Source: Bergeyella zoohelcum ATCC 43767 (GTDB taxonomy: Bacteria > Bacteroidota > Bacteroidia > Flavobacteriales > Weeksellaceae). Taken from it: a DNA stretch of 64,000 bases. A program made the translations under genes and the position numbers. The stretch spans positions 1,039,755 to 1,103,754 of the forward strand of contig NZ_JH932293.1 of the NCBI RefSeq assembly GCF_000301075.1. The letters run 5' to 3'. The notes under the pieces were generated by a model, which was given only the letters and a program-made list of their open reading frames with translations, did not search any database and had not been told where the DNA came from. Position 1 is the stretch's first letter; the number at the start of each line of letters is the position of its first letter. This document shows, in pieces, positions 1-64,000 of the stretch.

Positions 1-323
1 TAGAATTTATAGTCGCCTTGCAAGGCAGGATATTCCATTCTTTTGGGCTTTGCTTGGAGTTCCTCCTTAGACTGGAGTGGGAAAGGAGCATCTACATCCA
101 GTTGGAAATTAGATAGAATATTAAGGTGTTCCCAAAGTTTATGTTTATAGTTTTCTTCGTCTCTGAGCTGTGGATTCCTTTGTCCCATAAAATCCACGAT
201 AGCTGTGGCCATTTCGTTTCTTTCTTCTTTGGAAGGGAGGGATTTACAGTGTTCTACGAGTTGCTGAATGATGCGTCCATACTCAGGCATATAAAGCGGT
301 GTTCTATCTGTGTTGTATTCCAT
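1..323 (-). CDS. DUF4290 family protein (3' end outside window)
   Basis: The minus strand reads open from an ATG at 323 to the window edge, about 107 residues. It begins MEYNTDRTPLYMPEYGRIIQ and continues through a QRNPQLRDEENYKHKLW stretch and an LNILSNFQLDVDAPFP stretch. I recognise this as the DUF4290 family, a conserved Bacteroidota protein of unknown function. No signal peptide or membrane segment is visible, so it is probably cytoplasmic. The start is supported by a -7 promoter box five bases upstream, which suggests a leaderless mRNA. The C-terminal part lies outside the window. The gene is divergent from nuoA. Family assignment is from memory. Confidence 0.8.
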   Translation of the reverse strand, partial: MEYNTDRTPLYMPEYGRIIQQLVEHCKSLPSKEERNEMATAIVDFMGQRNPQLRDEENYKHKLWEHLNILSNFQLDVDAPFPLQSKEELQAKPKRMEYPALQGDYKF

Positions 324-328
324 ATATG

Positions 329-336
329 CAAATATA
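329..336 (-). promoter_or_regulatory. -7 promoter box of the DUF4290 gene
   Basis: Read on the minus strand this is TATATTTG, matching the Bacteroidota -7 consensus TAnnTTTG. Only five bases separate it from the ATG at 323, so transcription should begin at or next to the start codon. No clear -33 TTTG lies at the usual spacing. Confidence 0.5.
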
Positions 337-465
337 GGAAAAGAATTTATGCGGGGATACATCTTAAAGAATAGGATGAGTTTAAAATGTCAAAAAACAC
401 ATTGTTTAGAATGAGTATAAATTAACAAAAACACTATAACATAGTTGCTATAATGGGGGAATCAT

Positions 466-497
466 TCTGTTAGTTTGTTTTTAATTTTTTAAATTTG
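466..497 (+). promoter_or_regulatory. Probable promoter of the nuo operon
   Basis: TAAATTTG at 490-497 matches the Bacteroidota -7 box. TCTG at 466-469 sits 20 bases upstream, one mismatch from the -33 TTTG. It leaves a leader of about 17-20 bases before nuoA, and no better promoter candidate occurs in the 196-base gap. Confidence 0.45.
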
Positions 498-519
498 CAG
501 ATTGAGTAAATAAATACAT

Positions 520-891
520 ATGAATATCCCGAACGATTATCTACCGATACTTATCCAATCTGCTGTAGCTATTGGATTTGTGGCGGTTTCTTTAGCGGGG
601 ACGCATTTTTTGGGTCCGAAACAAAAGAAGGAAGCAGAGCTGAAAAATGAAAGTTTTGAATGTGGTGTTCCAGTAGAGGGGAATGCAAGAACCCCTTTTT
701 CGGTGAAATATTTTCTCACTGCAATTCTTTTTGTTTTGTTTGATATAGAAATCGTTTTTTTCTATCCTTATGCTGTGAACATTCGTGAATTTGGTGTTCA
801 AGGATTCATTGCAGTAAGTGTATTTGTAGCCATCTTTGCACTGGCATTCATCTATGTGTGGAAAAGAGGAGCATTAGATTGGGATAAATAA
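520..891 (+). CDS. nuoA: NADH-quinone oxidoreductase subunit A
   Basis: NuoA is a small membrane subunit of respiratory complex I, at the hinge between the peripheral and membrane arms. The 123-residue product has the usual length and three hydrophobic segments (about 8-30, 64-84 and 95-114). The family-typical ESFECGVP loop is at 44-51 and FDIE at 74-77, and the tail ends GALDWD. It is the first gene of a co-directional operon, with nuoB starting 17 bases after its stop. A promoter-like -7 box lies just upstream. Identification is secure. Confidence 0.96.
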   Translation: MNIPNDYLPILIQSAVAIGFVAVSLAGTHFLGPKQKKEAELKNESFECGVPVEGNARTPFSVKYFLTAILFVLFDIEIVFFYPYAVNIREFGVQGFIAVSVFVAIFALAFIYVWKRGALDWDK

Positions 892-908
892 TAATAAAGA
901 CAACAGAA

Positions 909-1469
909 ATGAGTTTAGAAAAAGAATCTACGATAGTAAGAATGGATGGTCCTGCTCCCGAAGGAATGGAAGGCGAGGGGTTTTTCGTAACCAAACTCAG
1001 TAGTGTAATAGGTTTGGCTAGAAAGCACTCGTTATGGCCATTGCCTTTTGCTACTTCATGCTGTGGAATTGAGTTTATGGCGACACTCAACCCTACTTAT
1101 GATGCTTCTCGTTTTGGTATGGAAAGAAACTCTTTCTCTCCAAGACATGCGGATATGATGATGGTCTGTGGAACGATTTCTAAAAAATTAGCCCCCGTGC
1201 TTAAGCAGGTTTATCTCCAAATGGCAGAGCCAAGATGGGTGATTTCAGTAGGAGCGTGTGCATGTAGCGGAGGGATTTTTGATACCTACTCTGTACTTCA
1301 AGGGATAGACAAGATTATTCCAGTAGATGTATATGTTCCTGGATGCCCACCTAGACCTGAGCAGATTATAGAGGGTGTAATGCAGCTTCAGACTTTAGTA
1401 GAAAGTGAAAGCATCCGCAGAAGAGATTTGCCAGAATATAAAGCATTATTGGAATCTTACGGAATTTAA
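909..1469 (+). CDS. nuoB: NADH-quinone oxidoreductase subunit B
   Basis: NuoB carries the terminal 4Fe-4S cluster N2, which hands electrons to quinone at the junction with NuoD. The 186-residue protein keeps the cluster ligands: the Cys-Cys pair at 51-52, a cysteine in GACACSGG (117/119) and Cys146 in VPGCPPRPE. There is a short N-terminal extension rich in Gly/Pro/Glu before the conserved core begins near residue 28. It lies in the nuo operon. A 168-base AT-rich spacer follows before nuoC and contains repeat-like words (TTAAATCTTAAATC, ATTATCCGATTATC) but no gene. Confidence 0.97.
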   Translation: MSLEKESTIVRMDGPAPEGMEGEGFFVTKLSSVIGLARKHSLWPLPFATSCCGIEFMATLNPTYDASRFGMERNSFSPRHADMMMVCGTISKKLAPVLKQVYLQMAEPRWVISVGACACSGGIFDTYSVLQGIDKIIPVDVYVPGCPPRPEQIIEGVMQLQTLVESESIRRRDLPEYKALLESYGI

Positions 1470-1637
1470 TGAATTTGATAATGAGGTAATTTGAAAAATA
1501 AATTTTAGAATAATATTATTATTAATTAAAAAGATTGAAAGATAAAAAAACTATTAAGTAGTAGATTTTAGGTAGGAAGCAATTTTAAATCTTAAATCAA
1601 CAAATTATCCGATTATCTAATTACTCTGATTAACATT

Positions 1638-2132
1638 ATGACAAACGAATTTGTACTTACTGCTTTACAAAGAGAATTTCCAGATGAAATTCTCAGCTAT
1701 ACTGAGCCTTATGGTATGCTCACGGTGGAAGTGAAAAAAGATGCAGTAAAAAAAGTGATTCATTACCTTAAAGATTCCAGTTTAAACTTTATGTTCTTAA
1801 CGGATCTTTGTGGTATTCATTATCCTGAAAATAAAGAAAAAGAAATTGGTGTAGTATATCATTTACATAATCTAATAGAGAATTTTAGATTGAGAATAAA
1901 GGCATTTACTACCAGAGAAAATGTGGAGTTCGAAACACTGACTGACCTTTTTTCAGGAGCCAATTGGATGGAAAGAGAAACTTTTGATTTCTACGGTATC
2001 AAATTTAAAGGTCATCCAGACCTCAGAAGAATACTCAATGTAGAGGATATGGATTACCACCCACTATTAAAAGAATATAGACTGGAGGATGGTACCAGAC
2101 AAGATAAAGACGATAAAATGTTCGGAAGATAA
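1638..2132 (+). CDS. nuoC: NADH-quinone oxidoreductase subunit C (30 kDa)
   Basis: NuoC is a cofactor-free peripheral-arm subunit that packs against NuoD. The 164-residue product has the 30-kDa subunit signature in its second half: an ERETFDFYGIKFKGHPDLRR-type stretch near 113-133, where the family pattern is E-R-E-x(2)-D-x(2)-G. It is a stand-alone protein, not a NuoCD fusion. The C-terminus is charged (RQDKDDKMFGR). The start follows the AT-rich spacer after nuoB and no competing start is visible. Confidence 0.95.
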   Translation: MTNEFVLTALQREFPDEILSYTEPYGMLTVEVKKDAVKKVIHYLKDSSLNFMFLTDLCGIHYPENKEKEIGVVYHLHNLIENFRLRIKAFTTRENVEFETLTDLFSGANWMERETFDFYGIKFKGHPDLRRILNVEDMDYHPLLKEYRLEDGTRQDKDDKMFGR

Positions 2133-2188
2133 TTATTATCCTACCTGGTATTTTGCCAATGGTTAATAGCTAAAAGCTAAAAGCAATT

Positions 2189-3412
2189 ATGAAAGACAAC
2201 GCATTATCTAATATACTTCAAGGGTACGATGCTAAAGAGCAAATAGATGGGCAGCTCTATACGCTTAATCTTGGTCCTACTCACCCTGCTACACACGGGA
2301 TTTTTGAAAATGTCCTCACCATGGATGGTGAGAGAATTCTTCATTCTGAACAAACGGTAGGGTACATTCATCGTGCTTTTGAGAAAATAGCGGAACGAAG
2401 AAACTTTGCCCAAATTACTACGCTTACAGACCGGCTCAACTATTGTTCGGCACCGATTAATAATATGGGTTGGCACATGACGGTGGAAAAACTCATCGGT
2501 TGTCAGGTGCCTAAGCGTGTGGACTATATGCGCGTGATTATGATGGAGCTCGCTCGTATTGCAGACCACTTGATTTGCAATGGCGTTACTTGTATGGATG
2601 CTGGAGCCATCACGGGACTCACTTGGCTTTTCCGCGAGAGAGAGGCCATCTACGAGATGTATGAGCAAATATGCGGAGCGAGAATGACTACCAATATGGG
2701 AAGAATTGGTGGTTTTGAAAGAGATTTTACCCCAAAATTTCATGAGTTATTGCAGAATTTCCTTAAAAAATTCCCGAAAGTATGGGGGGAGTTCTGTACG
2801 CTGAATGAGAGAAATAGAATCTTCATGGACAGATGTATTGATGCGGGAACCATCTCTGCAGAGAGAGCGTTAAGTTATTCTTTTACTGGGCCAAATCTCC
2901 GTGCATCAGGAGTAGATTATGATGTGCGTGTGGCACAGCCATACTCGTCTTATGAGGATTTTGATTTTATTATCCCAGTAGGAACTTCTGGAGATACTTA
3001 TGATAGATTTATGGTAAGACAGCAGGAAGTTTGGGAGAGTTTGAAAATCATTGAACAAGCCTATAAAAACTTACCAGAAGGTGATTTCCATGCCGATGTT
3101 CCAGAGTTTTATCTTCCAGAAAAAGCCGATGTTTATACGAAAATGGAAGCCCTTATTTACCACTTTAAAATCGTGATGGGAGAAACAGAAGTTCCAGTAG
3201 GAGAGGTCTATCATTCGGTAGAAGGAGGAAACGGAGAAGTAGGTTTTTATTTGGTAAGCGATGGCGGTAGAAGTCCATATAGATTGCATTTCAGAAGACC
3301 AAGTTTTATTTATTATCAGGCTTATCCTGAAATGATTAAAGGAGCGATGATTTCCGATGCCATTGTTACCATGTGTAGTATGAATATCATTGCTGGGGAA
3401 CTGGATGCGTAA
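2189..3412 (+). CDS. nuoD: NADH-quinone oxidoreductase subunit D (49 kDa)
   Basis: NuoD forms most of the quinone-binding cavity with NuoB and is descended from the large subunit of NiFe hydrogenase. The 407-residue protein is full length. It has the N-terminal LNLGPTHPATHG motif, the SEQTVGYIHRAFEK stretch, and the C-terminal RSPYRLHFRRPSF region ending in IAGELDA. It follows nuoC after 56 bases that contain the repeat-like words GCTAAAAGCTAAAAGC. Confidence 0.97.
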   Translation: MKDNALSNILQGYDAKEQIDGQLYTLNLGPTHPATHGIFENVLTMDGERILHSEQTVGYIHRAFEKIAERRNFAQITTLTDRLNYCSAPINNMGWHMTVEKLIGCQVPKRVDYMRVIMMELARIADHLICNGVTCMDAGAITGLTWLFREREAIYEMYEQICGARMTTNMGRIGGFERDFTPKFHELLQNFLKKFPKVWGEFCTLNERNRIFMDRCIDAGTISAERALSYSFTGPNLRASGVDYDVRVAQPYSSYEDFDFIIPVGTSGDTYDRFMVRQQEVWESLKIIEQAYKNLPEGDFHADVPEFYLPEKADVYTKMEALIYHFKIVMGETEVPVGEVYHSVEGGNGEVGFYLVSDGGRSPYRLHFRRPSFIYYQAYPEMIKGAMISDAIVTMCSMNIIAGELDA

Positions 3413-3421
3413 GTTTTTTGA

Positions 3422-3453
3422 TTGAAAGATTAAAAAATTGAAAGATTAAAAAA
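3422..3453 (+). repeat. 16-bp tandem repeat, two perfect units, between nuoD and nuoE
   Basis: TTGAAAGATTAAAAAA occurs twice in direct succession (3422-3437 and 3438-3453). The rest of the 129-base nuoD-nuoE spacer holds reversed words such as AATCATTTGATATTTTCG and GAATCATTTAGATTT, so the spacer could partly fold back on itself. It resembles other word-repeat spacers in this window. Confidence 0.7.
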
Positions 3454-3541
3454 GAAAAAATTTAAAGATTATAATTAAAAAAATCAATCATTTGATATTT
3501 TCGATTATTTAAATTTTTGAATCATTTAGATTTATATTAAA

Positions 3542-4051
3542 ATGAGCGAAACAATAGCTTTTAAACCTGAAGTTTTAGAGCAGGTACATAAAATTATCGC
3601 GAGATATCCTGAGGGGCGACAAAAGTCGGCACTTATTCCTGTGTTGCATTTGGCTCAAAAGGAATTCGGAGGTTGGCTGGATGTTCCAGTGATGGATTAT
3701 GTGGCACAGCTTCTAAGCATTAAACCTATTGAGGTGTATGAAGTGGCAACTTTCTACACGATGTTCAATATGAAACCTGTAGGTAAATATGTTTTAGAAG
3801 TTTGTAGAACAGGGCCTTGTATGCTGAGAGGAAGTGAAAAAATCTTGGATCATATCCGTACTACGCTCAATATTAAGGATGGTGAAACCACCGCCGATGG
3901 CTTATTTACATTGAAACCTGCCGAATGTCTCGGAGCGTGTGGCTACGCCCCTATGTTGCAATTGGGCAAGTTTTATCATGAAAATCTAACCATAGAAAAA
4001 GTAGATGAAATCCTTGAGCTTTGTCGTCAGGGCTCCATTGCTTTAGATTAA
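3542..4051 (+). CDS. nuoE: NADH-quinone oxidoreductase subunit E (24 kDa)
   Basis: NuoE is part of the NADH-dehydrogenase module and carries the off-pathway 2Fe-2S cluster N1a in a thioredoxin-like fold. The 169-residue protein has the four ligands Cys88 and Cys93 (CRTGPC) and Cys129 and Cys133 (ECLGAC), and the EVATFYTMFN motif near 67-76. It normally pairs directly with nuoF. Here a two-gene toxin-antitoxin cassette lies between them, beginning 33 bases after the nuoE stop. Confidence 0.97.
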   Translation: MSETIAFKPEVLEQVHKIIARYPEGRQKSALIPVLHLAQKEFGGWLDVPVMDYVAQLLSIKPIEVYEVATFYTMFNMKPVGKYVLEVCRTGPCMLRGSEKILDHIRTTLNIKDGETTADGLFTLKPAECLGACGYAPMLQLGKFYHENLTIEKVDEILELCRQGSIALD

Positions 4052-4084
4052 TAATAAGTGATTAAACCATAAGCATAATTAACA

Positions 4085-4378
4085 ATGAAATTGACACCGA
4101 TAGAAATAGAAAAAATTCAAAATTTCTTTAAGGATAAACCTGTAAAGAAAGTCTATCTCTTCGGTTCGTTCGCTAGGGGAGATGCTGATATAAATAGCGA
4201 TGTAGACTTGTTAATAGATTGGGATTATTCACACCATATCGGATTAGAATATATACAATGGTGGATGGATATGAAGGAACTTCTACACAGAGAGGTGGAT
4301 TTTGTTTCTTTAAAATATTTATCACCATTGATTCAAGATTATGTTCATAAAGATAAAACACTGATTTATGAGGCATAA
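4085..4378 (+). CDS. mntA: MntA-like nucleotidyltransferase antitoxin
   Basis: A 97-residue minimal nucleotidyltransferase. The signature GSFARGDADINSDVD has Gly27-Ser28 and, ten residues later, Asp39 and Asp41; Asp73 in EVDFVS is the likely third metal-binding carboxylate. In characterised MntA/HepT pairs the nucleotidyltransferase adds AMP to a tyrosine of the HEPN toxin and silences it. The next gene encodes such a toxin and overlaps by 11 bases, which supports the assignment. It lies between nuoE and nuoF with only 33 bases upstream and no terminator or promoter seen, so it is probably co-transcribed with complex I. Activity is inferred. Confidence 0.88.
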   Translation: MKLTPIEIEKIQNFFKDKPVKKVYLFGSFARGDADINSDVDLLIDWDYSHHIGLEYIQWWMDMKELLHREVDFVSLKYLSPLIQDYVHKDKTLIYEA

Positions 4379-4727
4379 AGTTGGAAATTTAGCTAGAGTT
4401 CAGCATATTGTAGATGCAATAGATAAAATAGAAATCATAATGGAAGATGTTAGTTTTGAATCTTTCATTAATGATTTTGAGAAGAGATTAGCGATAGAAC
4501 GCTTGTTGAGCATCATAGGTGAAGCGAGTAACCATATAGATGAAGAAGTATTATTTGATGAGGAAAATGCAACGCCTTGGAGGAGTATTATTGGTTTAAG
4601 AAATTTTCTATCTCATGAATATTTTAGGGTAGATTATGATGTGATTTATAATATAGCAGTTCATCAAATGATACCCTTGAGAAGGGAAATGATAAGAATT
4701 AAAAATAAATTGGAAACAAAAGGCTAA
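4368..4727 (+). CDS. hepT: HepT-like HEPN-domain ribonuclease toxin (DUF86)
   Basis: A 119-residue helical HEPN protein. The active-site motif R-x4-H-x-Y is intact: Arg78, His83 and Tyr85 in RNFLSHEYF. Upstream is the conserved helix IERLLSIIGEASNHI (44-58). In known systems the Arg/His pair cleaves RNA and the tyrosine is the site AMPylated by MntA. The start overlaps the antitoxin gene by 11 bases. nuoF begins 33 bases after its stop. Both partners look intact, so the module is probably functional rather than a relic. Confidence 0.88.
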   Translation: MRHKVGNLARVQHIVDAIDKIEIIMEDVSFESFINDFEKRLAIERLLSIIGEASNHIDEEVLFDEENATPWRSIIGLRNFLSHEYFRVDYDVIYNIAVHQMIPLRREMIRIKNKLETKG

Positions 4728-4760
4728 TGGCTCACTGCTAACGGCCAAAAGTATAAAAAT

Positions 4761-6122
4761 ATGAGTAAAAAACTTTTACTTAAAGACGCACATATAGAGG
4801 GAATTCGTTACTTTGATGTTTACCGCAAGCAAGGCGGATACGAAGCAGCGGAAAAAGCCCTAAAAATGACTCCCGAACAAATTCTTGAAGAAGTAAAAAC
4901 TTCAGGACTTAGAGGGCGTGGAGGAGCAGGGTTCCCTACTGGAATGAAGTGGAGCTTCTTGGCAAAACCAGAAGGTGTGCCGAGACACTTGGTGGTCAAT
5001 GCCGATGAATCTGAACCTGGTACTTTCAAAGACCGATACCTCATGGAGTATATTCCTCATCTTTTGATTGAAGGGATGATTATCGCTTCGTATTGTTTGG
5101 GTTCTAATGCTTCGTATATCTATATCCGTGGGGAATATTCTTGGATTCCTGATATACTAGAGGAAGCTATAGAGGAAGCAAAGAAAAATGGATTTTTGGG
5201 TAAAAATATATTAGGGACAGGTTTCGATTTGGAAATTTATGTTCAGAGAGGAGCAGGAGCTTATATTTGTGGTGAGGAAACCGCATTGTTGGAGTCCTTA
5301 GAAGGAAGAAGAGGAAACCCAAGATTAAAACCACCTTTCCCAGCAGTAAAAGGACTTTGGGAAAGACCAACGGTAGTGAACAATGTAGAATCTATCGCAG
5401 CGGTGGTTCCGATTATCAATATTACAGGAGCAGAGTACGCCAAAATAGGAGTAGGGCGTTCTACTGGAACTAAACTGATTTCTGCTTGTGGAAATATCAA
5501 TAAGCCAGGGGTGTATGAAATCGATATGACCATTACGGTGGAGGAGTTTATTTATTCTGATGAATATTGTGGTGGTATTCCCAATGGAAAAAGATTAAAG
5601 GCTTGTATTCCAGGGGGAAGCTCCGTACCCATTGTTCCAGCCAATCTTCTGCTGAGAACCATTAATGGGGAACCTCGTTATATGAACTATGAATCTCTAT
5701 CGGAAGGTGGCTTTGCTACGGGAACCATGATGGGTTCAGGTGGCTTTATCGTTCTTGATGAAGACCAGTCTATCGTAGAACATACCATGACTTTGGCAAG
5801 ATTTTATGCCCATGAAAGTTGCGGTCAATGCACGCCGTGCCGTGAGGGAACACCTTGGATGTACAAGATTTTGAAGAAAATTCATAGTGGACAAGGAACC
5901 ATGGAAGATATTGATTTGCTATGGGATATTCAGAGAAAAATAGAAGGTAATACCATTTGTCCGCTGGGAGATGCCGCGGCGTGGCCAGTAGCGGCAGCCA
6001 TTCGCCATTTCCGTGATGAATTTGAGTGGTATGTGAAAAACCCAGAACTATCCCAGAAACAAAATTATGGACTAGCAAATTACGCAGACCCGATTCCCGT
6101 AGTGGAGAAAATTGAAAGTTAG
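4761..6122 (+). CDS. nuoF: NADH-quinone oxidoreductase subunit F (51 kDa)
   Basis: NuoF binds NADH and FMN and carries 4Fe-4S cluster N3, making it the electron entry point of complex I. The 453-residue product has the glycine-rich GRGGAGFPTG near 52-61, the GAGAYICGEETALLES stretch, the cluster motif ESCGQCTPCREG near 352-363, and a fourth cysteine in TICPLGD near 400. Length is normal. A mntA/hepT-type pair separates it from its usual partner nuoE. Confidence 0.97.
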   Translation: MSKKLLLKDAHIEGIRYFDVYRKQGGYEAAEKALKMTPEQILEEVKTSGLRGRGGAGFPTGMKWSFLAKPEGVPRHLVVNADESEPGTFKDRYLMEYIPHLLIEGMIIASYCLGSNASYIYIRGEYSWIPDILEEAIEEAKKNGFLGKNILGTGFDLEIYVQRGAGAYICGEETALLESLEGRRGNPRLKPPFPAVKGLWERPTVVNNVESIAAVVPIINITGAEYAKIGVGRSTGTKLISACGNINKPGVYEIDMTITVEEFIYSDEYCGGIPNGKRLKACIPGGSSVPIVPANLLLRTINGEPRYMNYESLSEGGFATGTMMGSGGFIVLDEDQSIVEHTMTLARFYAHESCGQCTPCREGTPWMYKILKKIHSGQGTMEDIDLLWDIQRKIEGNTICPLGDAAAWPVAAAIRHFRDEFEWYVKNPELSQKQNYGLANYADPIPVVEKIES

Positions 6123-6136
6123 AAATTCACAATATT

Positions 6137-6256
6137 ATGTAGGGTTGAGATACATCTTAACCGTTTAATGATAGGATGGAGGTATATTTCAGCCGCATGA
6201 ATAGATGAAATAGGATTGGAGATTCAAAATGATGTAGGGTTGAAATATATTTCAAC
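6137..6256 (+). repeat. Repeat pair with an 18-bp palindrome in the nuoF-nuoG spacer
   Basis: ATGTAGGGTTGA followed by related bases occurs at 6137-6161 and again at 6232-6256. A third, weaker relative (GGTATATTTCAGCC) lies near 6181. The second copy contains GTTGAAATATATTTCAAC (6239-6256), a perfect 18-bp palindrome. The 155-base spacer has no ORF. The palindrome lies 22 bases before nuoG and could form an RNA hairpin within the operon. No T-run follows, so it is not a standard terminator. Confidence 0.65.
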
Positions 6257-6277
6257 TATCTAAAAGCGAATATAAAA

Positions 6278-7282
6278 ATGAGCGAAGAAGTTAAAAAATT
6301 TAAAGTAACCGTTGATGGGCAGACCGTAGAAGTAGCTCCTGGAACCACAATTTTGGAGGCTGCAAGACAAATCGGAGGAAAATCTGTACCACCAGCAATG
6401 TGTTATTATAAACCTTTGGAAACCAGTGGTGGGCGTTGTAGAACCTGCTTGGTAGAAGTCTCTAAAGGTTCGGATGCCGATCCTAGACCGATGCCAAAAT
6501 TGGTAGCGAGTTGCCGAACTACGGTGATGGATGGTATGGAAATTAAAAACCTGACTTCAGAGAGAACTCAGGAAGCAAGAAAGGCCGTAACCGAGTTTTT
6601 ATTGGTAAATCACCCTTTAGATTGCCCAGTTTGTGACCAAGCGGGAGAATGTCACCTTCAAGATTTGGGCTATGAGCATGGCGTTTCCAGTACCAGAACG
6701 GAATTCGAGAGAAGAACCTATGAGCCGGAAGACATCGGGCCATATATTAAGTTGCACATGAACCGCTGTATCCTTTGTGCCAGATGTGTTTTGGCAGCCA
6801 ATCAACTTACGGGGAACAGAGAGCATGGTATTTTATTCCGTGGGGATCATGCCGAAATTTCTACTTATCTGAATAAAGCACTGACCAGTGAGTTTTATGG
6901 CAATGTCATCGATGTATGTCCTGTAGGTGCTTTGACCGATAGAACCTCCCGTTTTGCAAGTAGAGTATGGTTTACTAAGCCTGTGAATGCCACTTGTAAA
7001 TGCGACAAATGTTCTGGTAAGGCGGTGCTTTGGATGAAAGGGGAAGAGGTTATTCGTGTAACCACGAGACAGGATGAATATGGAGAAGCCGAAGAATGGA
7101 TTTGTAATGAATGTAGATTTGAGAAGAAAGACCTCAAATATTGGAATGTGGAAGGCCCAAGACATATTGATAGGCATTCGGTGATTTCCTTGAACCACTA
7201 TGAGAATGAAAAAGTTGAACAAAATTTGGTAAATACTACTCAAGTTTTGGAACAAAAACAAATAGAAGATAATGGGCGATAA
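6278..7282 (+). CDS. nuoG: NADH-quinone oxidoreductase subunit G, short form
   Basis: NuoG relays electrons through several Fe-S clusters in the peripheral arm. This 334-residue version has the 2Fe-2S ferredoxin domain (Cys42, 54, 57, 79), the His-Cys3 4Fe-4S motif (His112, Cys116, 119, 125), CILCARC plus VCPVG (Cys164, 167, 170, 214), and further cysteines at 240, 242, 245, 276 and 279. It stops where the large molybdopterin-oxidoreductase-like domain would continue in about 900-residue homologues. A short NuoG is, to my knowledge, normal in flavobacteria, and the reading frame ends cleanly. The C-terminal tail is Asn/Glu/Gln-rich. Confidence 0.92.
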   Translation: MSEEVKKFKVTVDGQTVEVAPGTTILEAARQIGGKSVPPAMCYYKPLETSGGRCRTCLVEVSKGSDADPRPMPKLVASCRTTVMDGMEIKNLTSERTQEARKAVTEFLLVNHPLDCPVCDQAGECHLQDLGYEHGVSSTRTEFERRTYEPEDIGPYIKLHMNRCILCARCVLAANQLTGNREHGILFRGDHAEISTYLNKALTSEFYGNVIDVCPVGALTDRTSRFASRVWFTKPVNATCKCDKCSGKAVLWMKGEEVIRVTTRQDEYGEAEEWICNECRFEKKDLKYWNVEGPRHIDRHSVISLNHYENEKVEQNLVNTTQVLEQKQIEDNGR

Positions 7283-7306
7283 GCCAGTAACGAACAAGAG
7301 AATATT

Positions 7307-8365
7307 ATGGATGCATTAGTGTTTGATATTATATTGGTTATCAGCTTATTTGCTATATCATTAGGGGTGGCTGCTTATTCCACTTGGGGAGAAAGAAAAG
7401 TGGCTGCTGCATTACAAGATAGGGTAGGACCGAATAGGGCAGGACCTTTCGGTTTATTACAACCTTTGGCAGATGGAGGTAAATTATTCTTCAAGGAAGG
7501 TTTTATCCCTTCTAATGCGGAGAAATTCTTATTTATCCTTGGCCCTGCAATAACCATGGGGATTTCATTAGTTACAGGTGCGGTGATTCCTTGGGGGAAA
7601 TCTTTACAGATAGATGGAACTTCTTATGATTTACAAATTGCTAATATTGATGTAGGGGTGCTTTTCCTCATCGCTATGGTATCTGTGGGTGTTTATGGAA
7701 TGATGATTGGAGGCTGGGCTTCTAATAATAAGTATTCCCTCATTGGTGCGATTAGGGCTTCTTCTCAAATGATTTCTTATGAATTGGCAATGGGACTTTC
7801 TTTGCTCTCTATCATTATGATGAGCGGAAGTTTAGATCTCAATACCATTGTAGCAGAGCAAGGTGGAGGTAAACTTTGGGGACTTTTTGAAGTAGATGGC
7901 TGGAACTGGAATATTCTTTATCAGCCCTTGGCGTTTATAATTTTTGTGGTTGCTGCTTTGGCAGAAACTAATAGACACCCTTTTGATTTACCTGAATGTG
8001 AATCGGAGTTGGTCAATGGATATATGACGGAGTATTCTTCCATGAGTTTCGGGATGTATATGTTTGGGGAATATGTGAATATGTTCATCTCTAATGCACT
8101 CATTGCTACCCTGTTCTTTGGAGGGTTTAATTACCCAGGGATAGAATGGGTAACCCAAAATTGGGGAGAAAATGTAGCAGGAATTCTGAGTATTCTCTCT
8201 ATTTTAGGGAAAGCTGTTTTTGGAATCATCGTATTTATGTGGATTCGTTGGACGATTCCGAGATTCCGTTATGACCAGCTGATGCATCTGGGATGGAAGA
8301 GCTTAATTCCTTTGGCATTGATTAATTTATTAATTACAGGTGCATTTATTATTTTTGTAGCATAA
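7307..8365 (+). CDS. nuoH: NADH-quinone oxidoreductase subunit H
   Basis: NuoH is the membrane subunit that links the quinone site to the proton-pumping arm. The 352-residue protein has about eight hydrophobic segments. It carries the family signatures GERKVAAALQDRVGPNRAGP (28-47) and AETNRHPFDLPECESELVNG, with conserved acidic residues in the cytoplasmic loop. It begins 24 bases after nuoG. A 108-base spacer before nuoI contains words resembling the dispersed repeats (CTGCCTATCCTTACGGC). Confidence 0.97.
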   Translation: MDALVFDIILVISLFAISLGVAAYSTWGERKVAAALQDRVGPNRAGPFGLLQPLADGGKLFFKEGFIPSNAEKFLFILGPAITMGISLVTGAVIPWGKSLQIDGTSYDLQIANIDVGVLFLIAMVSVGVYGMMIGGWASNNKYSLIGAIRASSQMISYELAMGLSLLSIIMMSGSLDLNTIVAEQGGGKLWGLFEVDGWNWNILYQPLAFIIFVVAALAETNRHPFDLPECESELVNGYMTEYSSMSFGMYMFGEYVNMFISNALIATLFFGGFNYPGIEWVTQNWGENVAGILSILSILGKAVFGIIVFMWIRWTIPRFRYDQLMHLGWKSLIPLALINLLITGAFIIFVA

Positions 8366-8473
8366 GGCTCATGACTGTTTGCCATTTGAAAAAGTAAATA
8401 GTGAAGCATTAAAAGTTGAAAAAAGCGTACTGCCTATCCTTACGGCATACGGCACATTAATTAAATGTAAATA

Positions 8474-9034
8474 ATGAAACTAACGAACAGATCCAAAGTA
8501 GTTTCCAATAAGGAAATGACCTTTATGGAAAAACTATACCTTCCTTCCATCATTAAAGGGATGGGAATTACAGGTAAACATGCCCTTGAGATGATTTTTA
8601 AAGGCTCTAAAGGGAAGGTGTATGCCTATCCTGAGGTGGAAAAACCTCGTGCTCAAATATGGAGAGGAAGACATGTACTGAAAAGAGATGAAGAAGGAAG
8701 AGAAAGATGTACAGCCTGTGGACTATGTGCCGTAGCATGCCCTGCAGAAGCTATTACCATGACTTCTGCGGAGAGAAAACCAGAAGAAAAACATCTGTAC
8801 AGAGAGGAAAAATACGCTTCTACTTATGAGATTAATATGCTCAGATGTATTTTCTGTGGTATGTGCGAAGAGGCTTGCCCTAAATCTGCAATTTATCTTA
8901 CTGATAGATTGGTAGATGTGGAGACGCATCGTTTGGATTTTGTATATGGAAAAGATAAATTGGTAGAGAAAATGGAGGCTCGAATTGATATTCAGCCTAG
9001 ACAAACTGACAAACAGAAAAAAGCCGTAAAATAA
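8474..9034 (+). CDS. nuoI: NADH-quinone oxidoreductase subunit I
   Basis: NuoI carries the two 4Fe-4S clusters N6a and N6b, which pass electrons toward N2 in NuoB. The 186-residue protein has two classical ferredoxin motifs, CTACGLCAVACP (Cys79, 82, 85, 89) and CIFCGMCEEACP (Cys125, 128, 131, 135). An N-terminal segment should sit on the membrane surface, and the C-terminus is Lys/Gln-rich. The next start follows one base after its stop, consistent with translational coupling to nuoJ. Confidence 0.97.
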   Translation: MKLTNRSKVVSNKEMTFMEKLYLPSIIKGMGITGKHALEMIFKGSKGKVYAYPEVEKPRAQIWRGRHVLKRDEEGRERCTACGLCAVACPAEAITMTSAERKPEEKHLYREEKYASTYEINMLRCIFCGMCEEACPKSAIYLTDRLVDVETHRLDFVYGKDKLVEKMEARIDIQPRQTDKQKKAVK

Positions 9035-9035
9035 A

Positions 9036-9533
9036 ATGGAACAAATTATATTTTTTATTATTTCAGCCTTTGCATTGGCGAGTGCGGCGTATTTTGTTTT
9101 TTCCAAAAACCCGCTTTATTCTATTCTTTCACTTATTATTACCATGTTTTCCATTGCGGGATTGTACATTGTATTGAATGCACAATTTCTCGGTGTGGTA
9201 CAAATCATTGTCTATGCTGGTGCTATCATGGTATTATTCCTTTATATCTTAATGATGCTCAATCTCAATAAGGAAGATGAAGGAAAAAAGAATGTATATT
9301 TAAAATTTGCCGGAGTAATCTCTGGTGGACTACTATTCATCGGTATTTTGGGAGCACTAAAGGGGATTCATACGGAGGCCGTAGATACCACCAATATAGA
9401 TTATAGCGTAGGGCTTACTAAAAACCTCGGTCGTCTTTTGTTTAATGAGTATGTATTGCCTTTTGAATTGGCTTCCATTCTCATCATTGCGGGAATTGTA
9501 GGTGCAGTATTAATAGGAAAAAAAGATTTATAG
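9036..9533 (+). CDS. nuoJ: NADH-quinone oxidoreductase subunit J
   Basis: NuoJ is a small membrane-arm subunit with five predicted helices. The 165-residue product has the conserved VVQIIVYAGAIMVLFLYILMM-like helix (about 56-76), the hallmark of the family. It is tightly spaced with nuoI (1 base) and nuoK (4 bases). Confidence 0.95.
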   Translation: MEQIIFFIISAFALASAAYFVFSKNPLYSILSLIITMFSIAGLYIVLNAQFLGVVQIIVYAGAIMVLFLYILMMLNLNKEDEGKKNVYLKFAGVISGGLLFIGILGALKGIHTEAVDTTNIDYSVGLTKNLGRLLFNEYVLPFELASILIIAGIVGAVLIGKKDL

Positions 9534-9537
9534 AGAT

Positions 9538-9867
9538 ATGACAGATATAAATTCTTTCATCAGTGCCATTCCTCAGAGTTATTTCATCATTCTGAGTGTT
9601 GTACTGTTTTGCTTAGGAGTAATCGGTGTTTTGATTCGTAAAAATGCCATTATCATTTTAGGGTGTGTAGAGCTGATGCTCAATTCAGTAAATTTACTTT
9701 TAGCATCGTTTTCAGCTTATAAAGGAGATGGAAATGGGCAGCTTTTGGTATTTTTCATCATGGTAGTAGCAGCAGCAGAAGTGGCAGTAGGACTTGCTAT
9801 CATCGCCATGCTCTACCGTAACACAAGGTCTGTAGATATTAGTTTGTTCAATAAATTGAAGGGGTAA
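9538..9867 (+). CDS. nuoK: NADH-quinone oxidoreductase subunit K
   Basis: NuoK is an MrpC-like membrane subunit of the proton path. The 109-residue protein has three hydrophobic helices with membrane glutamates in GCVELMLNSVNL (helix 2) and VAAAEVAVGLAI (helix 3), both typical of the family. It is followed by nuoL after 3 bases. Confidence 0.96.
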   Translation: MTDINSFISAIPQSYFIILSVVLFCLGVIGVLIRKNAIIILGCVELMLNSVNLLLASFSAYKGDGNGQLLVFFIMVVAAAEVAVGLAIIAMLYRNTRSVDISLFNKLKG

Positions 9868-9870
9868 GAT

Positions 9871-11787
9871 ATGGAGAATTTAGTATTTTTATTGGTAGTA
9901 TTACCTCTATTAGGATTTTGTATCAATGGTATTTTTGGGAAAAAATTGCCAGTGAACATTGTGGGAGCCATCGGTACTATTGTAGTATTATCGAGTTTCG
10001 TTATTGGCCTTAATTTGTTTTTTAATTTTTCCGAAGATGCACCGCCTGTTGTGGTAAAAGCATTTGAATGGTTCAGAGTGAATGGTGTTCCCGTAAACTT
10101 TGCATTTCAGATAGACCAGCTTTCTCTGATGATGGTACTCATTATCACGGGAATAGGTACGCTGATTCATTTGTACTCTATTGGATATATGCATCATGAT
10201 CCAGGGTTTGCTAGATTTTTTGCTTATCTCAATCTGTTTGTTTTCTCCATGTTACTTTTAGTATTGGGAAGCAATTATCTGATTCTTTTTATCGGATGGG
10301 AAGGCGTAGGGCTTTGCTCTTATCTACTCATCGGTTTTTGGTTCAAAAATAAAGAATATGGTAAGGCAGCTAGGAAAGCATTTATCATGAATAGGATAGG
10401 AGATTTAGGTCTTCTTTTGGGGATTTTCATGATTGCTTATCATACCAATGCAGTGGATTATCTTTCTGTAAAACAAAATGTAGGACAATTTGAGATAGAT
10501 GGTAGCATCATTATCTTTATTTGTGCAGCACTTTTTATAGGAGCAGTAGGTAAATCAGCACAAGTTCCATTGTACACTTGGCTTCCAGATGCTATGGCGG
10601 GGCCTACACCTGTATCTGCATTAATTCACGCTGCTACCATGGTAACGGCGGGTATTTACCTTGTAGTTCGTTCCAATTTCTTATTTGATTTAGCACCTAC
10701 TGTGTTAGATGGCATTCTTTTCATTGGATTGCTTACGGCTATTTTAGCTGCTTTCTATGCACTGAGACAGAATGATATTAAAAAAGTATTGGCATATTCT
10801 ACGGTTTCTCAGCTTGGGTTTATGTTCGTAGCTTTAGGTGTGGGGGCTTATACTACAGCGATGTTCCACCTCATGACCCATGCTTTCTTTAAAGCATTAT
10901 TGTTCCTAGGCTCTGGTTCTGTAATTCACGCGATGAGTGGTGAGCAAGATATGCGTTTTATGGGAGGGCTGAAAGATAAAATAAAAATTACTCATATCAC
11001 TTTCCTCATTGGTACTTTTGCTATTGCGGGGATGCCATTGTTCTCAGGGATGATTTCTAAGGACGAAATTTTGGTGGTTACTTTTGTGAAAAGCCCTCTG
11101 ATTTGGGGAATACTTTTCATCGTGGCAGCAATGACGGCTACTTATATGTTCAGAATGTACTATCTTACTTTCCATGGACAGTTTAGAGGAACAGAGGAAC
11201 AGAGACATCATCTTCATGAAAGTCCATTGAATATGACTTTACCTCTTATGGTATTAGCAGTGTTATCCGTATTTGGAGGATTTTTTAATTTACCCCATTT
11301 TATAGGGCATGGGCATTACGCTTTCCTTGCTCATTGGATTAAGCCCGTGCTTACAGAACAGGCATATGCTAAGGCAGAAGCTGCAATGATGAGCATTAGC
11401 CCTACTACGGAATACATCCTTTTGGCAATTACTATTGCAATGTTTTTTGTAGTATGGATGGTAGTGAAAAACATCTATGGAACAAAAGGGAAACTTCCAA
11501 AGGCGGAAGAGGAACTGAAAGGATGGGAGAAATTATCAGCCAAAAAATTGTATATCGATGAACTGTACCATGCACTTTTTGTTCGTACGGCAGAAGGATT
11601 GGGCCGTGGAGGAAAAGCATTTGATAAAAATGTACTAGACAACACGGTGGAATTTGTAGGAGATGGTGCTGAAGAGAGTGGTAATCTACTGAAGAGATTA
11701 CAGAATGGAAATGTAGAAAACTATGTACTTCTTCTTTCTTTGGCGATTGGAATTATATTGATTGTTAAATTTTATTTTGCTTCATAA
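9871..11787 (+). CDS. nuoL: NADH-quinone oxidoreductase subunit L
   Basis: NuoL is the distal antiporter-like proton pump of complex I. The 638-residue product is full length with many membrane helices. It shows FIGWEGVGLCSYLLIGFW near 146-163, the AFIMNRIGDLGLLLG stretch, the broken-helix region VPLYTWLPDAMAGPTPVSAL with the key lysine upstream, and the long C-terminal lateral helix. The stop overlaps the nuoM start by one base (TAATG). Confidence 0.97.
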   Translation: MENLVFLLVVLPLLGFCINGIFGKKLPVNIVGAIGTIVVLSSFVIGLNLFFNFSEDAPPVVVKAFEWFRVNGVPVNFAFQIDQLSLMMVLIITGIGTLIHLYSIGYMHHDPGFARFFAYLNLFVFSMLLLVLGSNYLILFIGWEGVGLCSYLLIGFWFKNKEYGKAARKAFIMNRIGDLGLLLGIFMIAYHTNAVDYLSVKQNVGQFEIDGSIIIFICAALFIGAVGKSAQVPLYTWLPDAMAGPTPVSALIHAATMVTAGIYLVVRSNFLFDLAPTVLDGILFIGLLTAILAAFYALRQNDIKKVLAYSTVSQLGFMFVALGVGAYTTAMFHLMTHAFFKALLFLGSGSVIHAMSGEQDMRFMGGLKDKIKITHITFLIGTFAIAGMPLFSGMISKDEILVVTFVKSPLIWGILFIVAAMTATYMFRMYYLTFHGQFRGTEEQRHHLHESPLNMTLPLMVLAVLSVFGGFFNLPHFIGHGHYAFLAHWIKPVLTEQAYAKAEAAMMSISPTTEYILLAITIAMFFVVWMVVKNIYGTKGKLPKAEEELKGWEKLSAKKLYIDELYHALFVRTAEGLGRGGKAFDKNVLDNTVEFVGDGAEESGNLLKRLQNGNVENYVLLLSLAIGIILIVKFYFAS

Positions 11788-13280
11788 TGTCTATAGAATT
11801 ATTATCATTACTATTATTGCCACCGTTCGGTGCATTGGTATTGTTCTTTGCGAAAGGTGCTTTTAGCCGAAATATAGCGATAGGATTCTCATTGGTGCAG
11901 TTGGTCATTACTTTGTGTATGCTATGTAATTTTGATAGCACAGCTACCGTGGATAGTGCCCTTCAGTATGAGATTAATTATCCTTGGATGCAAGGAATCA
12001 ATTCTACCATACATTTTGGAGTGGATGGAATGAGTATGCTCATGGTATTACTTACTAATATCTTGGTGCCGCTTATTTTAATATCTTCTATTAAAAGTAC
12101 GCAGCATTATACGCATACTTTTTATGCTTTGGCACTCCTCATGCAGTTCGGACTTATTGGGGTGTTTACCGCATTAGACGGACTTTTATTTTATATTTTC
12201 TGGGAAGTTACTCTTATTCCTATTTGGCTCATCTGTGGGATTTGGGGACAAGAGAATAAGCGATTTCAGTTTACTACCAAGTTCTTTGTTTATACTTTTG
12301 TAGGTTCATTATTTATGCTTGGTGCGTTCATCTTCGTGTACAGCCATGCGGCTTCTTTTTCATTGACAGATATGTACAATGCGAATCTTACAGAAACGCA
12401 ACAAATCATTGTATTTTGGTTTATTTTCTTTGCCTTTGCAGTGAAATTACCTGTTTTTCCTTTTCACACTTGGCAGCCAGATACTTATACTTATGCTCCT
12501 GCTCAGGGAACGATGTTACTCTCAGGAATCATGCTAAAAATGGCGGTTTTTGGAGTATTAAGATGGTTGTTACCTATTACACCAATGGCTATTGTAGGTA
12601 TTTCAGGATTTATCGTACTTATTTTAGCTATTGTAGGGGTGCTACATGGAGCGTTAATCGCTTTGATTCAAAATGATATCAAAAGAATTTTAGCATATTC
12701 CTCATTTTCGCATGTAGGACTCATGGTGGCGGGGATTTTTGCTTCTGCTATGGTAACACTGAATGGTACTTTTACCATTGAGGGAGGACAGGGAGCCATG
12801 GTTCAGGCATTTGCTCATGGCTTTAATGTGGTAGGGCTTTTCATATGTGCAGAAATTTTAGAGAGAAAATTCGGTACCAGAGATATTCGGAATATGGGTG
12901 GACTGGCAAGGGTAGCTCCTATTTTTGCAGTGGTTTTTCTCATTGTCTTATTAGGTTCTTTAGGAGTTCCTTTGACCAATGGCTTCATCGGTGAATTTAT
13001 TTTGTTAAAATCTGTATTCGGATATGATACTTTGGCAGCTATCATTGCGGGAGTTTCTATCATCTTAGCGGCGGGATACCTACTAAGAATGTACGGAAAA
13101 ACCATGTTTACGGAAGGAAATACAGAGCAATTAGACGGTATGAAAGATGTCTCTACCAGTGAATTCATCGTTTTGGGAAGCATTGCCGCTTTAGTCTTGG
13201 TATTTGGAGTGTATCCTCAGCCGATTATTGATATGGTAACCCCATCGTTATCGTTTATTTATAATGCTTTGGCTCACTAA
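11787..13280 (+). CDS. nuoM: NADH-quinone oxidoreductase subunit M
   Basis: NuoM is the second antiporter-like proton-pumping subunit. The 497-residue protein has the conserved FYIFWEVTLIPIWLICGIWG helix with its essential glutamate near residue 140. It also has the KLPVFPFHTWQPDTYTYAP motif and the KRILAYSSFSHVGLMVAG segment. Its start overlaps the nuoL stop, suggesting coupled translation. Confidence 0.97.
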   Translation: MSIELLSLLLLPPFGALVLFFAKGAFSRNIAIGFSLVQLVITLCMLCNFDSTATVDSALQYEINYPWMQGINSTIHFGVDGMSMLMVLLTNILVPLILISSIKSTQHYTHTFYALALLMQFGLIGVFTALDGLLFYIFWEVTLIPIWLICGIWGQENKRFQFTTKFFVYTFVGSLFMLGAFIFVYSHAASFSLTDMYNANLTETQQIIVFWFIFFAFAVKLPVFPFHTWQPDTYTYAPAQGTMLLSGIMLKMAVFGVLRWLLPITPMAIVGISGFIVLILAIVGVLHGALIALIQNDIKRILAYSSFSHVGLMVAGIFASAMVTLNGTFTIEGGQGAMVQAFAHGFNVVGLFICAEILERKFGTRDIRNMGGLARVAPIFAVVFLIVLLGSLGVPLTNGFIGEFILLKSVFGYDTLAAIIAGVSIILAAGYLLRMYGKTMFTEGNTEQLDGMKDVSTSEFIVLGSIAALVLVFGVYPQPIIDMVTPSLSFIYNALAH

Positions 13281-13312
13281 ATTTTTAATCTTATTTTTAT
13301 AAAGATAACCTC

Positions 13313-14707
13313 ATGATTGTTTTAATAACTGTTTTTATCACTGCCATAATTGTATTATTTACGGGCGTTTTTAACCAAGGTAAATATGCGAGATACACTG
13401 GAATTGCGGGATTACTTTTGGCATTAGCATTGAGTTTTCAGCCAGAGCCTGTATTCTTTGAGCAATATCACTCTATGTATGCGTTAAGTGCATCGGCTGT
13501 TTTGTTTTCTAGAATAGCCATTATGACTACGCTTTTGATTTTCTTTTTGGGTGGTTTTGCGTTTTCTAATCATCGTAATCATCAGTCAGAACTGTATGCT
13601 CTAATGCTATTCGCACTTTGTGGTGGCTTCGTACTTTTTGGGTTCCAAAATCTTATTACGCTATTTCTAGGGATTGAGATCCTTTCCATTCCCCTATATG
13701 TATTGGCAGGGGCGAATAAAAATGACTTGCGTTCCAATGAAGCATCATTAAAATATTTTTTGATGGGTGCTTTTGCTACAGGGTTTTTGCTTTTTGGTAT
13801 TGCAATGATTTATGGTGCAGCAGGAAGTTTTGATTTGGCACAAATCAGAGAATTTGTTACTCTTCATCAAAGTAAACCGATGATCATTCTCGGAATGATT
13901 ATGATGCTTAGTGCTTTTTCTTTTAAAGTATCTTTAGCACCATTTCATACTTGGAGTCCTGATGTGTATCAAGGGGCACCTACTATTATTACGGCATTCA
14001 TGGCGAGTGTGGTAAAAACTTCTGCGGTATATGCTTTTTTCGTGATGATGACGCAGGTTTTTGGTAGTATCATGGGAAGTTGGCAAAACATTGTGGGGGT
14101 ACTCATTATCCTTACTTTCTTAATTGCCAATACCATGGGATTGGCACAGAGCAATGCGAAAAGAATGCTTGCTTTCTCTTCTGTTTCTCATGCAGGATAT
14201 TTGGCATTAATTTTCTTTGGAGTGAATGAAAACTCTACTAATGTATTGGCATTTTACCTATTTGCTTATTCGCTAAGCACCATAGGGGTGTTTATGACGA
14301 TGATTTATGTAGAGAAAATTAAGAGAGAAACTTCATACAATGCGTTCAAGGGACTGGCAAAAACTTCGCCTGTGTTGGCATTGGTATCTACAGTGTCTTT
14401 GTTGTCTATGGCGGGAATTCCTATTACAGCAGGGTTCATTGCTAAGTTTAGCCTCTTTGCTCAGGCAATCAATGGAAGTATTTTCTTGGTACTCATGGCG
14501 ATTATTGGCTCGGCAATATCCATTGCCTATTATTTGAGGCTTATTATTTCCATGTATTTCTTCCAAGAGTCTAGCTTTAAGACTTCAGAGACAGTATCTA
14601 TCACTTATAATATCGTGGGCGTGGTGATTATTCTTACCATTATTATTTTAGGAATCTTCCCCGATTTATTTTTTCACCAGTTTGCTTACGCTCCGATTAT
14701 AAAATAA
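13313..14707 (+). CDS. nuoN: NADH-quinone oxidoreductase subunit N
   Basis: NuoN is the third antiporter-like subunit and the last gene of the operon. The 464-residue protein has FLGIEILSIPLYVLAG near 119-134, FKVSLAPFHTWSPDVYQGAP, and KRMLAFSSVSHAGYLAL, all family-typical. Length is usual for NuoN. A clear intrinsic terminator starts four bases after its stop. Confidence 0.97.
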   Translation: MIVLITVFITAIIVLFTGVFNQGKYARYTGIAGLLLALALSFQPEPVFFEQYHSMYALSASAVLFSRIAIMTTLLIFFLGGFAFSNHRNHQSELYALMLFALCGGFVLFGFQNLITLFLGIEILSIPLYVLAGANKNDLRSNEASLKYFLMGAFATGFLLFGIAMIYGAAGSFDLAQIREFVTLHQSKPMIILGMIMMLSAFSFKVSLAPFHTWSPDVYQGAPTIITAFMASVVKTSAVYAFFVMMTQVFGSIMGSWQNIVGVLIILTFLIANTMGLAQSNAKRMLAFSSVSHAGYLALIFFGVNENSTNVLAFYLFAYSLSTIGVFMTMIYVEKIKRETSYNAFKGLAKTSPVLALVSTVSLLSMAGIPITAGFIAKFSLFAQAINGSIFLVLMAIIGSAISIAYYLRLIISMYFFQESSFKTSETVSITYNIVGVVIILTIIILGIFPDLFFHQFAYAPIIK

Positions 14708-14710
14708 TTA

Positions 14711-14738
14711 AATCCCCAGTTTTGGGGATTTTTTTTTG
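14711..14738 (+). terminator. Intrinsic terminator of the nuo operon
   Basis: AATCCCCA, a short loop and TGGGGATT form a hairpin followed by about nine T residues. It lies directly after the nuoN stop and ends the 14.2-kb operon. Confidence 0.9.
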
Positions 14739-14800
14739 GAATTACTTGGTAAAAGTTTAATTTTAATACTTACATTTGAGTAAGTAATAAAAGAGATACC

Positions 14801-16963
14801 ATGAAAAAACAATTCGTAACATTATCGGTGCTTTGTACCGGTATCCTTTTCGCACAAAAAACGGACAGCATCCCTCAAACGGTAGAAAAACAAATAGAAG
14901 CTGTGGAGCTGGTGGCGAAGAAAAAATTGGTAGAAAGAAAGGTAGATAGATTAGTGTTTAATGTAGGAGAATCTGTATCTACACAAGGAGGAGATGCCTT
15001 GGATGCCCTGAGAGTAACTCCAGGCGTAATAGTTCAGAATGAAAGTATTTCTATGGTAGGAAAAAATGGAGCATCTATCATGGTCAATGATAAACTCTTG
15101 AGATTATCTGGTGATGAACTTGCCAATTTTCTAAAAACAATAAAATCTGAGGATATTCAGAAAATAGAAGTCATTACTGCACCTCCTGCCAAATATGATG
15201 CGGAGGGAGATAGCGGAATTATCAATATTCAACTGAAAAAGGCTAAACGAAATAGCTGGGGCGGAAATATTACAAATAGTTATACCCAAGCCACGCATTT
15301 ATTGGGAAATTGGGGTGGTGCTTTAAATTTTCAGAAAGATAAATGGACGATTACCTCTAATCTCAATTATACGAATGGAAGCTATGCACCTTACCAAGAA
15401 TACACTTTATTTTATCCTAATTTTATTTGGTCAGAAACTAATAAAAGGCGTGTTTTTCAGAATAGCGTAAGTGGAAAAGTAGGGATAGATTACCAAGTAA
15501 GCCCTAAGACTACAATGGGCGTGGAATACGCTGCTTCTGATGCTGAGGTATTGGCAAAAGGAGAATTTCGTCCTACTATTACTCTACCTAATGGAGAGAT
15601 GGATTATTATATCATAACCCCTAACCGAGTGGAAAGAGATATACAATCTGATGCGGTAAATTTGTATAGTTTTACCAAAATCAATGATAAAGGGGAGCAG
15701 CTTTCTATCAATGCGAATTATTTTAAATACCAGTCTGGTGGGAATAATAAGTTCAGTACCCAAAAGTATTTACCAGATGGAATGCCTTTTGGGGGAAGTT
15801 ACCAATCGGCAGATAATATCAGTGGCCAGCGTGTACATATCTACTCAGCAAGTGCTGATTATGAATTGCCTTTAGAATGGGCACAGTTTTCCTTAGGAGG
15901 AAAAGTCTCATTCATAGACAATGGTAGTAATGTAGCTTATTTTGATACATCAGCTCAAAATCCAATTATGGACCCTACGAGGAGTAATGTTTTTGATTAC
16001 AAAGAAAATACCCAAGCCTTGTACATTTCGGGAAATAAAAATTGGTCAGAGAAATGGAAGATGAAATTGGGACTAAGATTAGAAACTACCCAGACCAAAG
16101 GTTATTCTGAGACGCTACAGAAAACACATAAAAACAATTATACCCAACTATTCCCCACGCTTTATCTTACTTATGATGCTACAGAAAATAGGCAGTATGG
16201 AATGAACTATAGCAGAAGAATCCACCGCCCAAGCTATAGTGACCTAAATCCTTTTAGACTCTACTCTTCACAGTTTAATTATTCTGAAGGGAATCCATTT
16301 TTACAGCCTTATTTCATTGATAACTTTGAAATCAATTGGAGTTATAAAAATTATTTCGCTTCGGTAGATGTATCACTTATCAAAAACGGGTCTGACCAAG
16401 TAACTTTTGTATCTCCCGATGATACCGTGCAGAGGGTAATTCCTTTTAATTTTTATAAACAGTTTGCATTAGGCACAGTGCATCACTATACATTAAAGCC
16501 TTGGAAATGGTGGGAAAGCAGCAATATGCTGAATGTGAAATATGTGAAAACTACACCACAGCTAGAAAACACCTCCCTTCCAATACTGGACAAAATAACC
16601 GCTTATTTTTCTTCTAATAATAGTTTTGTGCTTAATGATGCCAAAACGCTAAGAGCGGAATTAGGATTTTACTATCATGCTCCTTCTGTTGCAGGAAGCT
16701 ATACCACTACAGTATGGTATTATGTAGATGCAGGAATTCGTTATTCTATGTTTGATAAAAAACTGAATGTATCCCTCAATGGTATGGATATTTTCAGAAC
16801 CAATAAGGTTACCTTTACCCAAACTGTAAATGGCATCAAGCAAGAGAATTTTGACTATCGTGATAGTCAAAAAATAAGGCTTTCCGTTACTTATAGTTTT
16901 GGAAAATCTTTCGATACAAAAAAAGTAAACCAAAGTAATGAGGAAGAAAAAGAAAGATTGTAG
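14801..16963 (+). CDS. TonB-dependent receptor-like outer membrane beta-barrel protein
   Basis: A 720-residue outer membrane protein with an N-terminal signal peptide (about 1-19, cleaved after FAQ). A plug-like region follows: DALDALRVTPGVIVQNESISMVG, then IKSEDIQKIEVITAPPAKYDAEGDSGIINIQLKK at about 122-155. A long beta-barrel rich in Tyr, Asn and aromatic residues makes up the rest. This matches the 'outer membrane beta-barrel family' branch of TonB-dependent receptors. It lacks the N-terminal carboxypeptidase-like domain many relatives have. The C-terminus carries a charged tail (NQSNEEEKERL) after the last strand, unlike classical barrels that end in an aromatic residue. The substrate is unknown. 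It is a single gene after the nuo terminator. Confidence 0.8.
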   Translation: MKKQFVTLSVLCTGILFAQKTDSIPQTVEKQIEAVELVAKKKLVERKVDRLVFNVGESVSTQGGDALDALRVTPGVIVQNESISMVGKNGASIMVNDKLLRLSGDELANFLKTIKSEDIQKIEVITAPPAKYDAEGDSGIINIQLKKAKRNSWGGNITNSYTQATHLLGNWGGALNFQKDKWTITSNLNYTNGSYAPYQEYTLFYPNFIWSETNKRRVFQNSVSGKVGIDYQVSPKTTMGVEYAASDAEVLAKGEFRPTITLPNGEMDYYIITPNRVERDIQSDAVNLYSFTKINDKGEQLSINANYFKYQSGGNNKFSTQKYLPDGMPFGGSYQSADNISGQRVHIYSASADYELPLEWAQFSLGGKVSFIDNGSNVAYFDTSAQNPIMDPTRSNVFDYKENTQALYISGNKNWSEKWKMKLGLRLETTQTKGYSETLQKTHKNNYTQLFPTLYLTYDATENRQYGMNYSRRIHRPSYSDLNPFRLYSSQFNYSEGNPFLQPYFIDNFEINWSYKNYFASVDVSLIKNGSDQVTFVSPDDTVQRVIPFNFYKQFALGTVHHYTLKPWKWWESSNMLNVKYVKTTPQLENTSLPILDKITAYFSSNNSFVLNDAKTLRAELGFYYHAPSVAGSYTTTVWYYVDAGIRYSMFDKKLNVSLNGMDIFRTNKVTFTQTVNGIKQENFDYRDSQKIRLSVTYSFGKSFDTKKVNQSNEEEKERL

Positions 16964-17129
16964 AAATAAAAAATCGGAAATATTTCAAAGATTTAAAGAA
17001 TACGCCAATTGTTAATCGTAAAACTTTGTACAGGAAATCAAAATTTCCAGAGGACTGAAAAATAAACTTTGAAATTTGTTTTTTTTTGCCGATATTGCAC
17101 CCCATTTTTAAATAAAATCCGTAAATTTT

Positions 17130-18179
17130 ATGAAAACATCCGATTTTAACTTTCATCTTCCTGATGAATTGTTAGCAGAACACCCATCAGAGCATCGTGA
17201 CGAAGCAAGGCTTATGGTACTTAACAGAAAAAATGAAACCATTGAGCATAGATTGTTTAAAGATGTGATAGACTATTTTGATGATGGAGATTTATTCGTT
17301 TTTAACAATACCAAAGTTTTTCCAGCTCGTCTTTATGGAAATAAAGAAAAAACAGGAGCTAAAATAGAGGTCTTCCTCCTCAGAGAACTGGATGCAGAGA
17401 CCAGAGTGTGGGATGTATTGGTGGACCCCGCAAGAAAAATCCGTATAGGGAATAAACTTTTCTTTACAGAAGATGAATCTTTGGTGGCAGAGGTGATAGA
17501 TAACACCACCAGCCGTGGGCGTACCCTTAGGTTCTTATTTGATGGTTCTTACGAAGAGTTTCGTGCCAAACTGAAAGAGCTGGGAGAAACTCCATTGCCT
17601 AAGTATATAAAAAGAGCTGTGGAACCAGAAGATGCAGAAAGATATCAGACCATCTATGCCAAAGTAGAAGGAGCGGTGGCAGCACCTACCGCAGGGCTTC
17701 ACTTCTCTAAGCATCTGATGAAGAGATTAGAGATAAAAGGAATAGATTTCGCAGAAGTTACATTACATGTAGGGTTGGGTACTTTTAATCCTATAGAGGT
17801 GGAAGACCTCTCTAAACATAAAATGGAAAGTGAGGAGGCTATTATTGATTTGGTTAATGCAGAAAAAATCAATGCAGCATCGGAGGCAGGAAAGAGAATA
17901 TGTGCCGTGGGAACCACTACTATGAGGGCTTTGGAAACTTCTGTTTCTTCTAATAGAAAAATCTCTGCATACTCTGGCTGGACGAATAAATTTATCTATC
18001 CACCGCATGAATTTGGTGTAGCCAATGCTATGATTACCAATTTCCATACCCCAAAATCTACACTTATTATGATGATTGCGGCTTTTGCAGGAAAAGATTT
18101 CGTGATGCATGCTTATGAAGAAGCCATTAAGGAGAAATATAAATTTTACTCTTATGGAGATGCCATGCTCATCTTGTAA
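17130..18179 (+). CDS. queA: tRNA preQ1(34) S-adenosylmethionine ribosyltransferase-isomerase
   Basis: QueA transfers and rearranges the ribosyl group of SAM onto preQ1 at tRNA position 34 to form epoxyqueuosine. The 349-residue product begins [20 protein letters not shown], the QueA N-terminus. It contains [14 protein letters not shown]-like ([14 protein letters not shown]), [12 protein letters not shown] and the C-terminal [16 protein letters not shown] and YSYGDAMLI motifs. Length is normal. Bases 17122-17129 (TAAATTTT) directly precede the ATG and resemble a weak -7 box. A terminator follows. Confidence 0.96.
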
Positions 18180-18202
18180 GCAGAGAAAATCAGCATAAGA
18201 AA

Positions 18203-18243
18203 ATAGGCTTTAAGCGATGAGAAAGTCGTTTAAAGCCTTTTAT
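18203..18243 (+). terminator. Intrinsic terminator after queA
   Basis: AGGCTTTAAGCG pairs with CGTTTAAAGCCT (one G-T pair) around a nine-base loop and is followed by TTTTATT. It lies 24 bases after the queA stop. Confidence 0.75.
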
Positions 18244-18249
18244 TCATAT

Positions 18250-18375
18250 CAAAATTTCAATAAGCAGGAAGCAGGAGGCTGTTGGTGTCTGATGATTCGC
18301 TGATAGCAATTAGCTTTATCACCTTTTAGCTTTCTAATTTCTGTCATTATACTTTGTACTTAGTACTTTTTACAA
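18250..18375 (+). repeat. Dispersed word-repeat element in the queA-rlmN spacer
   Basis: Words recur here that reappear in other spacers of this window: AAGCAGGAAGCAGGAGGC, TAGCAATTAGC, TTTCTAATTTCTGTC and TTTGTACTTAGTAC. Related words occur at 40341-40560, 49921-49990, 60111-60262, 60700-60780 and inside mnmE at 61000-61080. No ORF, tRNA or other RNA gene is visible. I infer a diverged mobile or self-propagating intergenic repeat. Confidence 0.5.
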
Positions 18376-18398
18376 ATTTATAACCTCTAAAAATATTG

Positions 18399-19430
18399 AT
18401 GAAAGACATCAGAACGCTATCCTTAGAAGAGCTCATTGCCTATTTTGAAAAACATGGCGAGAAATCTTTCCGTGCCAAGCAAGTCTATGACTGGATTTGG
18501 TCTAAAAACCTACACACCTTCGAGGAGATGACCAATCTTTCTAAGAAAATGAGAACGCAGTTGGCATCTGACTTTACCATTCTCCCCGTGTCGGCTCATG
18601 TGGTACAGCACTCCAAAGATGGTACCATAAAAAATGGCGTGAAGCTCCATGATGGGCTCATGGTGGAGTCGGTACTTATTCCTACCGAAACCCGAACCAC
18701 CGCCTGTGTGTCTTCGCAGGTAGGCTGCTCACTGAACTGTGAGTTTTGTGCAACCGCAAAACTGAAAAGAATGAGGAATTTAGAAGTGGCGGAAATTGTA
18801 GATCAGGTGGCACTAATTGATAGACAAAGTAAAGAATTTTTTGACCGACCGCTGTCTAACATCGTTTTTATGGGCATGGGAGAACCTATGATGAACTACC
18901 CCAATGTGGTGGAAACCATTAAGAAGATTACTCAGCCCGAGGGACTGGGCATGTCGCCAAGGAGAATTACCGTTTCTACCTCTGGGATTCCTAAGATGAT
19001 TAAGATGCTGGCAGATGAAGAGCTGAAAGTGAAACTGGCACTTTCTTTACACTCTGCGGTAGAAAAATCTCGGAACGAAATCATGCCTTTTTCTACTAAA
19101 TTTCCATTGACCGATATTATGGAAGCACTCCAATATTGGTACAGAAAAACCAAATCCGAAATTACTTTTGAATATTGTGTTTGGAAGGGGATTAATGATG
19201 ATGAAGCCCATATTAAAGCACTTATAAAATATTGCCGACAAGTGCCTTCTAAGGTAAATCTCATCCAATACAACCCCATAGGTGAAGGAAAATTTGATCA
19301 CCGCTCAGAAGAGGCAGAACAAAGGTATATTCAGGCATTAGAGCAAGCGGGAATCACGGTACTCGTCCGAAGAAGTAGAGGAGGGGATATTGATGCAGCC
19401 TGTGGGCAATTGGCCAATAAAAATGGCTAA
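18399..19430 (+). CDS. rlmN: 23S rRNA (adenine(2503)-C(2))-methyltransferase
   Basis: RlmN is a radical-SAM enzyme that methylates C2 of A2503 in 23S rRNA and of A37 in some tRNAs. The 343-residue product has the radical-SAM cluster motif in CVSSQVGCSLNCEFCATAK, the FMGMGEPMMNY motif and the catalytic C-terminal cysteine in GGDIDAACGQL. I place the start at the ATG at 18399, not the TTG at 18396, because MKDIRTLSLEEL is a typical N-terminus. It stands alone between two terminators. Confidence 0.96.
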   Translation: MKDIRTLSLEELIAYFEKHGEKSFRAKQVYDWIWSKNLHTFEEMTNLSKKMRTQLASDFTILPVSAHVVQHSKDGTIKNGVKLHDGLMVESVLIPTETRTTACVSSQVGCSLNCEFCATAKLKRMRNLEVAEIVDQVALIDRQSKEFFDRPLSNIVFMGMGEPMMNYPNVVETIKKITQPEGLGMSPRRITVSTSGIPKMIKMLADEELKVKLALSLHSAVEKSRNEIMPFSTKFPLTDIMEALQYWYRKTKSEITFEYCVWKGINDDEAHIKALIKYCRQVPSKVNLIQYNPIGEGKFDHRSEEAEQRYIQALEQAGITVLVRRSRGGDIDAACGQLANKNG

Positions 19431-19519
19431 AGATATAGGGGATTTAGAAACCGAGTGAAGACTGAAACCTCATCTCTTTTGATAATGTAGAAAAAATAAA
19501 ATGGGTTTTTAATAGAAAA

Positions 19520-19559
19520 GAAGCTATGCGATAATAGAAACGCAAAGCTTCTTTTTTTT
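19520..19559 (+). terminator. Intrinsic terminator after rlmN
   Basis: GAAGCTATGCG and CGCAAAGCTTC form an imperfect stem with a ten-base loop, followed by eight T residues at 19552-19559. It lies 90 bases after the rlmN stop. Confidence 0.75.
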
Positions 19560-19630
19560 CTTGATAGTTGGGAAATTATTTATATACTTGTAGGGGATTC
19601 CTTTTTTGTTTTGTAAAATTGTTACTGATA

Positions 19631-20704
19631 ATGAAAGCATTGATTTTTTTAGTTTTTGGCTTATTATCTTATTTTTTTTCGGGACAGACTTATCCTACAT
19701 TGGATAACGATAAGCTTCTCTTGTATTACCAAACCATTCATAGTGCTGAGAAACATATTATCCAAAATGAAATGAGAGAAGCACTTAGTCAGTACAAAAC
19801 AGCTTTTAAGATGAATGCTAAGCCTCCCGCAAAGGATATTTATAATAGTATGCATGTAGCTATTGAGTTGAAGGACAAAGATTTTGCTAATAAGCAATAT
19901 GAAGTTATGAGATGTTTTCAATACCCGTTTGAGGAAGATTTTTTAGCAAAAAATAAAGGAATTATAGCACCTAAAAATAAGAAATGTAAAAATAAACTCA
20001 ATGCAGCGCTTATAGTAAAATTGGATAGTTTGTTTGAACTTGATCAAAAATATCGTTTACTTTCCAAAGGGGATTATAAAAAAGTACAAAAAGAAATGAC
20101 CTTAGGAGATAGTATTGCTTCTACGCGTCTTCTGGAGCTCATTGAAAAATATGGTTTTCCAACGGAATATGAGATAGGATTAGCGGGTATAAGACCTAAG
20201 TTTTTGCATAAGTTTTATTTTATTATTTGGCATCAATCTGCAGGAAACGCTTATAGTCCGCAGCGGGTAAATTTTTTTCCTTACTTGCAGAAAGCATTGA
20301 ACGAAGGGAAAATTATACCAGAATATGCTACTTTTTTAATGGATTTGAATAATGGTACTAATTTTTTTATTACCGATGCTCATGATTTGAGATCTAAAAC
20401 CCATCATGTAGTTTTGGGTGAGAAAGTGGAGCATTTAGAATGTTGCTATATCAATAAATTTTATTATCCAGAAAATAGATCCCCCGAACAAAATGAAAAA
20501 ATTATACAAAATTTTGCCAGAATCAATGCAAGGAGAACCAAGATAGGATTATTCATTTTGGATGAAATGGTACAAAAGGGAATTCATCGGGCAAAAAATC
20601 CAAGTACTCCCTTTTTATTCCCCGATGCTAGAGTGAGAGTACAAGTAATACCTAATGAAGAAGCCGAAAAACAATTTCTTATTCAATATATGAAAGTGAA
20701 ATGA
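19631..20704 (+). CDS. Secreted protein of unknown function (possibly DUF6624-like)
   Basis: A 357-residue protein when started at the ATG at 19631. The in-frame TTG at 19568 would add 21 residues ahead of a good signal peptide (MKALIFLVFGLLSYFFSGQ), so I reject it. The mature part is Lys-rich and mostly helical at the N-terminus. The second half contains ELDQKYR, LIEKYGFPTEYEIGLAG, IIWHQSA and YATFLMDL stretches. This order (DQ-x-R, a KYGFP segment, a histidine, then a DR/DL segment) reminds me of DUF6624 proteins, which have no known function. I am not sure of that link. Likely periplasmic or exported. It is followed 145 bases later by a GLPGLI protein in the same direction. Confidence 0.65.
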   Translation: MKALIFLVFGLLSYFFSGQTYPTLDNDKLLLYYQTIHSAEKHIIQNEMREALSQYKTAFKMNAKPPAKDIYNSMHVAIELKDKDFANKQYEVMRCFQYPFEEDFLAKNKGIIAPKNKKCKNKLNAALIVKLDSLFELDQKYRLLSKGDYKKVQKEMTLGDSIASTRLLELIEKYGFPTEYEIGLAGIRPKFLHKFYFIIWHQSAGNAYSPQRVNFFPYLQKALNEGKIIPEYATFLMDLNNGTNFFITDAHDLRSKTHHVVLGEKVEHLECCYINKFYYPENRSPEQNEKIIQNFARINARRTKIGLFILDEMVQKGIHRAKNPSTPFLFPDARVRVQVIPNEEAEKQFLIQYMKVK

Positions 20705-20849
20705 ATTAAGTATATCCCTCTATCAGCTAATGTATTACGAGAAAGGTGAGTGATTTATGTTAAAGAGATATAGTTATGGTCTTATTTTTATTATTTTGAG
20801 AATATATTGAAAAAAAACATATATTCGTGATATAAAGAAAAGAGTAAAT

Positions 20850-21671
20850 ATGAAATATTTATATGCCCTTATTTTTTTTTCCAGTATTTTCATTCATGCT
20901 CAGACTACGAGGTTAGTGTACAAGGTGTCATCAGTAGCTGATTCTGAAAGAGTGGATGATATTTACTATCTTGATGTAGATACCAATAAGAAAACTGCAA
21001 TTTATTATAATAGGAACTATTTTGTAAATGATTCTATATTTAAAAAGACAGGAATGTTTGGTTTTTCAGACTTTAAAATGACCGATTTTGTAAAAGTCAA
21101 TTTAGATAACAATCATGATGCGGAAGAATATAAAACGCTGAATGTAGATGTTTTTAAAATCAATATAGAAAAATCAAAAAATTGGAATATAACAAAAGAT
21201 ATTCGGATAGAAGGCAATAGGAAACTGCAAAAAGCAATGATAAATTATGGAGGAAGATATTGGGAAGCTTGGTGGAATTATGATTTTCCTCTTGACATAG
21301 GACCTTATCTTTTTGGTGGTTTGCCTGGGCTTATAGTAGAGCTGAAGGATACACAAAATCATTTCCATTTTGAATTAATTGATGTTCAAAACTTCTCTAC
21401 AACTCAAACGATTGATTTTTTAACCACATTAGAAACAAATTCGGTAGCTATTTCCATTGATAAGTTTAAGAAGTTGCTTCTTCAAAATTATAATGACCCT
21501 TTTGGAAACATCACTAAAGGTTTGAGAAATAGTTATCAGCCTATTCGTTTGGAAGATGGCACACTACTGACCAAGGAGAATTTCAAATCAAGCGAAGAAA
21601 TGATTAGAAATAGATTGAGAAAACAAAATCCTATCCACATGGATTTCAAAGTGGCGTATCCTAATAAGTGA
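20850..21671 (+). CDS. GLPGLI family secreted protein
   Basis: A 273-residue exported protein with a signal peptide (about 1-17, cleaved after IHAQ). The diagnostic GLPGLI motif is seen in FGGLPGLIVELKD at about 152-164. It is preceded by the usual WEAWWNYDFPLDIGPY aromatic stretch. GLPGLI proteins are confined to Bacteroidota and their function is unknown; many lie near TonB receptors. No sorting domain is visible. The upstream 145 bases are AT-rich with no clear promoter. Confidence 0.88.
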   Translation: MKYLYALIFFSSIFIHAQTTRLVYKVSSVADSERVDDIYYLDVDTNKKTAIYYNRNYFVNDSIFKKTGMFGFSDFKMTDFVKVNLDNNHDAEEYKTLNVDVFKINIEKSKNWNITKDIRIEGNRKLQKAMINYGGRYWEAWWNYDFPLDIGPYLFGGLPGLIVELKDTQNHFHFELIDVQNFSTTQTIDFLTTLETNSVAISIDKFKKLLLQNYNDPFGNITKGLRNSYQPIRLEDGTLLTKENFKSSEEMIRNRLRKQNPIHMDFKVAYPNK

Positions 21672-21711
21672 TTTGGAAATAGGGAATTTTAGTAAAGTTG
21701 ATAATAAATAA

Positions 21712-21800
21712 GTTACTTCGGCTTATTTGATAAAATATCTAATAGGGAGTAAAAAATGAAGTATAATTATTTTTATGTTAAAAATCTATAAATGAGTTTA
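21712..21800 (+). repeat. Dispersed intergenic repeat, family 2, copy 1
   Basis: This stretch shares GCTTATTTGATAA, AAGTATAAT and TTAAAAATCTATAAATG-type words, in the same order, with 29961-30056. It is more distantly similar to 56993-57095. It lies between the convergent ends of the GLPGLI gene and the glycosyltransferase gene. No ORF is present. Confidence 0.55.
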
Positions 21801-21904
21801 GTGTCTCTGGCTTTGCTGAAGTATTAAAAAAAGCAAAATGCTTTGAAAAAAACTCACAAAGTTTAATAGGAGTTCAAAATAATTTTCATATTATATTCAA
21901 GTTA

Positions 21905-23005
21905 TTATATAGGGTTTATCGTTTTGAGTGAAGTGTTTACCAAACCCATGATCGCTAGTTCCCAATCTTTTACTTTTCTTTCTATGGTAAATTCCGAAAA
22001 ATCAAATTGTTTTTGCTGGAGGGATGAAATTTGCGTTTCTATATTTTCCTTTTCATGGAACATAAAATTATGTGTACATGGGTGATGCTGAGGTATGATG
22101 ATAGGCTTTTCAGAACGAATGGCATCCAAAATATTGCCCGACATTTTGGTCTTGCCATAGTATTCTTCATTGCTGAAAAAAGAAGTTTTTTCCTGAATGG
22201 GACACCATAGAACAGTGGCTTTAGAGAGGTAATTATCAAAAATTTCCTTGGAGATTTTCTCTGTAAAATATTTTAAATCAATATGCTCTGGGAGAAAAGG
22301 AAGAGCGCTGAAGATGCCTTGTAATTCACTTCCTTCGGCTTTGCCTAGTAAAACCACTTCTGTAGGATGAGTGAAATATTTGAGGGCATCTAAAATTTTT
22401 CCATAATCTCTTCTCGTTTGTTGTACCGCCCCTGGAATCACAATGATGTTTTTTTCTTCATTTTCTTCATTTTTGTGCTTTTTATTTTTAAAATTTTTAT
22501 CTATTTTGCTCTTTTCATTGGTGCAGAAAATAGGCAAGTAGCTAAAATCTTTCTGTTCTAAACCTCGGTCTAATACCCATTTCCTTTTTGCCAATGAATG
22601 TATTTTAGGAGCGGAAAGTAAGTTTTCTTTTAGTAATAATTTGAGTCGGTATTTCCAATCTTCTTTGAAAATTTTGGTCAATAACTGAAATGAATTGAGT
22701 CCAGCAAAATTTTGATTATGAACGATGATAGAAGTAGAGTAATGTGAAACAATTTTGTTCCAAATATGAAAATATCGGTGAGCTGTCCCGATGATAATAT
22801 GTTGATAATGATTATTTTTTAAAATACTAAAAATTGCTTTAGGGTTTTCTACTAAGGTAGAGGGGATATGAGGAATTCTTTGCTGAATTTTTGGGGAGAA
22901 AAGAAAATCCACTGAAAATAGCTCTGATTTTTGAGCTATTGAGTAGAAAGCATCGGCTATTTCTGCGTGGGTGTCTAGTTCTATGTAGGCAATTTTTATT
23001 TTCAT
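21905..23005 (-). CDS. Glycosyltransferase-like protein
   Basis: A 366-residue protein from the ATG at 23005. An upstream in-frame ATG at 23026 would add seven residues, but MKIKIAYIELDTHAEIAD is a natural Rossmann-type N-terminus. A second Rossmann-like half begins near 185 (NIIVIPGAVQQTRRDYGKILDAL). It ends with a donor-binding-like segment (GKTKMSGNILDAIRSEKPIIIPQH, about 280-303), in the manner of GT-B glycosyltransferases. A Lys/Asn/Glu-rich linker (KNKKHKNEENEEK) joins the halves. No signal peptide or membrane helix is visible. The specific sugar and acceptor are unknown. It stands alone, convergent with the GLPGLI gene and divergent from secDF. Confidence 0.6.
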   Translation of the reverse strand: MKIKIAYIELDTHAEIADAFYSIAQKSELFSVDFLFSPKIQQRIPHIPSTLVENPKAIFSILKNNHYQHIIIGTAHRYFHIWNKIVSHYSTSIIVHNQNFAGLNSFQLLTKIFKEDWKYRLKLLLKENLLSAPKIHSLAKRKWVLDRGLEQKDFSYLPIFCTNEKSKIDKNFKNKKHKNEENEEKNIIVIPGAVQQTRRDYGKILDALKYFTHPTEVVLLGKAEGSELQGIFSALPFLPEHIDLKYFTEKISKEIFDNYLSKATVLWCPIQEKTSFFSNEEYYGKTKMSGNILDAIRSEKPIIIPQHHPCTHNFMFHEKENIETQISSLQQKQFDFSEFTIERKVKDWELAIMGLVNTSLKTINPI

Positions 23006-23050
23006 TGGGCGAAGATAAGAAATCAAACAAAAAACAATGAAAAAAATGCG

Positions 23051-23080
23051 TTCGTATTATCCATGAAATCACTATATTTG
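23051..23080 (+). promoter_or_regulatory. Promoter of secDF
   Basis: TATATTTG at 23073-23080 matches the TAnnTTTG -7 box. TTCG at 23051-23054 lies 18 bases upstream, one mismatch from the -33 TTTG. It leaves a leader of about 20 bases before the secDF ATG at 23105. Confidence 0.5.
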
Positions 23081-23104
23081 CCCATTAATTTAATAGTGTA
23101 AACA

Positions 23105-25984
23105 ATGCAAGGAAAAGGATTTGTTACCTTGGTAGCCATTGTACTCGGGCTGATTTGCTTGAATGAATTGCTCCCAAGTTGGTATGCCAGCAAGATAGAG
23201 AAAGAGGCAAGAGCCTTAGCTGGTGAGAACACAGAAAAGTACCAAAAAGAAATCGCTAAATTATCCAAAGACACGCTGAATCTGGGCTTTACTAAACTGT
23301 ATTATTCTAAAGCCAAGGAGAAGGAAATGAAGCTGGGATTGGATTTAAAAGGGGGGATCAATGTACTTTTGGAAATCAATCAAAGAGATTTGGTAAACAA
23401 TCTTACCAACTATTCTACGCACCCTATTCTCATCGAAGCACTCGATAAGACAGATGAAGTGCAAAAGAACTCTACAAGAAATTACATTGATAATTTCTTT
23501 GACCAGTTTGCTATCATCAATAAACAAAAAGGAGCCAATCTGAAACTTGCTGATCCTGAAATTTTTGGTAATACCAATCTTTCAGAAATTAAATACAACT
23601 CTACCGATGAGCAGGTGAAAGAAATCGTAAGAAACAGAATAGAGCTTTCTACAGGGTCTGCTTATGAGGTGATTCGTACTCGTATTGACAAAATGGGGGT
23701 TACCCAGCCGAATGTTCAGCGTGTGCCAGGAACAGGAAGAATTTCTGTGGAAATGCCAGGACTTCAAGATGTGGATAGAGCGAAGAAAATGCTCCAGTCT
23801 TCGGCAAAATTACAGTTCTGGGAAGTGCAGCAACTGGATGAGGTATATCCTTATATTCAGCAGCTGAATACCATTGTTCAGCTTAAAAGTGATTCCATTG
23901 GCATCGCTAAGAATATTAATTTAGAGAAACTATTAAACCCTGGTGAAATGGGCAATACAGCGGTAGGAAATGTGAAACTTTCTGATACTGCTGTGGTGAA
24001 TAAAATTATTAATAGTACTATTGCTAAAAAAGCAAGACCTACTAACTTACAGCATACACAGTTCATGTGGGCATATAAACCTGAAACCCGAACACCTGAT
24101 GCACTTACCCTCTATGCTATTCGTAGTAATGCCGCTAATAAAGCACCTGTAGATGGAGCGGTGGAATCTGCAAACATCGGTTATGACCAGCTGGGTAGAG
24201 TAGTGGTAGATATGCAGATGGACTCTAAAGGTGCAAAGGAATGGAAAACCATGACCGAGAAGAATGTAGGCAAACCTGTTGCAGTTTCTTTGGATAACAT
24301 CGTTTATACCGCTCCTAATGTGAACGAAGTCATTCCTAATGGAAGAACGCAAATTTCAGGAACTTTTACACAGCAAGAAGCACAAGACTTAGTGGATGTA
24401 TTGGGGGCAGGGAAACTCCCAGCAAGTGCTAAAGTGGTACAGTCTGAAGTAGTAGGGCCTTCTTTGGGAGCAGCGTCTATTAATGCAGGGCTTTGGTCTT
24501 TTGCTGTAGCTTTCTTGCTCATCATTATTTATATGATTGCCTACTATGGCGGTGCTGGGATATATGCTGTAATCGCGATGACCATTAATCTCTTCTACAT
24601 TTTTGGGGTGATGGACTCTATAGATGCTACGCTTACCCTTCCAGGGATTGCAGGGATAGTGCTTTCCATGGCAATGGCGATAGATGCGAATGTAATTATC
24701 TATGAAAGAACCAAAGAAGAACTTGCACTCGGGAAGAATATTCAGCAAGCGTATTCTGATGGATTTAAGCATGCTCTCTCTGCTATTGTAGATGGACAGC
24801 TTACTACCATTCTTACGGCAGTGGTACTTTATGTATTCGGTACGGGGCCTATCAAAGGTTTTGCGGTAACGCTTATCATTGGTATTCTCATGGCATTTTT
24901 TACTGCCGTAGTACTTTCTAAAACCATGATTTTCTCTAGATTGCAAAAAGGGAAAAATCTTACTGTATCTACTTCTTTCTCTAAAAATTTATTTAGAAAT
25001 GTAAAGATAGATTTTATTGGGAAGAGAAAGTATGCTTACATTTTCTCTATTGCCCTTACAGTGATTTCTCTTGTTTCTATTTTTACCAAAGGATTTAAGT
25101 TTGGGGTAGATTTTGAAGGGGGAAGAAACTATATCGTGAAACTGACGACACCAGTACAGGCAGAAACGGCAAAAGTGAAGTTAGAGCCACTGTTTAAAAC
25201 GGCCAATGGAATTAATCAGTCTGTAGATGTGAAAACCTATGGTAATCCATCTCAACTGAAAATTACTACTGACTATAAAATCAATGACGAATCTATAGAG
25301 GCGGATCAAGAGGTAGAAGCAAAAGTATTTGAAGGGTTAAAAACTTGGCTTCCGAAAGATGCTACCGTACAGTCTTTCAAGTCCTCTCAAGATAATAACT
25401 ATGGTGTCATTCAATCCACAAAAGTAGGACCTACTGTGGCAGATGACATCAAAACAGGAGGTTCATTGGCGGTATTAGGTGCTTTGATTGGAATTTTTAT
25501 CTATATTCTTTTCAGATTTAGCAGATGGCAATTTTCAGCGGGTGCGGTTTTATCTCTTTTCCATGATGCTTCCATTGTATTGGGTGCATATTCATTGCTT
25601 CATAATTTTATGCCGTTTAATATGGAAATCAATCAAGATTTCATTGCGGCCATACTTACTGTAGTAGGGTATTCTATTAATGATACCGTGATTATCTTTG
25701 ATAGAATTAGAGAATTCCTCCGTGAGAGAAAAGCGATGAACTTAGAAGAGTTATTTAATGGAGCTATTTCTAGTACCCTAGGAAGAACATTTAATACCTC
25801 ATTTACTACTATTTTGGTATTATTGGCTATTTTCTTCTTCGGAGGAGACGGGCTAAAAGGTTTTATCTTTGCACTCTTATTAGGAATAGGTTTTGGTACT
25901 TATTCGTCTATCTTCGTAGCATCAGCAGCGTCTTATGATTTGCTGAAAAAGAAGAAAAATGTATTTAAGAAAACCGAAAAATAA
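23105..25984 (+). CDS. secDF: Protein translocase SecDF fusion
   Basis: SecDF uses the proton gradient to pull preproteins across the inner membrane after SecYEG. The 959-residue product fuses SecD and SecF, as is usual in Bacteroidota. It has an N-terminal helix (about 5-22), LGLDLKGGINVLLEI near 79, a large periplasmic domain, and a first helix bundle with SMAMAIDANVIIYERTKEEL. The second half begins near 640 with GVDFEGGRNYIVKL and ends with TVVGYSINDTVIIFDRIRE and a last helix bundle. The divergent glycosyltransferase gene is unrelated. A strong terminator follows. Confidence 0.97.
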   Translation: MQGKGFVTLVAIVLGLICLNELLPSWYASKIEKEARALAGENTEKYQKEIAKLSKDTLNLGFTKLYYSKAKEKEMKLGLDLKGGINVLLEINQRDLVNNLTNYSTHPILIEALDKTDEVQKNSTRNYIDNFFDQFAIINKQKGANLKLADPEIFGNTNLSEIKYNSTDEQVKEIVRNRIELSTGSAYEVIRTRIDKMGVTQPNVQRVPGTGRISVEMPGLQDVDRAKKMLQSSAKLQFWEVQQLDEVYPYIQQLNTIVQLKSDSIGIAKNINLEKLLNPGEMGNTAVGNVKLSDTAVVNKIINSTIAKKARPTNLQHTQFMWAYKPETRTPDALTLYAIRSNAANKAPVDGAVESANIGYDQLGRVVVDMQMDSKGAKEWKTMTEKNVGKPVAVSLDNIVYTAPNVNEVIPNGRTQISGTFTQQEAQDLVDVLGAGKLPASAKVVQSEVVGPSLGAASINAGLWSFAVAFLLIIIYMIAYYGGAGIYAVIAMTINLFYIFGVMDSIDATLTLPGIAGIVLSMAMAIDANVIIYERTKEELALGKNIQQAYSDGFKHALSAIVDGQLTTILTAVVLYVFGTGPIKGFAVTLIIGILMAFFTAVVLSKTMIFSRLQKGKNLTVSTSFSKNLFRNVKIDFIGKRKYAYIFSIALTVISLVSIFTKGFKFGVDFEGGRNYIVKLTTPVQAETAKVKLEPLFKTANGINQSVDVKTYGNPSQLKITTDYKINDESIEADQEVEAKVFEGLKTWLPKDATVQSFKSSQDNNYGVIQSTKVGPTVADDIKTGGSLAVLGALIGIFIYILFRFSRWQFSAGAVLSLFHDASIVLGAYSLLHNFMPFNMEINQDFIAAILTVVGYSINDTVIIFDRIREFLRERKAMNLEELFNGAISSTLGRTFNTSFTTILVLLAIFFFGGDGLKGFIFALLLGIGFGTYSSIFVASAASYDLLKKKKNVFKKTEK

Positions 25985-26003
25985 TATAACGCTCTCATAT
26001 TCT

Positions 26004-26036
26004 AAAAAAGCTGTCCGAAAAAGGACAGCTTTTTAT
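26004..26036 (+). terminator. Intrinsic terminator after secDF
   Basis: AAAAAGCTGTCC and GGACAGCTTTTT form a perfect 12-bp stem with a short A-rich loop, followed by ATTTTTTAT. The same hairpin recurs at 57729-57763. Confidence 0.9.
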
Positions 26037-26085
26037 TTTTTATTCATTTCTAATGGAATTTTATATCATTTATATTTTGGATTTA

Positions 26086-26265
26086 CTACCTCTGTTTTCC
26101 AAAGTTTGAAACTCTCACCAAGGGTAAGCTTAAAATTTTAAGCCTTATAGTTTGATAATCACACAGTCCGAAAAATCGCTTAACATCTTTTTTATTGTCA
26201 ATTTCACCCATCTTCCTATATATATTATTATCAAGAGATTGTCTTAATTTTTCAGGTATTTCCAT
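26086..26265 (-). CDS. Small ORF of unknown function (59 aa), possibly a remnant
   Basis: An ATG at 26265 opens 59 residues on the minus strand, ending at 26086. The product begins MEIPEKLRQSLDNNIYRKMG and is Lys/Asp-rich, with FFGLCDYQTIRLKIL in the middle and a basic tail. I do not recognise it. The amino-acid composition looks coding-like, better than the random AT-rich spacers nearby. It could be a small gene or the leftover of a larger one. No promoter or RBS is clear. Confidence 0.3.
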   Translation of the reverse strand: MEIPEKLRQSLDNNIYRKMGEIDNKKDVKRFFGLCDYQTIRLKILSLPLVRVSNFGKQR

Positions 26266-26445
26266 TATTGTTTATAAATAATCTATTTTCAATATATTTA
26301 CCATAAAAAATAAAAACTCATAAGATAGTAAAACACTATGTATTTGTACTGCTTAGCATGATTTTTAAAAAAAACGCTTAGTTTTGGTTCAAAGTAATTT
26401 GAAGTCCAAAATCTTTCCACAAAACATAAAGAAAAGATACATAAT

Positions 26446-26478
26446 AAAAAATCGCCTCACAGGTGAGACGATTTTATC
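26446..26478 (-). terminator. Intrinsic terminator after the T9SS cargo gene
   Basis: ATCGCCTCAC and GTGAGACGAT form a stem with one mismatch around a tiny loop. On the minus strand it is followed by a T-rich run (complement of AAAAA at 26446-26450). It lies 20 bases after the stop of the 26498-28003 gene. Confidence 0.75.
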
Positions 26479-26497
26479 ACAACTAATTAAAAATCTA

Positions 26498-28003
26498 TTA
26501 TTTTTTAATTGCTTTTACAGAAGATGTAGAGCCATCTTTATGTTTCAGTACAAGAACATACATTCCTGGAGTAAGCCCTCCCAGATTTGCTACATTCCCT
26601 TCTACCGGTAACTCTGCCACTTTTCTTCCTGTAACATCCGTTGCTACAACTGATTTTACATCCGCTCCATCAAATCTCACCACATCCACAAAAGGATTCG
26701 GAGCTATAGTGATTCCTTTCACTTTAGTGTTTACTTCACTTGTAGACAATTGTTCTCTTGTGATATGAATAGTAAAATCTCCTTCTGGATTATCTTGAGT
26801 AGAGCTAAAATGTCCTACATTGATGAAATATTCCGTACCCGCAGTAGTAGCAAAACTTACCTTTTCATTTCCTCCCTCGCCTCTACTATCGGCTCTTGCC
26901 ACGCAAGTAAACGCACCACAACTTCCAGAGTACACCTGCACTTCAACATCAAAATTATCCTGAACATCAGTAATATCCACTTCATGTTGAGTGCCATCTC
27001 CTACAAACCTATACCATAATCCATCATTCATTCCATCGCTACAAATATTATTTAAAAAACCTGCATTATTGGTGGATTGTACTGCATTGGTTTGTACATA
27101 AGTGTATGGAAAATTAGACACAACTAAAGCATCAGTGCAGTCATCATTAAATGGAACTCCCGTATTAAAACTTATACTGGTACATCCTGTTGCATCTCCA
27201 ATGGCATTAGTCGGAACCACAGTAGCATAATAAGTAGTATTATGTTGCAAGTTCGCAGAGCTAGGCACTTGATAGCTTAAAAAATTACTAATCTCGTTAT
27301 CAATGATATCCGTACCACCTGGTGTAGTACCAATAGAAATCTTGTAGGCAGTAGCCCCTCCCACCGCGTTATAAGAAATAACAGGCGTTGCAATATTAAC
27401 CACTTGTCCATCTGTAGGAGCTGTAATAGTAGTACAACTAGGAGGAACAACAACCTCTTGCTGTAGGGAAAACTCATCTATTCCCATGTAGTAATCCCCT
27501 GAACCAATTACCTTAGAAACTATTCTCATTTTAAAATCTGCTCCCACAGGAATATTTGCTGCTGGTATCGTTCCTGTTACAGCTGTACATGCTATATCAT
27601 CTGTAAGAGAAATATCTGGCACAGATACCATCCATGTATTTCCTCCATCTGATGAATATTCCACAGAAAGTGTACCATTTACTACTTTTGAAGAGTTGAA
27701 TTTTTTTGCTAAATACTTGAATGAGTAATTTAAATCTGTTCCGTTTGATAAATTAGATGAATAAACAAAATACCATTGTCCAGAATATACTCCATAAATA
27801 TTCATGTAAACTGCTTTTGTACCATCACACGGTGTACCAGCTTTGTCTCCATACAATGGACTCCGAGTGGAAGTATGATTTTCATTTCTAAAACTAGAAA
27901 AGCCAGCTGGTAAAGTAGTCCCTTCAAAACTTTCGTTCACTAAAATTTGTGCTGAAGCACACACAGAGCCTAGTAAAAGCCCAGATAATAAAATTCTTTT
28001 CAT
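26498..28003 (-). CDS. Secreted adhesin-like protein with type IX secretion sorting domain
   Basis: A 501-residue exported protein. Residues 1-18 form a signal peptide (ending ASAQ). An N-terminal domain of about 160 residues starts ILVNESFEGTTLPAGFSSF, typical of cleaved-adhesin/MAM-like jelly-roll domains. A fibronectin-like segment follows (about 195-280), then a second jelly-roll-like domain starting NDDCTDALVV. The last 75 residues are a type A T9SS sorting domain (KGITIAPNPFVDVVRFDG to LTPGMYVLVLKHKDG and a basic end). It should be exported by Sec, then by the T9SS whose core genes lie at 40650-45384, and attached to or released from the surface. The substrate or ligand is unknown. Confidence 0.85.
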   Translation of the reverse strand: MKRILLSGLLLGSVCASAQILVNESFEGTTLPAGFSSFRNENHTSTRSPLYGDKAGTPCDGTKAVYMNIYGVYSGQWYFVYSSNLSNGTDLNYSFKYLAKKFNSSKVVNGTLSVEYSSDGGNTWMVSVPDISLTDDIACTAVTGTIPAANIPVGADFKMRIVSKVIGSGDYYMGIDEFSLQQEVVVPPSCTTITAPTDGQVVNIATPVISYNAVGGATAYKISIGTTPGGTDIIDNEISNFLSYQVPSSANLQHNTTYYATVVPTNAIGDATGCTSISFNTGVPFNDDCTDALVVSNFPYTYVQTNAVQSTNNAGFLNNICSDGMNDGLWYRFVGDGTQHEVDITDVQDNFDVEVQVYSGSCGAFTCVARADSRGEGGNEKVSFATTAGTEYFINVGHFSSTQDNPEGDFTIHITREQLSTSEVNTKVKGITIAPNPFVDVVRFDGADVKSVVATDVTGRKVAELPVEGNVANLGGLTPGMYVLVLKHKDGSTSSVKAIKK

Positions 28004-28345
28004 AATGTTTTAATTTTAACTTGATACGAATATATAGATTTATTTCATATCAGCAAAATTTTATTCAAAAATAAATATAAAAAATATCAAATAAAAAACT
28101 TTAATACCATATCAATAATCATCAAATAACGCCTAAAATAAGGCAAAAATAGAATATATACTAAATTTCATTTGAGTTTAATGTATGAGACAAATCACTT
28201 GCTTAAATTCAAATTTTCATAACAAATTAACACGATTACATACACTATTTATAACAGTACTTTCATTAGTATCATTAGAATAATGAAAATATGGATTTTT
28301 TATAACTATACCATATTATTCACATTTAATTTTTCAACACAAAAA
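28004..28345 (+). other. AT-rich intergenic region
   Basis: This 342-base gap lies upstream of the T9SS cargo gene and beyond the end of the glutamate synthase-like gene. It is very AT-rich with no credible ORF. CAAAAATA at 28144-28151 reads TATTTTTG on the minus strand and could be a -7 box for the cargo gene, leaving a leader of about 135 bases. I see no other structure except the terminator at its right end. Confidence 0.4.
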
Positions 28346-28379
28346 ACCCCCTTTCAGAGGCATTCCTCTGAAAGGGGTA
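28346..28379 (-). terminator. Intrinsic terminator after the glutamate synthase-like gene
   Basis: CCCCTTTCAGAGG and CCTCTGAAAGGGG form a perfect 13-bp stem. On the minus strand a T-run (complement of AAAAAA at 28341-28346) follows. It lies about 30 bases past the stop at 28410. Confidence 0.9.
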
Positions 28380-28409
28380 ATAAGGTTAAAGGCAGAAATA
28401 AAATTATGT

Positions 28410-29924
28410 TTACCCTCTTTTTGTTTTCACATTATTTAAAATATCTGGGAAATATTGATCTGAAAGATGGTCAAATTCATCTCCACGCATAAACATATCC
28501 GCATCTACTTGGTCATAGCTATCTTTACCTGCAGCTGCTATTAATTCATTACACATCTTAAGGGTATTCTTATGGAAATGGTACACTCGTTCTGTTTTAT
28601 CAGTTATATCTAATCCTTTGATGAGTTTTTTATCTTGTGTGGCCACTCCCGTAGGGCATGTGTTATTATTACATCTCAGTGCTTGGATACATCCCAAAGA
28701 GAACATAAATCCTCTAGCATTGTTACAAATATCCGCTCCCATAGCTATAGCTCTGAGGATATCCAATGCTGTAAGCACCTTACCGCTGGCAATAATTTTC
28801 ATTTTATCCCTCAAGCCATAGTTGGTCAAAGTTCTATTTACAAAGATTAATGCAGGCTCTAATGGCATCCCTACTCCATCAGAAAATTCAGGCGGTGCAG
28901 CCCCTGTTCCTCCTTCGGCACCATCTACGGTAATAAAGTCGGGATAAATTTTCAGTACATTCATCTGATTACAGATATCTTCAAACTCTTTAGTATCGCC
29001 CACACATAGCTTAAACCCAACGGGCTTACCCCCAGAGAGCTCACGCAATTGTTGCACAAATCGGAGCAATCCTGCTGCATCCGAGAAAGCACTGTGTCCA
29101 GGTGGAGAAAGAATCGTTTTCCCTGGTTGTACATGTCTTATTTTAGCAATTTCTGGCGTATTTTTCTGTCCTGGAAGTACTCCTCCATGCCCTGGTTTAG
29201 CTCCCTGAGATATTTTTATCTCAATCATTTTTACGCTTTCTTTTTGGGCATTTTCCGCGAAAGTTTTAGGGGCAAAATTACCTTCATCATCTCTACAACC
29301 AAAGTAGCCGGTACCAATTTGCCAACATAAATCTCCTCCATTAAGGTGATACGGAGAAATACCTCCTTCCCCCGTGTTATGGTAAAAATTCCCTTTTTTA
29401 GCCCCTCTGTTTAGTGAAATCTGTGCCCGATCACTCAAAGAACCAAAACTCATAGCAGAAATATTAAACAATGATGCACTATAAGGCTTTGAGCATTGCT
29501 CATTTCCTACCATGATTCTCGGTAATTCTTTTTTAGGAATTTTAGGATAGATAGAATGTTTTATCCCTTCATATTTTCTATGGTTAATGTCCAGCTGAGT
29601 ACCAAACGCTACCGTATCGCTAATGTTTTTCGCTCTTCTGTACGCTGCAGAACGCTGATGCCTAGGGAAAGGCTTTCCATCGGTTTCTCTTTCTATAAAA
29701 TACTGCTGAATTTCTGGAGAAATACTCTCAAAGAAATAACGAAAATAGCCTAAAACTGGGAAATTCCTCAGTATGGCATGCTTGGCCTGAAAAGCATTAT
29801 ACAGTCCCAAAATATAAACACAAGTGAGCAATATCGGTATCCAATAATGCGCCTTGATAAGCCATGCTATTGCCAAAGTAAAAGCAATAACAATGGGACC
29901 CAGTACAAGAAATTGTTTCCTCAT
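28410..29924 (-). CDS. FMN-binding glutamate synthase family protein
   Basis: A 504-residue protein with two N-terminal membrane helices (about 8-25 and 29-46) followed by a soluble TIM-barrel domain of the glutamate synthase alpha-subunit type. Motifs seen are ISAMSFGSLSDRAQISLNRGA, NTGEGGISPYH, a GGTGAAPPEF loop for FMN phosphate, and CIQALRCNNNTC (C-x5-C-x4-C), matching the 3Fe-4S ligands of GltB. It lacks the N-terminal glutamine amidotransferase domain and the C-terminal GXGXG domain of true GltB, so it may use ammonia or have another redox role. It is a single gene. Confidence 0.88.
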   Translation of the reverse strand: MRKQFLVLGPIVIAFTLAIAWLIKAHYWIPILLTCVYILGLYNAFQAKHAILRNFPVLGYFRYFFESISPEIQQYFIERETDGKPFPRHQRSAAYRRAKNISDTVAFGTQLDINHRKYEGIKHSIYPKIPKKELPRIMVGNEQCSKPYSASLFNISAMSFGSLSDRAQISLNRGAKKGNFYHNTGEGGISPYHLNGGDLCWQIGTGYFGCRDDEGNFAPKTFAENAQKESVKMIEIKISQGAKPGHGGVLPGQKNTPEIAKIRHVQPGKTILSPPGHSAFSDAAGLLRFVQQLRELSGGKPVGFKLCVGDTKEFEDICNQMNVLKIYPDFITVDGAEGGTGAAPPEFSDGVGMPLEPALIFVNRTLTNYGLRDKMKIIASGKVLTALDILRAIAMGADICNNARGFMFSLGCIQALRCNNNTCPTGVATQDKKLIKGLDITDKTERVYHFHKNTLKMCNELIAAAGKDSYDQVDADMFMRGDEFDHLSDQYFPDILNNVKTKRG

Positions 29925-29960
29925 AATGTTACGAATAATTGATTATAAAATTGTTACTAA

Positions 29961-30056
29961 GAAGCTATCTCGACTTATTTGATAACAATAATCATTAACA
30001 AGTAAAGAAAATTAAGTATAATAATCTTTTTATTAAAAATCTATAAATGGGATTAT
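29961..30056 (+). repeat. Dispersed intergenic repeat, family 2, copy 2
   Basis: Copy 2 contains AAGCTATCTCG, CTTATTTGATAA, ATTAAGTATAATAAT and TATTAAAAATCTATAAATGG in order. These align with 21712-21800 and, more weakly, with 56993-57095. The 260-base spacer between the glutamate synthase-like gene and mtaB holds no ORF. Confidence 0.55.
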
Positions 30057-30184
30057 GAGAAATGTTTAGCCCAATGAATTTCATTATTTTTTGATACTTT
30101 ATCGATGTTTTAAACTTTGGCGAACTGCTTTGAAATAGTGAGAATTGAGTAAAATAAAAAGTCAAGATGAGTTCTAATATTAAT

Positions 30185-31522
30185 TTATATTTTTTCTAAA
30201 AAAAGGTCAAAATCTGCATGAACAGACACACTGCCATCTTCTTCTATTCTATTCAGTTTCAATACTTCTACTTTATTCACCGAATTACTATCAAAAGGTT
30301 TCTGCACTCTCACATAATTCTCTGTAAATCCGTACATTTTCCCATCTTTATTCTCATGTTCCCAAAGAATAGGCAGAGATTTGCCCAGCTGTTTTTCATA
30401 GAATGCCATTTTCTTTTTTTCGGACAAAATTCTCAGCATTTTATTTCTTTTCTTTCTCTCGGGCACAGGCACTACACCGTCCATCTTTACCGCTTCTGTA
30501 TTTTCTCTTTCAGAATAAGTAAACACATGAAGATAAGAGATAGGCAAATCATTCAAAAAATGGTAAGTTTCTAAAAATTTTTCTTCCGTCTCTCCTGGGA
30601 ACCCCACAATGACATCTACCCCAATAGCAGCATCGGGCATCACTTCACGAATTTTCATTACTCTATCCGTATATAATTTTGTGAGATAACGGCGTTTCAT
30701 TTTTTTGAGCAAATCATCACTCCCAGACTGCAATGGAATATGAAAATGAGGCACAAAGCGATGACTCCTCGATACCAACTCTATACTTTCATCCTTTAGA
30801 AGATTAGGCTCAATGGAAGAAATCCTAATTCGCTCTATACCTTCTACTTTATCTAATTCCTTGATTAAATCAAGAAAAGTGTGTTCATGTTTTTTATTAC
30901 CAAACTCTCCCTTACCATAATCCCCAATATTTACTCCTGTAAGCACGATTTCTTTAATGTCTTTCTGAGCAATTTCTTTCGCATTTTTCACAATATTTTC
31001 AATGGTATCCGAACGAGATATCCCTCTTGCCAAAGGAATGGTACAATAGGTACATTTATAATCACAACCATCTTGAACTTTCAGAAAAGCCCTCGTTCTA
31101 TCCCCAATAGAATAAGAACCAATGAAAAAATCTGTCTCTTCTATTTCACAAGAATGAACCGTTCCTTGATTTTCAGATTTACGCAAATCATCTAGGTAAG
31201 ACAAAATATTAAATTTCTCCTTTGCTCCTAAAACTAAATCCACTCCCTCTATCTTAGAAATCTCCTCGGGCTTTAGCTGGGCATAGCATCCCACGATAAC
31301 CACCAAACCATCTGGATTGGCTTTCATGGCCCGTTTAATATGAAATTTACATTCCTTATCTGCATTATCCGTTACAGAGCAGGTATTAATCACATATACG
31401 GTAGCCTTTTCATCAAAGCTCACCTTTTCATACCCCGCTTCTGTCAGCGTACGAGCTATGGTAGATGTTTCCGCAAAATTAAGTTTACAACCGAGTGTAT
31501 GATAAGCAGCAGTTTTGGTCAT
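30185..31522 (-). CDS. mtaB: tRNA t6A37 methylthiotransferase MtaB
   Basis: MtaB is a radical-SAM methylthiotransferase that converts t6A37 to ms2t6A37 in tRNAs reading ANN codons. The 445-residue product has the three N-terminal cluster cysteines (AYHTLGCKLN, VINTCSVTD, GCYAQLKP). It also has the radical-SAM motif DGCDYKCTYCTIPLARG near 150-166 and a C-terminal TRAM-like domain. The order and the CKLN/CSVTD variants favour MtaB over MiaB or RimO. It is divergent from another tRNA-modification gene, dusB, across 68 bases. Confidence 0.93.
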   Translation of the reverse strand: MTKTAAYHTLGCKLNFAETSTIARTLTEAGYEKVSFDEKATVYVINTCSVTDNADKECKFHIKRAMKANPDGLVVIVGCYAQLKPEEISKIEGVDLVLGAKEKFNILSYLDDLRKSENQGTVHSCEIEETDFFIGSYSIGDRTRAFLKVQDGCDYKCTYCTIPLARGISRSDTIENIVKNAKEIAQKDIKEIVLTGVNIGDYGKGEFGNKKHEHTFLDLIKELDKVEGIERIRISSIEPNLLKDESIELVSRSHRFVPHFHIPLQSGSDDLLKKMKRRYLTKLYTDRVMKIREVMPDAAIGVDVIVGFPGETEEKFLETYHFLNDLPISYLHVFTYSERENTEAVKMDGVVPVPERKKRNKMLRILSEKKKMAFYEKQLGKSLPILWEHENKDGKMYGFTENYVRVQKPFDSNSVNKVEVLKLNRIEEDGSVSVHADFDLFLEKI

Positions 31523-31543
31523 TTTAAATCATCTAAGAATTTG

Positions 31544-31551
31544 CAAATTTA
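31544..31551 (-). promoter_or_regulatory. -7 promoter box of mtaB
   Basis: Read on the minus strand this is TAAATTTG, matching TAnnTTTG, and leaves a leader of roughly 15 bases. No good -33 box is seen. Confidence 0.45.
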
Positions 31552-31578
31552 CGAATTTCATCACAAGAGATAATATCG

Positions 31579-31586
31579 TATTTTTG
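31579..31586 (+). promoter_or_regulatory. -7 promoter box of dusB
   Basis: TATTTTTG lies four bases before the dusB ATG at 31591, so the mRNA is probably leaderless. TTTC at 31556-31559, 19 bases upstream, is a one-mismatch -33 candidate. Confidence 0.5.
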
Positions 31587-31590
31587 CAAC

Positions 31591-32580
31591 ATGGTAAAAA
31601 TAGGTAATATCTCACTTCCAGAGTTTCCACTTCTCCTCGCTCCGATGGAAGATGTGAGCGATCCTCCATTCAGAAAATTATGTAAAATGCACGGTGCAGA
31701 CCTTATGTATTCTGAATTTATCTCTTCAGAAGGACTCATCAGAGATGCAATAAAATCTAGAAAAAAATTAGACATTTTTGACTATGAAAGACCCATCGGC
31801 ATACAAATTTTTGGGGGAGATGAAGAGGCTATGGCAATGTCTGCAAAAATAGTAGATACCGTACAGCCAGACCTTGTGGACATTAACTTCGGATGTCCCG
31901 TAAAAAAAGTAGTATGTAAAGGTGCTGGTGCAGGCGTACTGAAAGATATTGACCTGATGGTGAGACTGACCAAAGCTGTGGTAAACTCTACCGATTTGCC
32001 TGTAACCGTAAAAACAAGATTGGGCTGGGATACTGCCTCTATTAATATAGATGAAGTGGCTGAAAGACTACAAGAAACAGGCATCAAAGCACTCACCATC
32101 CATGCCCGAACCAGAGCTCAAATGTATAAAGGAGAAGCCGACTGGGAGCATATTTCCCGCATTAAACAAAACCCGAATATTGAAATTCCTATTTTCGGGA
32201 ATGGCGATATAGATTCCCCCCAAAAAGCTCAAGAATACCGTGAAAAATACGCATGCGATGGCATCATGATAGGAAGAGCTGCCATAGGTTATCCATGGAT
32301 ATTTAATGAAATAAAACAGTTTTTCAAAGACCAAACTCTCCTCCCTAAACCTACATTGGCAGACCGACTTCTCGCCGTACAACAGCACGCAGAGTGGAGC
32401 ACCGAATGGAAAGGCGAAAGAACAGGATTACTGGAAATGCGTCAGCATTATAGTAATTACTTCCGTGGGATTCCTCATTTTAAAGCATACAAAAAAAGAT
32501 TCTTAGAAATAGATACCCTTACGGATATGAAAGAACTCATCCAAGAGGTAATTGAAAACTACACCGAAATTGTGGAATAA
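31591..32580 (+). CDS. dusB: tRNA-dihydrouridine synthase
   Basis: A flavoenzyme that reduces uridine to dihydrouridine in tRNA. The 329-residue protein starts with the FMN-binding segment LLAPMEDVSDPPFRKLC. It has the DINFGCPVKKVVCKGAGAGVL motif with the catalytic cysteine at about 108, then ALTIHARTRAQMYKG and DGIMIGRAAIGYPWIF. The overall pattern is that of DusB. It is divergent from mtaB. Its stop at 32580 abuts the stop of the convergent TonB receptor gene with no spacer. Confidence 0.93.
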   Translation: MVKIGNISLPEFPLLLAPMEDVSDPPFRKLCKMHGADLMYSEFISSEGLIRDAIKSRKKLDIFDYERPIGIQIFGGDEEAMAMSAKIVDTVQPDLVDINFGCPVKKVVCKGAGAGVLKDIDLMVRLTKAVVNSTDLPVTVKTRLGWDTASINIDEVAERLQETGIKALTIHARTRAQMYKGEADWEHISRIKQNPNIEIPIFGNGDIDSPQKAQEYREKYACDGIMIGRAAIGYPWIFNEIKQFFKDQTLLPKPTLADRLLAVQQHAEWSTEWKGERTGLLEMRQHYSNYFRGIPHFKAYKKRFLEIDTLTDMKELIQEVIENYTEIVE

Positions 32581-34968
32581 TTAAAATTCCACAATTATCC
32601 CAAAATAAGGCAAAGGTGTGGTACGATCTGGTGTATCCATATTCAGCTGATAGCGTTGCTGGGAAGGTAATGCAGAAGGATTGGCAATAATACCATTCCC
32701 TTGTGTATCTCGTTCTAATGAAACTACAGGTAATATACTTGGATTTTTAGAGCCATATACATTCACAATGTCCATATAAGCTGTCAGTTGCCACTTGGAA
32801 AATATCCATTTTTTTTCAGCACGAATATCCAATTGATGCACGGCGTTTCCTCTCAAAGAATTTTGTCTAGAGTAGTCATATACAGGAGCATTATTGATAT
32901 TCCAAATATTCACCAGTCCACTGGTCATGATATCATAAGGCGTTTGTGGAAATCCTGATTGCATTCTAAATCGGGCACCTAAGTTCCAATTTCTACCTAA
33001 ATACTTTCCTGCCGTTAAAGATACGATATGCCTTGTATCCCAGCTCGATGGCAATAAATTCCCCACAGCATCGCTAAACTTAGAATAGCCAAAAGTATAG
33101 GCCGCAATACCATAAAAATTATTTACCGTTCTTTTTTGTGCTAAAATCTCCACTCCATAGGTTTCTCCCACTCCTCGGCTATCCAATGCTTCGGCACCAA
33201 TGACCCCAAAATCAGAGCCTAAATTTGCCATAGAGACACCATTTCTAAGTGAGAAAGGATAGTTTTTATATTTTTTATAATAAGTCTCTGCCGTAATTCT
33301 CAGCTGGTTCTTCCCCTTGTACTCTAGCCCTGCTACCACTTGAGCATTTTGGATGTATTTCAATGTATTTTGGTTCACCAAAACACCCTTTTGCATGAAT
33401 CCCATGGCGGTATATGCAGGTTTCATAAAATACTGCCCTGCATTAAAGTTCAGGCTCCATTTCGGAGAAAGTGCGTATCTTAAGGAAAGCCTTGGTGAAA
33501 ACTGTTTCAAAGGATTATTCATCATCCGTGAATATGAATTCCCATCTACCCTTAACCCTACGGAAACCTGCAACTGATCATCTAACAATTTAGTATTCCC
33601 CTGAAAGTAAGCCCCGTACTCCACCAATTCTACATCGGTTTGATATTCATCTTTTAAGACCCCCGTAGCAGTTACCCTATTGACCAAAGAAGTATTTCTA
33701 TAATTGGCGAAATTAACATTCGTCCCTGTACTCATCTGATAATCTCCGAGACGGAAATTTCTATCTATACGCATTTTATTTTCCACCTCTTGCGAATCAT
33801 AATCTAACAAAAGATTTTCAGGAGTTTCTCTATTTCGGTAGTATTTTTTTGCTTTATTATCCAGCATATTTCTACTCATGGTAAAGAGCCAGTTTCCATT
33901 CTCTGTAAGGTGTCTATATCCTGCTCCTATGGTATAATTCCATTGGGGTGTAACGGGCAGTCTTTCTATCAAAGAGAGATTATAAGGCGTATTTTTTGCA
34001 TTTTGGTTAAAAGTAAACTCATCTATTGCCCCTATACCGATGAAATAAAGTTCATCTCCGCTTTGGTATTTCTTAGCAATCTTAATATTCGTATCATAAT
34101 ACGAAGGCAAAAATGGCAAACCGATGGCTTTAAAAAGAAGCTGTAAATTAGATTTTCTTACTGAGAAAAGTCCTGTCCAGCTTTGATCTTTAGACAAAGG
34201 ACCATCTGCCATGATTTGCATATCATCCAGCCCTAAAATCACTTTATAGCCCATCTTATCTTTTCGGGCATTTTTAAGATTAAACTCAAAAAGAGAAGAC
34301 AGTGTTCTATTTCTTTTGGCAGGAAAAGCACCGCTATAAAAATCCACATCTTTAATAAAATCTACGGTAAGAATACCTCTTGGCCCACCACTTGCTCCTT
34401 GGGTTTGAAAGTGATTAATCACAGGGACCTCTATTCCATCTACAAAAAATGTATTCTCTGATGAGGCACCTCCACGGATGAATAAATCATTTCTAAAAGT
34501 TGCCGTAGTTCCTACACCTGGCAGAGAAAGCATTGCTTTGGAAACATCACGATTAGAACCTGGATTTTTCTGCACCTCTTCACTAGAAATATTTCTAAGA
34601 GAGACAGGACTTTCAGGAGTAGTTTTATATACTTTTCTGGAAATGACTACTTCTCCTATGGCTCTGGTATTATTTTTCTTAAGCCCAATGGAATGCAAGA
34701 TATTCTGCTCAGGTAACACAGAAATATCATTCAGTGTGCCTACTTCATATCCCTCTGCCGAAATGATAAATGAATAATCTCCTGCCTCTAAGCCATCTAT
34801 TTCCACACTTCCTACTCCCATCACTTCCTTTTCGGAGTTCAGTACTTGTACTTTTGCAGCAAGTGGCTGTTTAGAAAAATCATCATATATAGAAATAGTT
34901 ATTTTTCCCGTTTGAGCAATAGCGAATGTGCTTACCACAGTAGCTAATAACACCAAATGTTTTCTCAT
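32581..34968 (-). CDS. TonB-dependent receptor with carboxypeptidase-like N-domain
   Basis: A 795-residue outer membrane receptor. Residues 1-18 are a signal peptide, followed by a carboxypeptidase-regulatory-like beta domain (about 20-97). The plug domain includes SVSLRN-like VSLRNISSEEVQKNPGSNRDV and FIRGGASSENTFFVDGIEVP (about 163-182). The rest is a 22-strand-type barrel ending in FGIIVEF with a C-terminal Phe. It is divergent from the ankyrin/DUF2271/PepSY/ApbE operon and shares its regulatory region. I infer that it imports the metal complex or cofactor that operon handles. The last codons abut dusB. Confidence 0.9.
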   Translation of the reverse strand: MRKHLVLLATVVSTFAIAQTGKITISIYDDFSKQPLAAKVQVLNSEKEVMGVGSVEIDGLEAGDYSFIISAEGYEVGTLNDISVLPEQNILHSIGLKKNNTRAIGEVVISRKVYKTTPESPVSLRNISSEEVQKNPGSNRDVSKAMLSLPGVGTTATFRNDLFIRGGASSENTFFVDGIEVPVINHFQTQGASGGPRGILTVDFIKDVDFYSGAFPAKRNRTLSSLFEFNLKNARKDKMGYKVILGLDDMQIMADGPLSKDQSWTGLFSVRKSNLQLLFKAIGLPFLPSYYDTNIKIAKKYQSGDELYFIGIGAIDEFTFNQNAKNTPYNLSLIERLPVTPQWNYTIGAGYRHLTENGNWLFTMSRNMLDNKAKKYYRNRETPENLLLDYDSQEVENKMRIDRNFRLGDYQMSTGTNVNFANYRNTSLVNRVTATGVLKDEYQTDVELVEYGAYFQGNTKLLDDQLQVSVGLRVDGNSYSRMMNNPLKQFSPRLSLRYALSPKWSLNFNAGQYFMKPAYTAMGFMQKGVLVNQNTLKYIQNAQVVAGLEYKGKNQLRITAETYYKKYKNYPFSLRNGVSMANLGSDFGVIGAEALDSRGVGETYGVEILAQKRTVNNFYGIAAYTFGYSKFSDAVGNLLPSSWDTRHIVSLTAGKYLGRNWNLGARFRMQSGFPQTPYDIMTSGLVNIWNINNAPVYDYSRQNSLRGNAVHQLDIRAEKKWIFSKWQLTAYMDIVNVYGSKNPSILPVVSLERDTQGNGIIANPSALPSQQRYQLNMDTPDRTTPLPYFGIIVEF

Positions 34969-35041
34969 TCTTAATTTGTTTTTATAATGATGCTACTTTT
35001 ATGATTTCTTTGACAATCAAAAAACGAATTCATTCCAGTTG

Positions 35042-35092
35042 CATTATCTTTGATAATATAAACTGTACAAAGTTAAATTCATCTAAATGAAT
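35042..35092 (+). promoter_or_regulatory. Inverted repeats in the divergent TonB receptor/redox operon region
   Basis: ATTATC-TTT-GATAAT (near 35043-35057) and ATTCAT-CTAA-ATGAAT (35077-35092) are short perfect inverted repeats. Between them CAAAGTTA (35068-35075) reads TAACTTTG on the minus strand, a -7 box for the receptor gene. The second repeat lies where a regulator would block that promoter. The GATAAT/ATTATC halves resemble Fur-box hexamers, but the order is inverted. Regulation by iron is only an inference. Confidence 0.4.
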
Positions 35093-35122
35093 GCATGTTA
35101 TTTAGAATTATTATAATTAACC

Positions 35123-35153
35123 ATTGCCGATTAAATAAAAAAAAGTACATTTG
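35123..35153 (+). promoter_or_regulatory. Promoter of the ankyrin/DUF2271/PepSY/ApbE operon
   Basis: TACATTTG at 35146-35153 matches the -7 consensus. ATTG at 35123-35126 provides the TTG core of a -33 box at the ideal 19-base spacing. It leaves a leader of about 75 bases before the ankyrin gene. Confidence 0.65.
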
Positions 35154-35235
35154 CCCCATTATTTAAATTTAATCTAAAAAATAGATTTTCAGCCAAAGCA
35201 AAATCGCTGTTTCAATAAAAAATAAAGTATAATCT

Positions 35236-36717
35236 ATGAAAAGAATTTTCATACTCAGTGGACTATTCGTCAATGCCTTTTTATTAGGGCAAAATAAATT
35301 TCTGAATCAAAATTACTGGAAAGCAAAGCCTACGGTAGAAACAATCAAAGCAGATATATCTGCAGGACATTCACCTTCTGAATTTAATGATGGGCTATTT
35401 GACCCTGTAACCCTTGCCATCAATAATGATGCACCTTATGAAACTATTATTTATCTCCTGTCTCAAGACGGGAACGCGGTGAATAAAGTAACTCATGATG
35501 GTAGAATTTATCTTCACTGGGCATCATTTAGAAACCGTACCGAACTGGTAGAATACCTCATCAAAGCAGGCTCTGACCTCTACGCAAAAGATACAGGTGG
35601 AAGGACGCCCTTTGATTTTGGAGCACTTGGAGGAATGACCAAAGCTACTTTTGAAAAATATTTTAACGCAGGTTATCCTGTAAAAAAATTAGATAACAAT
35701 GGTGCAAATGCCTTGATGATAGCCGCTGCAAGGGATAATGAAAAACTAGAAACCACGGAGTATCTCATTTCTAAAGGACTTAGCGTAAAAGACAAAGATA
35801 AGTTCGGAAGAACCATTGTGGATTATGCTACCAGAGCAGGAAATGTAAAAACCGTAGAGGCAATGGTAAAAAAAGGCTATCCCTATACAGACCAAGCTCT
35901 GATCATGGCTGCTATGGGAATAAGAGCCACCAATAGTCTCCCTATTTTTACTTATCTGATAGAAACATTAAAAATTAACCCTGATACTACGGATAAAGAG
36001 GGTAAAAATGCACTCCACTACCTTGCAGGAAAAGACAATAGTGAAGAACAAGTAGCTTTTCTACTGAGCAAAAAAATAAATACAGGAAAGATAGACACTG
36101 AAGGAGCTTCTCCATTTCTTTCGGCAGCTAAAAGCAAAAATTTAAAAAATATCACGGCATTACTTAAATCCGAAAGGAATAAAAACCTCATCAATACGGG
36201 AAATAACCTCGCTCAAACCCCACTGATGATGGCCGCCCAATATTCTACCCCAGAAATGATGGAGTACCTCATCCTAAACGGAGCGAAAACCGATGTAAAA
36301 GACAATAAAGGAAATGGATTATTGTACTATATTACACAAAGTTATTCTCCAAGAAGAAAAGAAAGTGTACAGCATATCTCACAAAAACTAACTCTCCTGA
36401 AAAAGAATCATTTCCAATTTGGAACAAAAAATGCAAATGAAAATACACTTCTTCATTTGATAGCAGAAACGGACAATATAGAGCTGATGAAAATAGCCTT
36501 GCAATTCTCTCAAGAGGTCAATGCCCAAAATAGCCAAGGCAATACCGCACTGATGAATAATGCAATGGTAGCCACCTCTGAAAATATTATGAAACTACTC
36601 ATAGAAGCAGGAGCCAATACCCAAATAGAAAATGAATTTGGAGAAACTGCTCATGCTCTGGCTTCTGAAAATGAAATTTTACAATCTAAAAATATCAATC
36701 TTAGCTTTTTAAAATAA
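35236..36717 (+). CDS. Exported ankyrin-repeat protein
   Basis: A 493-residue protein with a signal peptide (about 1-18, MKRIFILSGLFVNAFLLGQ). It is then built of ankyrin repeats, for example DGRIYLHWASFRNRTELVEYLIKAGSDLYAKD, NGANALMIAAARDNEKLETTEYLISKG and NTALMNNAMVATSENIMKLLIEAGAN. About nine to ten repeats fill the protein. No enzyme domain is visible, so it is probably a periplasmic binding or scaffold protein. It is the first gene of an operon with a DUF2271 protein (5 bases later), a PepSY reductase and ApbE. Its role there is unknown; I would guess partner or inhibitor binding. Confidence 0.85.
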   Translation: MKRIFILSGLFVNAFLLGQNKFLNQNYWKAKPTVETIKADISAGHSPSEFNDGLFDPVTLAINNDAPYETIIYLLSQDGNAVNKVTHDGRIYLHWASFRNRTELVEYLIKAGSDLYAKDTGGRTPFDFGALGGMTKATFEKYFNAGYPVKKLDNNGANALMIAAARDNEKLETTEYLISKGLSVKDKDKFGRTIVDYATRAGNVKTVEAMVKKGYPYTDQALIMAAMGIRATNSLPIFTYLIETLKINPDTTDKEGKNALHYLAGKDNSEEQVAFLLSKKINTGKIDTEGASPFLSAAKSKNLKNITALLKSERNKNLINTGNNLAQTPLMMAAQYSTPEMMEYLILNGAKTDVKDNKGNGLLYYITQSYSPRRKESVQHISQKLTLLKKNHFQFGTKNANENTLLHLIAETDNIELMKIALQFSQEVNAQNSQGNTALMNNAMVATSENIMKLLIEAGANTQIENEFGETAHALASENEILQSKNINLSFLK

Positions 36718-36722
36718 TTATA

Positions 36723-37193
36723 ATGAATATCAAGAAAATTTTCGCAGTTGGTGCATTGTTAATGGCAAGTATTGCCTTCGGACAGAATAAATACAAATGC
36801 TTAGTACAAATGAAAAATTACCCAGGACAAGGGGCTTACATTGCGGCCTACATTGTAAATGGTAAAGGACAATTTGTAAAAACCTTACAAGTGATGGGTG
36901 ATGACGAAAGATGGTATGATAGCCTCAAAACATGGCATAATGCACAAAATAAAAAAGCAGAAAAACTAGATGCCATTACAGGAGCTTCCGTTTCAGGTGG
37001 AAAAAGAAATATATTCACCATTCAAATAGATGAAAGCCTGATGAATAAGGGGAATAAAATCCGTTTTGAAAGTGCAGTGGAACATGGAGAATATGTGGCT
37101 TCTGAATTAGAGATTCCTTTGGATAAAGCTACTATTGAAGAAAAAGTAGATGGCAAAGGATACATCCGTTTTGTAAAAATAAATAGTATTTAA
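36723..37193 (+). CDS. DUF2271 protein, likely flavinylated periplasmic electron carrier
   Basis: A 156-residue exported protein with a signal peptide (1-20, ending AFG). The rest matches what I know of DUF2271: QMKNYPGQGAYIAAYIVNGKGQFVKTL and DDERWYDSLKTWHNAQ. Residues 83-89 read DAITGAS. This fits the pattern at which ApbE attaches FMN to a Ser/Thr (D-x-x-[ST]-G-A-[ST]), which would put FMN on Thr86. An apbE gene lies downstream in the same operon, and the next gene encodes an electron-supplying membrane flavoprotein whose start overlaps this stop by one base (TAATG). The electron-carrier role is inferred from motif and context. Confidence 0.82.
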   Translation: MNIKKIFAVGALLMASIAFGQNKYKCLVQMKNYPGQGAYIAAYIVNGKGQFVKTLQVMGDDERWYDSLKTWHNAQNKKAEKLDAITGASVSGGKRNIFTIQIDESLMNKGNKIRFESAVEHGEYVASELEIPLDKATIEEKVDGKGYIRFVKINSI

Positions 37194-39346
37194 TGACAAA
37201 GAAAATATGGAGATACAGCCACCTTGCTGTGGCTGTTATCATTTTTATTTACTTATTTATAGCGTCTATTACAGGCGCTATTTTAGGTGTACACGAGGCA
37301 TTGAAACCTTCGGATAAATTTCAGGATTTCCCTATCAGTACGGTAATTGAAAAGGCACAAGAAAACTATGCTGAAATAATTTCCATAAAGAAAAATGGAG
37401 AACATCAGTTGGAAATTCAGGCGTATAATGAAGATTATGACGAAATAAAGGGAATTATTAACCCACAGACAGGAAAAATCACCGAGGGAAAAATAGAAAA
37501 AAATAAATTTATAGAGTGGATTACAGTCCTCCATCGTTCCTTATTTCTAGACAATCAGGGTAGGATGCTGGTAGGAATACTTACTCTACTATTTGTAATC
37601 GAGATGATTACAGGTTTTTTCTACATGCTAAGAATCATTCCAAAGAAAAAACATCTCTTTACCAAGTGGAACTATGGCTCTTTCCCTATGACTTTCCATC
37701 ATTCCGTATCTCGATTGGTTTTCATTCCGCTCTTCATCATAGGAATTACGGGGGCTGTGCTTTTTTTCTTCCGATTCAATATCCTCCAAGAAACCCCTGC
37801 ATCAGAGCAAAAACTTACCATTGAAAAAACAAAAAACAAAAGCGTAAAAGATTTTGACTTCCTGCAAAAAACCACTGTAAATCAGTTAGTATCTTTTGAT
37901 TTACCTTTTGATGAATCTGAAAATTATAGAATAGAAACTACCGAAGGAAAGTACGAATTAGACTACCATTCTGGAGCAGTAGTAAGCCAAGAAGTGAATA
38001 CCCCAGCTACGCAGTGGAAAACGCTTTCTTTTAATTTGCATACAGGAAAATCAAGCAATATTTGGGCGTGGGTCATTTCCCTTGCTGCACTGAGTATTCC
38101 AGGATTTATCATCACAGGGTTTATGCTTTTTGCACAGAAAAGAAAACCTACTACAAAACGCTTCTCTACTTCTCAAGAGGCAAAAGTCATCCTTCTCTAC
38201 GGCTCTGAAAACGGTAGCACAAGGGAAATCGCCTACCAGTATGCTGAACAAATCCACCAACAAGGAAATAAAGTATTTCTGGGAACGCTCAATGAATGGA
38301 CAGTCTTCCCCAATGCTGAAAAAATACTCCTACTCACTTCTACTTACGGTAATGGAGAAGCTCCGAGCAGTGCCGATTCTTTTTTACAAAAGTTAGAACA
38401 ACAGGCACCGAATAAAGCTGTAAAAATAGGTATCATAGGTTTTGGTTCTAAGGATTACGAACATTATAATGCTTTTGCAAAAACTATTTTTAGCCAAATT
38501 CAGAATAAAGGAGAAATTGTATTTTTTGATGCCATCAATGATAAAAATACAGCGGAAATCCAAGCGGCTGAAGAAAAAATCAGAAGACATTTAGACCTTG
38601 CGGTGATTTCTAATACAAAAGAAGAAATAGAAATTCAATACCATGATGCAAAACTCATAGGTAAAACCGATATTTCTGAACGAAATGGATACACGATGCT
38701 AAATATACAAACGGACAAGAAATTTAAAAGCGGTGATTTATTGAGAGTACAGCTCCCAAACTCAGAGCTATTTAGATATTATTCCATCAGCCAATCCGAG
38801 AATAAAAATACCATTGACTTAGTAACCAAATACATTCCAAATGGTTTATGTTCTGAATATTTCAAATCATTATCTCAAGGAGCAACATTATCAGTAGCCA
38901 TAGAAAAAAATGATACATTTCATTTTGAAAATGTGCCTACCATTATGATTTGCAATGGTACTGGCATCGCTCCATTCATTGGAATGATTGCACATAATCT
39001 CCAAAAAATACCTATTACGCTGTATGCTGGTTTCCGATTTAAAGAAGAAAGCACGGAAAAACTACGCCAAAGACTGGTAAATCAACAAAAAGACGGGCTT
39101 CTTTCTTCACTCTACTGGACCTACTCACGAGATGAGCAACAGCAAAGAATCACCGCCTTCATTGAAAAAGATATAGCGTCCATTATCTCCCACCTCTGCA
39201 AGGGGTATCCCGTGATGATTTGTGGAGCGTTAGAACTAAAAAATGAAGTAGAAACACTTATTTCTAATGAATTAAAAAAACAAAAAAGCACTATCACTAT
39301 AGAAGATTTATATCTTAGGAAAGTATTGAAAGCCGATTGTTATTAA
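37193..39346 (+). CDS. PepSY transmembrane-flavodoxin-FNR fusion reductase
   Basis: A 717-residue membrane flavoprotein. Residues 1-320 are a PepSY-associated TM domain with four helices (about 11-33, 126-148, 174-195, 289-313) and histidines (10, 114, 169/170, 283) placed to bind heme. Residues about 331-470 are flavodoxin-like (LLYGSENGSTREIA, TSTYGNGEAPSSAD). The remainder is a ferredoxin-NADP reductase module of the sulfite-reductase/P450-reductase type (RYYSISQ for FAD, CNGTGIAPFIGM for NADPH). I infer electron flow NADPH-FAD-FMN-heme to the periplasm, where the flavinylated DUF2271 protein can accept them. Similar proteins are annotated as iron-uptake or ferric reductases. Confidence 0.85.
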   Translation: MTKKIWRYSHLAVAVIIFIYLFIASITGAILGVHEALKPSDKFQDFPISTVIEKAQENYAEIISIKKNGEHQLEIQAYNEDYDEIKGIINPQTGKITEGKIEKNKFIEWITVLHRSLFLDNQGRMLVGILTLLFVIEMITGFFYMLRIIPKKKHLFTKWNYGSFPMTFHHSVSRLVFIPLFIIGITGAVLFFFRFNILQETPASEQKLTIEKTKNKSVKDFDFLQKTTVNQLVSFDLPFDESENYRIETTEGKYELDYHSGAVVSQEVNTPATQWKTLSFNLHTGKSSNIWAWVISLAALSIPGFIITGFMLFAQKRKPTTKRFSTSQEAKVILLYGSENGSTREIAYQYAEQIHQQGNKVFLGTLNEWTVFPNAEKILLLTSTYGNGEAPSSADSFLQKLEQQAPNKAVKIGIIGFGSKDYEHYNAFAKTIFSQIQNKGEIVFFDAINDKNTAEIQAAEEKIRRHLDLAVISNTKEEIEIQYHDAKLIGKTDISERNGYTMLNIQTDKKFKSGDLLRVQLPNSELFRYYSISQSENKNTIDLVTKYIPNGLCSEYFKSLSQGATLSVAIEKNDTFHFENVPTIMICNGTGIAPFIGMIAHNLQKIPITLYAGFRFKEESTEKLRQRLVNQQKDGLLSSLYWTYSRDEQQQRITAFIEKDIASIISHLCKGYPVMICGALELKNEVETLISNELKKQKSTITIEDLYLRKVLKADCY

Positions 39347-39368
39347 ATTCAATACCCAAATCATTATC

Positions 39369-40334
39369 ATGAAAAGAACATTTTCTATTTCTGTTTTGGG
39401 GAATAGGGGGATATTCCTCTTTTCTCTAATGTGCTTCCATACCATTTTCGGGCAGAAGAAAGTCAACGTGGACACTATTTTGATGGGGTCTCCGTTTCAT
39501 ATAGTAGTGTATCATGAAGATGAGAATTATGGAAAAATGGCCATACATGAATCCATCAAAGAAATCATTCGGATAGAAAATCTCATTTCAGAGTGGCAAC
39601 CCAATACTCCCGTATCCGAAATCAATCGGTACGCTGGAAAAAAAGCCATCGCAGTTAATGATGAACTGTTTCATCTTTTGGTAATAGCTAAAAAATATAG
39701 TGAAACTTCGGAAGGAATTTTTGATATTACTTACGCCGGAATGGAAAGGATATGGAAGTACGATGGCTCCATGTCTCAAATCCCTACTGATACTCAAATC
39801 AAAAAAGCCTTAGAAGGAGTAGGAAGTCAATATTTACAACTCAACAAATCCAATAAAACCGTATTTCTCACGCATCCTAAAACAAGAATAAGCTTTGGGT
39901 CTATTGGAAAGGCGTATTCGGTACAAAAAGCCATGGAAGTATTAGGGCGTTTCGGAATAGAAAGTGCTTTAGTAAATGGCAGTGGCGATATCATGGCAAT
40001 AGGAAATCCACCAAAGAAAAAAGCATGGACAGTGGGTATTTTCCGTCCTTATAGAAAAAGAAAATACAAAAAAATCCATCTTAAAAATGAAGCCATAGTA
40101 ACCAGTGGAGATTATGAAAAATTCGCACTTATCGGAAATAAAAAGTATGGACATATCATTCACCCCAAAACGGGAATGCCCTCCACGGAAGTCAGTAGTG
40201 TTTCGGTAAAAGGCAAAGATGCTGTCATTGCAAATTTCCTTAGCACCACGCTGATGCTCACCAATCCCAAAGAAAGGAGAAGACTTCAAAAATTATTTCC
40301 CGATTATACCATTTGGATACAAAAAAGGAGATAA
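39369..40334 (+). CDS. apbE: FAD:protein FMN transferase (ApbE)
   Basis: ApbE transfers FMN from FAD to a Ser/Thr of extracytoplasmic proteins. The 321-residue product has an N-terminal hydrophobic export segment (to about residue 28). It keeps NLISEWQPNTPVSEINRYAG (71-90), SFGSIGKAYSVQKAMEVL (175-192), LVNGSGDIMAIG (201-212) and GHIIHPKTG (261-269). The usual ADALST metal-site motif reads A-N-F-L-S-T at 288-293, so the conserved Asp is Asn289. There is no lipobox cysteine at the signal end. It lies 22 bases after the PepSY reductase. The probable target is the DAITGAS motif of the operon's DUF2271 protein. Confidence 0.9.
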   Translation: MKRTFSISVLGNRGIFLFSLMCFHTIFGQKKVNVDTILMGSPFHIVVYHEDENYGKMAIHESIKEIIRIENLISEWQPNTPVSEINRYAGKKAIAVNDELFHLLVIAKKYSETSEGIFDITYAGMERIWKYDGSMSQIPTDTQIKKALEGVGSQYLQLNKSNKTVFLTHPKTRISFGSIGKAYSVQKAMEVLGRFGIESALVNGSGDIMAIGNPPKKKAWTVGIFRPYRKRKYKKIHLKNEAIVTSGDYEKFALIGNKKYGHIIHPKTGMPSTEVSSVSVKGKDAVIANFLSTTLMLTNPKERRRLQKLFPDYTIWIQKRR

Positions 40335-40340
40335 TTTAGT

Positions 40341-40560
40341 TTTACCATAGGAATCTATTGGCTGTTAGCGAATTACTTGTTGGGACTGTTTCTAATTTCC
40401 AACATCCGGTGTCTAATATTGTTTTTTCTAGGACAGGAAATCGTCTCTCCACCATTTCTAATTTATCACTTTTTCAAATCCCTGAATCATTATACTTTTT
40501 ACTTTGTACATCGTATAAGAAAACAAATCTCTAACTTCTCAATTATTTATCCCCTCTAAA
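40341..40560 (+). repeat. Word-repeat intergenic element after apbE
   Basis: The 315-base gap between apbE and gldN is filled with words found in other spacers: TATTGGCTGTTAGCGAATTA, TTTCTAATTTCC, TTTCTAATTTATC, TTTTTACTTTGTACATCG and ATCTCTAACTTC. A 60-residue ORF could be read through it, but its composition is not protein-like. No RNA gene is visible. I group it with the elements at 18250-18375 and 60111-60262. Confidence 0.5.
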
Positions 40561-40565
40561 AAACA

Positions 40566-40604
40566 TAAAAACAGTACAAATATTAGAATTTGTACTGTTT
40601 TTAT
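40566..40604 (-). terminator. Intrinsic terminator of the gldKLMN operon
   Basis: AAAAACAGTACAAAT and ATTTGTACTGTTTTT form a perfect 15-bp stem with a short loop, flanked by A and T runs so it can work on both strands. It lies about 45 bases past the gldN stop at 40650. It may also stop transcripts coming from apbE. Confidence 0.85.
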
Positions 40605-40649
40605 TATTGAATGGTATATTCTCTTAGATAAGTGGTTTATTATAAGATG

Positions 40650-41582
40650 TTAATAATTCCACATTTCATTTTCCATAGCGAGAATAGCTTCACGGATTCT
40701 GTTACTTTCCTCTATTTGCTCTTCTGCATTTCTCGGCACATAATCCTCTATTTTACCATCTCCCACACCGATAGATGATTTATAAATAACGGAAGAAAAC
40801 CTCCTTGCATTGATTACATCATCAAAACTAATATCTGCGGAAGCATTTTTACCATTGTAAATCATATTATTGGCAAGCACTTCCCTCGCACTTGGATAAT
40901 AAATCCAGAAAAGGTCAATAAGTTCATTTGCCCCAGCCAATGGTTGTCCGTCAGGACCTACTCTTCCTTGAATTGTAGGGTCTGGTCCCATTGCAGCAAT
41001 ACCAAGTGGTCTGTATTTCATCTGTCCATCTCTGGTATCTATGAACCACATTCCGAAGATTTTAATCATCTTCACCTTATCCGTTTTAGTTTCGCTGATA
41101 TCAGTGTACTGACGCACTTCCTCTGGAGTCAATTGTCTCCCAGATTCCAAGATATCCAATGCTGCATCATCTAATCTTTCGTACACCAAACGCTGACGGA
41201 TACCCTCTGGGGAAAGCTTCATAGTAAAATCTTCATCATCATATACCTCTTTTATTTCTCCGCTAAGTGCGGCATCTAAAAGTACATTATACAATGATTT
41301 ATTTTGCCTAGAAAAGCTATTTTCCATGTTGTAATAGAAAGGCTGATTAATTTTATCATTCAAATCTATTACCTCCCATACATATACACTTTTGAAAATA
41401 TCCTTCTCATCTATATAGCCGTAAGACAATGGAGTAATCCTATTTGATTTTCCATCTGCTTTAGCTTTAGAGTTTTCTTCTCTTTGTTTTCTAAACTCTT
41501 CTGGAGATTTCGCATTGAGAATAGATTGAGAGAAAGCCCATCCTGCTACAAAAACCATTAGGGTACTTACATATTTTTTCAT
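40650..41582 (-). CDS. gldN: Gliding motility / type IX secretion protein GldN
   Basis: GldN (PorN) forms a periplasmic ring with lipoprotein GldK under the outer membrane and contacts GldM. The 310-residue product has a signal peptide (about 1-18) and the family-typical SYGYIDEKDIFKSVYVWEVIDLNDKINQPFYYN stretch near 53-86. It also has the later segment DLFWIYYPSAREVLANNMIYN. It ends the gldKLMN operon, 18 bases after gldM, and is followed by a strong terminator. Confidence 0.95.
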   Translation of the reverse strand: MKKYVSTLMVFVAGWAFSQSILNAKSPEEFRKQREENSKAKADGKSNRITPLSYGYIDEKDIFKSVYVWEVIDLNDKINQPFYYNMENSFSRQNKSLYNVLLDAALSGEIKEVYDDEDFTMKLSPEGIRQRLVYERLDDAALDILESGRQLTPEEVRQYTDISETKTDKVKMIKIFGMWFIDTRDGQMKYRPLGIAAMGPDPTIQGRVGPDGQPLAGANELIDLFWIYYPSAREVLANNMIYNGKNASADISFDDVINARRFSSVIYKSSIGVGDGKIEDYVPRNAEEQIEESNRIREAILAMENEMWNY

Positions 41583-41600
41583 AATTCTTATTCCTAATTA

Positions 41601-43187
41601 TTATTGAACATTAATTTGAATACTTGAAGCCTCACGACCAGGTGCTACAGGAATACCTTGAGCGGTATATTTAATCGCATAGATGGATACTACATCTCCA
41701 GATCTTAGATTGCTTACTGCACCTCTTACAGATTCCAGTGAATTTCCGGTTACCGGTATCGCAGCTCTTCCTGGAACTTTCAGCAAGAAACTGGTTACAT
41801 TAAATGAAACTGGGAAGTCAAAATCTGGAAGTGCTACTGCTACGATTTGATTTGCAATAGAAGATGCTGGCATACTAAGTACATTTTTACCACGAATCTG
41901 TCCATTTGGTGGAGGTACATTTTTGATTCTAAAATCAAAAGTTTTGCTCGTTGTTCCTCTTGGTCCTGTTCCTGAAATGGTTACTTTCACTAAATTTCCA
42001 GTTCCTGGAACTACCGTCCATTTTCCTGGTCCAGTACTTTTCACCTTCGCTCCCTGTGCAGTTAATGAAAGTCTAGAATTGTCCACTCCAAGGATAGCTC
42101 CCGAAATTGGGTTTTCTAATCCACGATACATTACATTCATCTTATCTGCAGTTACCACTGCTCCTGTTTCGTATTGTACTTCTTTCTGTCCTGCAATTAC
42201 ATTATAAGTATGCGTGTATGGAATTTCTAATGGTTTTCCGTCTGCCATACTTACCGTAATGGTACCACTAAGTGTTTTGGTTCCCAATCCGCTTGTATTC
42301 AATCCAATGATTCCTTTACCATTTTCAGTTTGGCTTACTCCTGAAATTTTGATTTTATCACTATTAGAGTAAGATGCCAGATATACAGTAGCTTCTGCCT
42401 TAGTACCTTGCACCACATCTACTGGGGCTTTTACCACAGCGTCATAATTATTAAACTTAATGGTAGCATCTACTTTTTCTCTAAGCATTAATGCCAATGC
42501 ATCTGACTGTACATTTCTAGCATCATTCTGGATGATTTCAAGATTAGAAAGCGTAGCGATTAATGACTGATGGTAAAATTTATTCTGTAACCAAGACTTA
42601 TCTTCAATAGGATTTTTCTGTTTATACTCTGTGATGAGTGATTTATTCGCTCTATCCACCAAAGATTTTAGATTACCGTTATTAGCAAAAGTTTTGTTGA
42701 TATAATTTCTTACATCATCCATCATTGCCATCATTTTCTTAGCATTATCAGTAGGTTTCCCCTCTTCTCCCTTTGCAAAGAAATATCTTGTAGGAATTTC
42801 ATTATTATTCAGCTGAGAAAAACTTTCAGAAAGATCTATCGGTTTTCCATCTTCAGTTTTTTCAGAAAACTCAGACTCTTTTTTTAGAGTAGTTTTAATA
42901 TTTTCCACATATCCTACCAAAGCATCTATCTTATTTTTCAATACTTTATACTGCTCATAAGGTTCAGCATAAGTATCGGGTACTGTTTCTGCTTTCGCTT
43001 TTAATGTTTCTTCAAAAATCCCTGTGTTTTTTTCCTCTGTCAATAGACGAGTTTCATTAAGAGATTTGGTAGATTCATAATAAGAGCGGATAATCTCTGC
43101 ATCAATATTGAGTGCCATCATCGCGATGAAAACCAAATACATGAGGTTAATCATCTTCTGACGCGGTGTCTGTTTTCCTTGTGCCAT
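41601..43187 (-). CDS. gldM: Gliding motility / type IX secretion motor protein GldM
   Basis: GldM spans the inner membrane with one helix and extends across the periplasm to the GldKN ring, coupling the GldL motor to secretion. The 528-residue protein starts MAQGKQTPRQKMINLMYLVFIAMMALN, containing the single N-terminal helix (about 14-30). A helical periplasmic domain and then immunoglobulin-like beta domains (from about 235) follow, including PPPNGQIRGKN near 430. Length matches the family. It lies 34 bases after gldL. Confidence 0.96.
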   Translation of the reverse strand: MAQGKQTPRQKMINLMYLVFIAMMALNIDAEIIRSYYESTKSLNETRLLTEEKNTGIFEETLKAKAETVPDTYAEPYEQYKVLKNKIDALVGYVENIKTTLKKESEFSEKTEDGKPIDLSESFSQLNNNEIPTRYFFAKGEEGKPTDNAKKMMAMMDDVRNYINKTFANNGNLKSLVDRANKSLITEYKQKNPIEDKSWLQNKFYHQSLIATLSNLEIIQNDARNVQSDALALMLREKVDATIKFNNYDAVVKAPVDVVQGTKAEATVYLASYSNSDKIKISGVSQTENGKGIIGLNTSGLGTKTLSGTITVSMADGKPLEIPYTHTYNVIAGQKEVQYETGAVVTADKMNVMYRGLENPISGAILGVDNSRLSLTAQGAKVKSTGPGKWTVVPGTGNLVKVTISGTGPRGTTSKTFDFRIKNVPPPNGQIRGKNVLSMPASSIANQIVAVALPDFDFPVSFNVTSFLLKVPGRAAIPVTGNSLESVRGAVSNLRSGDVVSIYAIKYTAQGIPVAPGREASSIQINVQ

Positions 43188-43221
43188 ATTTTTACAATTT
43201 TATTAATGAAACAAGGACTAT

Positions 43222-43917
43222 TTATGATTTCATTGCTGAAAGCATACCACCGTACACTCTATTCAAATTATTAAGATTGTGGGTAAGCCCCGCCAATTCT
43301 TCATTGAATTTTTCAGATTGAGCTGCAGATTTTTCAAGGTCAGCCACATATTTTTGGTTGTACTCCGCCTGTTTTTGACCGTATTCTAACTGAAGTGCAT
43401 ACAGCTGGTTCATTCCTTCCATATGCTGTGCTGCACGGTTCAGCTGCTCATTGTATTTATGTGTAGAAGCAGATACATCTACCGTTTGATTAATTTGATC
43501 TACAGAACCAGAGAACTTTTCTATTCCTGTACGCAATCTTTCGAAAAGGCTTACATCTAGCTTGGCTTCTTCCAGCATTTTATCTAGTTTTTCTGAAAGT
43601 CCATCTCTCATTTCTGCTACCAAAGTATTGTTACTACTTCTTGCCCCCAATGTAGAGTGTGCAGGATTAGGAGTAGCATCTTTATCTAAAAGTTCTGGAT
43701 ATACATTTTCCCATGCGTAAGATTCTTCGGATTTCGGAGGGTCAAAAGCAAATATGATAAAAATAATAGCTTCTGTTACTAGTCCAATGGTTAATGCCGC
43801 ATTACCTGTAATTGGTCCCAAGTTAATATGTGTAATTTTAAGCCATGCTCCTAAGATTACTACTGCAGCACCCATGGAGTAAAAAAAGTTCATCCAAGCT
43901 TCTTTTGTTTTGAACAT
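43222..43917 (-). CDS. gldL: Gliding motility / type IX secretion motor protein GldL
   Basis: GldL forms the proton-driven inner-membrane motor with GldM. The 231-residue protein has two N-terminal helices (about 10-28 and 38-58), with a charged residue in the second (GLVTEAIIFIIFAFDPP) as expected for proton passage. The cytoplasmic remainder is mostly helical and likely coiled-coil (about 105-225). It lies between gldK (45 bases) and gldM. Confidence 0.96.
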   Translation of the reverse strand: MFKTKEAWMNFFYSMGAAVVILGAWLKITHINLGPITGNAALTIGLVTEAIIFIIFAFDPPKSEESYAWENVYPELLDKDATPNPAHSTLGARSSNNTLVAEMRDGLSEKLDKMLEEAKLDVSLFERLRTGIEKFSGSVDQINQTVDVSASTHKYNEQLNRAAQHMEGMNQLYALQLEYGQKQAEYNQKYVADLEKSAAQSEKFNEELAGLTHNLNNLNRVYGGMLSAMKS

Positions 43918-43962
43918 AGTTTTGAGTTTTAATTGTTATGAAATAGTGTATTTGTTTTTTAT

Positions 43963-45384
43963 CTATCTTCTACGAGACTTTACTGCTCCCTCAGGGATAT
44001 CCTGTACTGTTCTGAAACCGATATAGCTTCTTGCAGAGTCTTTTCTTTCCCAATCACGAGTTCCAGTCATAAGCATATAGCCTATGTCTTTCCATGAGCC
44101 ACCTCTCACAGATTTACGCGTATCATTGTTTCTTTTAGTAGTAGGATTCAATGAGTTAGTAAACTGATATGAAGAATTATCATATTGTGAATCAGTCCAT
44201 TCTGCTACATTTCCTGCCATATCAAAAAGTCCATAATCATTCTTACGGAATTTTTTCACTGGTGCGGTGAATGTATAGGTTCCTGTTTTCTCATCTTCTA
44301 CATAGTTTCCTCTTTTCGGCTTAAAGTTAGCCAAATAGCATCCTCTATCGTCCACTAAATAAGGACCTCCCCATGGATAGCTTGCATTTTGTCTTCCACC
44401 TTTTGCTGCATACTCCCATTCTACTTCGGTAGGAAGTCTAAAACGCATTGGTCTTTGTTTCTTTTTCTTTAGACTTTCATTATAGTCCGATTTAAGTTTC
44501 GTTCTGAAATCACAGTACGCTCTGGCTTGATCCCAAGTTACACCTACCACAGGATAATCTTTGTATGCTTTGTGCCAGAAGTATTGTTCAAACAATGGTT
44601 CGTTATAAGTATATTTAAAATCTTTCACCCAAACCGTAGTATCTGGATAGATGGCCAAACTTTCTCTTTTTAGGAAGCCTCCGTAACGAGAATTTTCTTG
44701 AACTGCCGTATTATGATCTTCCCATACATAAGAATACTTCAATTTAGAAGCATCTATCATTCTTTCTCCTCTGTATCTTTGAGCCACAGGAATGTACATA
44801 GACTCTATTACCTCTGCATATTCTACATCTGGGTAATTATTGGTATTCCAATGAAGTGGTACTCTCCAGTTCAGTTTTTTATTAGGATCGTAGCCAGAGT
44901 CATCTCCTCTCCCTCCTTGAGATTCTAGCCACTCTTGGTAAGGGCTTAGCTCTTCATCTTCTTCACGAATCAGATATGCATAGTCTCCTATACTTTGTCC
45001 ATTTCCTGCTTCTTCACCACCTTCACCAGCAGCTTCTGCTAATAAAGTTCTTGCGATGGAGTCTCTTACATATTTAATAAACTCTCGGTATTCACCATTA
45101 GTAGTTTCCGCTTCATCCATAAAGAAAGAAGAAACGGTAACCGTTTTTAAATTTGCTTTTTCTGGAGTATCTGATAAATCTTGGTCAGCAAGTCCTACTA
45201 CAAAAGATCCTCCCGGAATGGATACCATTCCATACGGTCTTTCGGCCACGAAACTTTTTGATTTTTCTCGAGGGATAAGTTCCCCTCTCACACCAGGTTT
45301 ACCAGCGGATCCTCTGCCACCACCTGAGCATGAAACAACAGCAACTAATGATGCTCCTGCTACAATGTGAAATATCCTTTTCAT
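43963..45384 (-). CDS. gldK: Gliding motility / type IX secretion lipoprotein GldK
   Basis: GldK (PorK) is an outer-membrane-anchored lipoprotein that forms the periplasmic ring with GldN. The 473-residue product has a lipoprotein signal peptide with lipobox VVSC, Cys19 being the acylation site. A formylglycine-generating-enzyme-like (sulfatase-modifying factor) domain follows: YGMVSIPGGSFVVGL near 51, RFRLPTEVEWEYAAKGG, GLFDMAGNVAEWTDSQYD and SVRGGSWKD near the end. A Gly/Glu-rich insert lies near 118-130. It is the first gene of the operon. Confidence 0.95.
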   Translation of the reverse strand: MKRIFHIVAGASLVAVVSCSGGGRGSAGKPGVRGELIPREKSKSFVAERPYGMVSIPGGSFVVGLADQDLSDTPEKANLKTVTVSSFFMDEAETTNGEYREFIKYVRDSIARTLLAEAAGEGGEEAGNGQSIGDYAYLIREEDEELSPYQEWLESQGGRGDDSGYDPNKKLNWRVPLHWNTNNYPDVEYAEVIESMYIPVAQRYRGERMIDASKLKYSYVWEDHNTAVQENSRYGGFLKRESLAIYPDTTVWVKDFKYTYNEPLFEQYFWHKAYKDYPVVGVTWDQARAYCDFRTKLKSDYNESLKKKKQRPMRFRLPTEVEWEYAAKGGRQNASYPWGGPYLVDDRGCYLANFKPKRGNYVEDEKTGTYTFTAPVKKFRKNDYGLFDMAGNVAEWTDSQYDNSSYQFTNSLNPTTKRNNDTRKSVRGGSWKDIGYMLMTGTRDWERKDSARSYIGFRTVQDIPEGAVKSRRR

Positions 45385-45556
45385 GTTAATTTTTCTTATT
45401 TAGCTGTAAATATATAATTTTTTCTGATATGTATTAATAGATTTTTCTAAAAAAAATAAATACTTCTAAAAATAATTGTTTTATTTTTTTTACTTACAAT
45501 CCACTAATACTATTTTATATTATTGATTTACAAAATATTAATCAATATATACATTG

Positions 45557-45603
45557 TAAAACGGAGTATTAAAAAATCATTAACATTTTTTAATACTCCG
45601 TTT
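45557..45603 (-). terminator. Intrinsic terminator after glmS
   Basis: AAACGGAGTATTAAAAAA and TTTTTTAATACTCCGTTT form a perfect 18-bp stem with a nine-base loop. It lies 13 bases past the glmS stop. The A/T-rich base of the stem supplies the T-run on the minus strand. The rest of the 231-base gap before gldK is AT-rich with no visible gene. Confidence 0.85.
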
Positions 45604-45615
45604 ATATTTTGAGCC

Positions 45616-47469
45616 TTACTCCACTGTTACTGATTTTGCCAAATTCCTCGGCTGATCTACATTTGCTCCTCTGAATACTGCTATATAATATGCCAATATT
45701 TGCATAGGAATAGCGGCTACTATAGGAGAGAAACACTCGGAAGTATCTGGAATTTCAATAACATGATCTGCTATGCTACTTACCTGTTCATCTCCTGGGT
45801 TTACAATAGCTATGATTTGTCCTTTTCTCGCTTTAATCTCTTGTACATTGCTCACTATCTTATCATAGTGTCCTCTCTTAGGAGCTACAATTACGATAGG
45901 CATATTTTCATCTATCAATGCTATAGGTCCATGCTTCATCTCTGCTGCTGGATATCCTTCTGCATGAATATAGGAAATTTCTTTGAGCTTCAAAGCTCCT
46001 TCTAGAGCCGAAGGATAATTATACCCTCTACCTAAGTATAAGAAATTGGTAGCATCTACATACTGCTTAGCAATTTCTTTACAGATATTGTGACTGTTTT
46101 TAAGTACTTCTTCTATCTTTTTAGGAATTGCATCTAATTCTGCTGCGAGCTGAGTAAATTCGGCATTACCTAGTTTACCATTATGCTTTCCTAATTTTAA
46201 TGCTATTAAAGAAAGTATAGTAAGCTGAGCAGTAAATGCTTTGGTAGATGCTACTCCTATTTCGGGTCCTGCATGCGTATAAGAACCTGCATCCGTAATA
46301 CGAGCTATAGAAGAATCCACCACATTGCATATACCATAGATGAACGCTCCTTTTTCTTTTGCTAAACGAAGTGCTGCCAAAGTATCTGCCGTTTCTCCCG
46401 ACTGAGAAATAGCAATAACCACATCTTTCTCTGTAATAATAGGGTTTCTGTATCTAAATTCCGAAGCATATTCCACCTCTACTGGAATTCTTGCAAACTC
46501 TTCAATAAGGTATTCTCCTACCAAGCCTGCATGCCAAGAAGTACCACAAGCAATGATAATGATTCTTCCTGCATTGTTAAATCTTTCAAGGTGGTCCCAT
46601 ATCCCAGCCATCTTAATAACTCCTTCATTTACTAAGAGTCTTCCTCTAAGCGTATCTTGAATAGATTTAGGCTGTTCAAAAATTTCTTTCAGCATAAAAT
46701 GCTCATATCCTCCTTTTTCTATCTGCTCTAAACTCAATTTCAATTCTTGTATAGGAGCTTCCACTTTGGTATTATCCACAATGACACGAATATCTACCCC
46801 ATCTTTTAGGCTAATGGTTGCCATATGCCCTTCTTCTAGATAAATAGCCTCTTTAGTAAATTCCACGAACGGTGATGCATCCGAAGCAATAAAATACTCT
46901 TTTTCCCCTAGTCCTATTGCCAAAGGAGAACCCAAACGAGCTACTACCATGATTCCTGGATAGTCTTCATGCATTACAGAAATAGCATAAGCACCATACA
47001 CTTCATTGAGTGCATAACGAACAGCAGTAGGAAAATCAATTTCCGTCTGTGTTTCCATAATGTATTGAATCAGATTGACCAATACTTCTGTATCTGTTTC
47101 TGACTGGAATGTATATCCTTTAGAAATGAGCATAGTCTTTATGGTATCATAATTTTCAATGATTCCATTATGTACCAAAGCTATTTTCCCATTATTAGAA
47201 ACATGAGGGTGTGAATTAGTATCACTAGGCACGCCATGTGTAGCCCACCTAGTATGTCCTATTCCGAAAGAAGCTCTTCCCTTCATATTTTCGGAAATAC
47301 CTACCAAATCATCTACTTTCCCTTTGGTTTTTACCACATTAAAATGACCATTATTCTCAGCAGTAACTATTCCCGCACTGTCATATCCTCTATATTCTAA
47401 TCTTCTAAGCCCATTGATAACAATATCATAAGCATCTCTAAAACCTGTATATCCTACAATTCCGCACAT
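45616..47469 (-). CDS. glmS: Glutamine--fructose-6-phosphate aminotransferase (isomerizing)
   Basis: GlmS makes glucosamine-6-phosphate from fructose-6-phosphate and glutamine, the first step to UDP-GlcNAc for cell wall and LPS. The 617-residue enzyme begins MCGIVGYTG with the nucleophile Cys2 exposed after Met removal. It has the GHTRWATHG motif near 73-81, two SIS sugar-isomerase domains (IIACGTSWHAG, ISQSGETADTLAALR, GRGYNYPSALEGALKLKEISYIHAEG), and ends in AKSVTVE. It lies 16 bases after the DUF4270 gene, so the two are probably one transcript. Confidence 0.97.
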   Translation of the reverse strand: MCGIVGYTGFRDAYDIVINGLRRLEYRGYDSAGIVTAENNGHFNVVKTKGKVDDLVGISENMKGRASFGIGHTRWATHGVPSDTNSHPHVSNNGKIALVHNGIIENYDTIKTMLISKGYTFQSETDTEVLVNLIQYIMETQTEIDFPTAVRYALNEVYGAYAISVMHEDYPGIMVVARLGSPLAIGLGEKEYFIASDASPFVEFTKEAIYLEEGHMATISLKDGVDIRVIVDNTKVEAPIQELKLSLEQIEKGGYEHFMLKEIFEQPKSIQDTLRGRLLVNEGVIKMAGIWDHLERFNNAGRIIIIACGTSWHAGLVGEYLIEEFARIPVEVEYASEFRYRNPIITEKDVVIAISQSGETADTLAALRLAKEKGAFIYGICNVVDSSIARITDAGSYTHAGPEIGVASTKAFTAQLTILSLIALKLGKHNGKLGNAEFTQLAAELDAIPKKIEEVLKNSHNICKEIAKQYVDATNFLYLGRGYNYPSALEGALKLKEISYIHAEGYPAAEMKHGPIALIDENMPIVIVAPKRGHYDKIVSNVQEIKARKGQIIAIVNPGDEQVSSIADHVIEIPDTSECFSPIVAAIPMQILAYYIAVFRGANVDQPRNLAKSVTVE

Positions 47470-47485
47470 ATTTTATATAATGTAT

Positions 47486-48988
47486 TTAGTTTTTAGCGTA
47501 AGTTACTATAAGTTGAACTTTTTTATCATTTCCTGGCTGAGTACCCGTAAAAACCATTCGGTGAGGTGTGTATGCTCTAGTATCATACTGAAAGCCATAC
47601 AATTGACCTATTTGAGTATTTACTCTCCAGTTTCCTATTTCAAGAATAAAATCTTGATTCTTTGCTTCTTTTTCCACGATTCTCTTTAATGTCTCCGTTA
47701 CTACGATATCATAATATTTCGGAGTTTTATTTTGAAATGCAAAGATCGAAAAATCTTCAATGGAAGAGAAAACCTTCATATCAGGAATAAAGTCATTTTT
47801 ATCCTTCTGATAGAAAACAAAACGAGTTGGCAATTCATAATCATTCTCCCAAGAGTCATCTAGGTACAATCTTATTTTTGCCCCCATAATCCCTACTTTG
47901 TCATTTTGGAATTTCTGTTTTAAATCACTAATGGCTGATGCTGGAACTCTAAGTCCTACGCTAGGTCCTCCCATTCCTTGAAGATAAAGCTGATTATCTC
48001 CATAAACGGTATTGATATTAGACATTGCTGTAGCCACGGCTGAACCCGCTCTATCATATTCATACTGACCAAAACGCACATTCCCAGCCCCTAAAGACAT
48101 CTTAAAATTCTGTCTTACACGAGTAGTAGTTCCGTTTTCCGTTTTATCATTTTTATAATAAACCATGATGTGCATGGCACTATAATCTAGACTCATCAGA
48201 TAACCATCATTTTCCTCTACAGAAACTCTTACCCCTCTAAAATGACGGATAAAACTCGCTGCATCTGCAAGTACTGAAGTACCTTCTTTGTCAATGATTT
48301 TTGATTGGATAAACGCCTTATCCAAAGGAATTCTCAAAGAAGCATCATGAGAATAGAGTGTAGAATTATCCTCATCTTTGGTAATATTAACTTCATTTAC
48401 GGTTCCTTTAAACTTCTTAGTACCAATAAGAGTAGAGTTTAGCCCAACCACCTTATTAGAAAATTTAGGAGAAGAGACCATTCCTAAATAATCTGTAACT
48501 TCTTGAACATTAATGGTAAATTCTCCATTGGGTAGAGTTTCCTTACCGTATTTATGTACTGGATATGAAATTACCTTTTTCTTTGCAGCCACATCTCCAT
48601 CAGGAAAAACATAGTCCCCATCTTCATATTCATCAGGCTTACGAACATCATACAGCGGTTTAAGCACCAATACTGCTGAATCTACCACCGGATTTTCTCC
48701 AAAATCCGGTGCATAATTTTCTAAACGAACCTGAGAAACGAAAGCTGCTTTTTGCGTTCCAAACACCTGCTCTCTAAAGGCACCTAGCATAAGGTTCCCC
48801 AGCTCTAAATTATCGGCTCTCAGTGTATCTTTATTGTTAATATTATACCCGACAATATCGTAATGAGCTTCTTCAACATCTGTTTTAGGAAAAAATTGCT
48901 CCCCAAGCCGATCTACTTCTGGCTCACAGCTCAGTACTACTAATCCCGAAAGCAATACCAATGCTTTAGGCATGATTTTTTTTAGCAT
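47486..48988 (-). CDS. DUF4270 family lipoprotein
   Basis: A 500-residue outer-membrane-type lipoprotein: the signal peptide MLKKIMPKALVLLSGLVVLSC ends in a lipobox, with Cys21 the acylation site. A beta-rich mature part follows, with LRADNLELGNLMLGAFREQVFGTQKAAFVSQVRL and later YQKDKNDFIPDMKVFS and GFQYDTRAYTPHRMVFTG stretches typical of DUF4270. Its function is unknown. In flavobacteria this gene commonly sits beside a glycogen synthase-like gene and glmS, as here, which hints at an envelope-polysaccharide link. Confidence 0.88.
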   Translation of the reverse strand: MLKKIMPKALVLLSGLVVLSCEPEVDRLGEQFFPKTDVEEAHYDIVGYNINNKDTLRADNLELGNLMLGAFREQVFGTQKAAFVSQVRLENYAPDFGENPVVDSAVLVLKPLYDVRKPDEYEDGDYVFPDGDVAAKKKVISYPVHKYGKETLPNGEFTINVQEVTDYLGMVSSPKFSNKVVGLNSTLIGTKKFKGTVNEVNITKDEDNSTLYSHDASLRIPLDKAFIQSKIIDKEGTSVLADAASFIRHFRGVRVSVEENDGYLMSLDYSAMHIMVYYKNDKTENGTTTRVRQNFKMSLGAGNVRFGQYEYDRAGSAVATAMSNINTVYGDNQLYLQGMGGPSVGLRVPASAISDLKQKFQNDKVGIMGAKIRLYLDDSWENDYELPTRFVFYQKDKNDFIPDMKVFSSIEDFSIFAFQNKTPKYYDIVVTETLKRIVEKEAKNQDFILEIGNWRVNTQIGQLYGFQYDTRAYTPHRMVFTGTQPGNDKKVQLIVTYAKN

Positions 48989-49003
48989 AGAAGATTGATT
49001 TTA

Positions 49004-49789
49004 TTATTTATTTCCAGGCTCATAGGCTTGGAAAATATTATTTTCATCTAAATAATCGTAGGTTTCAGAGTTAGCATTTTTATACACTACCTCTATTTCA
49101 TCATCTAAGAATTCATCTCCTTTCACTAGAGCATCTACATCATTGACAATGGAAAAAACCACATCCTGTGTAGTAGAATTTTCAGAAAAATGAAGGTTTT
49201 GAATCTTGTCAAAATTCAATTTTTCCATTACATCTTTCTCTAAAGGCAATACCGTTTCATTAAACAATGATAAAACCACTTTAGAGTCTTTAAAATAGCT
49301 ATCATTTTTATAATAATCTCTTAAATACAAAGGAACGAAAGCAGACATCCATCCGTTAAGATGAATCACATCAGGCACCCAGTTTAGCTTTTTAATGGTT
49401 TCTATCACCCCTCTTGCGAAGAAAATAGCTCTTTCCCCTAAATCTTCAAAAGGTTTTCCTTCTTCATCTGTATAAATAGATTTTCTTTTAAAATATTCTT
49501 CATTATCAATGAAGTACACCTGTAACCTCTCGCCAGGAAGCGATGCAACTTTAATAATCAGCGGCTGATCTAAATCATTGATAATCACATTCATTCCAGA
49601 AAGCCTAATTACCTCATGCAGCTGAAATTTTCTTTCGCTTATGGTTCCGAATTTAGGCATGAATACACGAACATCATTTCCTTCAGAATGTGCTTTTAAT
49701 GCCATCTTATTGACCAAGTTTGCCATAGCACAATCTTCCTGATAAGGAAACATTTCAGTAGTAATGTAAAGAATTTTTTGATTTGACAT
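49004..49789 (-). CDS. Glycogen/starch synthase-like protein, GT5 N-terminal domain only
   Basis: A 261-residue protein with the N-terminal domain of glycosyltransferase family 5. It starts KILYITTEMFPYQEDCAMANLVNKMALKAHSEGNDVRVFMPKFG and includes DVIHLNGWMSAFVPLYLRDYYK near 137-158. Full glycogen synthases have about 470 residues; the C-terminal ADP-glucose-binding GT-B domain is absent here. The typical K-x-G-G loop is replaced by QEDCAMANL, so synthase activity is doubtful. Short versions like this are, as far as I recall, usual in flavobacteria. It precedes the DUF4270 gene by 15 bases. Confidence 0.8.
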   Translation of the reverse strand: MSNQKILYITTEMFPYQEDCAMANLVNKMALKAHSEGNDVRVFMPKFGTISERKFQLHEVIRLSGMNVIINDLDQPLIIKVASLPGERLQVYFIDNEEYFKRKSIYTDEEGKPFEDLGERAIFFARGVIETIKKLNWVPDVIHLNGWMSAFVPLYLRDYYKNDSYFKDSKVVLSLFNETVLPLEKDVMEKLNFDKIQNLHFSENSTTQDVVFSIVNDVDALVKGDEFLDDEIEVVYKNANSETYDYLDENNIFQAYEPGNK

Positions 49790-49842
49790 ACAATCTTTTA
49801 CTTTCTTGATTCCTCCATTAAGGATACAATCACGTTAATATG

Positions 49843-49850
49843 CAAATTTA
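49843..49850 (-). promoter_or_regulatory. -7 promoter box of the glycogen synthase-like/DUF4270/glmS operon
   Basis: Read on the minus strand this is TAAATTTG, matching TAnnTTTG. It lies 53 bases upstream of the ATG at 49789. No good -33 partner is visible. Confidence 0.4.
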
Positions 49851-49920
49851 CAAAAATTTAAACAAAATCAATCTCCCAATAAATCATAAAAAAATCATAA
49901 ATCATAAAACATTAATAATA

Positions 49921-49998
49921 AAAGGTAATTAGCAGTAGACAGGAAACTTTTATCGAATAGCTCCTAATCTCTAACTTCGAATCTCTTGCTTTTATCAT
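49921..49998 (+). repeat. Word-repeat fragment upstream of the glycogen synthase-like gene
   Basis: GGTAATTAGCAGTAGACAGG, ATCGAATAGCTCCTAATC and TCTCTAACTTCGAATCTC are the same kind of words as in the elements at 18250 and 40341. There is no ORF. Confidence 0.4.
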
Positions 49999-50010
49999 TA
50001 CAATTTATGC

Positions 50011-50043
50011 AAAAAAAATCTCACCCAAAAGTGAGATGTTTTT
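50011..50043 (-). terminator. Intrinsic terminator after the parAB-DUF5683 operon
   Basis: ATCTCAC (50018-50024) pairs with GTGAGAT (50031-50037) around six bases. On the minus strand the stem is followed by eight T residues (complement of A at 50011-50018). It lies directly after the stop at 50044. Confidence 0.8.
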
Positions 50044-50670
50044 TTAGAATCTAAATTTTAATTGTAACCCCGAAGCTACAAAAGCTTGTTCTGGCTGGTA
50101 AATCATGGTAGGTGAAAGTGCTAAATCAGGGTCTTTTCGGCCTTCCGAAAGATGAGCATCTACCACTGCATCAATGATATTAAGTATATAAACAATTCCT
50201 GTAATCGCTATCCAATAATCTCTGTATCTTTTCATAGTATCTTGTTGGCGTCCCAAAGCTTCTTTCAAGTTGCTGATACCCAATGATGAAAACTCGTTGG
50301 GCTGTCCATTTAACTCAAGAACAAAAGCGTTTCTATAACGCTGATACTGTTTATCTTGATACAAAGTAATTCCTACGGAGGTACCAATAAGTCCCCATAC
50401 TACAGGGATTTTCCAATATTTACGATTATAATACTGCCCCATCCCTGGGAGTACCGCTGAATAAAGCCCCGCTTTAATAGGAGTATTCACCCGAGGAATT
50501 TTTATTGCATTCACCCGTTCTACATCTGCTACCACCTCTTCTATTCTTTTTGGTTTTTCGGTAGTCAGAATTTCAGTTTTGTTTTCTATAATAATCGTGT
50601 CATTCTCAATGTTTTGTGCTTGAGAAAAAATACCTACAATAGTGAAAATAAAAAGACCAACGCTACGCAT
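50044..50670 (-). CDS. DUF5683 domain membrane protein
   Basis: A 208-residue protein from the ATG at 50670. This start lies in ATGCGTAG across the parB stop, consistent with coupled translation; an in-frame ATG at 50697 would add nine residues. It has a signal peptide (ending SQAQ) and the DUF5683 core KAGLYSAVLPGMGQYYNRKYWKIPVVWGLIGTSVGI near residues 51-86. Two further hydrophobic segments follow, and it ends LQLKFRF like a short outer-membrane or membrane-anchored protein. Its function is unknown. The parA-parB-DUF5683 order is common in Bacteroidota. Confidence 0.88.
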   Translation of the reverse strand: MRSVGLFIFTIVGIFSQAQNIENDTIIIENKTEILTTEKPKRIEEVVADVERVNAIKIPRVNTPIKAGLYSAVLPGMGQYYNRKYWKIPVVWGLIGTSVGITLYQDKQYQRYRNAFVLELNGQPNEFSSLGISNLKEALGRQQDTMKRYRDYWIAITGIVYILNIIDAVVDAHLSEGRKDPDLALSPTMIYQPEQAFVASGLQLKFRF

Positions 50671-51556
50671 CTTGAAAGAAAGAAAGGATTTTTTCAAGCT
50701 CCTCAGATGAAGAGAAATTAAGAATTATTTTCCCCTTGTCGCCCTTTTTGGTTGCTTTAATTTCTACCTCTTTACCAATAGAATCTTCAAGGGTTTTTTG
50801 AATCTTTTTCAAATGATTAGGAAGTGGTGCTTTTTCCACTATCGTTTTTTTCTTACCATTTTTCAGTAAATTAGCCTCTTGTTCCGCCTGTCTTACACTA
50901 AGCCCTCTGTCAATAATCGTTTTGAAAAGTGTTTGCTGAGCTGCTTCATCTTCTATACTCAAGATAGCCCTGCCATGGCCTGCGGAAATTTTTCCCGTTC
51001 GGATGGCATCTTGAATTTCGGGATTAAGTTTTAGCAATCGGATGGAGTTAGTAATTGTGCTTCGCTCCTTACCTACTCTTTGGCTAAGTTTTTCCTGTGT
51101 AAGTCCTATTTCTTCTAATAATCTCTGATAAGTGAGTGCTATTTCTATGGCATCTAAATTTTCTCTTTGAATATTTTCCACCAGTGCCATTTCTAGCATC
51201 ACCTGATCATCTACCAAACGGATATATGCTGGTATGGTTTTTAGCCCTGCTATTTTAGATGCTCTAAACCTTCTTTCTCCACTGATAATTTCAAATTTCT
51301 CACCATCTTTTCTTAAGGTAATCGGCTGGATAATGCCTAATTCCTTAATTGACTGAGCCAATTCTTGTAATGCCTTTTCATCAAAATGCGTTCTAGGCTG
51401 GGTGGCATTAGGATAAATATCTTCAATAGGAACTTCTACAATATTCCCTACGAATTTATCCGCTCCTTCATCATTAGCGGTATGTACAGAAGCTTTAGAC
51501 TCGGCACTTAATATAGCACCTAAGCCTCTTCCCATTGCTCTTTTTTTATCTTTCAT
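50663..51556 (-). CDS. parB: Chromosome-partitioning protein ParB
   Basis: ParB binds parS sites, spreads as a CTP-dependent clamp and guides chromosome origins with ParA. The 297-residue product has the N-terminal KDKKRAMGRGLGAIL ParA-interaction segment and the CTPase domain with TQPRTHFDEKALQELAQSI and ISGERRFRASKIAGL (GERR motif). The HTH domain has TQEKLSQRVGKERSTITNSIRLLKL, and a C-terminal dimerisation domain ends the protein. It follows parA after 18 bases. Confidence 0.96.
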   Translation of the reverse strand: MKDKKRAMGRGLGAILSAESKASVHTANDEGADKFVGNIVEVPIEDIYPNATQPRTHFDEKALQELAQSIKELGIIQPITLRKDGEKFEIISGERRFRASKIAGLKTIPAYIRLVDDQVMLEMALVENIQRENLDAIEIALTYQRLLEEIGLTQEKLSQRVGKERSTITNSIRLLKLNPEIQDAIRTGKISAGHGRAILSIEDEAAQQTLFKTIIDRGLSVRQAEQEANLLKNGKKKTIVEKAPLPNHLKKIQKTLEDSIGKEVEIKATKKGDKGKIILNFSSSEELEKILSFFQDA

Positions 51557-51574
51557 TGTAGTAGAAAATAAGAT

Positions 51575-52345
51575 TTATATTGCTTTCTTTTTATTATTAG
51601 AAAGCACTTCGTCTGCCAATTGTAAATATTGAATAGCCCCTTTACTTTCGGCATCATAATTAAGAATACTTTCTCCAAAGCTCGGTGCCTCGCTTAGCCT
51701 TACATTTCTGCTAATAATGGTTTCAAAAACCATTTCTGGAAAATGTGCATGTACCTCTTCCACCACTTGATTAGAAAGCCTCAATCGACTATCAAACATA
51801 GTAAGAAGTAATCCTTCAATATCTAAATCAGGATTATGAATTTTCTGAACATTCTTTATCGTATTCAAAAGTTTACCCAATCCCTCTAAAGCGAAATATT
51901 CACATTGTATAGGGATAATCACAGAATCTGACGCCGTAAGTGCATTGACAGTAATCAAACCCAAGCTCGGAGCACAATCAATGATAATAAAATCATAATT
52001 ATCCTTCACAGATGCTAAGGCATTTTTGAGCATATATTCACGGTTTTCTCTATCCACGAGTTCTATTTCTGCCGCCACCAAATCAATATGCGATGGAATA
52101 ATATCCAAATGAGGAGACGAAGAACGCTGAATACAAGCATTCGCATCTACACTATGCTCTAACAAATGATAAGTAGAATACTTTACCTCTTCTACTCCCA
52201 AACCAGAAGTTGCATTCGCTTGAGGGTCAGCATCTATCAGGAGAACTCTTTTCTCTAACACGCCCAGTGCTGCAGCTAAATTTACCGCAGTAGTGGTTTT
52301 TCCTACTCCTCCTTTTTGGTTTGCTATTCCAATAATTTTCGCCAT
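51575..52345 (-). CDS. parA: Chromosome-partitioning ATPase ParA (Soj)
   Basis: A deviant-Walker ATPase that binds DNA non-specifically and moves ParB-parS complexes. The 256-residue protein begins MAKIIGIANQKGGVGKTTTAVNLAA with the Walker A motif KGGVGKTT at 11-18. DADPQANAT (39-47) and DFIIIDCAPSLGL (Walker B-like, about 116-128) follow. It is the chromosomal short form without the N-terminal HTH of plasmid ParA. DnaA-box-like sites lie about 110-200 bases upstream. Confidence 0.97.
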   Translation of the reverse strand: MAKIIGIANQKGGVGKTTTAVNLAAALGVLEKRVLLIDADPQANATSGLGVEEVKYSTYHLLEHSVDANACIQRSSSPHLDIIPSHIDLVAAEIELVDRENREYMLKNALASVKDNYDFIIIDCAPSLGLITVNALTASDSVIIPIQCEYFALEGLGKLLNTIKNVQKIHNPDLDIEGLLLTMFDSRLRLSNQVVEEVHAHFPEMVFETIISRNVRLSEAPSFGESILNYDAESKGAIQYLQLADEVLSNNKKKAI

Positions 52346-52363
52346 AGTTCTTAATTATCTTGA

Positions 52364-52371
52364 CAAAAATA
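52364..52371 (-). promoter_or_regulatory. -7 promoter box of parA
   Basis: Read on the minus strand this is TATTTTTG, matching TAnnTTTG, with a leader of roughly 12-15 bases before the ATG at 52345. Confidence 0.45.
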
Positions 52372-52453
52372 CACAAAAATTAACCTGAAAAACACCCTCC
52401 GTGAAACATTTTCATTTTCATTATTGAATACCAATGTATTAGATGAAAAATAA

Positions 52454-52551
52454 TTATCCACAAAAAAAATCTTTTGTGGATAACTATATCTCTAATATAG
52501 ATTCATTGAGTTCATCTTAACTTTTATTTTGCCTCAACTTTCTGTGGATTA
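52454..52551 (+). other. DnaA-box-like cluster upstream of parA
   Basis: TTATCCACA (52454-52462) and TGTGGATAA (52475-52483) are perfect DnaA boxes in inverted orientation, within a 30-base hairpin with 12-bp arms. TGTGGATTA at 52543-52551 is a one-mismatch third box. They fill the 303-base gene-free gap between parA and tonB. The region could be part of a replication origin, a DnaA-regulated promoter or a DnaA-titration site. Only two perfect boxes are seen and no long AT-rich unwinding element stands out. The half parS-like CGTGAAACA near 52400 is incomplete. Confidence 0.45.
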
Positions 52552-52648
52552 GAACTATTCCCAAGCACTTTGCTAAAATATGTAACCTTTAAGATAGTTA
52601 ATCACCACTAAAACTACAGCATATTATTCCTTATAGAGTTTTCTCTTT

Positions 52649-53503
52649 CTATTCCACCATAAAAACGATAGGTACAGAATAATAAGAGCGTACTTTTTCT
52701 CCTTGATAAACAGCAGGTGTCCATTTTTTCTTGATTTTTTTAATGGATTCCAATGCTATTTTGTTAAAATCTTTGTCATTACCATTCGCTTTGAGCTGGG
52801 TAATCGTACCATCTCTTTCTACTACGAAAGAGATCACAGTGCTCAGTTTTCCATCTTCAGCATACAAATCTTCCTCTTGAAGATAGCTGGCTATATTTTG
52901 TCTAAAAAGATTGATTCCGCCAGGGAATTCGGCTTCTTTATCTACGGCAGTCATAATGGTATTATGATCCACTTTGGGCTGCACAATATTTTGAGTTCCT
53001 ACTAAAGTATTTCCACTTCCCGTACCCGAAGTATTTTGAATTATCGTAGGAGTGTAATGTGTAGTAGATACTCCCACTTGTGTTTGGGTAGAAGCTATGG
53101 CTTCATCATAATCTTTTACCTTTGCAGCAGGTTTCTCTTGTTTTGCCCCTCGGGTAGGTGTAGGTACTGTAGCATCAAAAGTTTTCTTTTTCTCTACTTC
53201 TATTATTTGAGGTTTTTCCTCCTGAACGGCAGGTGCTACTTTTTTAGGTGGAAGCATGATTTCTTGGAAATCAACAGGCTTCAAATCATGTTTATCTCCT
53301 GTATTCTGAGTAGGAACAGGCTTTTCCTGAAGTCTCGACCATACCAATGGCGTAACGGCAATGGCCACAAAAGATGCTACTCCTAAAAAAACTGCTTTAG
53401 CTAGATAAACACCCTCATCTCTCCTAAGTACGAAAGCACCATAGTCTTTGTTTCTTCCTTGAAAGATGACTTCATCAAGGGATTTTTTATTCATTTTCTT
53501 CAT
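52649..53503 (-). CDS. tonB: Energy transducer TonB
   Basis: TonB spans the periplasm to energise TonB-dependent receptors such as those at 14801 and 32581. The 284-residue product begins KKSLDEVIFQGRNKDYGAFVLRR, the N-terminal cytoplasmic motif typical of Bacteroidota TonB. One membrane helix (about 32-53) and a Pro/Lys/Glu-rich linker (about 60-130) follow. The C-terminal TonB domain contains DGKLSTVISFVVERDGTITQLKANGN and IKKIKKKWTPAVYQGEKVRSYYSVPIVF. No exbB or exbD is adjacent. Confidence 0.92.
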   Translation of the reverse strand: MKKMNKKSLDEVIFQGRNKDYGAFVLRRDEGVYLAKAVFLGVASFVAIAVTPLVWSRLQEKPVPTQNTGDKHDLKPVDFQEIMLPPKKVAPAVQEEKPQIIEVEKKKTFDATVPTPTRGAKQEKPAAKVKDYDEAIASTQTQVGVSTTHYTPTIIQNTSGTGSGNTLVGTQNIVQPKVDHNTIMTAVDKEAEFPGGINLFRQNIASYLQEEDLYAEDGKLSTVISFVVERDGTITQLKANGNDKDFNKIALESIKKIKKKWTPAVYQGEKVRSYYSVPIVFMVE

Positions 53504-53864
53504 TTTGTGTATTTTTTAATTGAGTTACTAATTAATTAAACTTCTTTTTATCGATTAAACAAATATTTTGCCAAAACATCATCTATTTAAAATTAACCTT
53601 TTTTATTCTGAGGTGCTTTGTCAAAGCTTTTAGTACTCTGGTAAAGTATCAAAAACAATGAAAATCATATAGTTAAATATCTTTTATCAATACATTGACT
53701 ATTTTTAATAAAAAAATCATTGTACTCCGTTTTTTTACTTTTTAATGGATATTTTTATCTAAATAAGTCTAGATGGCTTCATTATCTCACTCTAAAATCC
53801 ATTGTCTGTTCTCATTTGAGATTACGGCTAATTTCTCTACCTTTGTCTTCCAAAAAATATATTC
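53504..53864 (+). promoter_or_regulatory. Divergent intergenic region with the promoter of the M3 peptidase gene
   Basis: The 361-base gap is AT-rich with no ORF. TTTG at 53815-53818 and TACCTTTG at 53838-53845 form a near-ideal Bacteroidota promoter: -33 TTTG, 19-base spacer, -7 TAnnTTTG. It leaves a leader of about 15 bases before the peptidase ATG at 53865. No equally clear box serves tonB on the other strand. Confidence 0.65.
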
Positions 53865-55880
53865 ATGAATAATCCACTTTTACATCCTTTTAATACTCCT
53901 TACCAAACCGCTCCTTTTCAGGAAATTAAAGAAGAGCATTATTTGCCTGCTTTCCGAGAACTTATTCAAAAAGCGGAAGCAGAAATTCACCAAATTACGG
54001 ATAATACTGAAGCTCCATCGTTTGAAAATACCATTGAAGCACTTGCATATTCTGGAAGTCAATTGGATGTGGTATCTCATATTTTTTTCAATCTTAATTC
54101 TGCGGAAACCAATGACCAAATTCAGCAAATCGCTCAAGAGATTTCCCCTCTACTTACTGAATTTTCATCTAAAATCTCTCAAAACGAGATGCTTTTCGGT
54201 AGGATTAAACAAGTGTTCGACCAAAAAGATACACTCTCACTCAATACAGAACAACAAACATTACTGGATGAAACTTATAAAGGGTTTGTAAGAAATGGGG
54301 CTTTATTGAGCGATGATGATAAGAAGAAATTAGAACAAATCAACAGAGATTTATCTATTAAATCTCTACAATTCGGGCAGAATGTACTTGCTGCTACTAA
54401 TGCGTATTACAAGCATATCCAAGATAAAAATGAACTTAAAGGAATCCCTGAATCTATCCTCTCCCAGTATGCTGAAGAAGCGAAAGAAAGAGGGCTAGAG
54501 GGATATGTGATTACGCTACAATACCCGAGCTATATTCCGCTGATGACCTATGCCGAAAATAGAGCTTTGAGAGCAGAGTTGGCACTAGCAAATGGTAAAA
54601 AGTCTTTTGATCATGGTGAATATGACAATCAGAATTTGATTAAAGAAATCACTCATCTTCGTCAGCAAAAAGCACAATTATTAGGGTATGCTCATTTTGC
54701 GGATTATGTTCTGGAAGAGAGAATGGCAAAGTCCTCAGCTATGGTTTTGAATTTTTTAAACGAACTGTTAGAAAAAGCTACGCCCTACGCCCAAAAGGAA
54801 ATTGAGGAATTAAAATCACTGGCACAAGCAGATGGTATCTCACAAATGCAAGGATATGACCACGCTTTTTATGCTGAAAAACTCCGAAAAGCGAAGTTCG
54901 ACCTCAATGATGAAGAACTGAAACCGTATTTCCAACTCGAAAAAGTACAAGACGCGGTGTTTCAGCTGGCTGGAAGACTCTTTGATGTGCAATTTGAAGA
55001 AATTTACCATGTACAAAAATACCATGAAGAAGTCCGAGTGTATAAAGTCATTTCGTCAGGACAAGAATCCATACTCTATGTAGATTATCACCCAAGAAAA
55101 GGCAAAAGAGCAGGGGCATGGATGACCAGTTATCGTAATCAGTATAAGAAAAATGGTGAAAACTATCGCCCTCATATTTCCGTAGTATGCAATTTTAGTA
55201 AACCTACTGCCGATACGCCGAGTTTGCTCACTTTCCAAGAGGTAACTACGCTATTTCATGAGTTCGGGCATGCCTTACATGGACTTTTGGCCGATACGCA
55301 GTATCCTAATCTTTCGGGAACATCTGTAAAATGGGACTTTGTGGAACTGCCATCGCAGTTTTTAGAAAACTACTGCTATGAGCCTGAATTTCTAAAATCT
55401 TTCGCTAAGCATTATCAAACAGGAGAAGTGCTATCCGATGAAAAAATAGAAAAACTATCTCTTTCTAAGAACTTTATGGAAGGCTATCAAACGCTTAGAC
55501 AGCTCGGATTTGGGCTTTTAGATATGGCATATCATACCCAAATTATGGATAGTAATTTTGATATAAAAACCTTTGAAGATAGCATCACTGAACGCACTAA
55601 TCTTTATCCTAAAAACCCTGAAACGGCTATAAGTACAAGTTTTTCACATATCTTCCAAGGAGGGTATTCCGCGGGATATTATTCGTACAAATGGGCAGAA
55701 GTTTTGGATGCGGATGCTTTCCAATATTTTAAAGAAAATGGAATCTTTCACCCAGAAACAGCTCAGAAATATAAAAAACTACTCTCCAGCGGAGGGACAC
55801 AAGATCCTATGGAACTCTATATCGCCTTCCGAGGCAGAGCTCCAAAAGTAGAGAGTTTATTAAAAAGAGCGTTTGGATAA
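53865..55880 (+). CDS. M3 family zinc metallopeptidase (oligopeptidase A/Dcp type)
   Basis: A 671-residue cytoplasmic oligopeptidase that should cut short peptides, for example degraded signal peptides. The N-terminal half is helical (NPLLHPFNTPYQTAPFQEIKEEHYLPAF is the typical start). The zinc motif is LFHEFGHALHG with HEFGH at 465-469, and a third ligand Glu lies about 25-30 residues later in FVELPSQFLENYC. The late SHIFQGGYSAGYYSYKWAEVLDADAF motif contributes substrate-binding His and Tyr residues. No signal peptide. The next gene starts 30 bases later. Confidence 0.94.
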   Translation: MNNPLLHPFNTPYQTAPFQEIKEEHYLPAFRELIQKAEAEIHQITDNTEAPSFENTIEALAYSGSQLDVVSHIFFNLNSAETNDQIQQIAQEISPLLTEFSSKISQNEMLFGRIKQVFDQKDTLSLNTEQQTLLDETYKGFVRNGALLSDDDKKKLEQINRDLSIKSLQFGQNVLAATNAYYKHIQDKNELKGIPESILSQYAEEAKERGLEGYVITLQYPSYIPLMTYAENRALRAELALANGKKSFDHGEYDNQNLIKEITHLRQQKAQLLGYAHFADYVLEERMAKSSAMVLNFLNELLEKATPYAQKEIEELKSLAQADGISQMQGYDHAFYAEKLRKAKFDLNDEELKPYFQLEKVQDAVFQLAGRLFDVQFEEIYHVQKYHEEVRVYKVISSGQESILYVDYHPRKGKRAGAWMTSYRNQYKKNGENYRPHISVVCNFSKPTADTPSLLTFQEVTTLFHEFGHALHGLLADTQYPNLSGTSVKWDFVELPSQFLENYCYEPEFLKSFAKHYQTGEVLSDEKIEKLSLSKNFMEGYQTLRQLGFGLLDMAYHTQIMDSNFDIKTFEDSITERTNLYPKNPETAISTSFSHIFQGGYSAGYYSYKWAEVLDADAFQYFKENGIFHPETAQKYKKLLSSGGTQDPMELYIAFRGRAPKVESLLKRAFG

Positions 55881-55910
55881 CAAGTTAAATTATTTAAACT
55901 ATTTTATTAG

Positions 55911-56933
55911 ATGAAAAAAAGTATCATTAAAGGAGCAGGTTTTTATGTTCCTGAAAATAGAGTTACCAATGATGATTTGTCTAAAGTAATGAATACCAAT
56001 GATGAATGGATAAGAGAACGAACTGGTATCATAGAAAGAAGACATAGAAAAAATAAGAATGATGACCAAGAAACTACCGCATACTTAGGATACAAAGCGG
56101 CGGAAATGGCATTAAAAAACGCAGGAATCACAGCACAAGAAATAGACCATATCATCTTCGCTACCCTTTCTCCAGATTATTTCTTTCCTGGCTGTGGAGT
56201 ACTTCTCCAAGAGATGTTAGGGTGTGATACCATTGGTGCTTTGGATGTGAGAAACCAATGTTCAGGATTTATTTACAGCTTGGGAGTTGCCAATGCGTTT
56301 ATTAAATCAGGGTTATACAAAAATATTTTGGTGGTAGGTGCAGAAATTCATTCTTTCGGGTTAGATTTTTCTGATGAAGGTAGAGGCGTTTCTGTCATTT
56401 TCGGTGATGGTGCAGGTGCCGTGGTACTTTCTGCTACGGAAGATGAAAATGCAGGTGATATTTTGGCGGTGAATATGCACTCCGAAGGAAAATATGCAGA
56501 TGAACTTTGTACCAAATTTCCTGGAACAAAATACGGATGGAGTGACCGACTGATAAAAGAGCCTAACGCCCTTACTTATGCCGAAGTTTATCCGTATATG
56601 AATGGTAATTTCGTGTTTAAACATGCCGTTACCCGATTCCCTGAATCAATGAACGAAGCACTGGAAGCAGCGGGTAAAACAGTGGAAGACTTAGACCTTT
56701 TCATTCCCCATCAGGCTAACCTAAGAATCTCTAAATTTATTCAAGAAAAATTCGGGCTACCTGATGAGAAAGTCTTTAACAATATCCAAAAGTACGGAAA
56801 TACCACCGCAGCTTCTATTCCTATTGCCCTATGCGAAGCGATACAACAAGGAAAACTAAAGAGAGGAGATCTCCTACTGATGTCAGCTTTCGGTAGTGGA
56901 TTTACTTGGGGAAGCGTATTAATGGAATACTAA
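55911..56933 (+). CDS. 3-oxoacyl-ACP synthase III family enzyme (FabH-like)
   Basis: A 340-residue thiolase-fold enzyme of the KAS III class, which condenses acyl-CoA with malonyl-ACP. The catalytic triad is visible: Cys117 in RNQCSGFIYSLG, His267 in FIPHQANLRIS and Asn297 in YGNTTAASIPI. The VTNDDLSKVMNTNDEWIRERTGI N-terminus is typical. Several FabH paralogues usually occur in flavobacteria, so this could start fatty acids or serve a specialised pathway. It is not next to plsX or rpmF, where the housekeeping fabH usually lies, so I leave the symbol empty. Confidence 0.92.
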   Translation: MKKSIIKGAGFYVPENRVTNDDLSKVMNTNDEWIRERTGIIERRHRKNKNDDQETTAYLGYKAAEMALKNAGITAQEIDHIIFATLSPDYFFPGCGVLLQEMLGCDTIGALDVRNQCSGFIYSLGVANAFIKSGLYKNILVVGAEIHSFGLDFSDEGRGVSVIFGDGAGAVVLSATEDENAGDILAVNMHSEGKYADELCTKFPGTKYGWSDRLIKEPNALTYAEVYPYMNGNFVFKHAVTRFPESMNEALEAAGKTVEDLDLFIPHQANLRISKFIQEKFGLPDEKVFNNIQKYGNTTAASIPIALCEAIQQGKLKRGDLLLMSAFGSGFTWGSVLMEY

Positions 56934-56992
56934 GGGTTTGAATTGGTTTGAAAAGTTTGAGATTGTTTATGGGTTTTAAAATGTGTTAACTC

Positions 56993-57095
56993 AGAAATTA
57001 TCTCGCTTAATGAATAGAAATAACCATTAAGGAATGAAGATAATGGAGCGTATTGTTGTTTTTTATTAAGAATTCATTTTATAGATGGAGCGAAG
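56993..57095 (+). repeat. Dispersed intergenic repeat, family 2, copy 3 (diverged)
   Basis: AAATTATCTCGCTTAATGAA, AACCATTAAGGAATG and TATTAAGAATTCATTTTAT follow the same order as the matching words at 29961-30056, with more divergence. ATGGAGCG recurs nearby at about 57043, 57084 and 57150. It belongs to a 421-base gene-free gap (56934-57354) that also contains the 23-bp tandem repeat. Confidence 0.45.
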
Positions 57096-57218
57096 TTCAT
57101 TAAGTTTAATATCCTTCACCTGATTTAGCTCGTCAAATGCTTAATAAAATGGAGCGTAGGGAGAGAAACTGAAATCTCTAAATGCCTCAATGGTAGAAAA
57201 AAGTAGAGATGAGTTTAT

Positions 57219-57287
57219 CGTATAGTGCAGTACGGTGCATTCGTATAGTGTAGTACGGTGCGTTCGTATAGTGTAGTACGATTTTAT
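57219..57287 (+). repeat. 23-bp tandem repeat, three units
   Basis: Units at 57219-57241, 57242-57264 and 57265-57287 begin CGTATAGTG(C/T)AGTACG. The first two continue GTGC(A/G)TT and the third diverges at its end. No spacers separate the units, so it is not CRISPR. It lies about 70 bases upstream of the truncated yggS. Confidence 0.9.
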
Positions 57288-57354
57288 GGATTGGGTGAAA
57301 TTCATTCAGCTGCAAAGTTAAGATGAGTGTAATAATACACAAAAGAATAAAAAT

Positions 57355-57732
57355 ATGAATGAGGAAATTTCACAAAACATTGCTTCGATACAAGAAAGAA
57401 TCAATCATGCGTGTCTAAAGAGCAATAGAAACCCCGATGAGGTGAAATTATTACTGGCTACGAAAACCGTTTCTCCCCAGCGGATAAAAATAGCCTTACA
57501 GGCAGGGCATACATTGATTGCCGAAAATAAAGTACAGGAACTCAAAGAAAAATATTCGGCGTTAAAAGAGATTTCCCATACCAATCATTTCATCGGACAT
57601 TTACAAACCAATAAAATAAAAGAGATTTTAAGATACGATGTTACTTGTATTCAATCACTTGACCGTATAGACTTGGCAGAAAAATTACAACAACGCTTGT
57701 GTAAAGGTGCATTAGAAATGAGTGAAAAATAA
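57355..57732 (+). pseudogene. Truncated YggS-family PLP-binding protein
   Basis: The 125-residue product matches the N-terminal half of YggS/PLPBP, a pyridoxal-phosphate homeostasis protein of about 220-240 residues. It has KLLLATKTVSP with the PLP lysine at Lys37, LIAENKVQELKEKY (family G-ENYVQE-like) and HFIGHLQTNKIKEI. Similarity ends near residue 112 (LAEKLQQRL), followed by a short unrelated tail CKGALEMSEK and a stop lying in the stem base of a terminator. The C-terminal barrel half, which holds the phosphate-binding loop, is missing. I see no continuation in other frames. It is most likely a deletion relic. Confidence 0.8.
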
Positions 57733-57763
57733 AAAGCTGTCCGAAAAAGGACAGCTTTTTTGT
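57729..57763. terminator. Bidirectional intrinsic terminator between yggS remnant and ABC permease
   Basis: The core of this hairpin (AAAAAGCTGTCC, short loop, GGACAGCTTTTT) is identical to the secDF terminator at 26004-26036. A and T runs flank it, so it can stop transcripts from both the truncated yggS and the convergent permease gene. Confidence 0.9.
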
Positions 57764-57784
57764 TATTTTTGAATGTATATTAGA

Positions 57785-59095
57785 TTAGCTCTCTTTTATC
57801 CATTTCCAAAGTTCTTTCATGGTAGTTTTGTTTCCGTACATCAGAATTCCGATGCGATAAATTTTAGAGGCGATGAATACCATGAAAAGTGAGCTGGCAA
57901 TGAGCAAAACCATGGATAGTATTAGCTCCCACACTGGAACTCCGAAGGGGATTCTCGCTACCATAGCCACAGGAGATGTGAAAGGAATGATGGAGAGCCA
58001 AAATCCAATAGGTCCATCGGGATTATTGATGAAGCTAAAGCTTCCATACATGCCTAGCATTAAAGGAATAACAGCAAATAGGCTAAACTGCTGTGTTTCT
58101 GTTTCGTTATCTACGGCAGAGCCAATTGCTGCATACATAGAGCTGTAAAAAATATATCCGAAAAGAAAAAAGAAAAGGAATACAAAAATGACCAAAGGTA
58201 CATTCATTTCTAGCAGAATATGAGAAATATTGGTGGCCATTTCCTGGATATTCATATTGTCCATATTGGCATTTCCTTCTGGAATGGTATTTTGAAGTGA
58301 AGAAAACCCTGTATTGAGTACTAAAGCACCAATGATTGCCATGGTAATCCATACACAAAACTGAGTAAGTGCCACCAGAGTAACTCCTATGATTTTCCCT
58401 AACATCAAGTGAAAAGGCTTTACAGAAGAGATGATGATTTCTACTACGCGGTTATTTTTTTCCTCCAGAACGCTACGCATCACCCGCACACCATACATCA
58501 GGATGAACATAAATGTAACATACATCAGGAACATGCCTAGACCATATTTTACACCGAAATCCAAATCAGTATTGGTATCGCTGCTGGCATTAATATTGGT
58601 GGTTTTAAGGTCAAAATCTTTATCTAATTCCTTTACTTGCTCGGTAGTAAGGTGCATAGACTTTGCTTTTTCTTCTCTTAATACCGAAGTTAAATCATCA
58701 ATGATTTTATATTTAGTGGTAAAATTAAGATTGTCATTGATGAGTAATTCAGATTTTTTTTGGTGTGAACTGAAATCTTGATTTTCAATATTTTCAATGA
58801 TGAGAAGTCCGTCTATGCTTTCTGATTCTTTCAGTGCATTTCTATGTACTTTTTCATCATTAAGAGGAATGTCTATGTATTTGATAGTGTTATTAGATTT
58901 CAGTTTATCTTTGTATAGTCCACTTTTGTCCACTACCTGAATCACTGTTTCTGAGCTATTGGCGATAATAAGTCCGCTAACAAAACCTCCCAATGCTAAA
59001 ACAAGGATAGGAGATAAAATAGTGAGAATGATAAAAGATTTCTTTTTTACTTGGGTAAGAAATTCTCTACGAGCTACAAGGAATATATTTCGCAT
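57785..59095 (-). CDS. ABC-2 type transporter permease (NatB-like)
   Basis: A 436-residue membrane protein: an N-terminal helix (about 22-42), a large extracytoplasmic domain (about 43-175), and five or more helices in the C-terminal half. The start MRNIFLVARREFLTQVKKKSFIILTILSPI and the VRVMRSVLEEKNNRVVEIIISSVKPFHLMLGKIIG segment (about 205-239) are typical of ABC-2 exporters of the NatB/YhaP type. It pairs with the upstream ATPase gene (21 bases). The substrate is unknown; sodium or peptide export is possible. Confidence 0.9.
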   Translation of the reverse strand: MRNIFLVARREFLTQVKKKSFIILTILSPILVLALGGFVSGLIIANSSETVIQVVDKSGLYKDKLKSNNTIKYIDIPLNDEKVHRNALKESESIDGLLIIENIENQDFSSHQKKSELLINDNLNFTTKYKIIDDLTSVLREEKAKSMHLTTEQVKELDKDFDLKTTNINASSDTNTDLDFGVKYGLGMFLMYVTFMFILMYGVRVMRSVLEEKNNRVVEIIISSVKPFHLMLGKIIGVTLVALTQFCVWITMAIIGALVLNTGFSSLQNTIPEGNANMDNMNIQEMATNISHILLEMNVPLVIFVFLFFFLFGYIFYSSMYAAIGSAVDNETETQQFSLFAVIPLMLGMYGSFSFINNPDGPIGFWLSIIPFTSPVAMVARIPFGVPVWELILSMVLLIASSLFMVFIASKIYRIGILMYGNKTTMKELWKWIKES

Positions 59096-59116
59096 AAATA
59101 TTTTACAATTAATGAT

Positions 59117-60019
59117 TTACTGAACTGCTTGGATGAATACTTCGTTCATACTCGGAATTTTCTCCTCGAAAAGCCGGATAGGTCCTATTGATGTTAAAGC
59201 GTTTAAAAGTATCAGTTGCTCTTCGGTGCTTTCTATTTCAAAGTGCAATAGACTTTCTGATTTTTCCTCATTGTAAATAGGGTATTGGAGGGTAAACTGT
59301 TGGAGTTTTTCGATGTTAGGGTTTTGAATGGTAACTCGATACATGGATTGTTTGTACTGTTCTCTTACATCGAATACTTTTCCGTCAATAATTTTTTGGG
59401 AATTATTGATAAGTGCTACAAAATCGCACATCTGTTCTACGCTTTCCATTCTGTGTGTAGAGAGAATGATGGTAGTCCCTTGTGCTTTTAGTTCTAAGAT
59501 TTGGTCTTTGATAAGATTAGCATTTACGGGGTCAAATCCAGAGAAAGGTTCGTCAAGGATTAATAGTTCAGGACGATGAAGTACTGTTACCACAAACTGT
59601 ATTTTTTGTGCCATTCCCTTGGAAAGTTCCGAAAGTTTTTTCTTCCACCATTGATCAATGTGAAGCTTTTCAAACCAATATTTTGCCTGTTCCATGGCTT
59701 CTTTCTTGGTCATCCCTTTCAGCTCTCCAAAGTAGATGATTTGGTCTCCCACAGTCATGTTTTTGTAGAGTCCTCTCTCTTCTGGCATATAGCCTATCTT
59801 TTGGATATGATGTGGAGCGAGGGGGACTCCGTCAATGAATACTTGGCCGCTATCGGGCTGAGTAATTTGGTTAATGATTCTGATGAAAGAAGTTTTTCCT
59901 GCACCATTCGGGCCTAGAAGTCCATAGATACTTCCCTTAGGAACATGAATATTAAAATCTTTTAGGGCAATTTTCTTCCCTGCGTTGTAGGTTTTTAAAA
60001 TGTTTTCCGCTCTTAACAT
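59117..60019 (-). CDS. ABC transporter ATP-binding protein
   Basis: A 300-residue ATPase from the ATG at 60019. A longer frame from 60130 exists, but MLRAENILKTYNAGKKIALKDF is the normal N-terminus, and a -7 promoter box lies inside the longer frame five bases before 60019. It has Walker A GLLGPNGAGKTSF (about 34-46), signature LSKGMAQK, Walker B LLILDEPFSGFD and H-loop STHRMESVEQM. A C-terminal extension of about 80 residues resembles NatA-type ATPases. It works with the permease downstream. Confidence 0.93.
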   Translation of the reverse strand: MLRAENILKTYNAGKKIALKDFNIHVPKGSIYGLLGPNGAGKTSFIRIINQITQPDSGQVFIDGVPLAPHHIQKIGYMPEERGLYKNMTVGDQIIYFGELKGMTKKEAMEQAKYWFEKLHIDQWWKKKLSELSKGMAQKIQFVVTVLHRPELLILDEPFSGFDPVNANLIKDQILELKAQGTTIILSTHRMESVEQMCDFVALINNSQKIIDGKVFDVREQYKQSMYRVTIQNPNIEKLQQFTLQYPIYNEEKSESLLHFEIESTEEQLILLNALTSIGPIRLFEEKIPSMNEVFIQAVQ

Positions 60020-60024
60020 AATGG

Positions 60025-60032
60025 CAAAAATA
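60025..60032 (-). promoter_or_regulatory. -7 promoter box of the ABC transporter operon
   Basis: Read on the minus strand this is TATTTTTG, five bases before the ATG at 60019, implying a leaderless or near-leaderless mRNA. This supports the shorter start of the ATPase. Confidence 0.5.
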
Positions 60033-60110
60033 CTGTTTTTATTTGAAAGTTTGTGCTTTAGAAATGGGAAATTAGGGTTTGTATAATGTGTGAGTATAAG
60101 TGTTTTAGAA

Positions 60111-60262
60111 ATTAGAAAGCTAATTGTCATTCGCCGCCCACCCGCTACTAAAAACCTACTGCTTACTGCCTATGGAATAAAAGCACTCAAAAAGCCATAA
60201 GCAGTAGGTTGTATGCCAAAAGTCTTTGTACTTTATACCTTATACATTGTACAATCCCTTAG
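60111..60262 (+). repeat. Dispersed word-repeat element before the 21-bp array
   Basis: CCTACTGCTTACTGCC (60155-60170) is answered by the reversed AAGCAGTAGG near 60200, so the element can fold back. Further words are AAATTAGAAAGCTAATTG and TTTGTACTTTATACC followed by ACATTGTAC. Similar words occur at 18250-18375 and 40341-40560. Confidence 0.5.
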
Positions 60263-60677
60263 TTCAGAAATAGACCAGCATGGTGCAGAAATGGATTATC
60301 ACGGTGCAGAAATGAATTATCACGGTGCAGAAATGAATCATCATGGTGCAGAAATGAGTCATCATGGTGCAGAAATGAATCATCACAGTGCAGAAATGAA
60401 TTATCACGGTGCAGAAATGAATTATCACGGTACAGAAATGAATTATCACGGTGCAGAAATGAATTATCACGGTGCAGAAATGGATTATCACTATGCAGAA
60501 ATGAATCATCACAGTGCAGAAATGGATTATTACTATGCAGAAATGAATTATCACGGTGCAGAAATGAATCATCACGGTGCAGAAATGAATCATCATGGTG
60601 TAGAAATGGATTATCACGGTGCAGAAATGAATCATCATGGTGCAGAAATGGATTATCACTATGCAGAAATGAACTAA
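60213..60677 (+). CDS. Doubtful ORF across the 21-bp tandem repeat
   Basis: A 154-codon frame runs from an ATG inside the preceding word-repeat element through the whole array. It would encode a heptapeptide repeat of the form E-M-(N/D/S)-(Y/H)-H-(G/S/Y)-A. The start is not preceded by a promoter box. The first 17 codons are repeat DNA, and the opposite strand is equally open, which favours a non-coding array. If expressed it would be a His/Glu/Met-rich repetitive protein. Confidence 0.25.
   Translation: MPKVFVLYTLYIVQSLSSEIDQHGAEMDYHGAEMNYHGAEMNHHGAEMSHHGAEMNHHSAEMNYHGAEMNYHGTEMNYHGAEMNYHGAEMDYHYAEMNHHSAEMDYYYAEMNYHGAEMNHHGAEMNHHGVEMDYHGAEMNHHGAEMDYHYAEMN
60264..60676 (+). repeat. 21-bp minisatellite, about 19-20 units
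   Basis: Units follow GAAATGAATTATCACGGTGCA with variants at a few positions (AAT/GAT/AGT, TAT/CAT, CAC/CAT/TAC, GGT/AGT/TAT, GCA/ACA/GTA). The array is uninterrupted with no spacers. Both strands stay open because 21 is a multiple of three and the unit has no stop. Unit differences are mostly amino-acid-changing if translated. It lies between the ABC transporter operon and mnmE. Confidence 0.95.
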
Positions 60678-60699
60678 AACTATTTTGACAAAGTCTTCA

Positions 60700-60780
60700 A
60701 AACATAGATTTAGAGATTAGAAAGCAATTCATTAAAAGCTAAAGGTTATTCGCTAACGGCCAAAAGCTAACCGCTGTTTT
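60700..60780 (+). repeat. Word-repeat fragment upstream of mnmE
   Basis: AGAGATTAGAAAGCAATTC, AAAAGCTAAAGG and GCTAACGGCCAAAAGCTAAC belong to the same vocabulary as the spacers before nuoD and nuoF (GCTAACGGCCAAAAG also occurs at 4738-4752). Confidence 0.5.
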
Positions 60781-60819
60781 AAATATTTGGCTTAACATCT
60801 ATTCTCATGTACAAATCCG

Positions 60820-60827
60820 TATCTTTG
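60820..60827 (+). promoter_or_regulatory. -7 promoter box of mnmE
   Basis: TATCTTTG matches TAnnTTTG and ends four bases before the ATG at 60832. Transcription should start at the ATG, giving a leaderless mRNA. No clear -33 box is seen. Confidence 0.5.
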
Positions 60828-60831
60828 TGCT

Positions 60832-62298
60832 ATGAATCAAGATACAATTTGTGCTTTGGCTACCGCTAATGGTATGGGAGCGATAGGAATTATCAGGGTA
60901 TCAGGAAATGAAGCCTTTAGCATTGTTCAGAAATGTTTTAAAGGAAAGACATTGGCACAGCAACCTTCGCATACCATTCATTATGGGTATATTGTGGATA
61001 GGCAGGAGGCAGGAAGCAATGAATCAGAAATGATGTTTAACGAAAAAAGCCTATCGCCTATTGCCTATTGCTTACAGCCGGAAATCATTGATGAAGTGAT
61101 GGTTTCCATTTTCAAAGCTCCTAAAAGTTTTACCACCGAAGATTCTGTAGAAATCGCTTTTCATGGGTCGCCTTATATTGGAAAAAAGATTTTGGAAATT
61201 CTAATAAAAAATGGTGCTAGAATGGCAAAAGCAGGAGAGTTTACGATGCGTGCCTTTATGAATGGCAGGATTGATCTTTCCCAAGCTGAATCCATCGCAG
61301 ATCTTATCGCTTCCGAAAATGAAGCCTCCAGAAAAGTAGCGATGCAACAACTGAAAGGCGGAATTTCCCAAGAAATTGCCCAGCTGCGAGAACAACTGCT
61401 CAATTTCACTTCCCTCATTGAGTTAGAGCTTGACTTTTCGGAGGAAGATGTGGAATTTGCCGACCGCACAGCGATGAAAACTTTATTATCGGCTATCCAT
61501 CACAAATTATCAGATTTAAAGGAAAGTTTCCAATACGGAAATGCTATAAAAAACGGTGTAGAAGTAGCCATTATCGGGAAGCCGAATGCCGGTAAATCTA
61601 CTTTACTTAACGCTTTATTAAAAGAGGAAAGAGCCATAGTAAGTGATATTGCAGGAACCACAAGGGACACCATAGAAGAGGTTTTGCATATAGAGGGTAC
61701 AGCTTTTCGTTTTATAGATACCGCGGGGATTCGCGATACGGCAGATGAAATAGAAGCTATAGGTGTGCAAAAAGCCAAGGAAAAAATAGCATCAGCAAAA
61801 ATCTTACTCTACCTTTTCGATGAAATAGACTCTACAGCGGAAGAGGTAATCAGCTTCGTGAAAGAATTTTGGAGGAAAGATTTGCATATTATCTTGCTCA
61901 ATAATAAGATAGACCTTAATGCCGGTGATTTAGAATCGGAATTTTTACAGAAAATAAAATCAGAACTCGTTCCAGATTTTAGCCACATTATCTTAGGAAT
62001 TTCGGCGAAAGATAACACCAATATTGAGATATTAAAACAAGAACTTTCGGATTATGTACAAAGCCTGAAAACCGATGAAAATAATGTGGTAATTACCAAC
62101 CAAAGACATTACGAAGCCCTACAAAAATCATTGGATGCTATACATCGTGTAGAAGAAGCCATTGCTCACCATATCCAGACGGAACTTTTGGCCTATGAAC
62201 TTCGTTCAGCATTAGAACATCTCGGCGAAATTTCTGGAGAATTTACCAATGACGAAGTACTCGGAAATATCTTTGCAAATTTCTGTATCGGAAAATAA
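60832..62298 (+). CDS. mnmE: tRNA modification GTPase MnmE with an in-frame insertion
   Basis: MnmE works with MnmG to install the cmnm5 group on U34 of certain tRNAs. The 488-residue product is about 25 residues longer than is usual. It has the N-terminal tetrahydrofolate-binding domain (DTICALATANGMGAIGIIRVSG), a helical domain, and the GTPase motifs GKPNAGKSTLLNAL, GTTRDT, DTAG and NKID. It ends FCIGK with the catalytic cysteine. The extra length is a segment at about 57-84 between HYGYIVD and IIDEVMVS, encoded by repeat-like DNA. The frame is open, so the enzyme may still work. Confidence 0.95.
   Translation: MNQDTICALATANGMGAIGIIRVSGNEAFSIVQKCFKGKTLAQQPSHTIHYGYIVDRQEAGSNESEMMFNEKSLSPIAYCLQPEIIDEVMVSIFKAPKSFTTEDSVEIAFHGSPYIGKKILEILIKNGARMAKAGEFTMRAFMNGRIDLSQAESIADLIASENEASRKVAMQQLKGGISQEIAQLREQLLNFTSLIELELDFSEEDVEFADRTAMKTLLSAIHHKLSDLKESFQYGNAIKNGVEVAIIGKPNAGKSTLLNALLKEERAIVSDIAGTTRDTIEEVLHIEGTAFRFIDTAGIRDTADEIEAIGVQKAKEKIASAKILLYLFDEIDSTAEEVISFVKEFWRKDLHIILLNNKIDLNAGDLESEFLQKIKSELVPDFSHIILGISAKDNTNIEILKQELSDYVQSLKTDENNVVITNQRHYEALQKSLDAIHRVEEAIAHHIQTELLAYELRSALEHLGEISGEFTNDEVLGNIFANFCIGK
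61000..61080 (+). repeat. Repeat-like insertion inside mnmE
   Basis: AGGCAGGAGGCAGGAAGCAA at 61000-61019 and GCCTATCGCCTATTGCC near 61049-61065 match words of the intergenic elements (AAGCAGGAAGCAGGAGGC at 18264, TACTGCTTACTGCC at 60157). The segment is a multiple of three and adds about 27 residues where MnmE relatives, as I remember them, go directly from YIVD to a xxIDEV segment. Confidence 0.6.
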
Positions 62299-62580
62299 CT
62301 GCTATTTTTGTAAGTAATTGGTAGTTAGTGTTTTGTGTTTGTAAATAAGTGGTTTCCAACTAATTAAGGTGGAAATTTTTATTACTTTTTGATACATTTT
62401 GTTGTTTTTTGATACCAAATTAGGGTGCAATTTGGGATACGATGTTGGATTGAGGAGTAGTTTTGAGGACTTTTAGGGCTACGATGGCGAAATTACCAAT
62501 GGCAAATACTGCTAAATAATGGTAAATACACGCAAATACTGGGAGAAATTATTAACATACTGAAAGACAAAAAGTGTAAA
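62299..62580 (+). other. Candidate left junction/attachment region of an integrative element
   Basis: This 282-base gap after mnmE has no ORF. It holds two pairs of 10-bp direct repeats: TTTTTGATAC at 62386-62395 and 62406-62415, and GCAAATACTG at 62502-62511 and 62532-62541. Such short spaced repeats are typical of recombinase or excisionase arm sites. The mnmE end also contains ATATCTTTGC (62267-62276), one base off the GTAnnTTTGC core used by CTnDOT-type elements. The exact att site cannot be fixed without the right end. Confidence 0.4.
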
Positions 62581-62961
62581 ATGAGTAGTAATATTAGAAT
62601 TAATCGCATTTGTAAACAATGTGGAGAGACATTCGTAGCCAAAACATTTAAAACTCAATTTTGTTCTCATACCTGTAATTCAAGATTTTATAAGCAAAAA
62701 AAGAGAGAGGAAAAACTACAAAAAGCAAAAGAGGAATATTCCACTGATTTGAAAATAAGTAAATTAAAATCTACCAAAAGGCATTTTGATTTGGAGGAAC
62801 TAAAAGCTAAAAGTTATTTAAGTATTGCAGAGACTTGTGCTTTGGTTGGAATGAGTGATTCCACAATTAGAAAACTTATCAAGGAGCAACAACTAAAAAC
62901 CATTAGACTTGGCAAAAAGCATTTAATTTTGAAATCTCAATTAGATGATTTAATGAATTGA
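62581..62961 (+). CDS. Helix-turn-helix (excisionase-like) protein with zinc-ribbon N-terminus
   Basis: A 126-residue protein. Residues 11-35 hold CKQCGETF and CSHTC, a four-cysteine zinc-finger-like unit. A Lys-rich linker is followed by a MerR/excisionase-type HTH (YLSIAETCALVGMSDSTIRKLIKEQQLKTIRLGKKHLILKSQLDDLM, about 79-125). Proteins of this build accompany tyrosine recombinases in Bacteroidota conjugative and mobilizable elements, where they act as excision factors or regulators. A recombinase gene begins 695 bases downstream. Role inferred from domain and context. Confidence 0.8.
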   Translation: MSSNIRINRICKQCGETFVAKTFKTQFCSHTCNSRFYKQKKREEKLQKAKEEYSTDLKISKLKSTKRHFDLEELKAKSYLSIAETCALVGMSDSTIRKLIKEQQLKTIRLGKKHLILKSQLDDLMN

Positions 62962-63335
62962 TTGAGTTTAACATTGTTTATTTTAAAGTATCACATCTTA
63001 AATATCAAAAATGAGTATTAACTCAAAAATAAAAAAATCATCGTTAAAATCGCTTAAAAATCATTTGGCAGCCTTTATAATGTTTTTATTAAAATAGTTT
63101 TGTTGTTTAAGTTGTTAATTAATAATGATTTGAATTTTAAAAAAGCAATAGCCCTTATATTATATACCAATTTATATGTATATAGTTATATTATAGTATT
63201 TATATAAAATATAATTATATATAATATAAGCAAATAATAAATTAAAAAAAGTAATAAAAATAAGATAATTAACTATAAATAAGTTAATAAAAAATAAATA
63301 GAGGAGCGAAAAAATTTTAGCAGAGGAGTAAATTG
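62962..63335 (+). other. Extremely AT-rich gene-free region
   Basis: Most of this stretch, especially 63140-63300, is almost only A and T (TATATA-type runs). There is no credible ORF. TAGTTTTG at 63095-63102 matches the -7 box TAnnTTTG but has no proper -33 partner. The composition is lower in GC than the flanking chromosome, in line with acquired DNA. Confidence 0.5.
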
Positions 63336-63385
63336 AAAACCTGCCGAAAGAGAACAGAATGTTGGCTTTTGGTAGGTTTTTAATT
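63336..63385 (+). terminator. Hairpin with T-run in the element's leader region
   Basis: AAAACCTGCCGAAAG (63336-63350) pairs with CTTTTGGTAGGTTTT (63366-63380) with two G-T pairs, and TTAATTT follows. No gene ends nearby. It could end a short untranslated transcript or act as an attenuator. Confidence 0.55.
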
Positions 63386-63496
63386 TAGGAGTGCATAAAT
63401 ATGTAAAAAAATGTTGCCAATAACACAAAAAATATGAACTTTACACCCCAATAATTGAGGAGGTCGAAATCCTTAACATTGCTTTTTAAGTAATGG

Positions 63497-63530
63497 AAAT
63501 CCAAGCCAAAAAAGGTTTGGATTTTTTTGT
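63497..63530 (+). terminator. Intrinsic terminator-like hairpin upstream of the integrase
   Basis: AAATCCAAGCC and GGTTTGGATTT form an 11-bp stem with one G-T pair, followed by seven T residues. It lies 126 bases upstream of the integrase start and, like the hairpin at 63336, has no coding gene in front of it. Confidence 0.7.
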
Positions 63531-63655
63531 TTTTTAATACTGGATAAATAGAGGATTTTTGGAAAGGAAAAGTAAGAATGAGCTTGAATATAGGTGTTTG
63601 CTGTTGTCTCGTGTTCCTCAATAGGGGGAATGTTGCAACATCAAAATAAAAAGCA

Positions 63656-64000
63656 ATGAAAGTTTATTTAAGAATAAGAAAAGGACAATTGAGCGAACTA
63701 AATAAGCAAAAAGGAAAAGCAAGAATGAATACATTTTACTTGAAATATTACGATGAAGAAACCAAAGAATGCACTTATGAATCCTTGAAACTACAAATAT
63801 ATGATAAGCCTAAAAACTTTGTAGAAAAGCAACATAATAAAGAGACCATTTTATTAGCAGAAGCAGTGAGAAGTGAAAAAATATTGGAAATACAAAGTGG
63901 TCGTTTTGGATTTGTAAGCAGTAGTAGTGGAAAGATAGGATTTTTAGCATACTTTGAAAAAATGGTAGAAAAGAAATATGATGTGAATGGAACTTATGGA
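63656..64000 (+). CDS. Tyrosine site-specific integrase (N-terminal part, runs off the window)
   Basis: The frame opens at the ATG at 63656 and continues to the window end (115 codons). It begins MKVYLRIRKGQLSELNKQKG and includes FYLKYYDEETKECTYESLKL, IYDKPKNFVEKQHNKETILLAEAVRSEKILEIQSGRFGF and GFLAYFEKMVEKK. This is the arm-type and SAM-like N-terminal region of Bacteroidota tyrosine recombinases. The catalytic domain lies outside the window. A perfect 10-bp palindrome TGTTGCAACA sits at 63631-63640, 15 bases before the ATG, and could be an operator or recombinase site. Confidence 0.85.
   Translation, partial: MKVYLRIRKGQLSELNKQKGKARMNTFYLKYYDEETKECTYESLKLQIYDKPKNFVEKQHNKETILLAEAVRSEKILEIQSGRFGFVSSSSGKIGFLAYFEKMVEKKYDVNGTYG

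Follow-up and report, generated by a model that had tools for sequence, protein, structure and literature searches.

A predicted iron-linked PepSY/DUF2271/ApbE flavinylation operon headed by an ankyrin-repeat gene in Bergeyella zoohelcum

Flavinylated proteins are widely used for electron transfer in the periplasm, and a question in these systems is what places a small soluble carrier between its reductase and its acceptor. Among the closest described relatives of the locus considered here are the PepSY flavinylation clusters, which have been linked to iron and show links to Fur and TonB-dependent receptors (Meheust et al. 2021, PMC8238504). For one DUF2271 protein, flavinylation by the cognate ApbE has been shown, and it is abolished when the predicted site is changed from Thr to Ala (PMC8238504). 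In the motif D-x-x-[ST]-G-A-[ST] it is the final residue that carries the FMN (reviewed in PMC12052999). DUF4198 is optional rather than defining in the published clusters, being present in 1500 of 3220 (PMC8238504). An operon of B. zoohelcum ATCC 43767, located in the 64,000-nucleotide stretch of contig NZ_JH932293.1 that was analysed (the window), belongs to this class and its core idea is thus already known. What the present analysis adds is a near-obligate ankyrin partner, evidence for Fur control, a correction of the flavinylated residue to Ser89, a likely receptor pair and an altered site in ApbE.

A first-pass annotation of the window had proposed four co-directional genes at 35236–40334 encoding an ankyrin protein, a DUF2271 protein, a PepSY reductase and ApbE. 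The four reading frames are present exactly there, all four contents are matched by Pfam, and the spacing of the ORFs (5 nt, a 1-nt overlap and 22 nt) is operon-like. The features of the locus, in window coordinates, are:

32581–34968, minus strand: divergent TonB-dependent receptor (Pfam TonB_dep_Rec_b-barrel and Plug)
35100–35118, unstranded: Fur-box-like imperfect palindrome ATTTAGAATTATTATAATT, in the gap that separates the operon from the divergent receptor gene
35236–36717, plus strand: ankyrin gene, 493 aa, first gene of the operon, product predicted to be exported (Pfam ankyrin models, AlphaFold2)
36723–37193, plus strand: DUF2271 gene, 156 aa, predicted exported carrier of covalent FMN (PF10029, motif)
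37193–39346, plus strand: PepSY_TM-flavodoxin-FNR reductase gene, 717 aa, product predicted to lie in the inner membrane (Pfam, AlphaFold2 model)
39369–40334, plus strand: ApbE flavin transferase gene, 321 aa (PF02424)
40565–40604, unstranded: 17-bp stem with a 6-nt loop (terminator-like scan; stem seen in the folded strand)

The N-termini of the ankyrin and DUF2271 proteins resemble signal peptides on direct reading of the sequence. The strong hairpin at 40565–40604 is situated between the operon and the convergent gldN and is likely to act as a two-way terminator for both.

The DUF2271 protein matches PF10029 with 115.9 bits (cut-off 27.3), and a search of the PDB returned no credible relative (best E 0.035). 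The DAITGAS motif reported in the first pass is found at residues 83–89 (D83-A-I-T-G-A-S89) and contains the [ST]GA[ST] acceptor sequence. Among 47 DUF2271 relatives the motif positions are kept in 43 (T86), 47 (G87), 46 (A88) and 45 (S89) proteins, the remaining two having Thr in place of Ser89. The motif Asp is mostly Ser or Asn in these proteins (Asp in 13 of 47) and is retained in that of the window. As flavin is carried on the last residue of the motif (PMC12052999), the predicted FMN site should be Ser89, and its earlier assignment to Thr86 was mistaken.

The reductase combines PepSY_TM, Flavodoxin_1, FAD_binding_6 and NAD_binding_1 domains. Its PepSY_TM match (PF03929) has an E value of 5e-29 and 102 bits against a cut-off of 28.8, and its gene adjoins those of DUF2271 and ApbE. 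The AlphaFold2 model contains four predicted TM helices (residues 2–36, 121–148, 164–194 and 289–316), and His10, His114, His169 and His283 are invariant in 41 reductase relatives. The structural matches listed for the whole-reductase model are taken up by the diflavin half and do not include FoxB; the N-terminal half was therefore compared with the PDB as a sequence profile, and its best match is FoxB (7abw; E 2.4e-4, residues 10–195 only). The four invariant histidines and this weak match fit a protein that would bind two hemes. The C-terminal half is a diflavin unit of the CPR/NOS type by sequence and by its structural match to CPR and nNOS (Z about 27), which fits NADPH as the electron donor. 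Ser645 is invariant and Arg646 frequent among the relatives, a pair that we take to be the CPR pattern for NADPH. The predicted sites of the reductase are thus those for two hemes, FMN, FAD and NADPH.

ApbE matches PF02424 with 227.7 bits (cut-off 25.6). The genome holds a single ApbE and a single DUF2271, and searches of it found no FMN_bind protein and no NqrB/RnfD protein, so that among these families each looks to be the only recognised partner of the other and the pairing dedicated. This content agrees with the original proposal that the carrier, the enzyme that loads it and the membrane reductase belong together. The term transenvelope, which had been applied to the chain, does not fit, as its parts reach only from the cytoplasm to the periplasm.

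The four-gene cassette is not a chance arrangement, since a search with the reductase recovered 11 further full-length copies and the order ankyrin-DUF2271-reductase-ApbE is intact in 12 of 12 genomes with a full-length relative (window included). Identity to the window reductase is only about 30% among these, which makes the kept gene order informative. The ankyrin protein had been set aside in the first pass as having no obvious part in known schemes. A scan seeded with the ankyrin protein alone places DUF2271 directly after it in 80 of 80 named Bacteroidota loci from Flavobacterium, Chryseobacterium, Apibacter, Pedobacter, Dyadobacter, Adhaeribacter, Chitinophagaceae and others; these loci, ordered by their likeness to the ankyrin protein of the window, are rich in Flavobacterium and do not amount to 80 independent events. 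With two loci added, DUF2271 comes next in 82 of 82, and PepSY and ApbE are present in 80 and 75 of them, respectively. A fairer test is an independent draw of 296 Bacteroidota genomes in which ankyrin and DUF2271 were searched separately. Here a full-length ankyrin match (E below 1e-100) occurs in 20 genomes and DUF2271 above its cut-off in 22, and all 20 ankyrin genomes also bear DUF2271, so that 20 of the 22 DUF2271 genomes have the ankyrin. The two genes are adjacent by coordinates in 19 of the 20, and in the remaining genome both lie at contig ends. In the two genomes with DUF2271 and no ankyrin, DUF2271 sits in a long reading frame together with an ApbE match. The pairing spans Flavobacteriia, Sphingobacteriia, Cytophagia and Chitinophagaceae. 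In Bacteroidota, DUF2271 has no more regular partner than the ankyrin protein and, judged from these comparisons, the ankyrin gene is an integral and near-obligate member of the cassette.

Five Pfam ankyrin models match the protein (best E 2e-42), and its AlphaFold2 model (mean pLDDT 94) consists of about 13 repeats end to end and no other domain; it is a pure solenoid and has no catalytic domain. A fold search returned only ankyrin-repeat proteins and designed DARPins among the matches listed and gave no functional clue. An identity as a Legionella-type effector was rejected, the NCBIfam matches being far below cut-off and reflecting common repeats only. Given a pure solenoid, the best guess, and a tentative one, is that it may serve as a docking platform, keeping the small carrier close to the proteins it works with. 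By extension, Bacteroidota may use a dedicated periplasmic ankyrin protein as an obligate scaffold for a flavinylated DUF2271 carrier, served by a subfamily of ApbE with an altered metal site. The constant adjacency to DUF2271 (80 of 80 loci) would also suit an alternative, likewise tentative and hardly less likely, in which the ankyrin protein helps DUF2271 or ApbE in folding or flavinylation, or binds the outer-membrane receptor or the ferric ligand. Among the positions through which designed ankyrins face their partners, conservation is highest in the last repeat (mean 0.90, with E470 and N479 invariant in 47 relatives), and a second conserved patch of the concave face lies in repeat 2 (H87, D88 and R90; same relatives); the repeat register was set by hand from the helix starts and makes this an indication only. 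The two patches make a specific partner likely and to that extent speak for the alternative. The persistence of the solenoid gene beside that of the carrier across groups makes carrier positioning directly testable. A literature search that reached few subscription journals and no supplements found no paper discussing an ankyrin protein with DUF2271 or PepSY. The word ankyrin does not occur in the main text of PMC8238504, and the cluster tables published with that study may list the gene.

Inverted repeats in the region shared with the divergent receptor had been noted in the first pass. One of them is the Fur-box-like palindrome at 35100–35118, central in the 267-nt promoter region and 117 nt before the ankyrin start; the others are mostly weak, AT-rich pairs and were left aside. 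The palindrome agrees at 17 of 19 bases (two mismatches) with the R. anatipestifer Fur consensus ATTTAGAATTATTCTAAAT, a 19-bp sequence that was the single motif chosen before the scan and was then confirmed in the literature (PMC5609570). In the 64 kb of the window the motif gives two strand matches at one site versus 0.23 expected, and the whole genome contains 15 distinct sites with up to three mismatches (21 strand matches versus 3 for the reversed motif). The four best of these belong to a TonB receptor, an SDH subunit, the present operon and an HmuY/TonB-receptor pair, and among the weaker sites are some close to ferritin, HemA and a FixG-like gene. Of 84 ankyrin genes, which come from related loci and are not independent, 57 are preceded by a box with up to three mismatches, versus 0 of 84 with the motif reversed and 7 of 1680 with permuted motifs; the box is poor (four or more mismatches) in the other 27.

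Iron control of the operon through this box has support from the matches and from an apparent counterpart in Riemerella anatipestifer. In strain CH-1 the genes B739_0173-0177, annotated in order as TonB receptor, hypothetical, ankyrin, predicted periplasmic protein and nitric oxide synthase, are induced by iron limitation (PMC5429918), and Fur binds the promoter of B739_0173 (PMC7976709). In strain YM, RAYM_04481 (TonB receptor), 04491, 04496, 04501 (nitric oxide synthase) and 04506 (ApbE) are likewise induced by iron limitation, and the genes still respond to iron in the absence of fur, with ratios of 5.32 and 4.35 in the delta-fur strain (PMC5609570). As induction persists in this mutant, a regulator besides Fur may act in YM.

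The divergent TonB receptor had been taken as a pointer to the substrate, and its sharing of a promoter region with a central Fur box would favour a role as the dedicated uptake partner of the reductase. Such a role is nevertheless unlikely. At about 98 other cassette loci nothing related to this receptor is found at E<1e-10, which removes it both as a substrate pointer and as a conserved neighbour, and other cassettes have beside them a different receptor of about 800 aa (31 of 82 loci) and a lipoprotein of about 443 aa (28 of 82 loci). A comparison of the divergent receptor with the PDB gave no match at E<0.01. It is probably co-regulated with the operon and stands outside the conserved cassette. 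The common receptor-lipoprotein pair is also encoded in this genome, unlinked to the operon (C1:21467–22768 and C1:22831–24999), where it is preceded by its own Fur box with two mismatches; this receptor is 40% identical to its closest relative beside cassettes. On these grounds the unlinked pair is the likely receptor partner of the cassette. The common lipoprotein has no PDB relative by sequence, either alone or as a profile, and no DUF4374 Pfam match.

It is likely that the operon responds to iron starvation by building a periplasmic ferric reductase, whose most plausible task would be to release iron from imported complexes. Under iron scarcity, Fur would leave the box at 35100–35118 and the operon would be transcribed. 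We infer that the inner-membrane reductase draws electrons from cytosolic NADPH via FAD and FMN and passes them across the membrane by two hemes held on His10, His114, His169 and His283. The electrons would then reach the periplasmic DUF2271 protein, on whose Ser89 ApbE would have placed FMN, and the reduced carrier, docked near its partners by the ankyrin solenoid, would release Fe(II) from a ferric complex taken up by TonB receptors. FeoB, which is present in the genome, could import the freed Fe(II). The original proposal of imported-metal reduction has support for iron from the Fur box and the Riemerella transcriptomes, and loses the divergent receptor as its pointer. It is improbable that the chain instead serves another periplasmic acceptor, such as copper complexes, oxidase maturation or the repair of oxidised residues, with iron scarcity as one trigger. 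PepSY_TM proteins have been tied to copper and heme-copper oxidases in two studies (PMC12914433, PMC13038864), and a TonB receptor of the common type is present in only 31 of 82 loci within the flank examined, both of which would suit this reading. Against it stand the enrichment of Fur boxes upstream of related operons, the induction of the apparent Riemerella counterpart by iron limitation and the iron links already published for the class (PMC8238504).

The ApbE of the cassette has Asn289 where characterised ApbEs have a metal-ligand Asp, a residue that in E. coli Ftp (D280) binds metal 1 together with T284 (PMC4767422). This position is Asn in 74 of 75 cassette ApbEs, whereas other Bacteroidota ApbEs have Asp (24 of 28) or Gly (4); the Asp is a subgroup trait of characterised enzymes and lies outside the definition of PF02424. 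With the usual ligand replaced, the activity of the window ApbE is not a given, and equivalence to the characterised enzymes is not claimed. The Asn would suit a reading in which this ApbE is weak or differently tuned and DUF2271 is little or not flavinylated and works in another way. This reading is very unlikely. Against it, the [ST]GA[ST] acceptor motif is retained in nearly all DUF2271 partners, His262 (the general base His257 of V. cholerae) is invariant both in 12 cassette ApbEs and throughout a comparison of 31, Thr293 is kept, and the side-chain oxygen of Asn is able to bind metal.

Set beside known systems, the locus resembles XusABC of Bacteroides (PMC13142918) in layout only, both involving a TonB receptor, a surface lipoprotein and a PepSY reductase; a Xus-type identity was rejected, as neither the lipoproteins neighbouring the cassettes nor the window operon give a DUF4374 match and an identity with XusB is unsupported. 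With NADPH-cytochrome P450 reductase, NOS reductase and CysJ the reductase shares the flavodoxin and FNR fold, but here the diflavin half is fused to a PepSY-type membrane domain that is predicted to bind heme. With the ferrisiderophore reductases FoxB and HiuABC (7abw; PMC13001220) it has in common a PepSY core with four TM helices and conserved histidines, and it differs from them in carrying a cytosolic diflavin half of its own and in having a periplasmic partner that is predicted to be flavinylated. The R. anatipestifer genes B739_0173-0177 and RAYM_04481-04506 have an equal gene order and are induced by iron limitation; they are matched by annotation and order rather than by sequence and would on that basis be the counterpart cassette. 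In the parts of those papers covered here they appear only as expression tables and are not recognised as a flavinylation system. Two literatures between which no mutual citation was found, that on the iron-induced and poorly annotated genes of Riemerella and that on flavinylation-based iron reduction, are thereby joined. The PepSY flavinylation clusters (PMC8238504) share with the present operon the PepSY_TM protein, a DUF2271 protein with [ST]GA[ST], ApbE and, in a subset of them, the NAD-binding domain. The operon described here differs from them in the absence of DUF4198, for which the genome has a single unlinked match (C1:1377821), and in the long ankyrin protein that heads it in nearly all relatives.

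In genomes that encode DUF2271, the predicted FMN carrier, without the exported ankyrin protein, an alternative layout of the system is formed by a long frame that matches both DUF2271 and ApbE, together with an adjoining small ORF of about 220 aa. The long frame was found at two loci, and a further DUF2271 gene stands apart from the other components:
L182:7281-8792, long frame with DUF2271 and ApbE match
L183:8174-9691, long frame with DUF2271 and ApbE match
L184:8585-9076, second DUF2271 gene in genome G237, with no ankyrin, PepSY or ApbE gene nearby

The ankyrin gene is itself duplicated in genome G309, where the tandem lies at a contig end and a different contig (L185) begins with its DUF2271 and PepSY genes. 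The tandem is listed here with two loci that hold a TonB receptor:
L186:86-3048, tandem pair of full-length ankyrin paralogues
L201:159-3018, HmuY protein linked to a Fur box, bearing a type IX secretion tail and divergent from a TonB receptor
L214 (G000:C1:21467-24999), TonB receptor paired with a lipoprotein, preceded by a Fur box of 2 mismatches and unlinked to the cassette in the window's own genome

Relatives of the L214 pair adjoin the cassette in other genomes; Pfam gives no convincing match for its lipoprotein family.

The ApbE of the window departs from characterised ApbEs at one metal-ligand position:
window 39369-40334, ApbE with Asn289 replacing the metal-binding Asp

Four Bacteroidota ApbEs (L235, L236, L241 and L242) have Gly at this metal-ligand position, reading AGS.[TA]T as opposed to ADA.[AS]T. 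The DUF2271 partners of the cassette ApbEs mostly lack the Asp that opens the flavinylation motif, and 74 of the 75 cassette ApbEs carry Asn at the position of the metal-binding Asp of characterised ApbEs.
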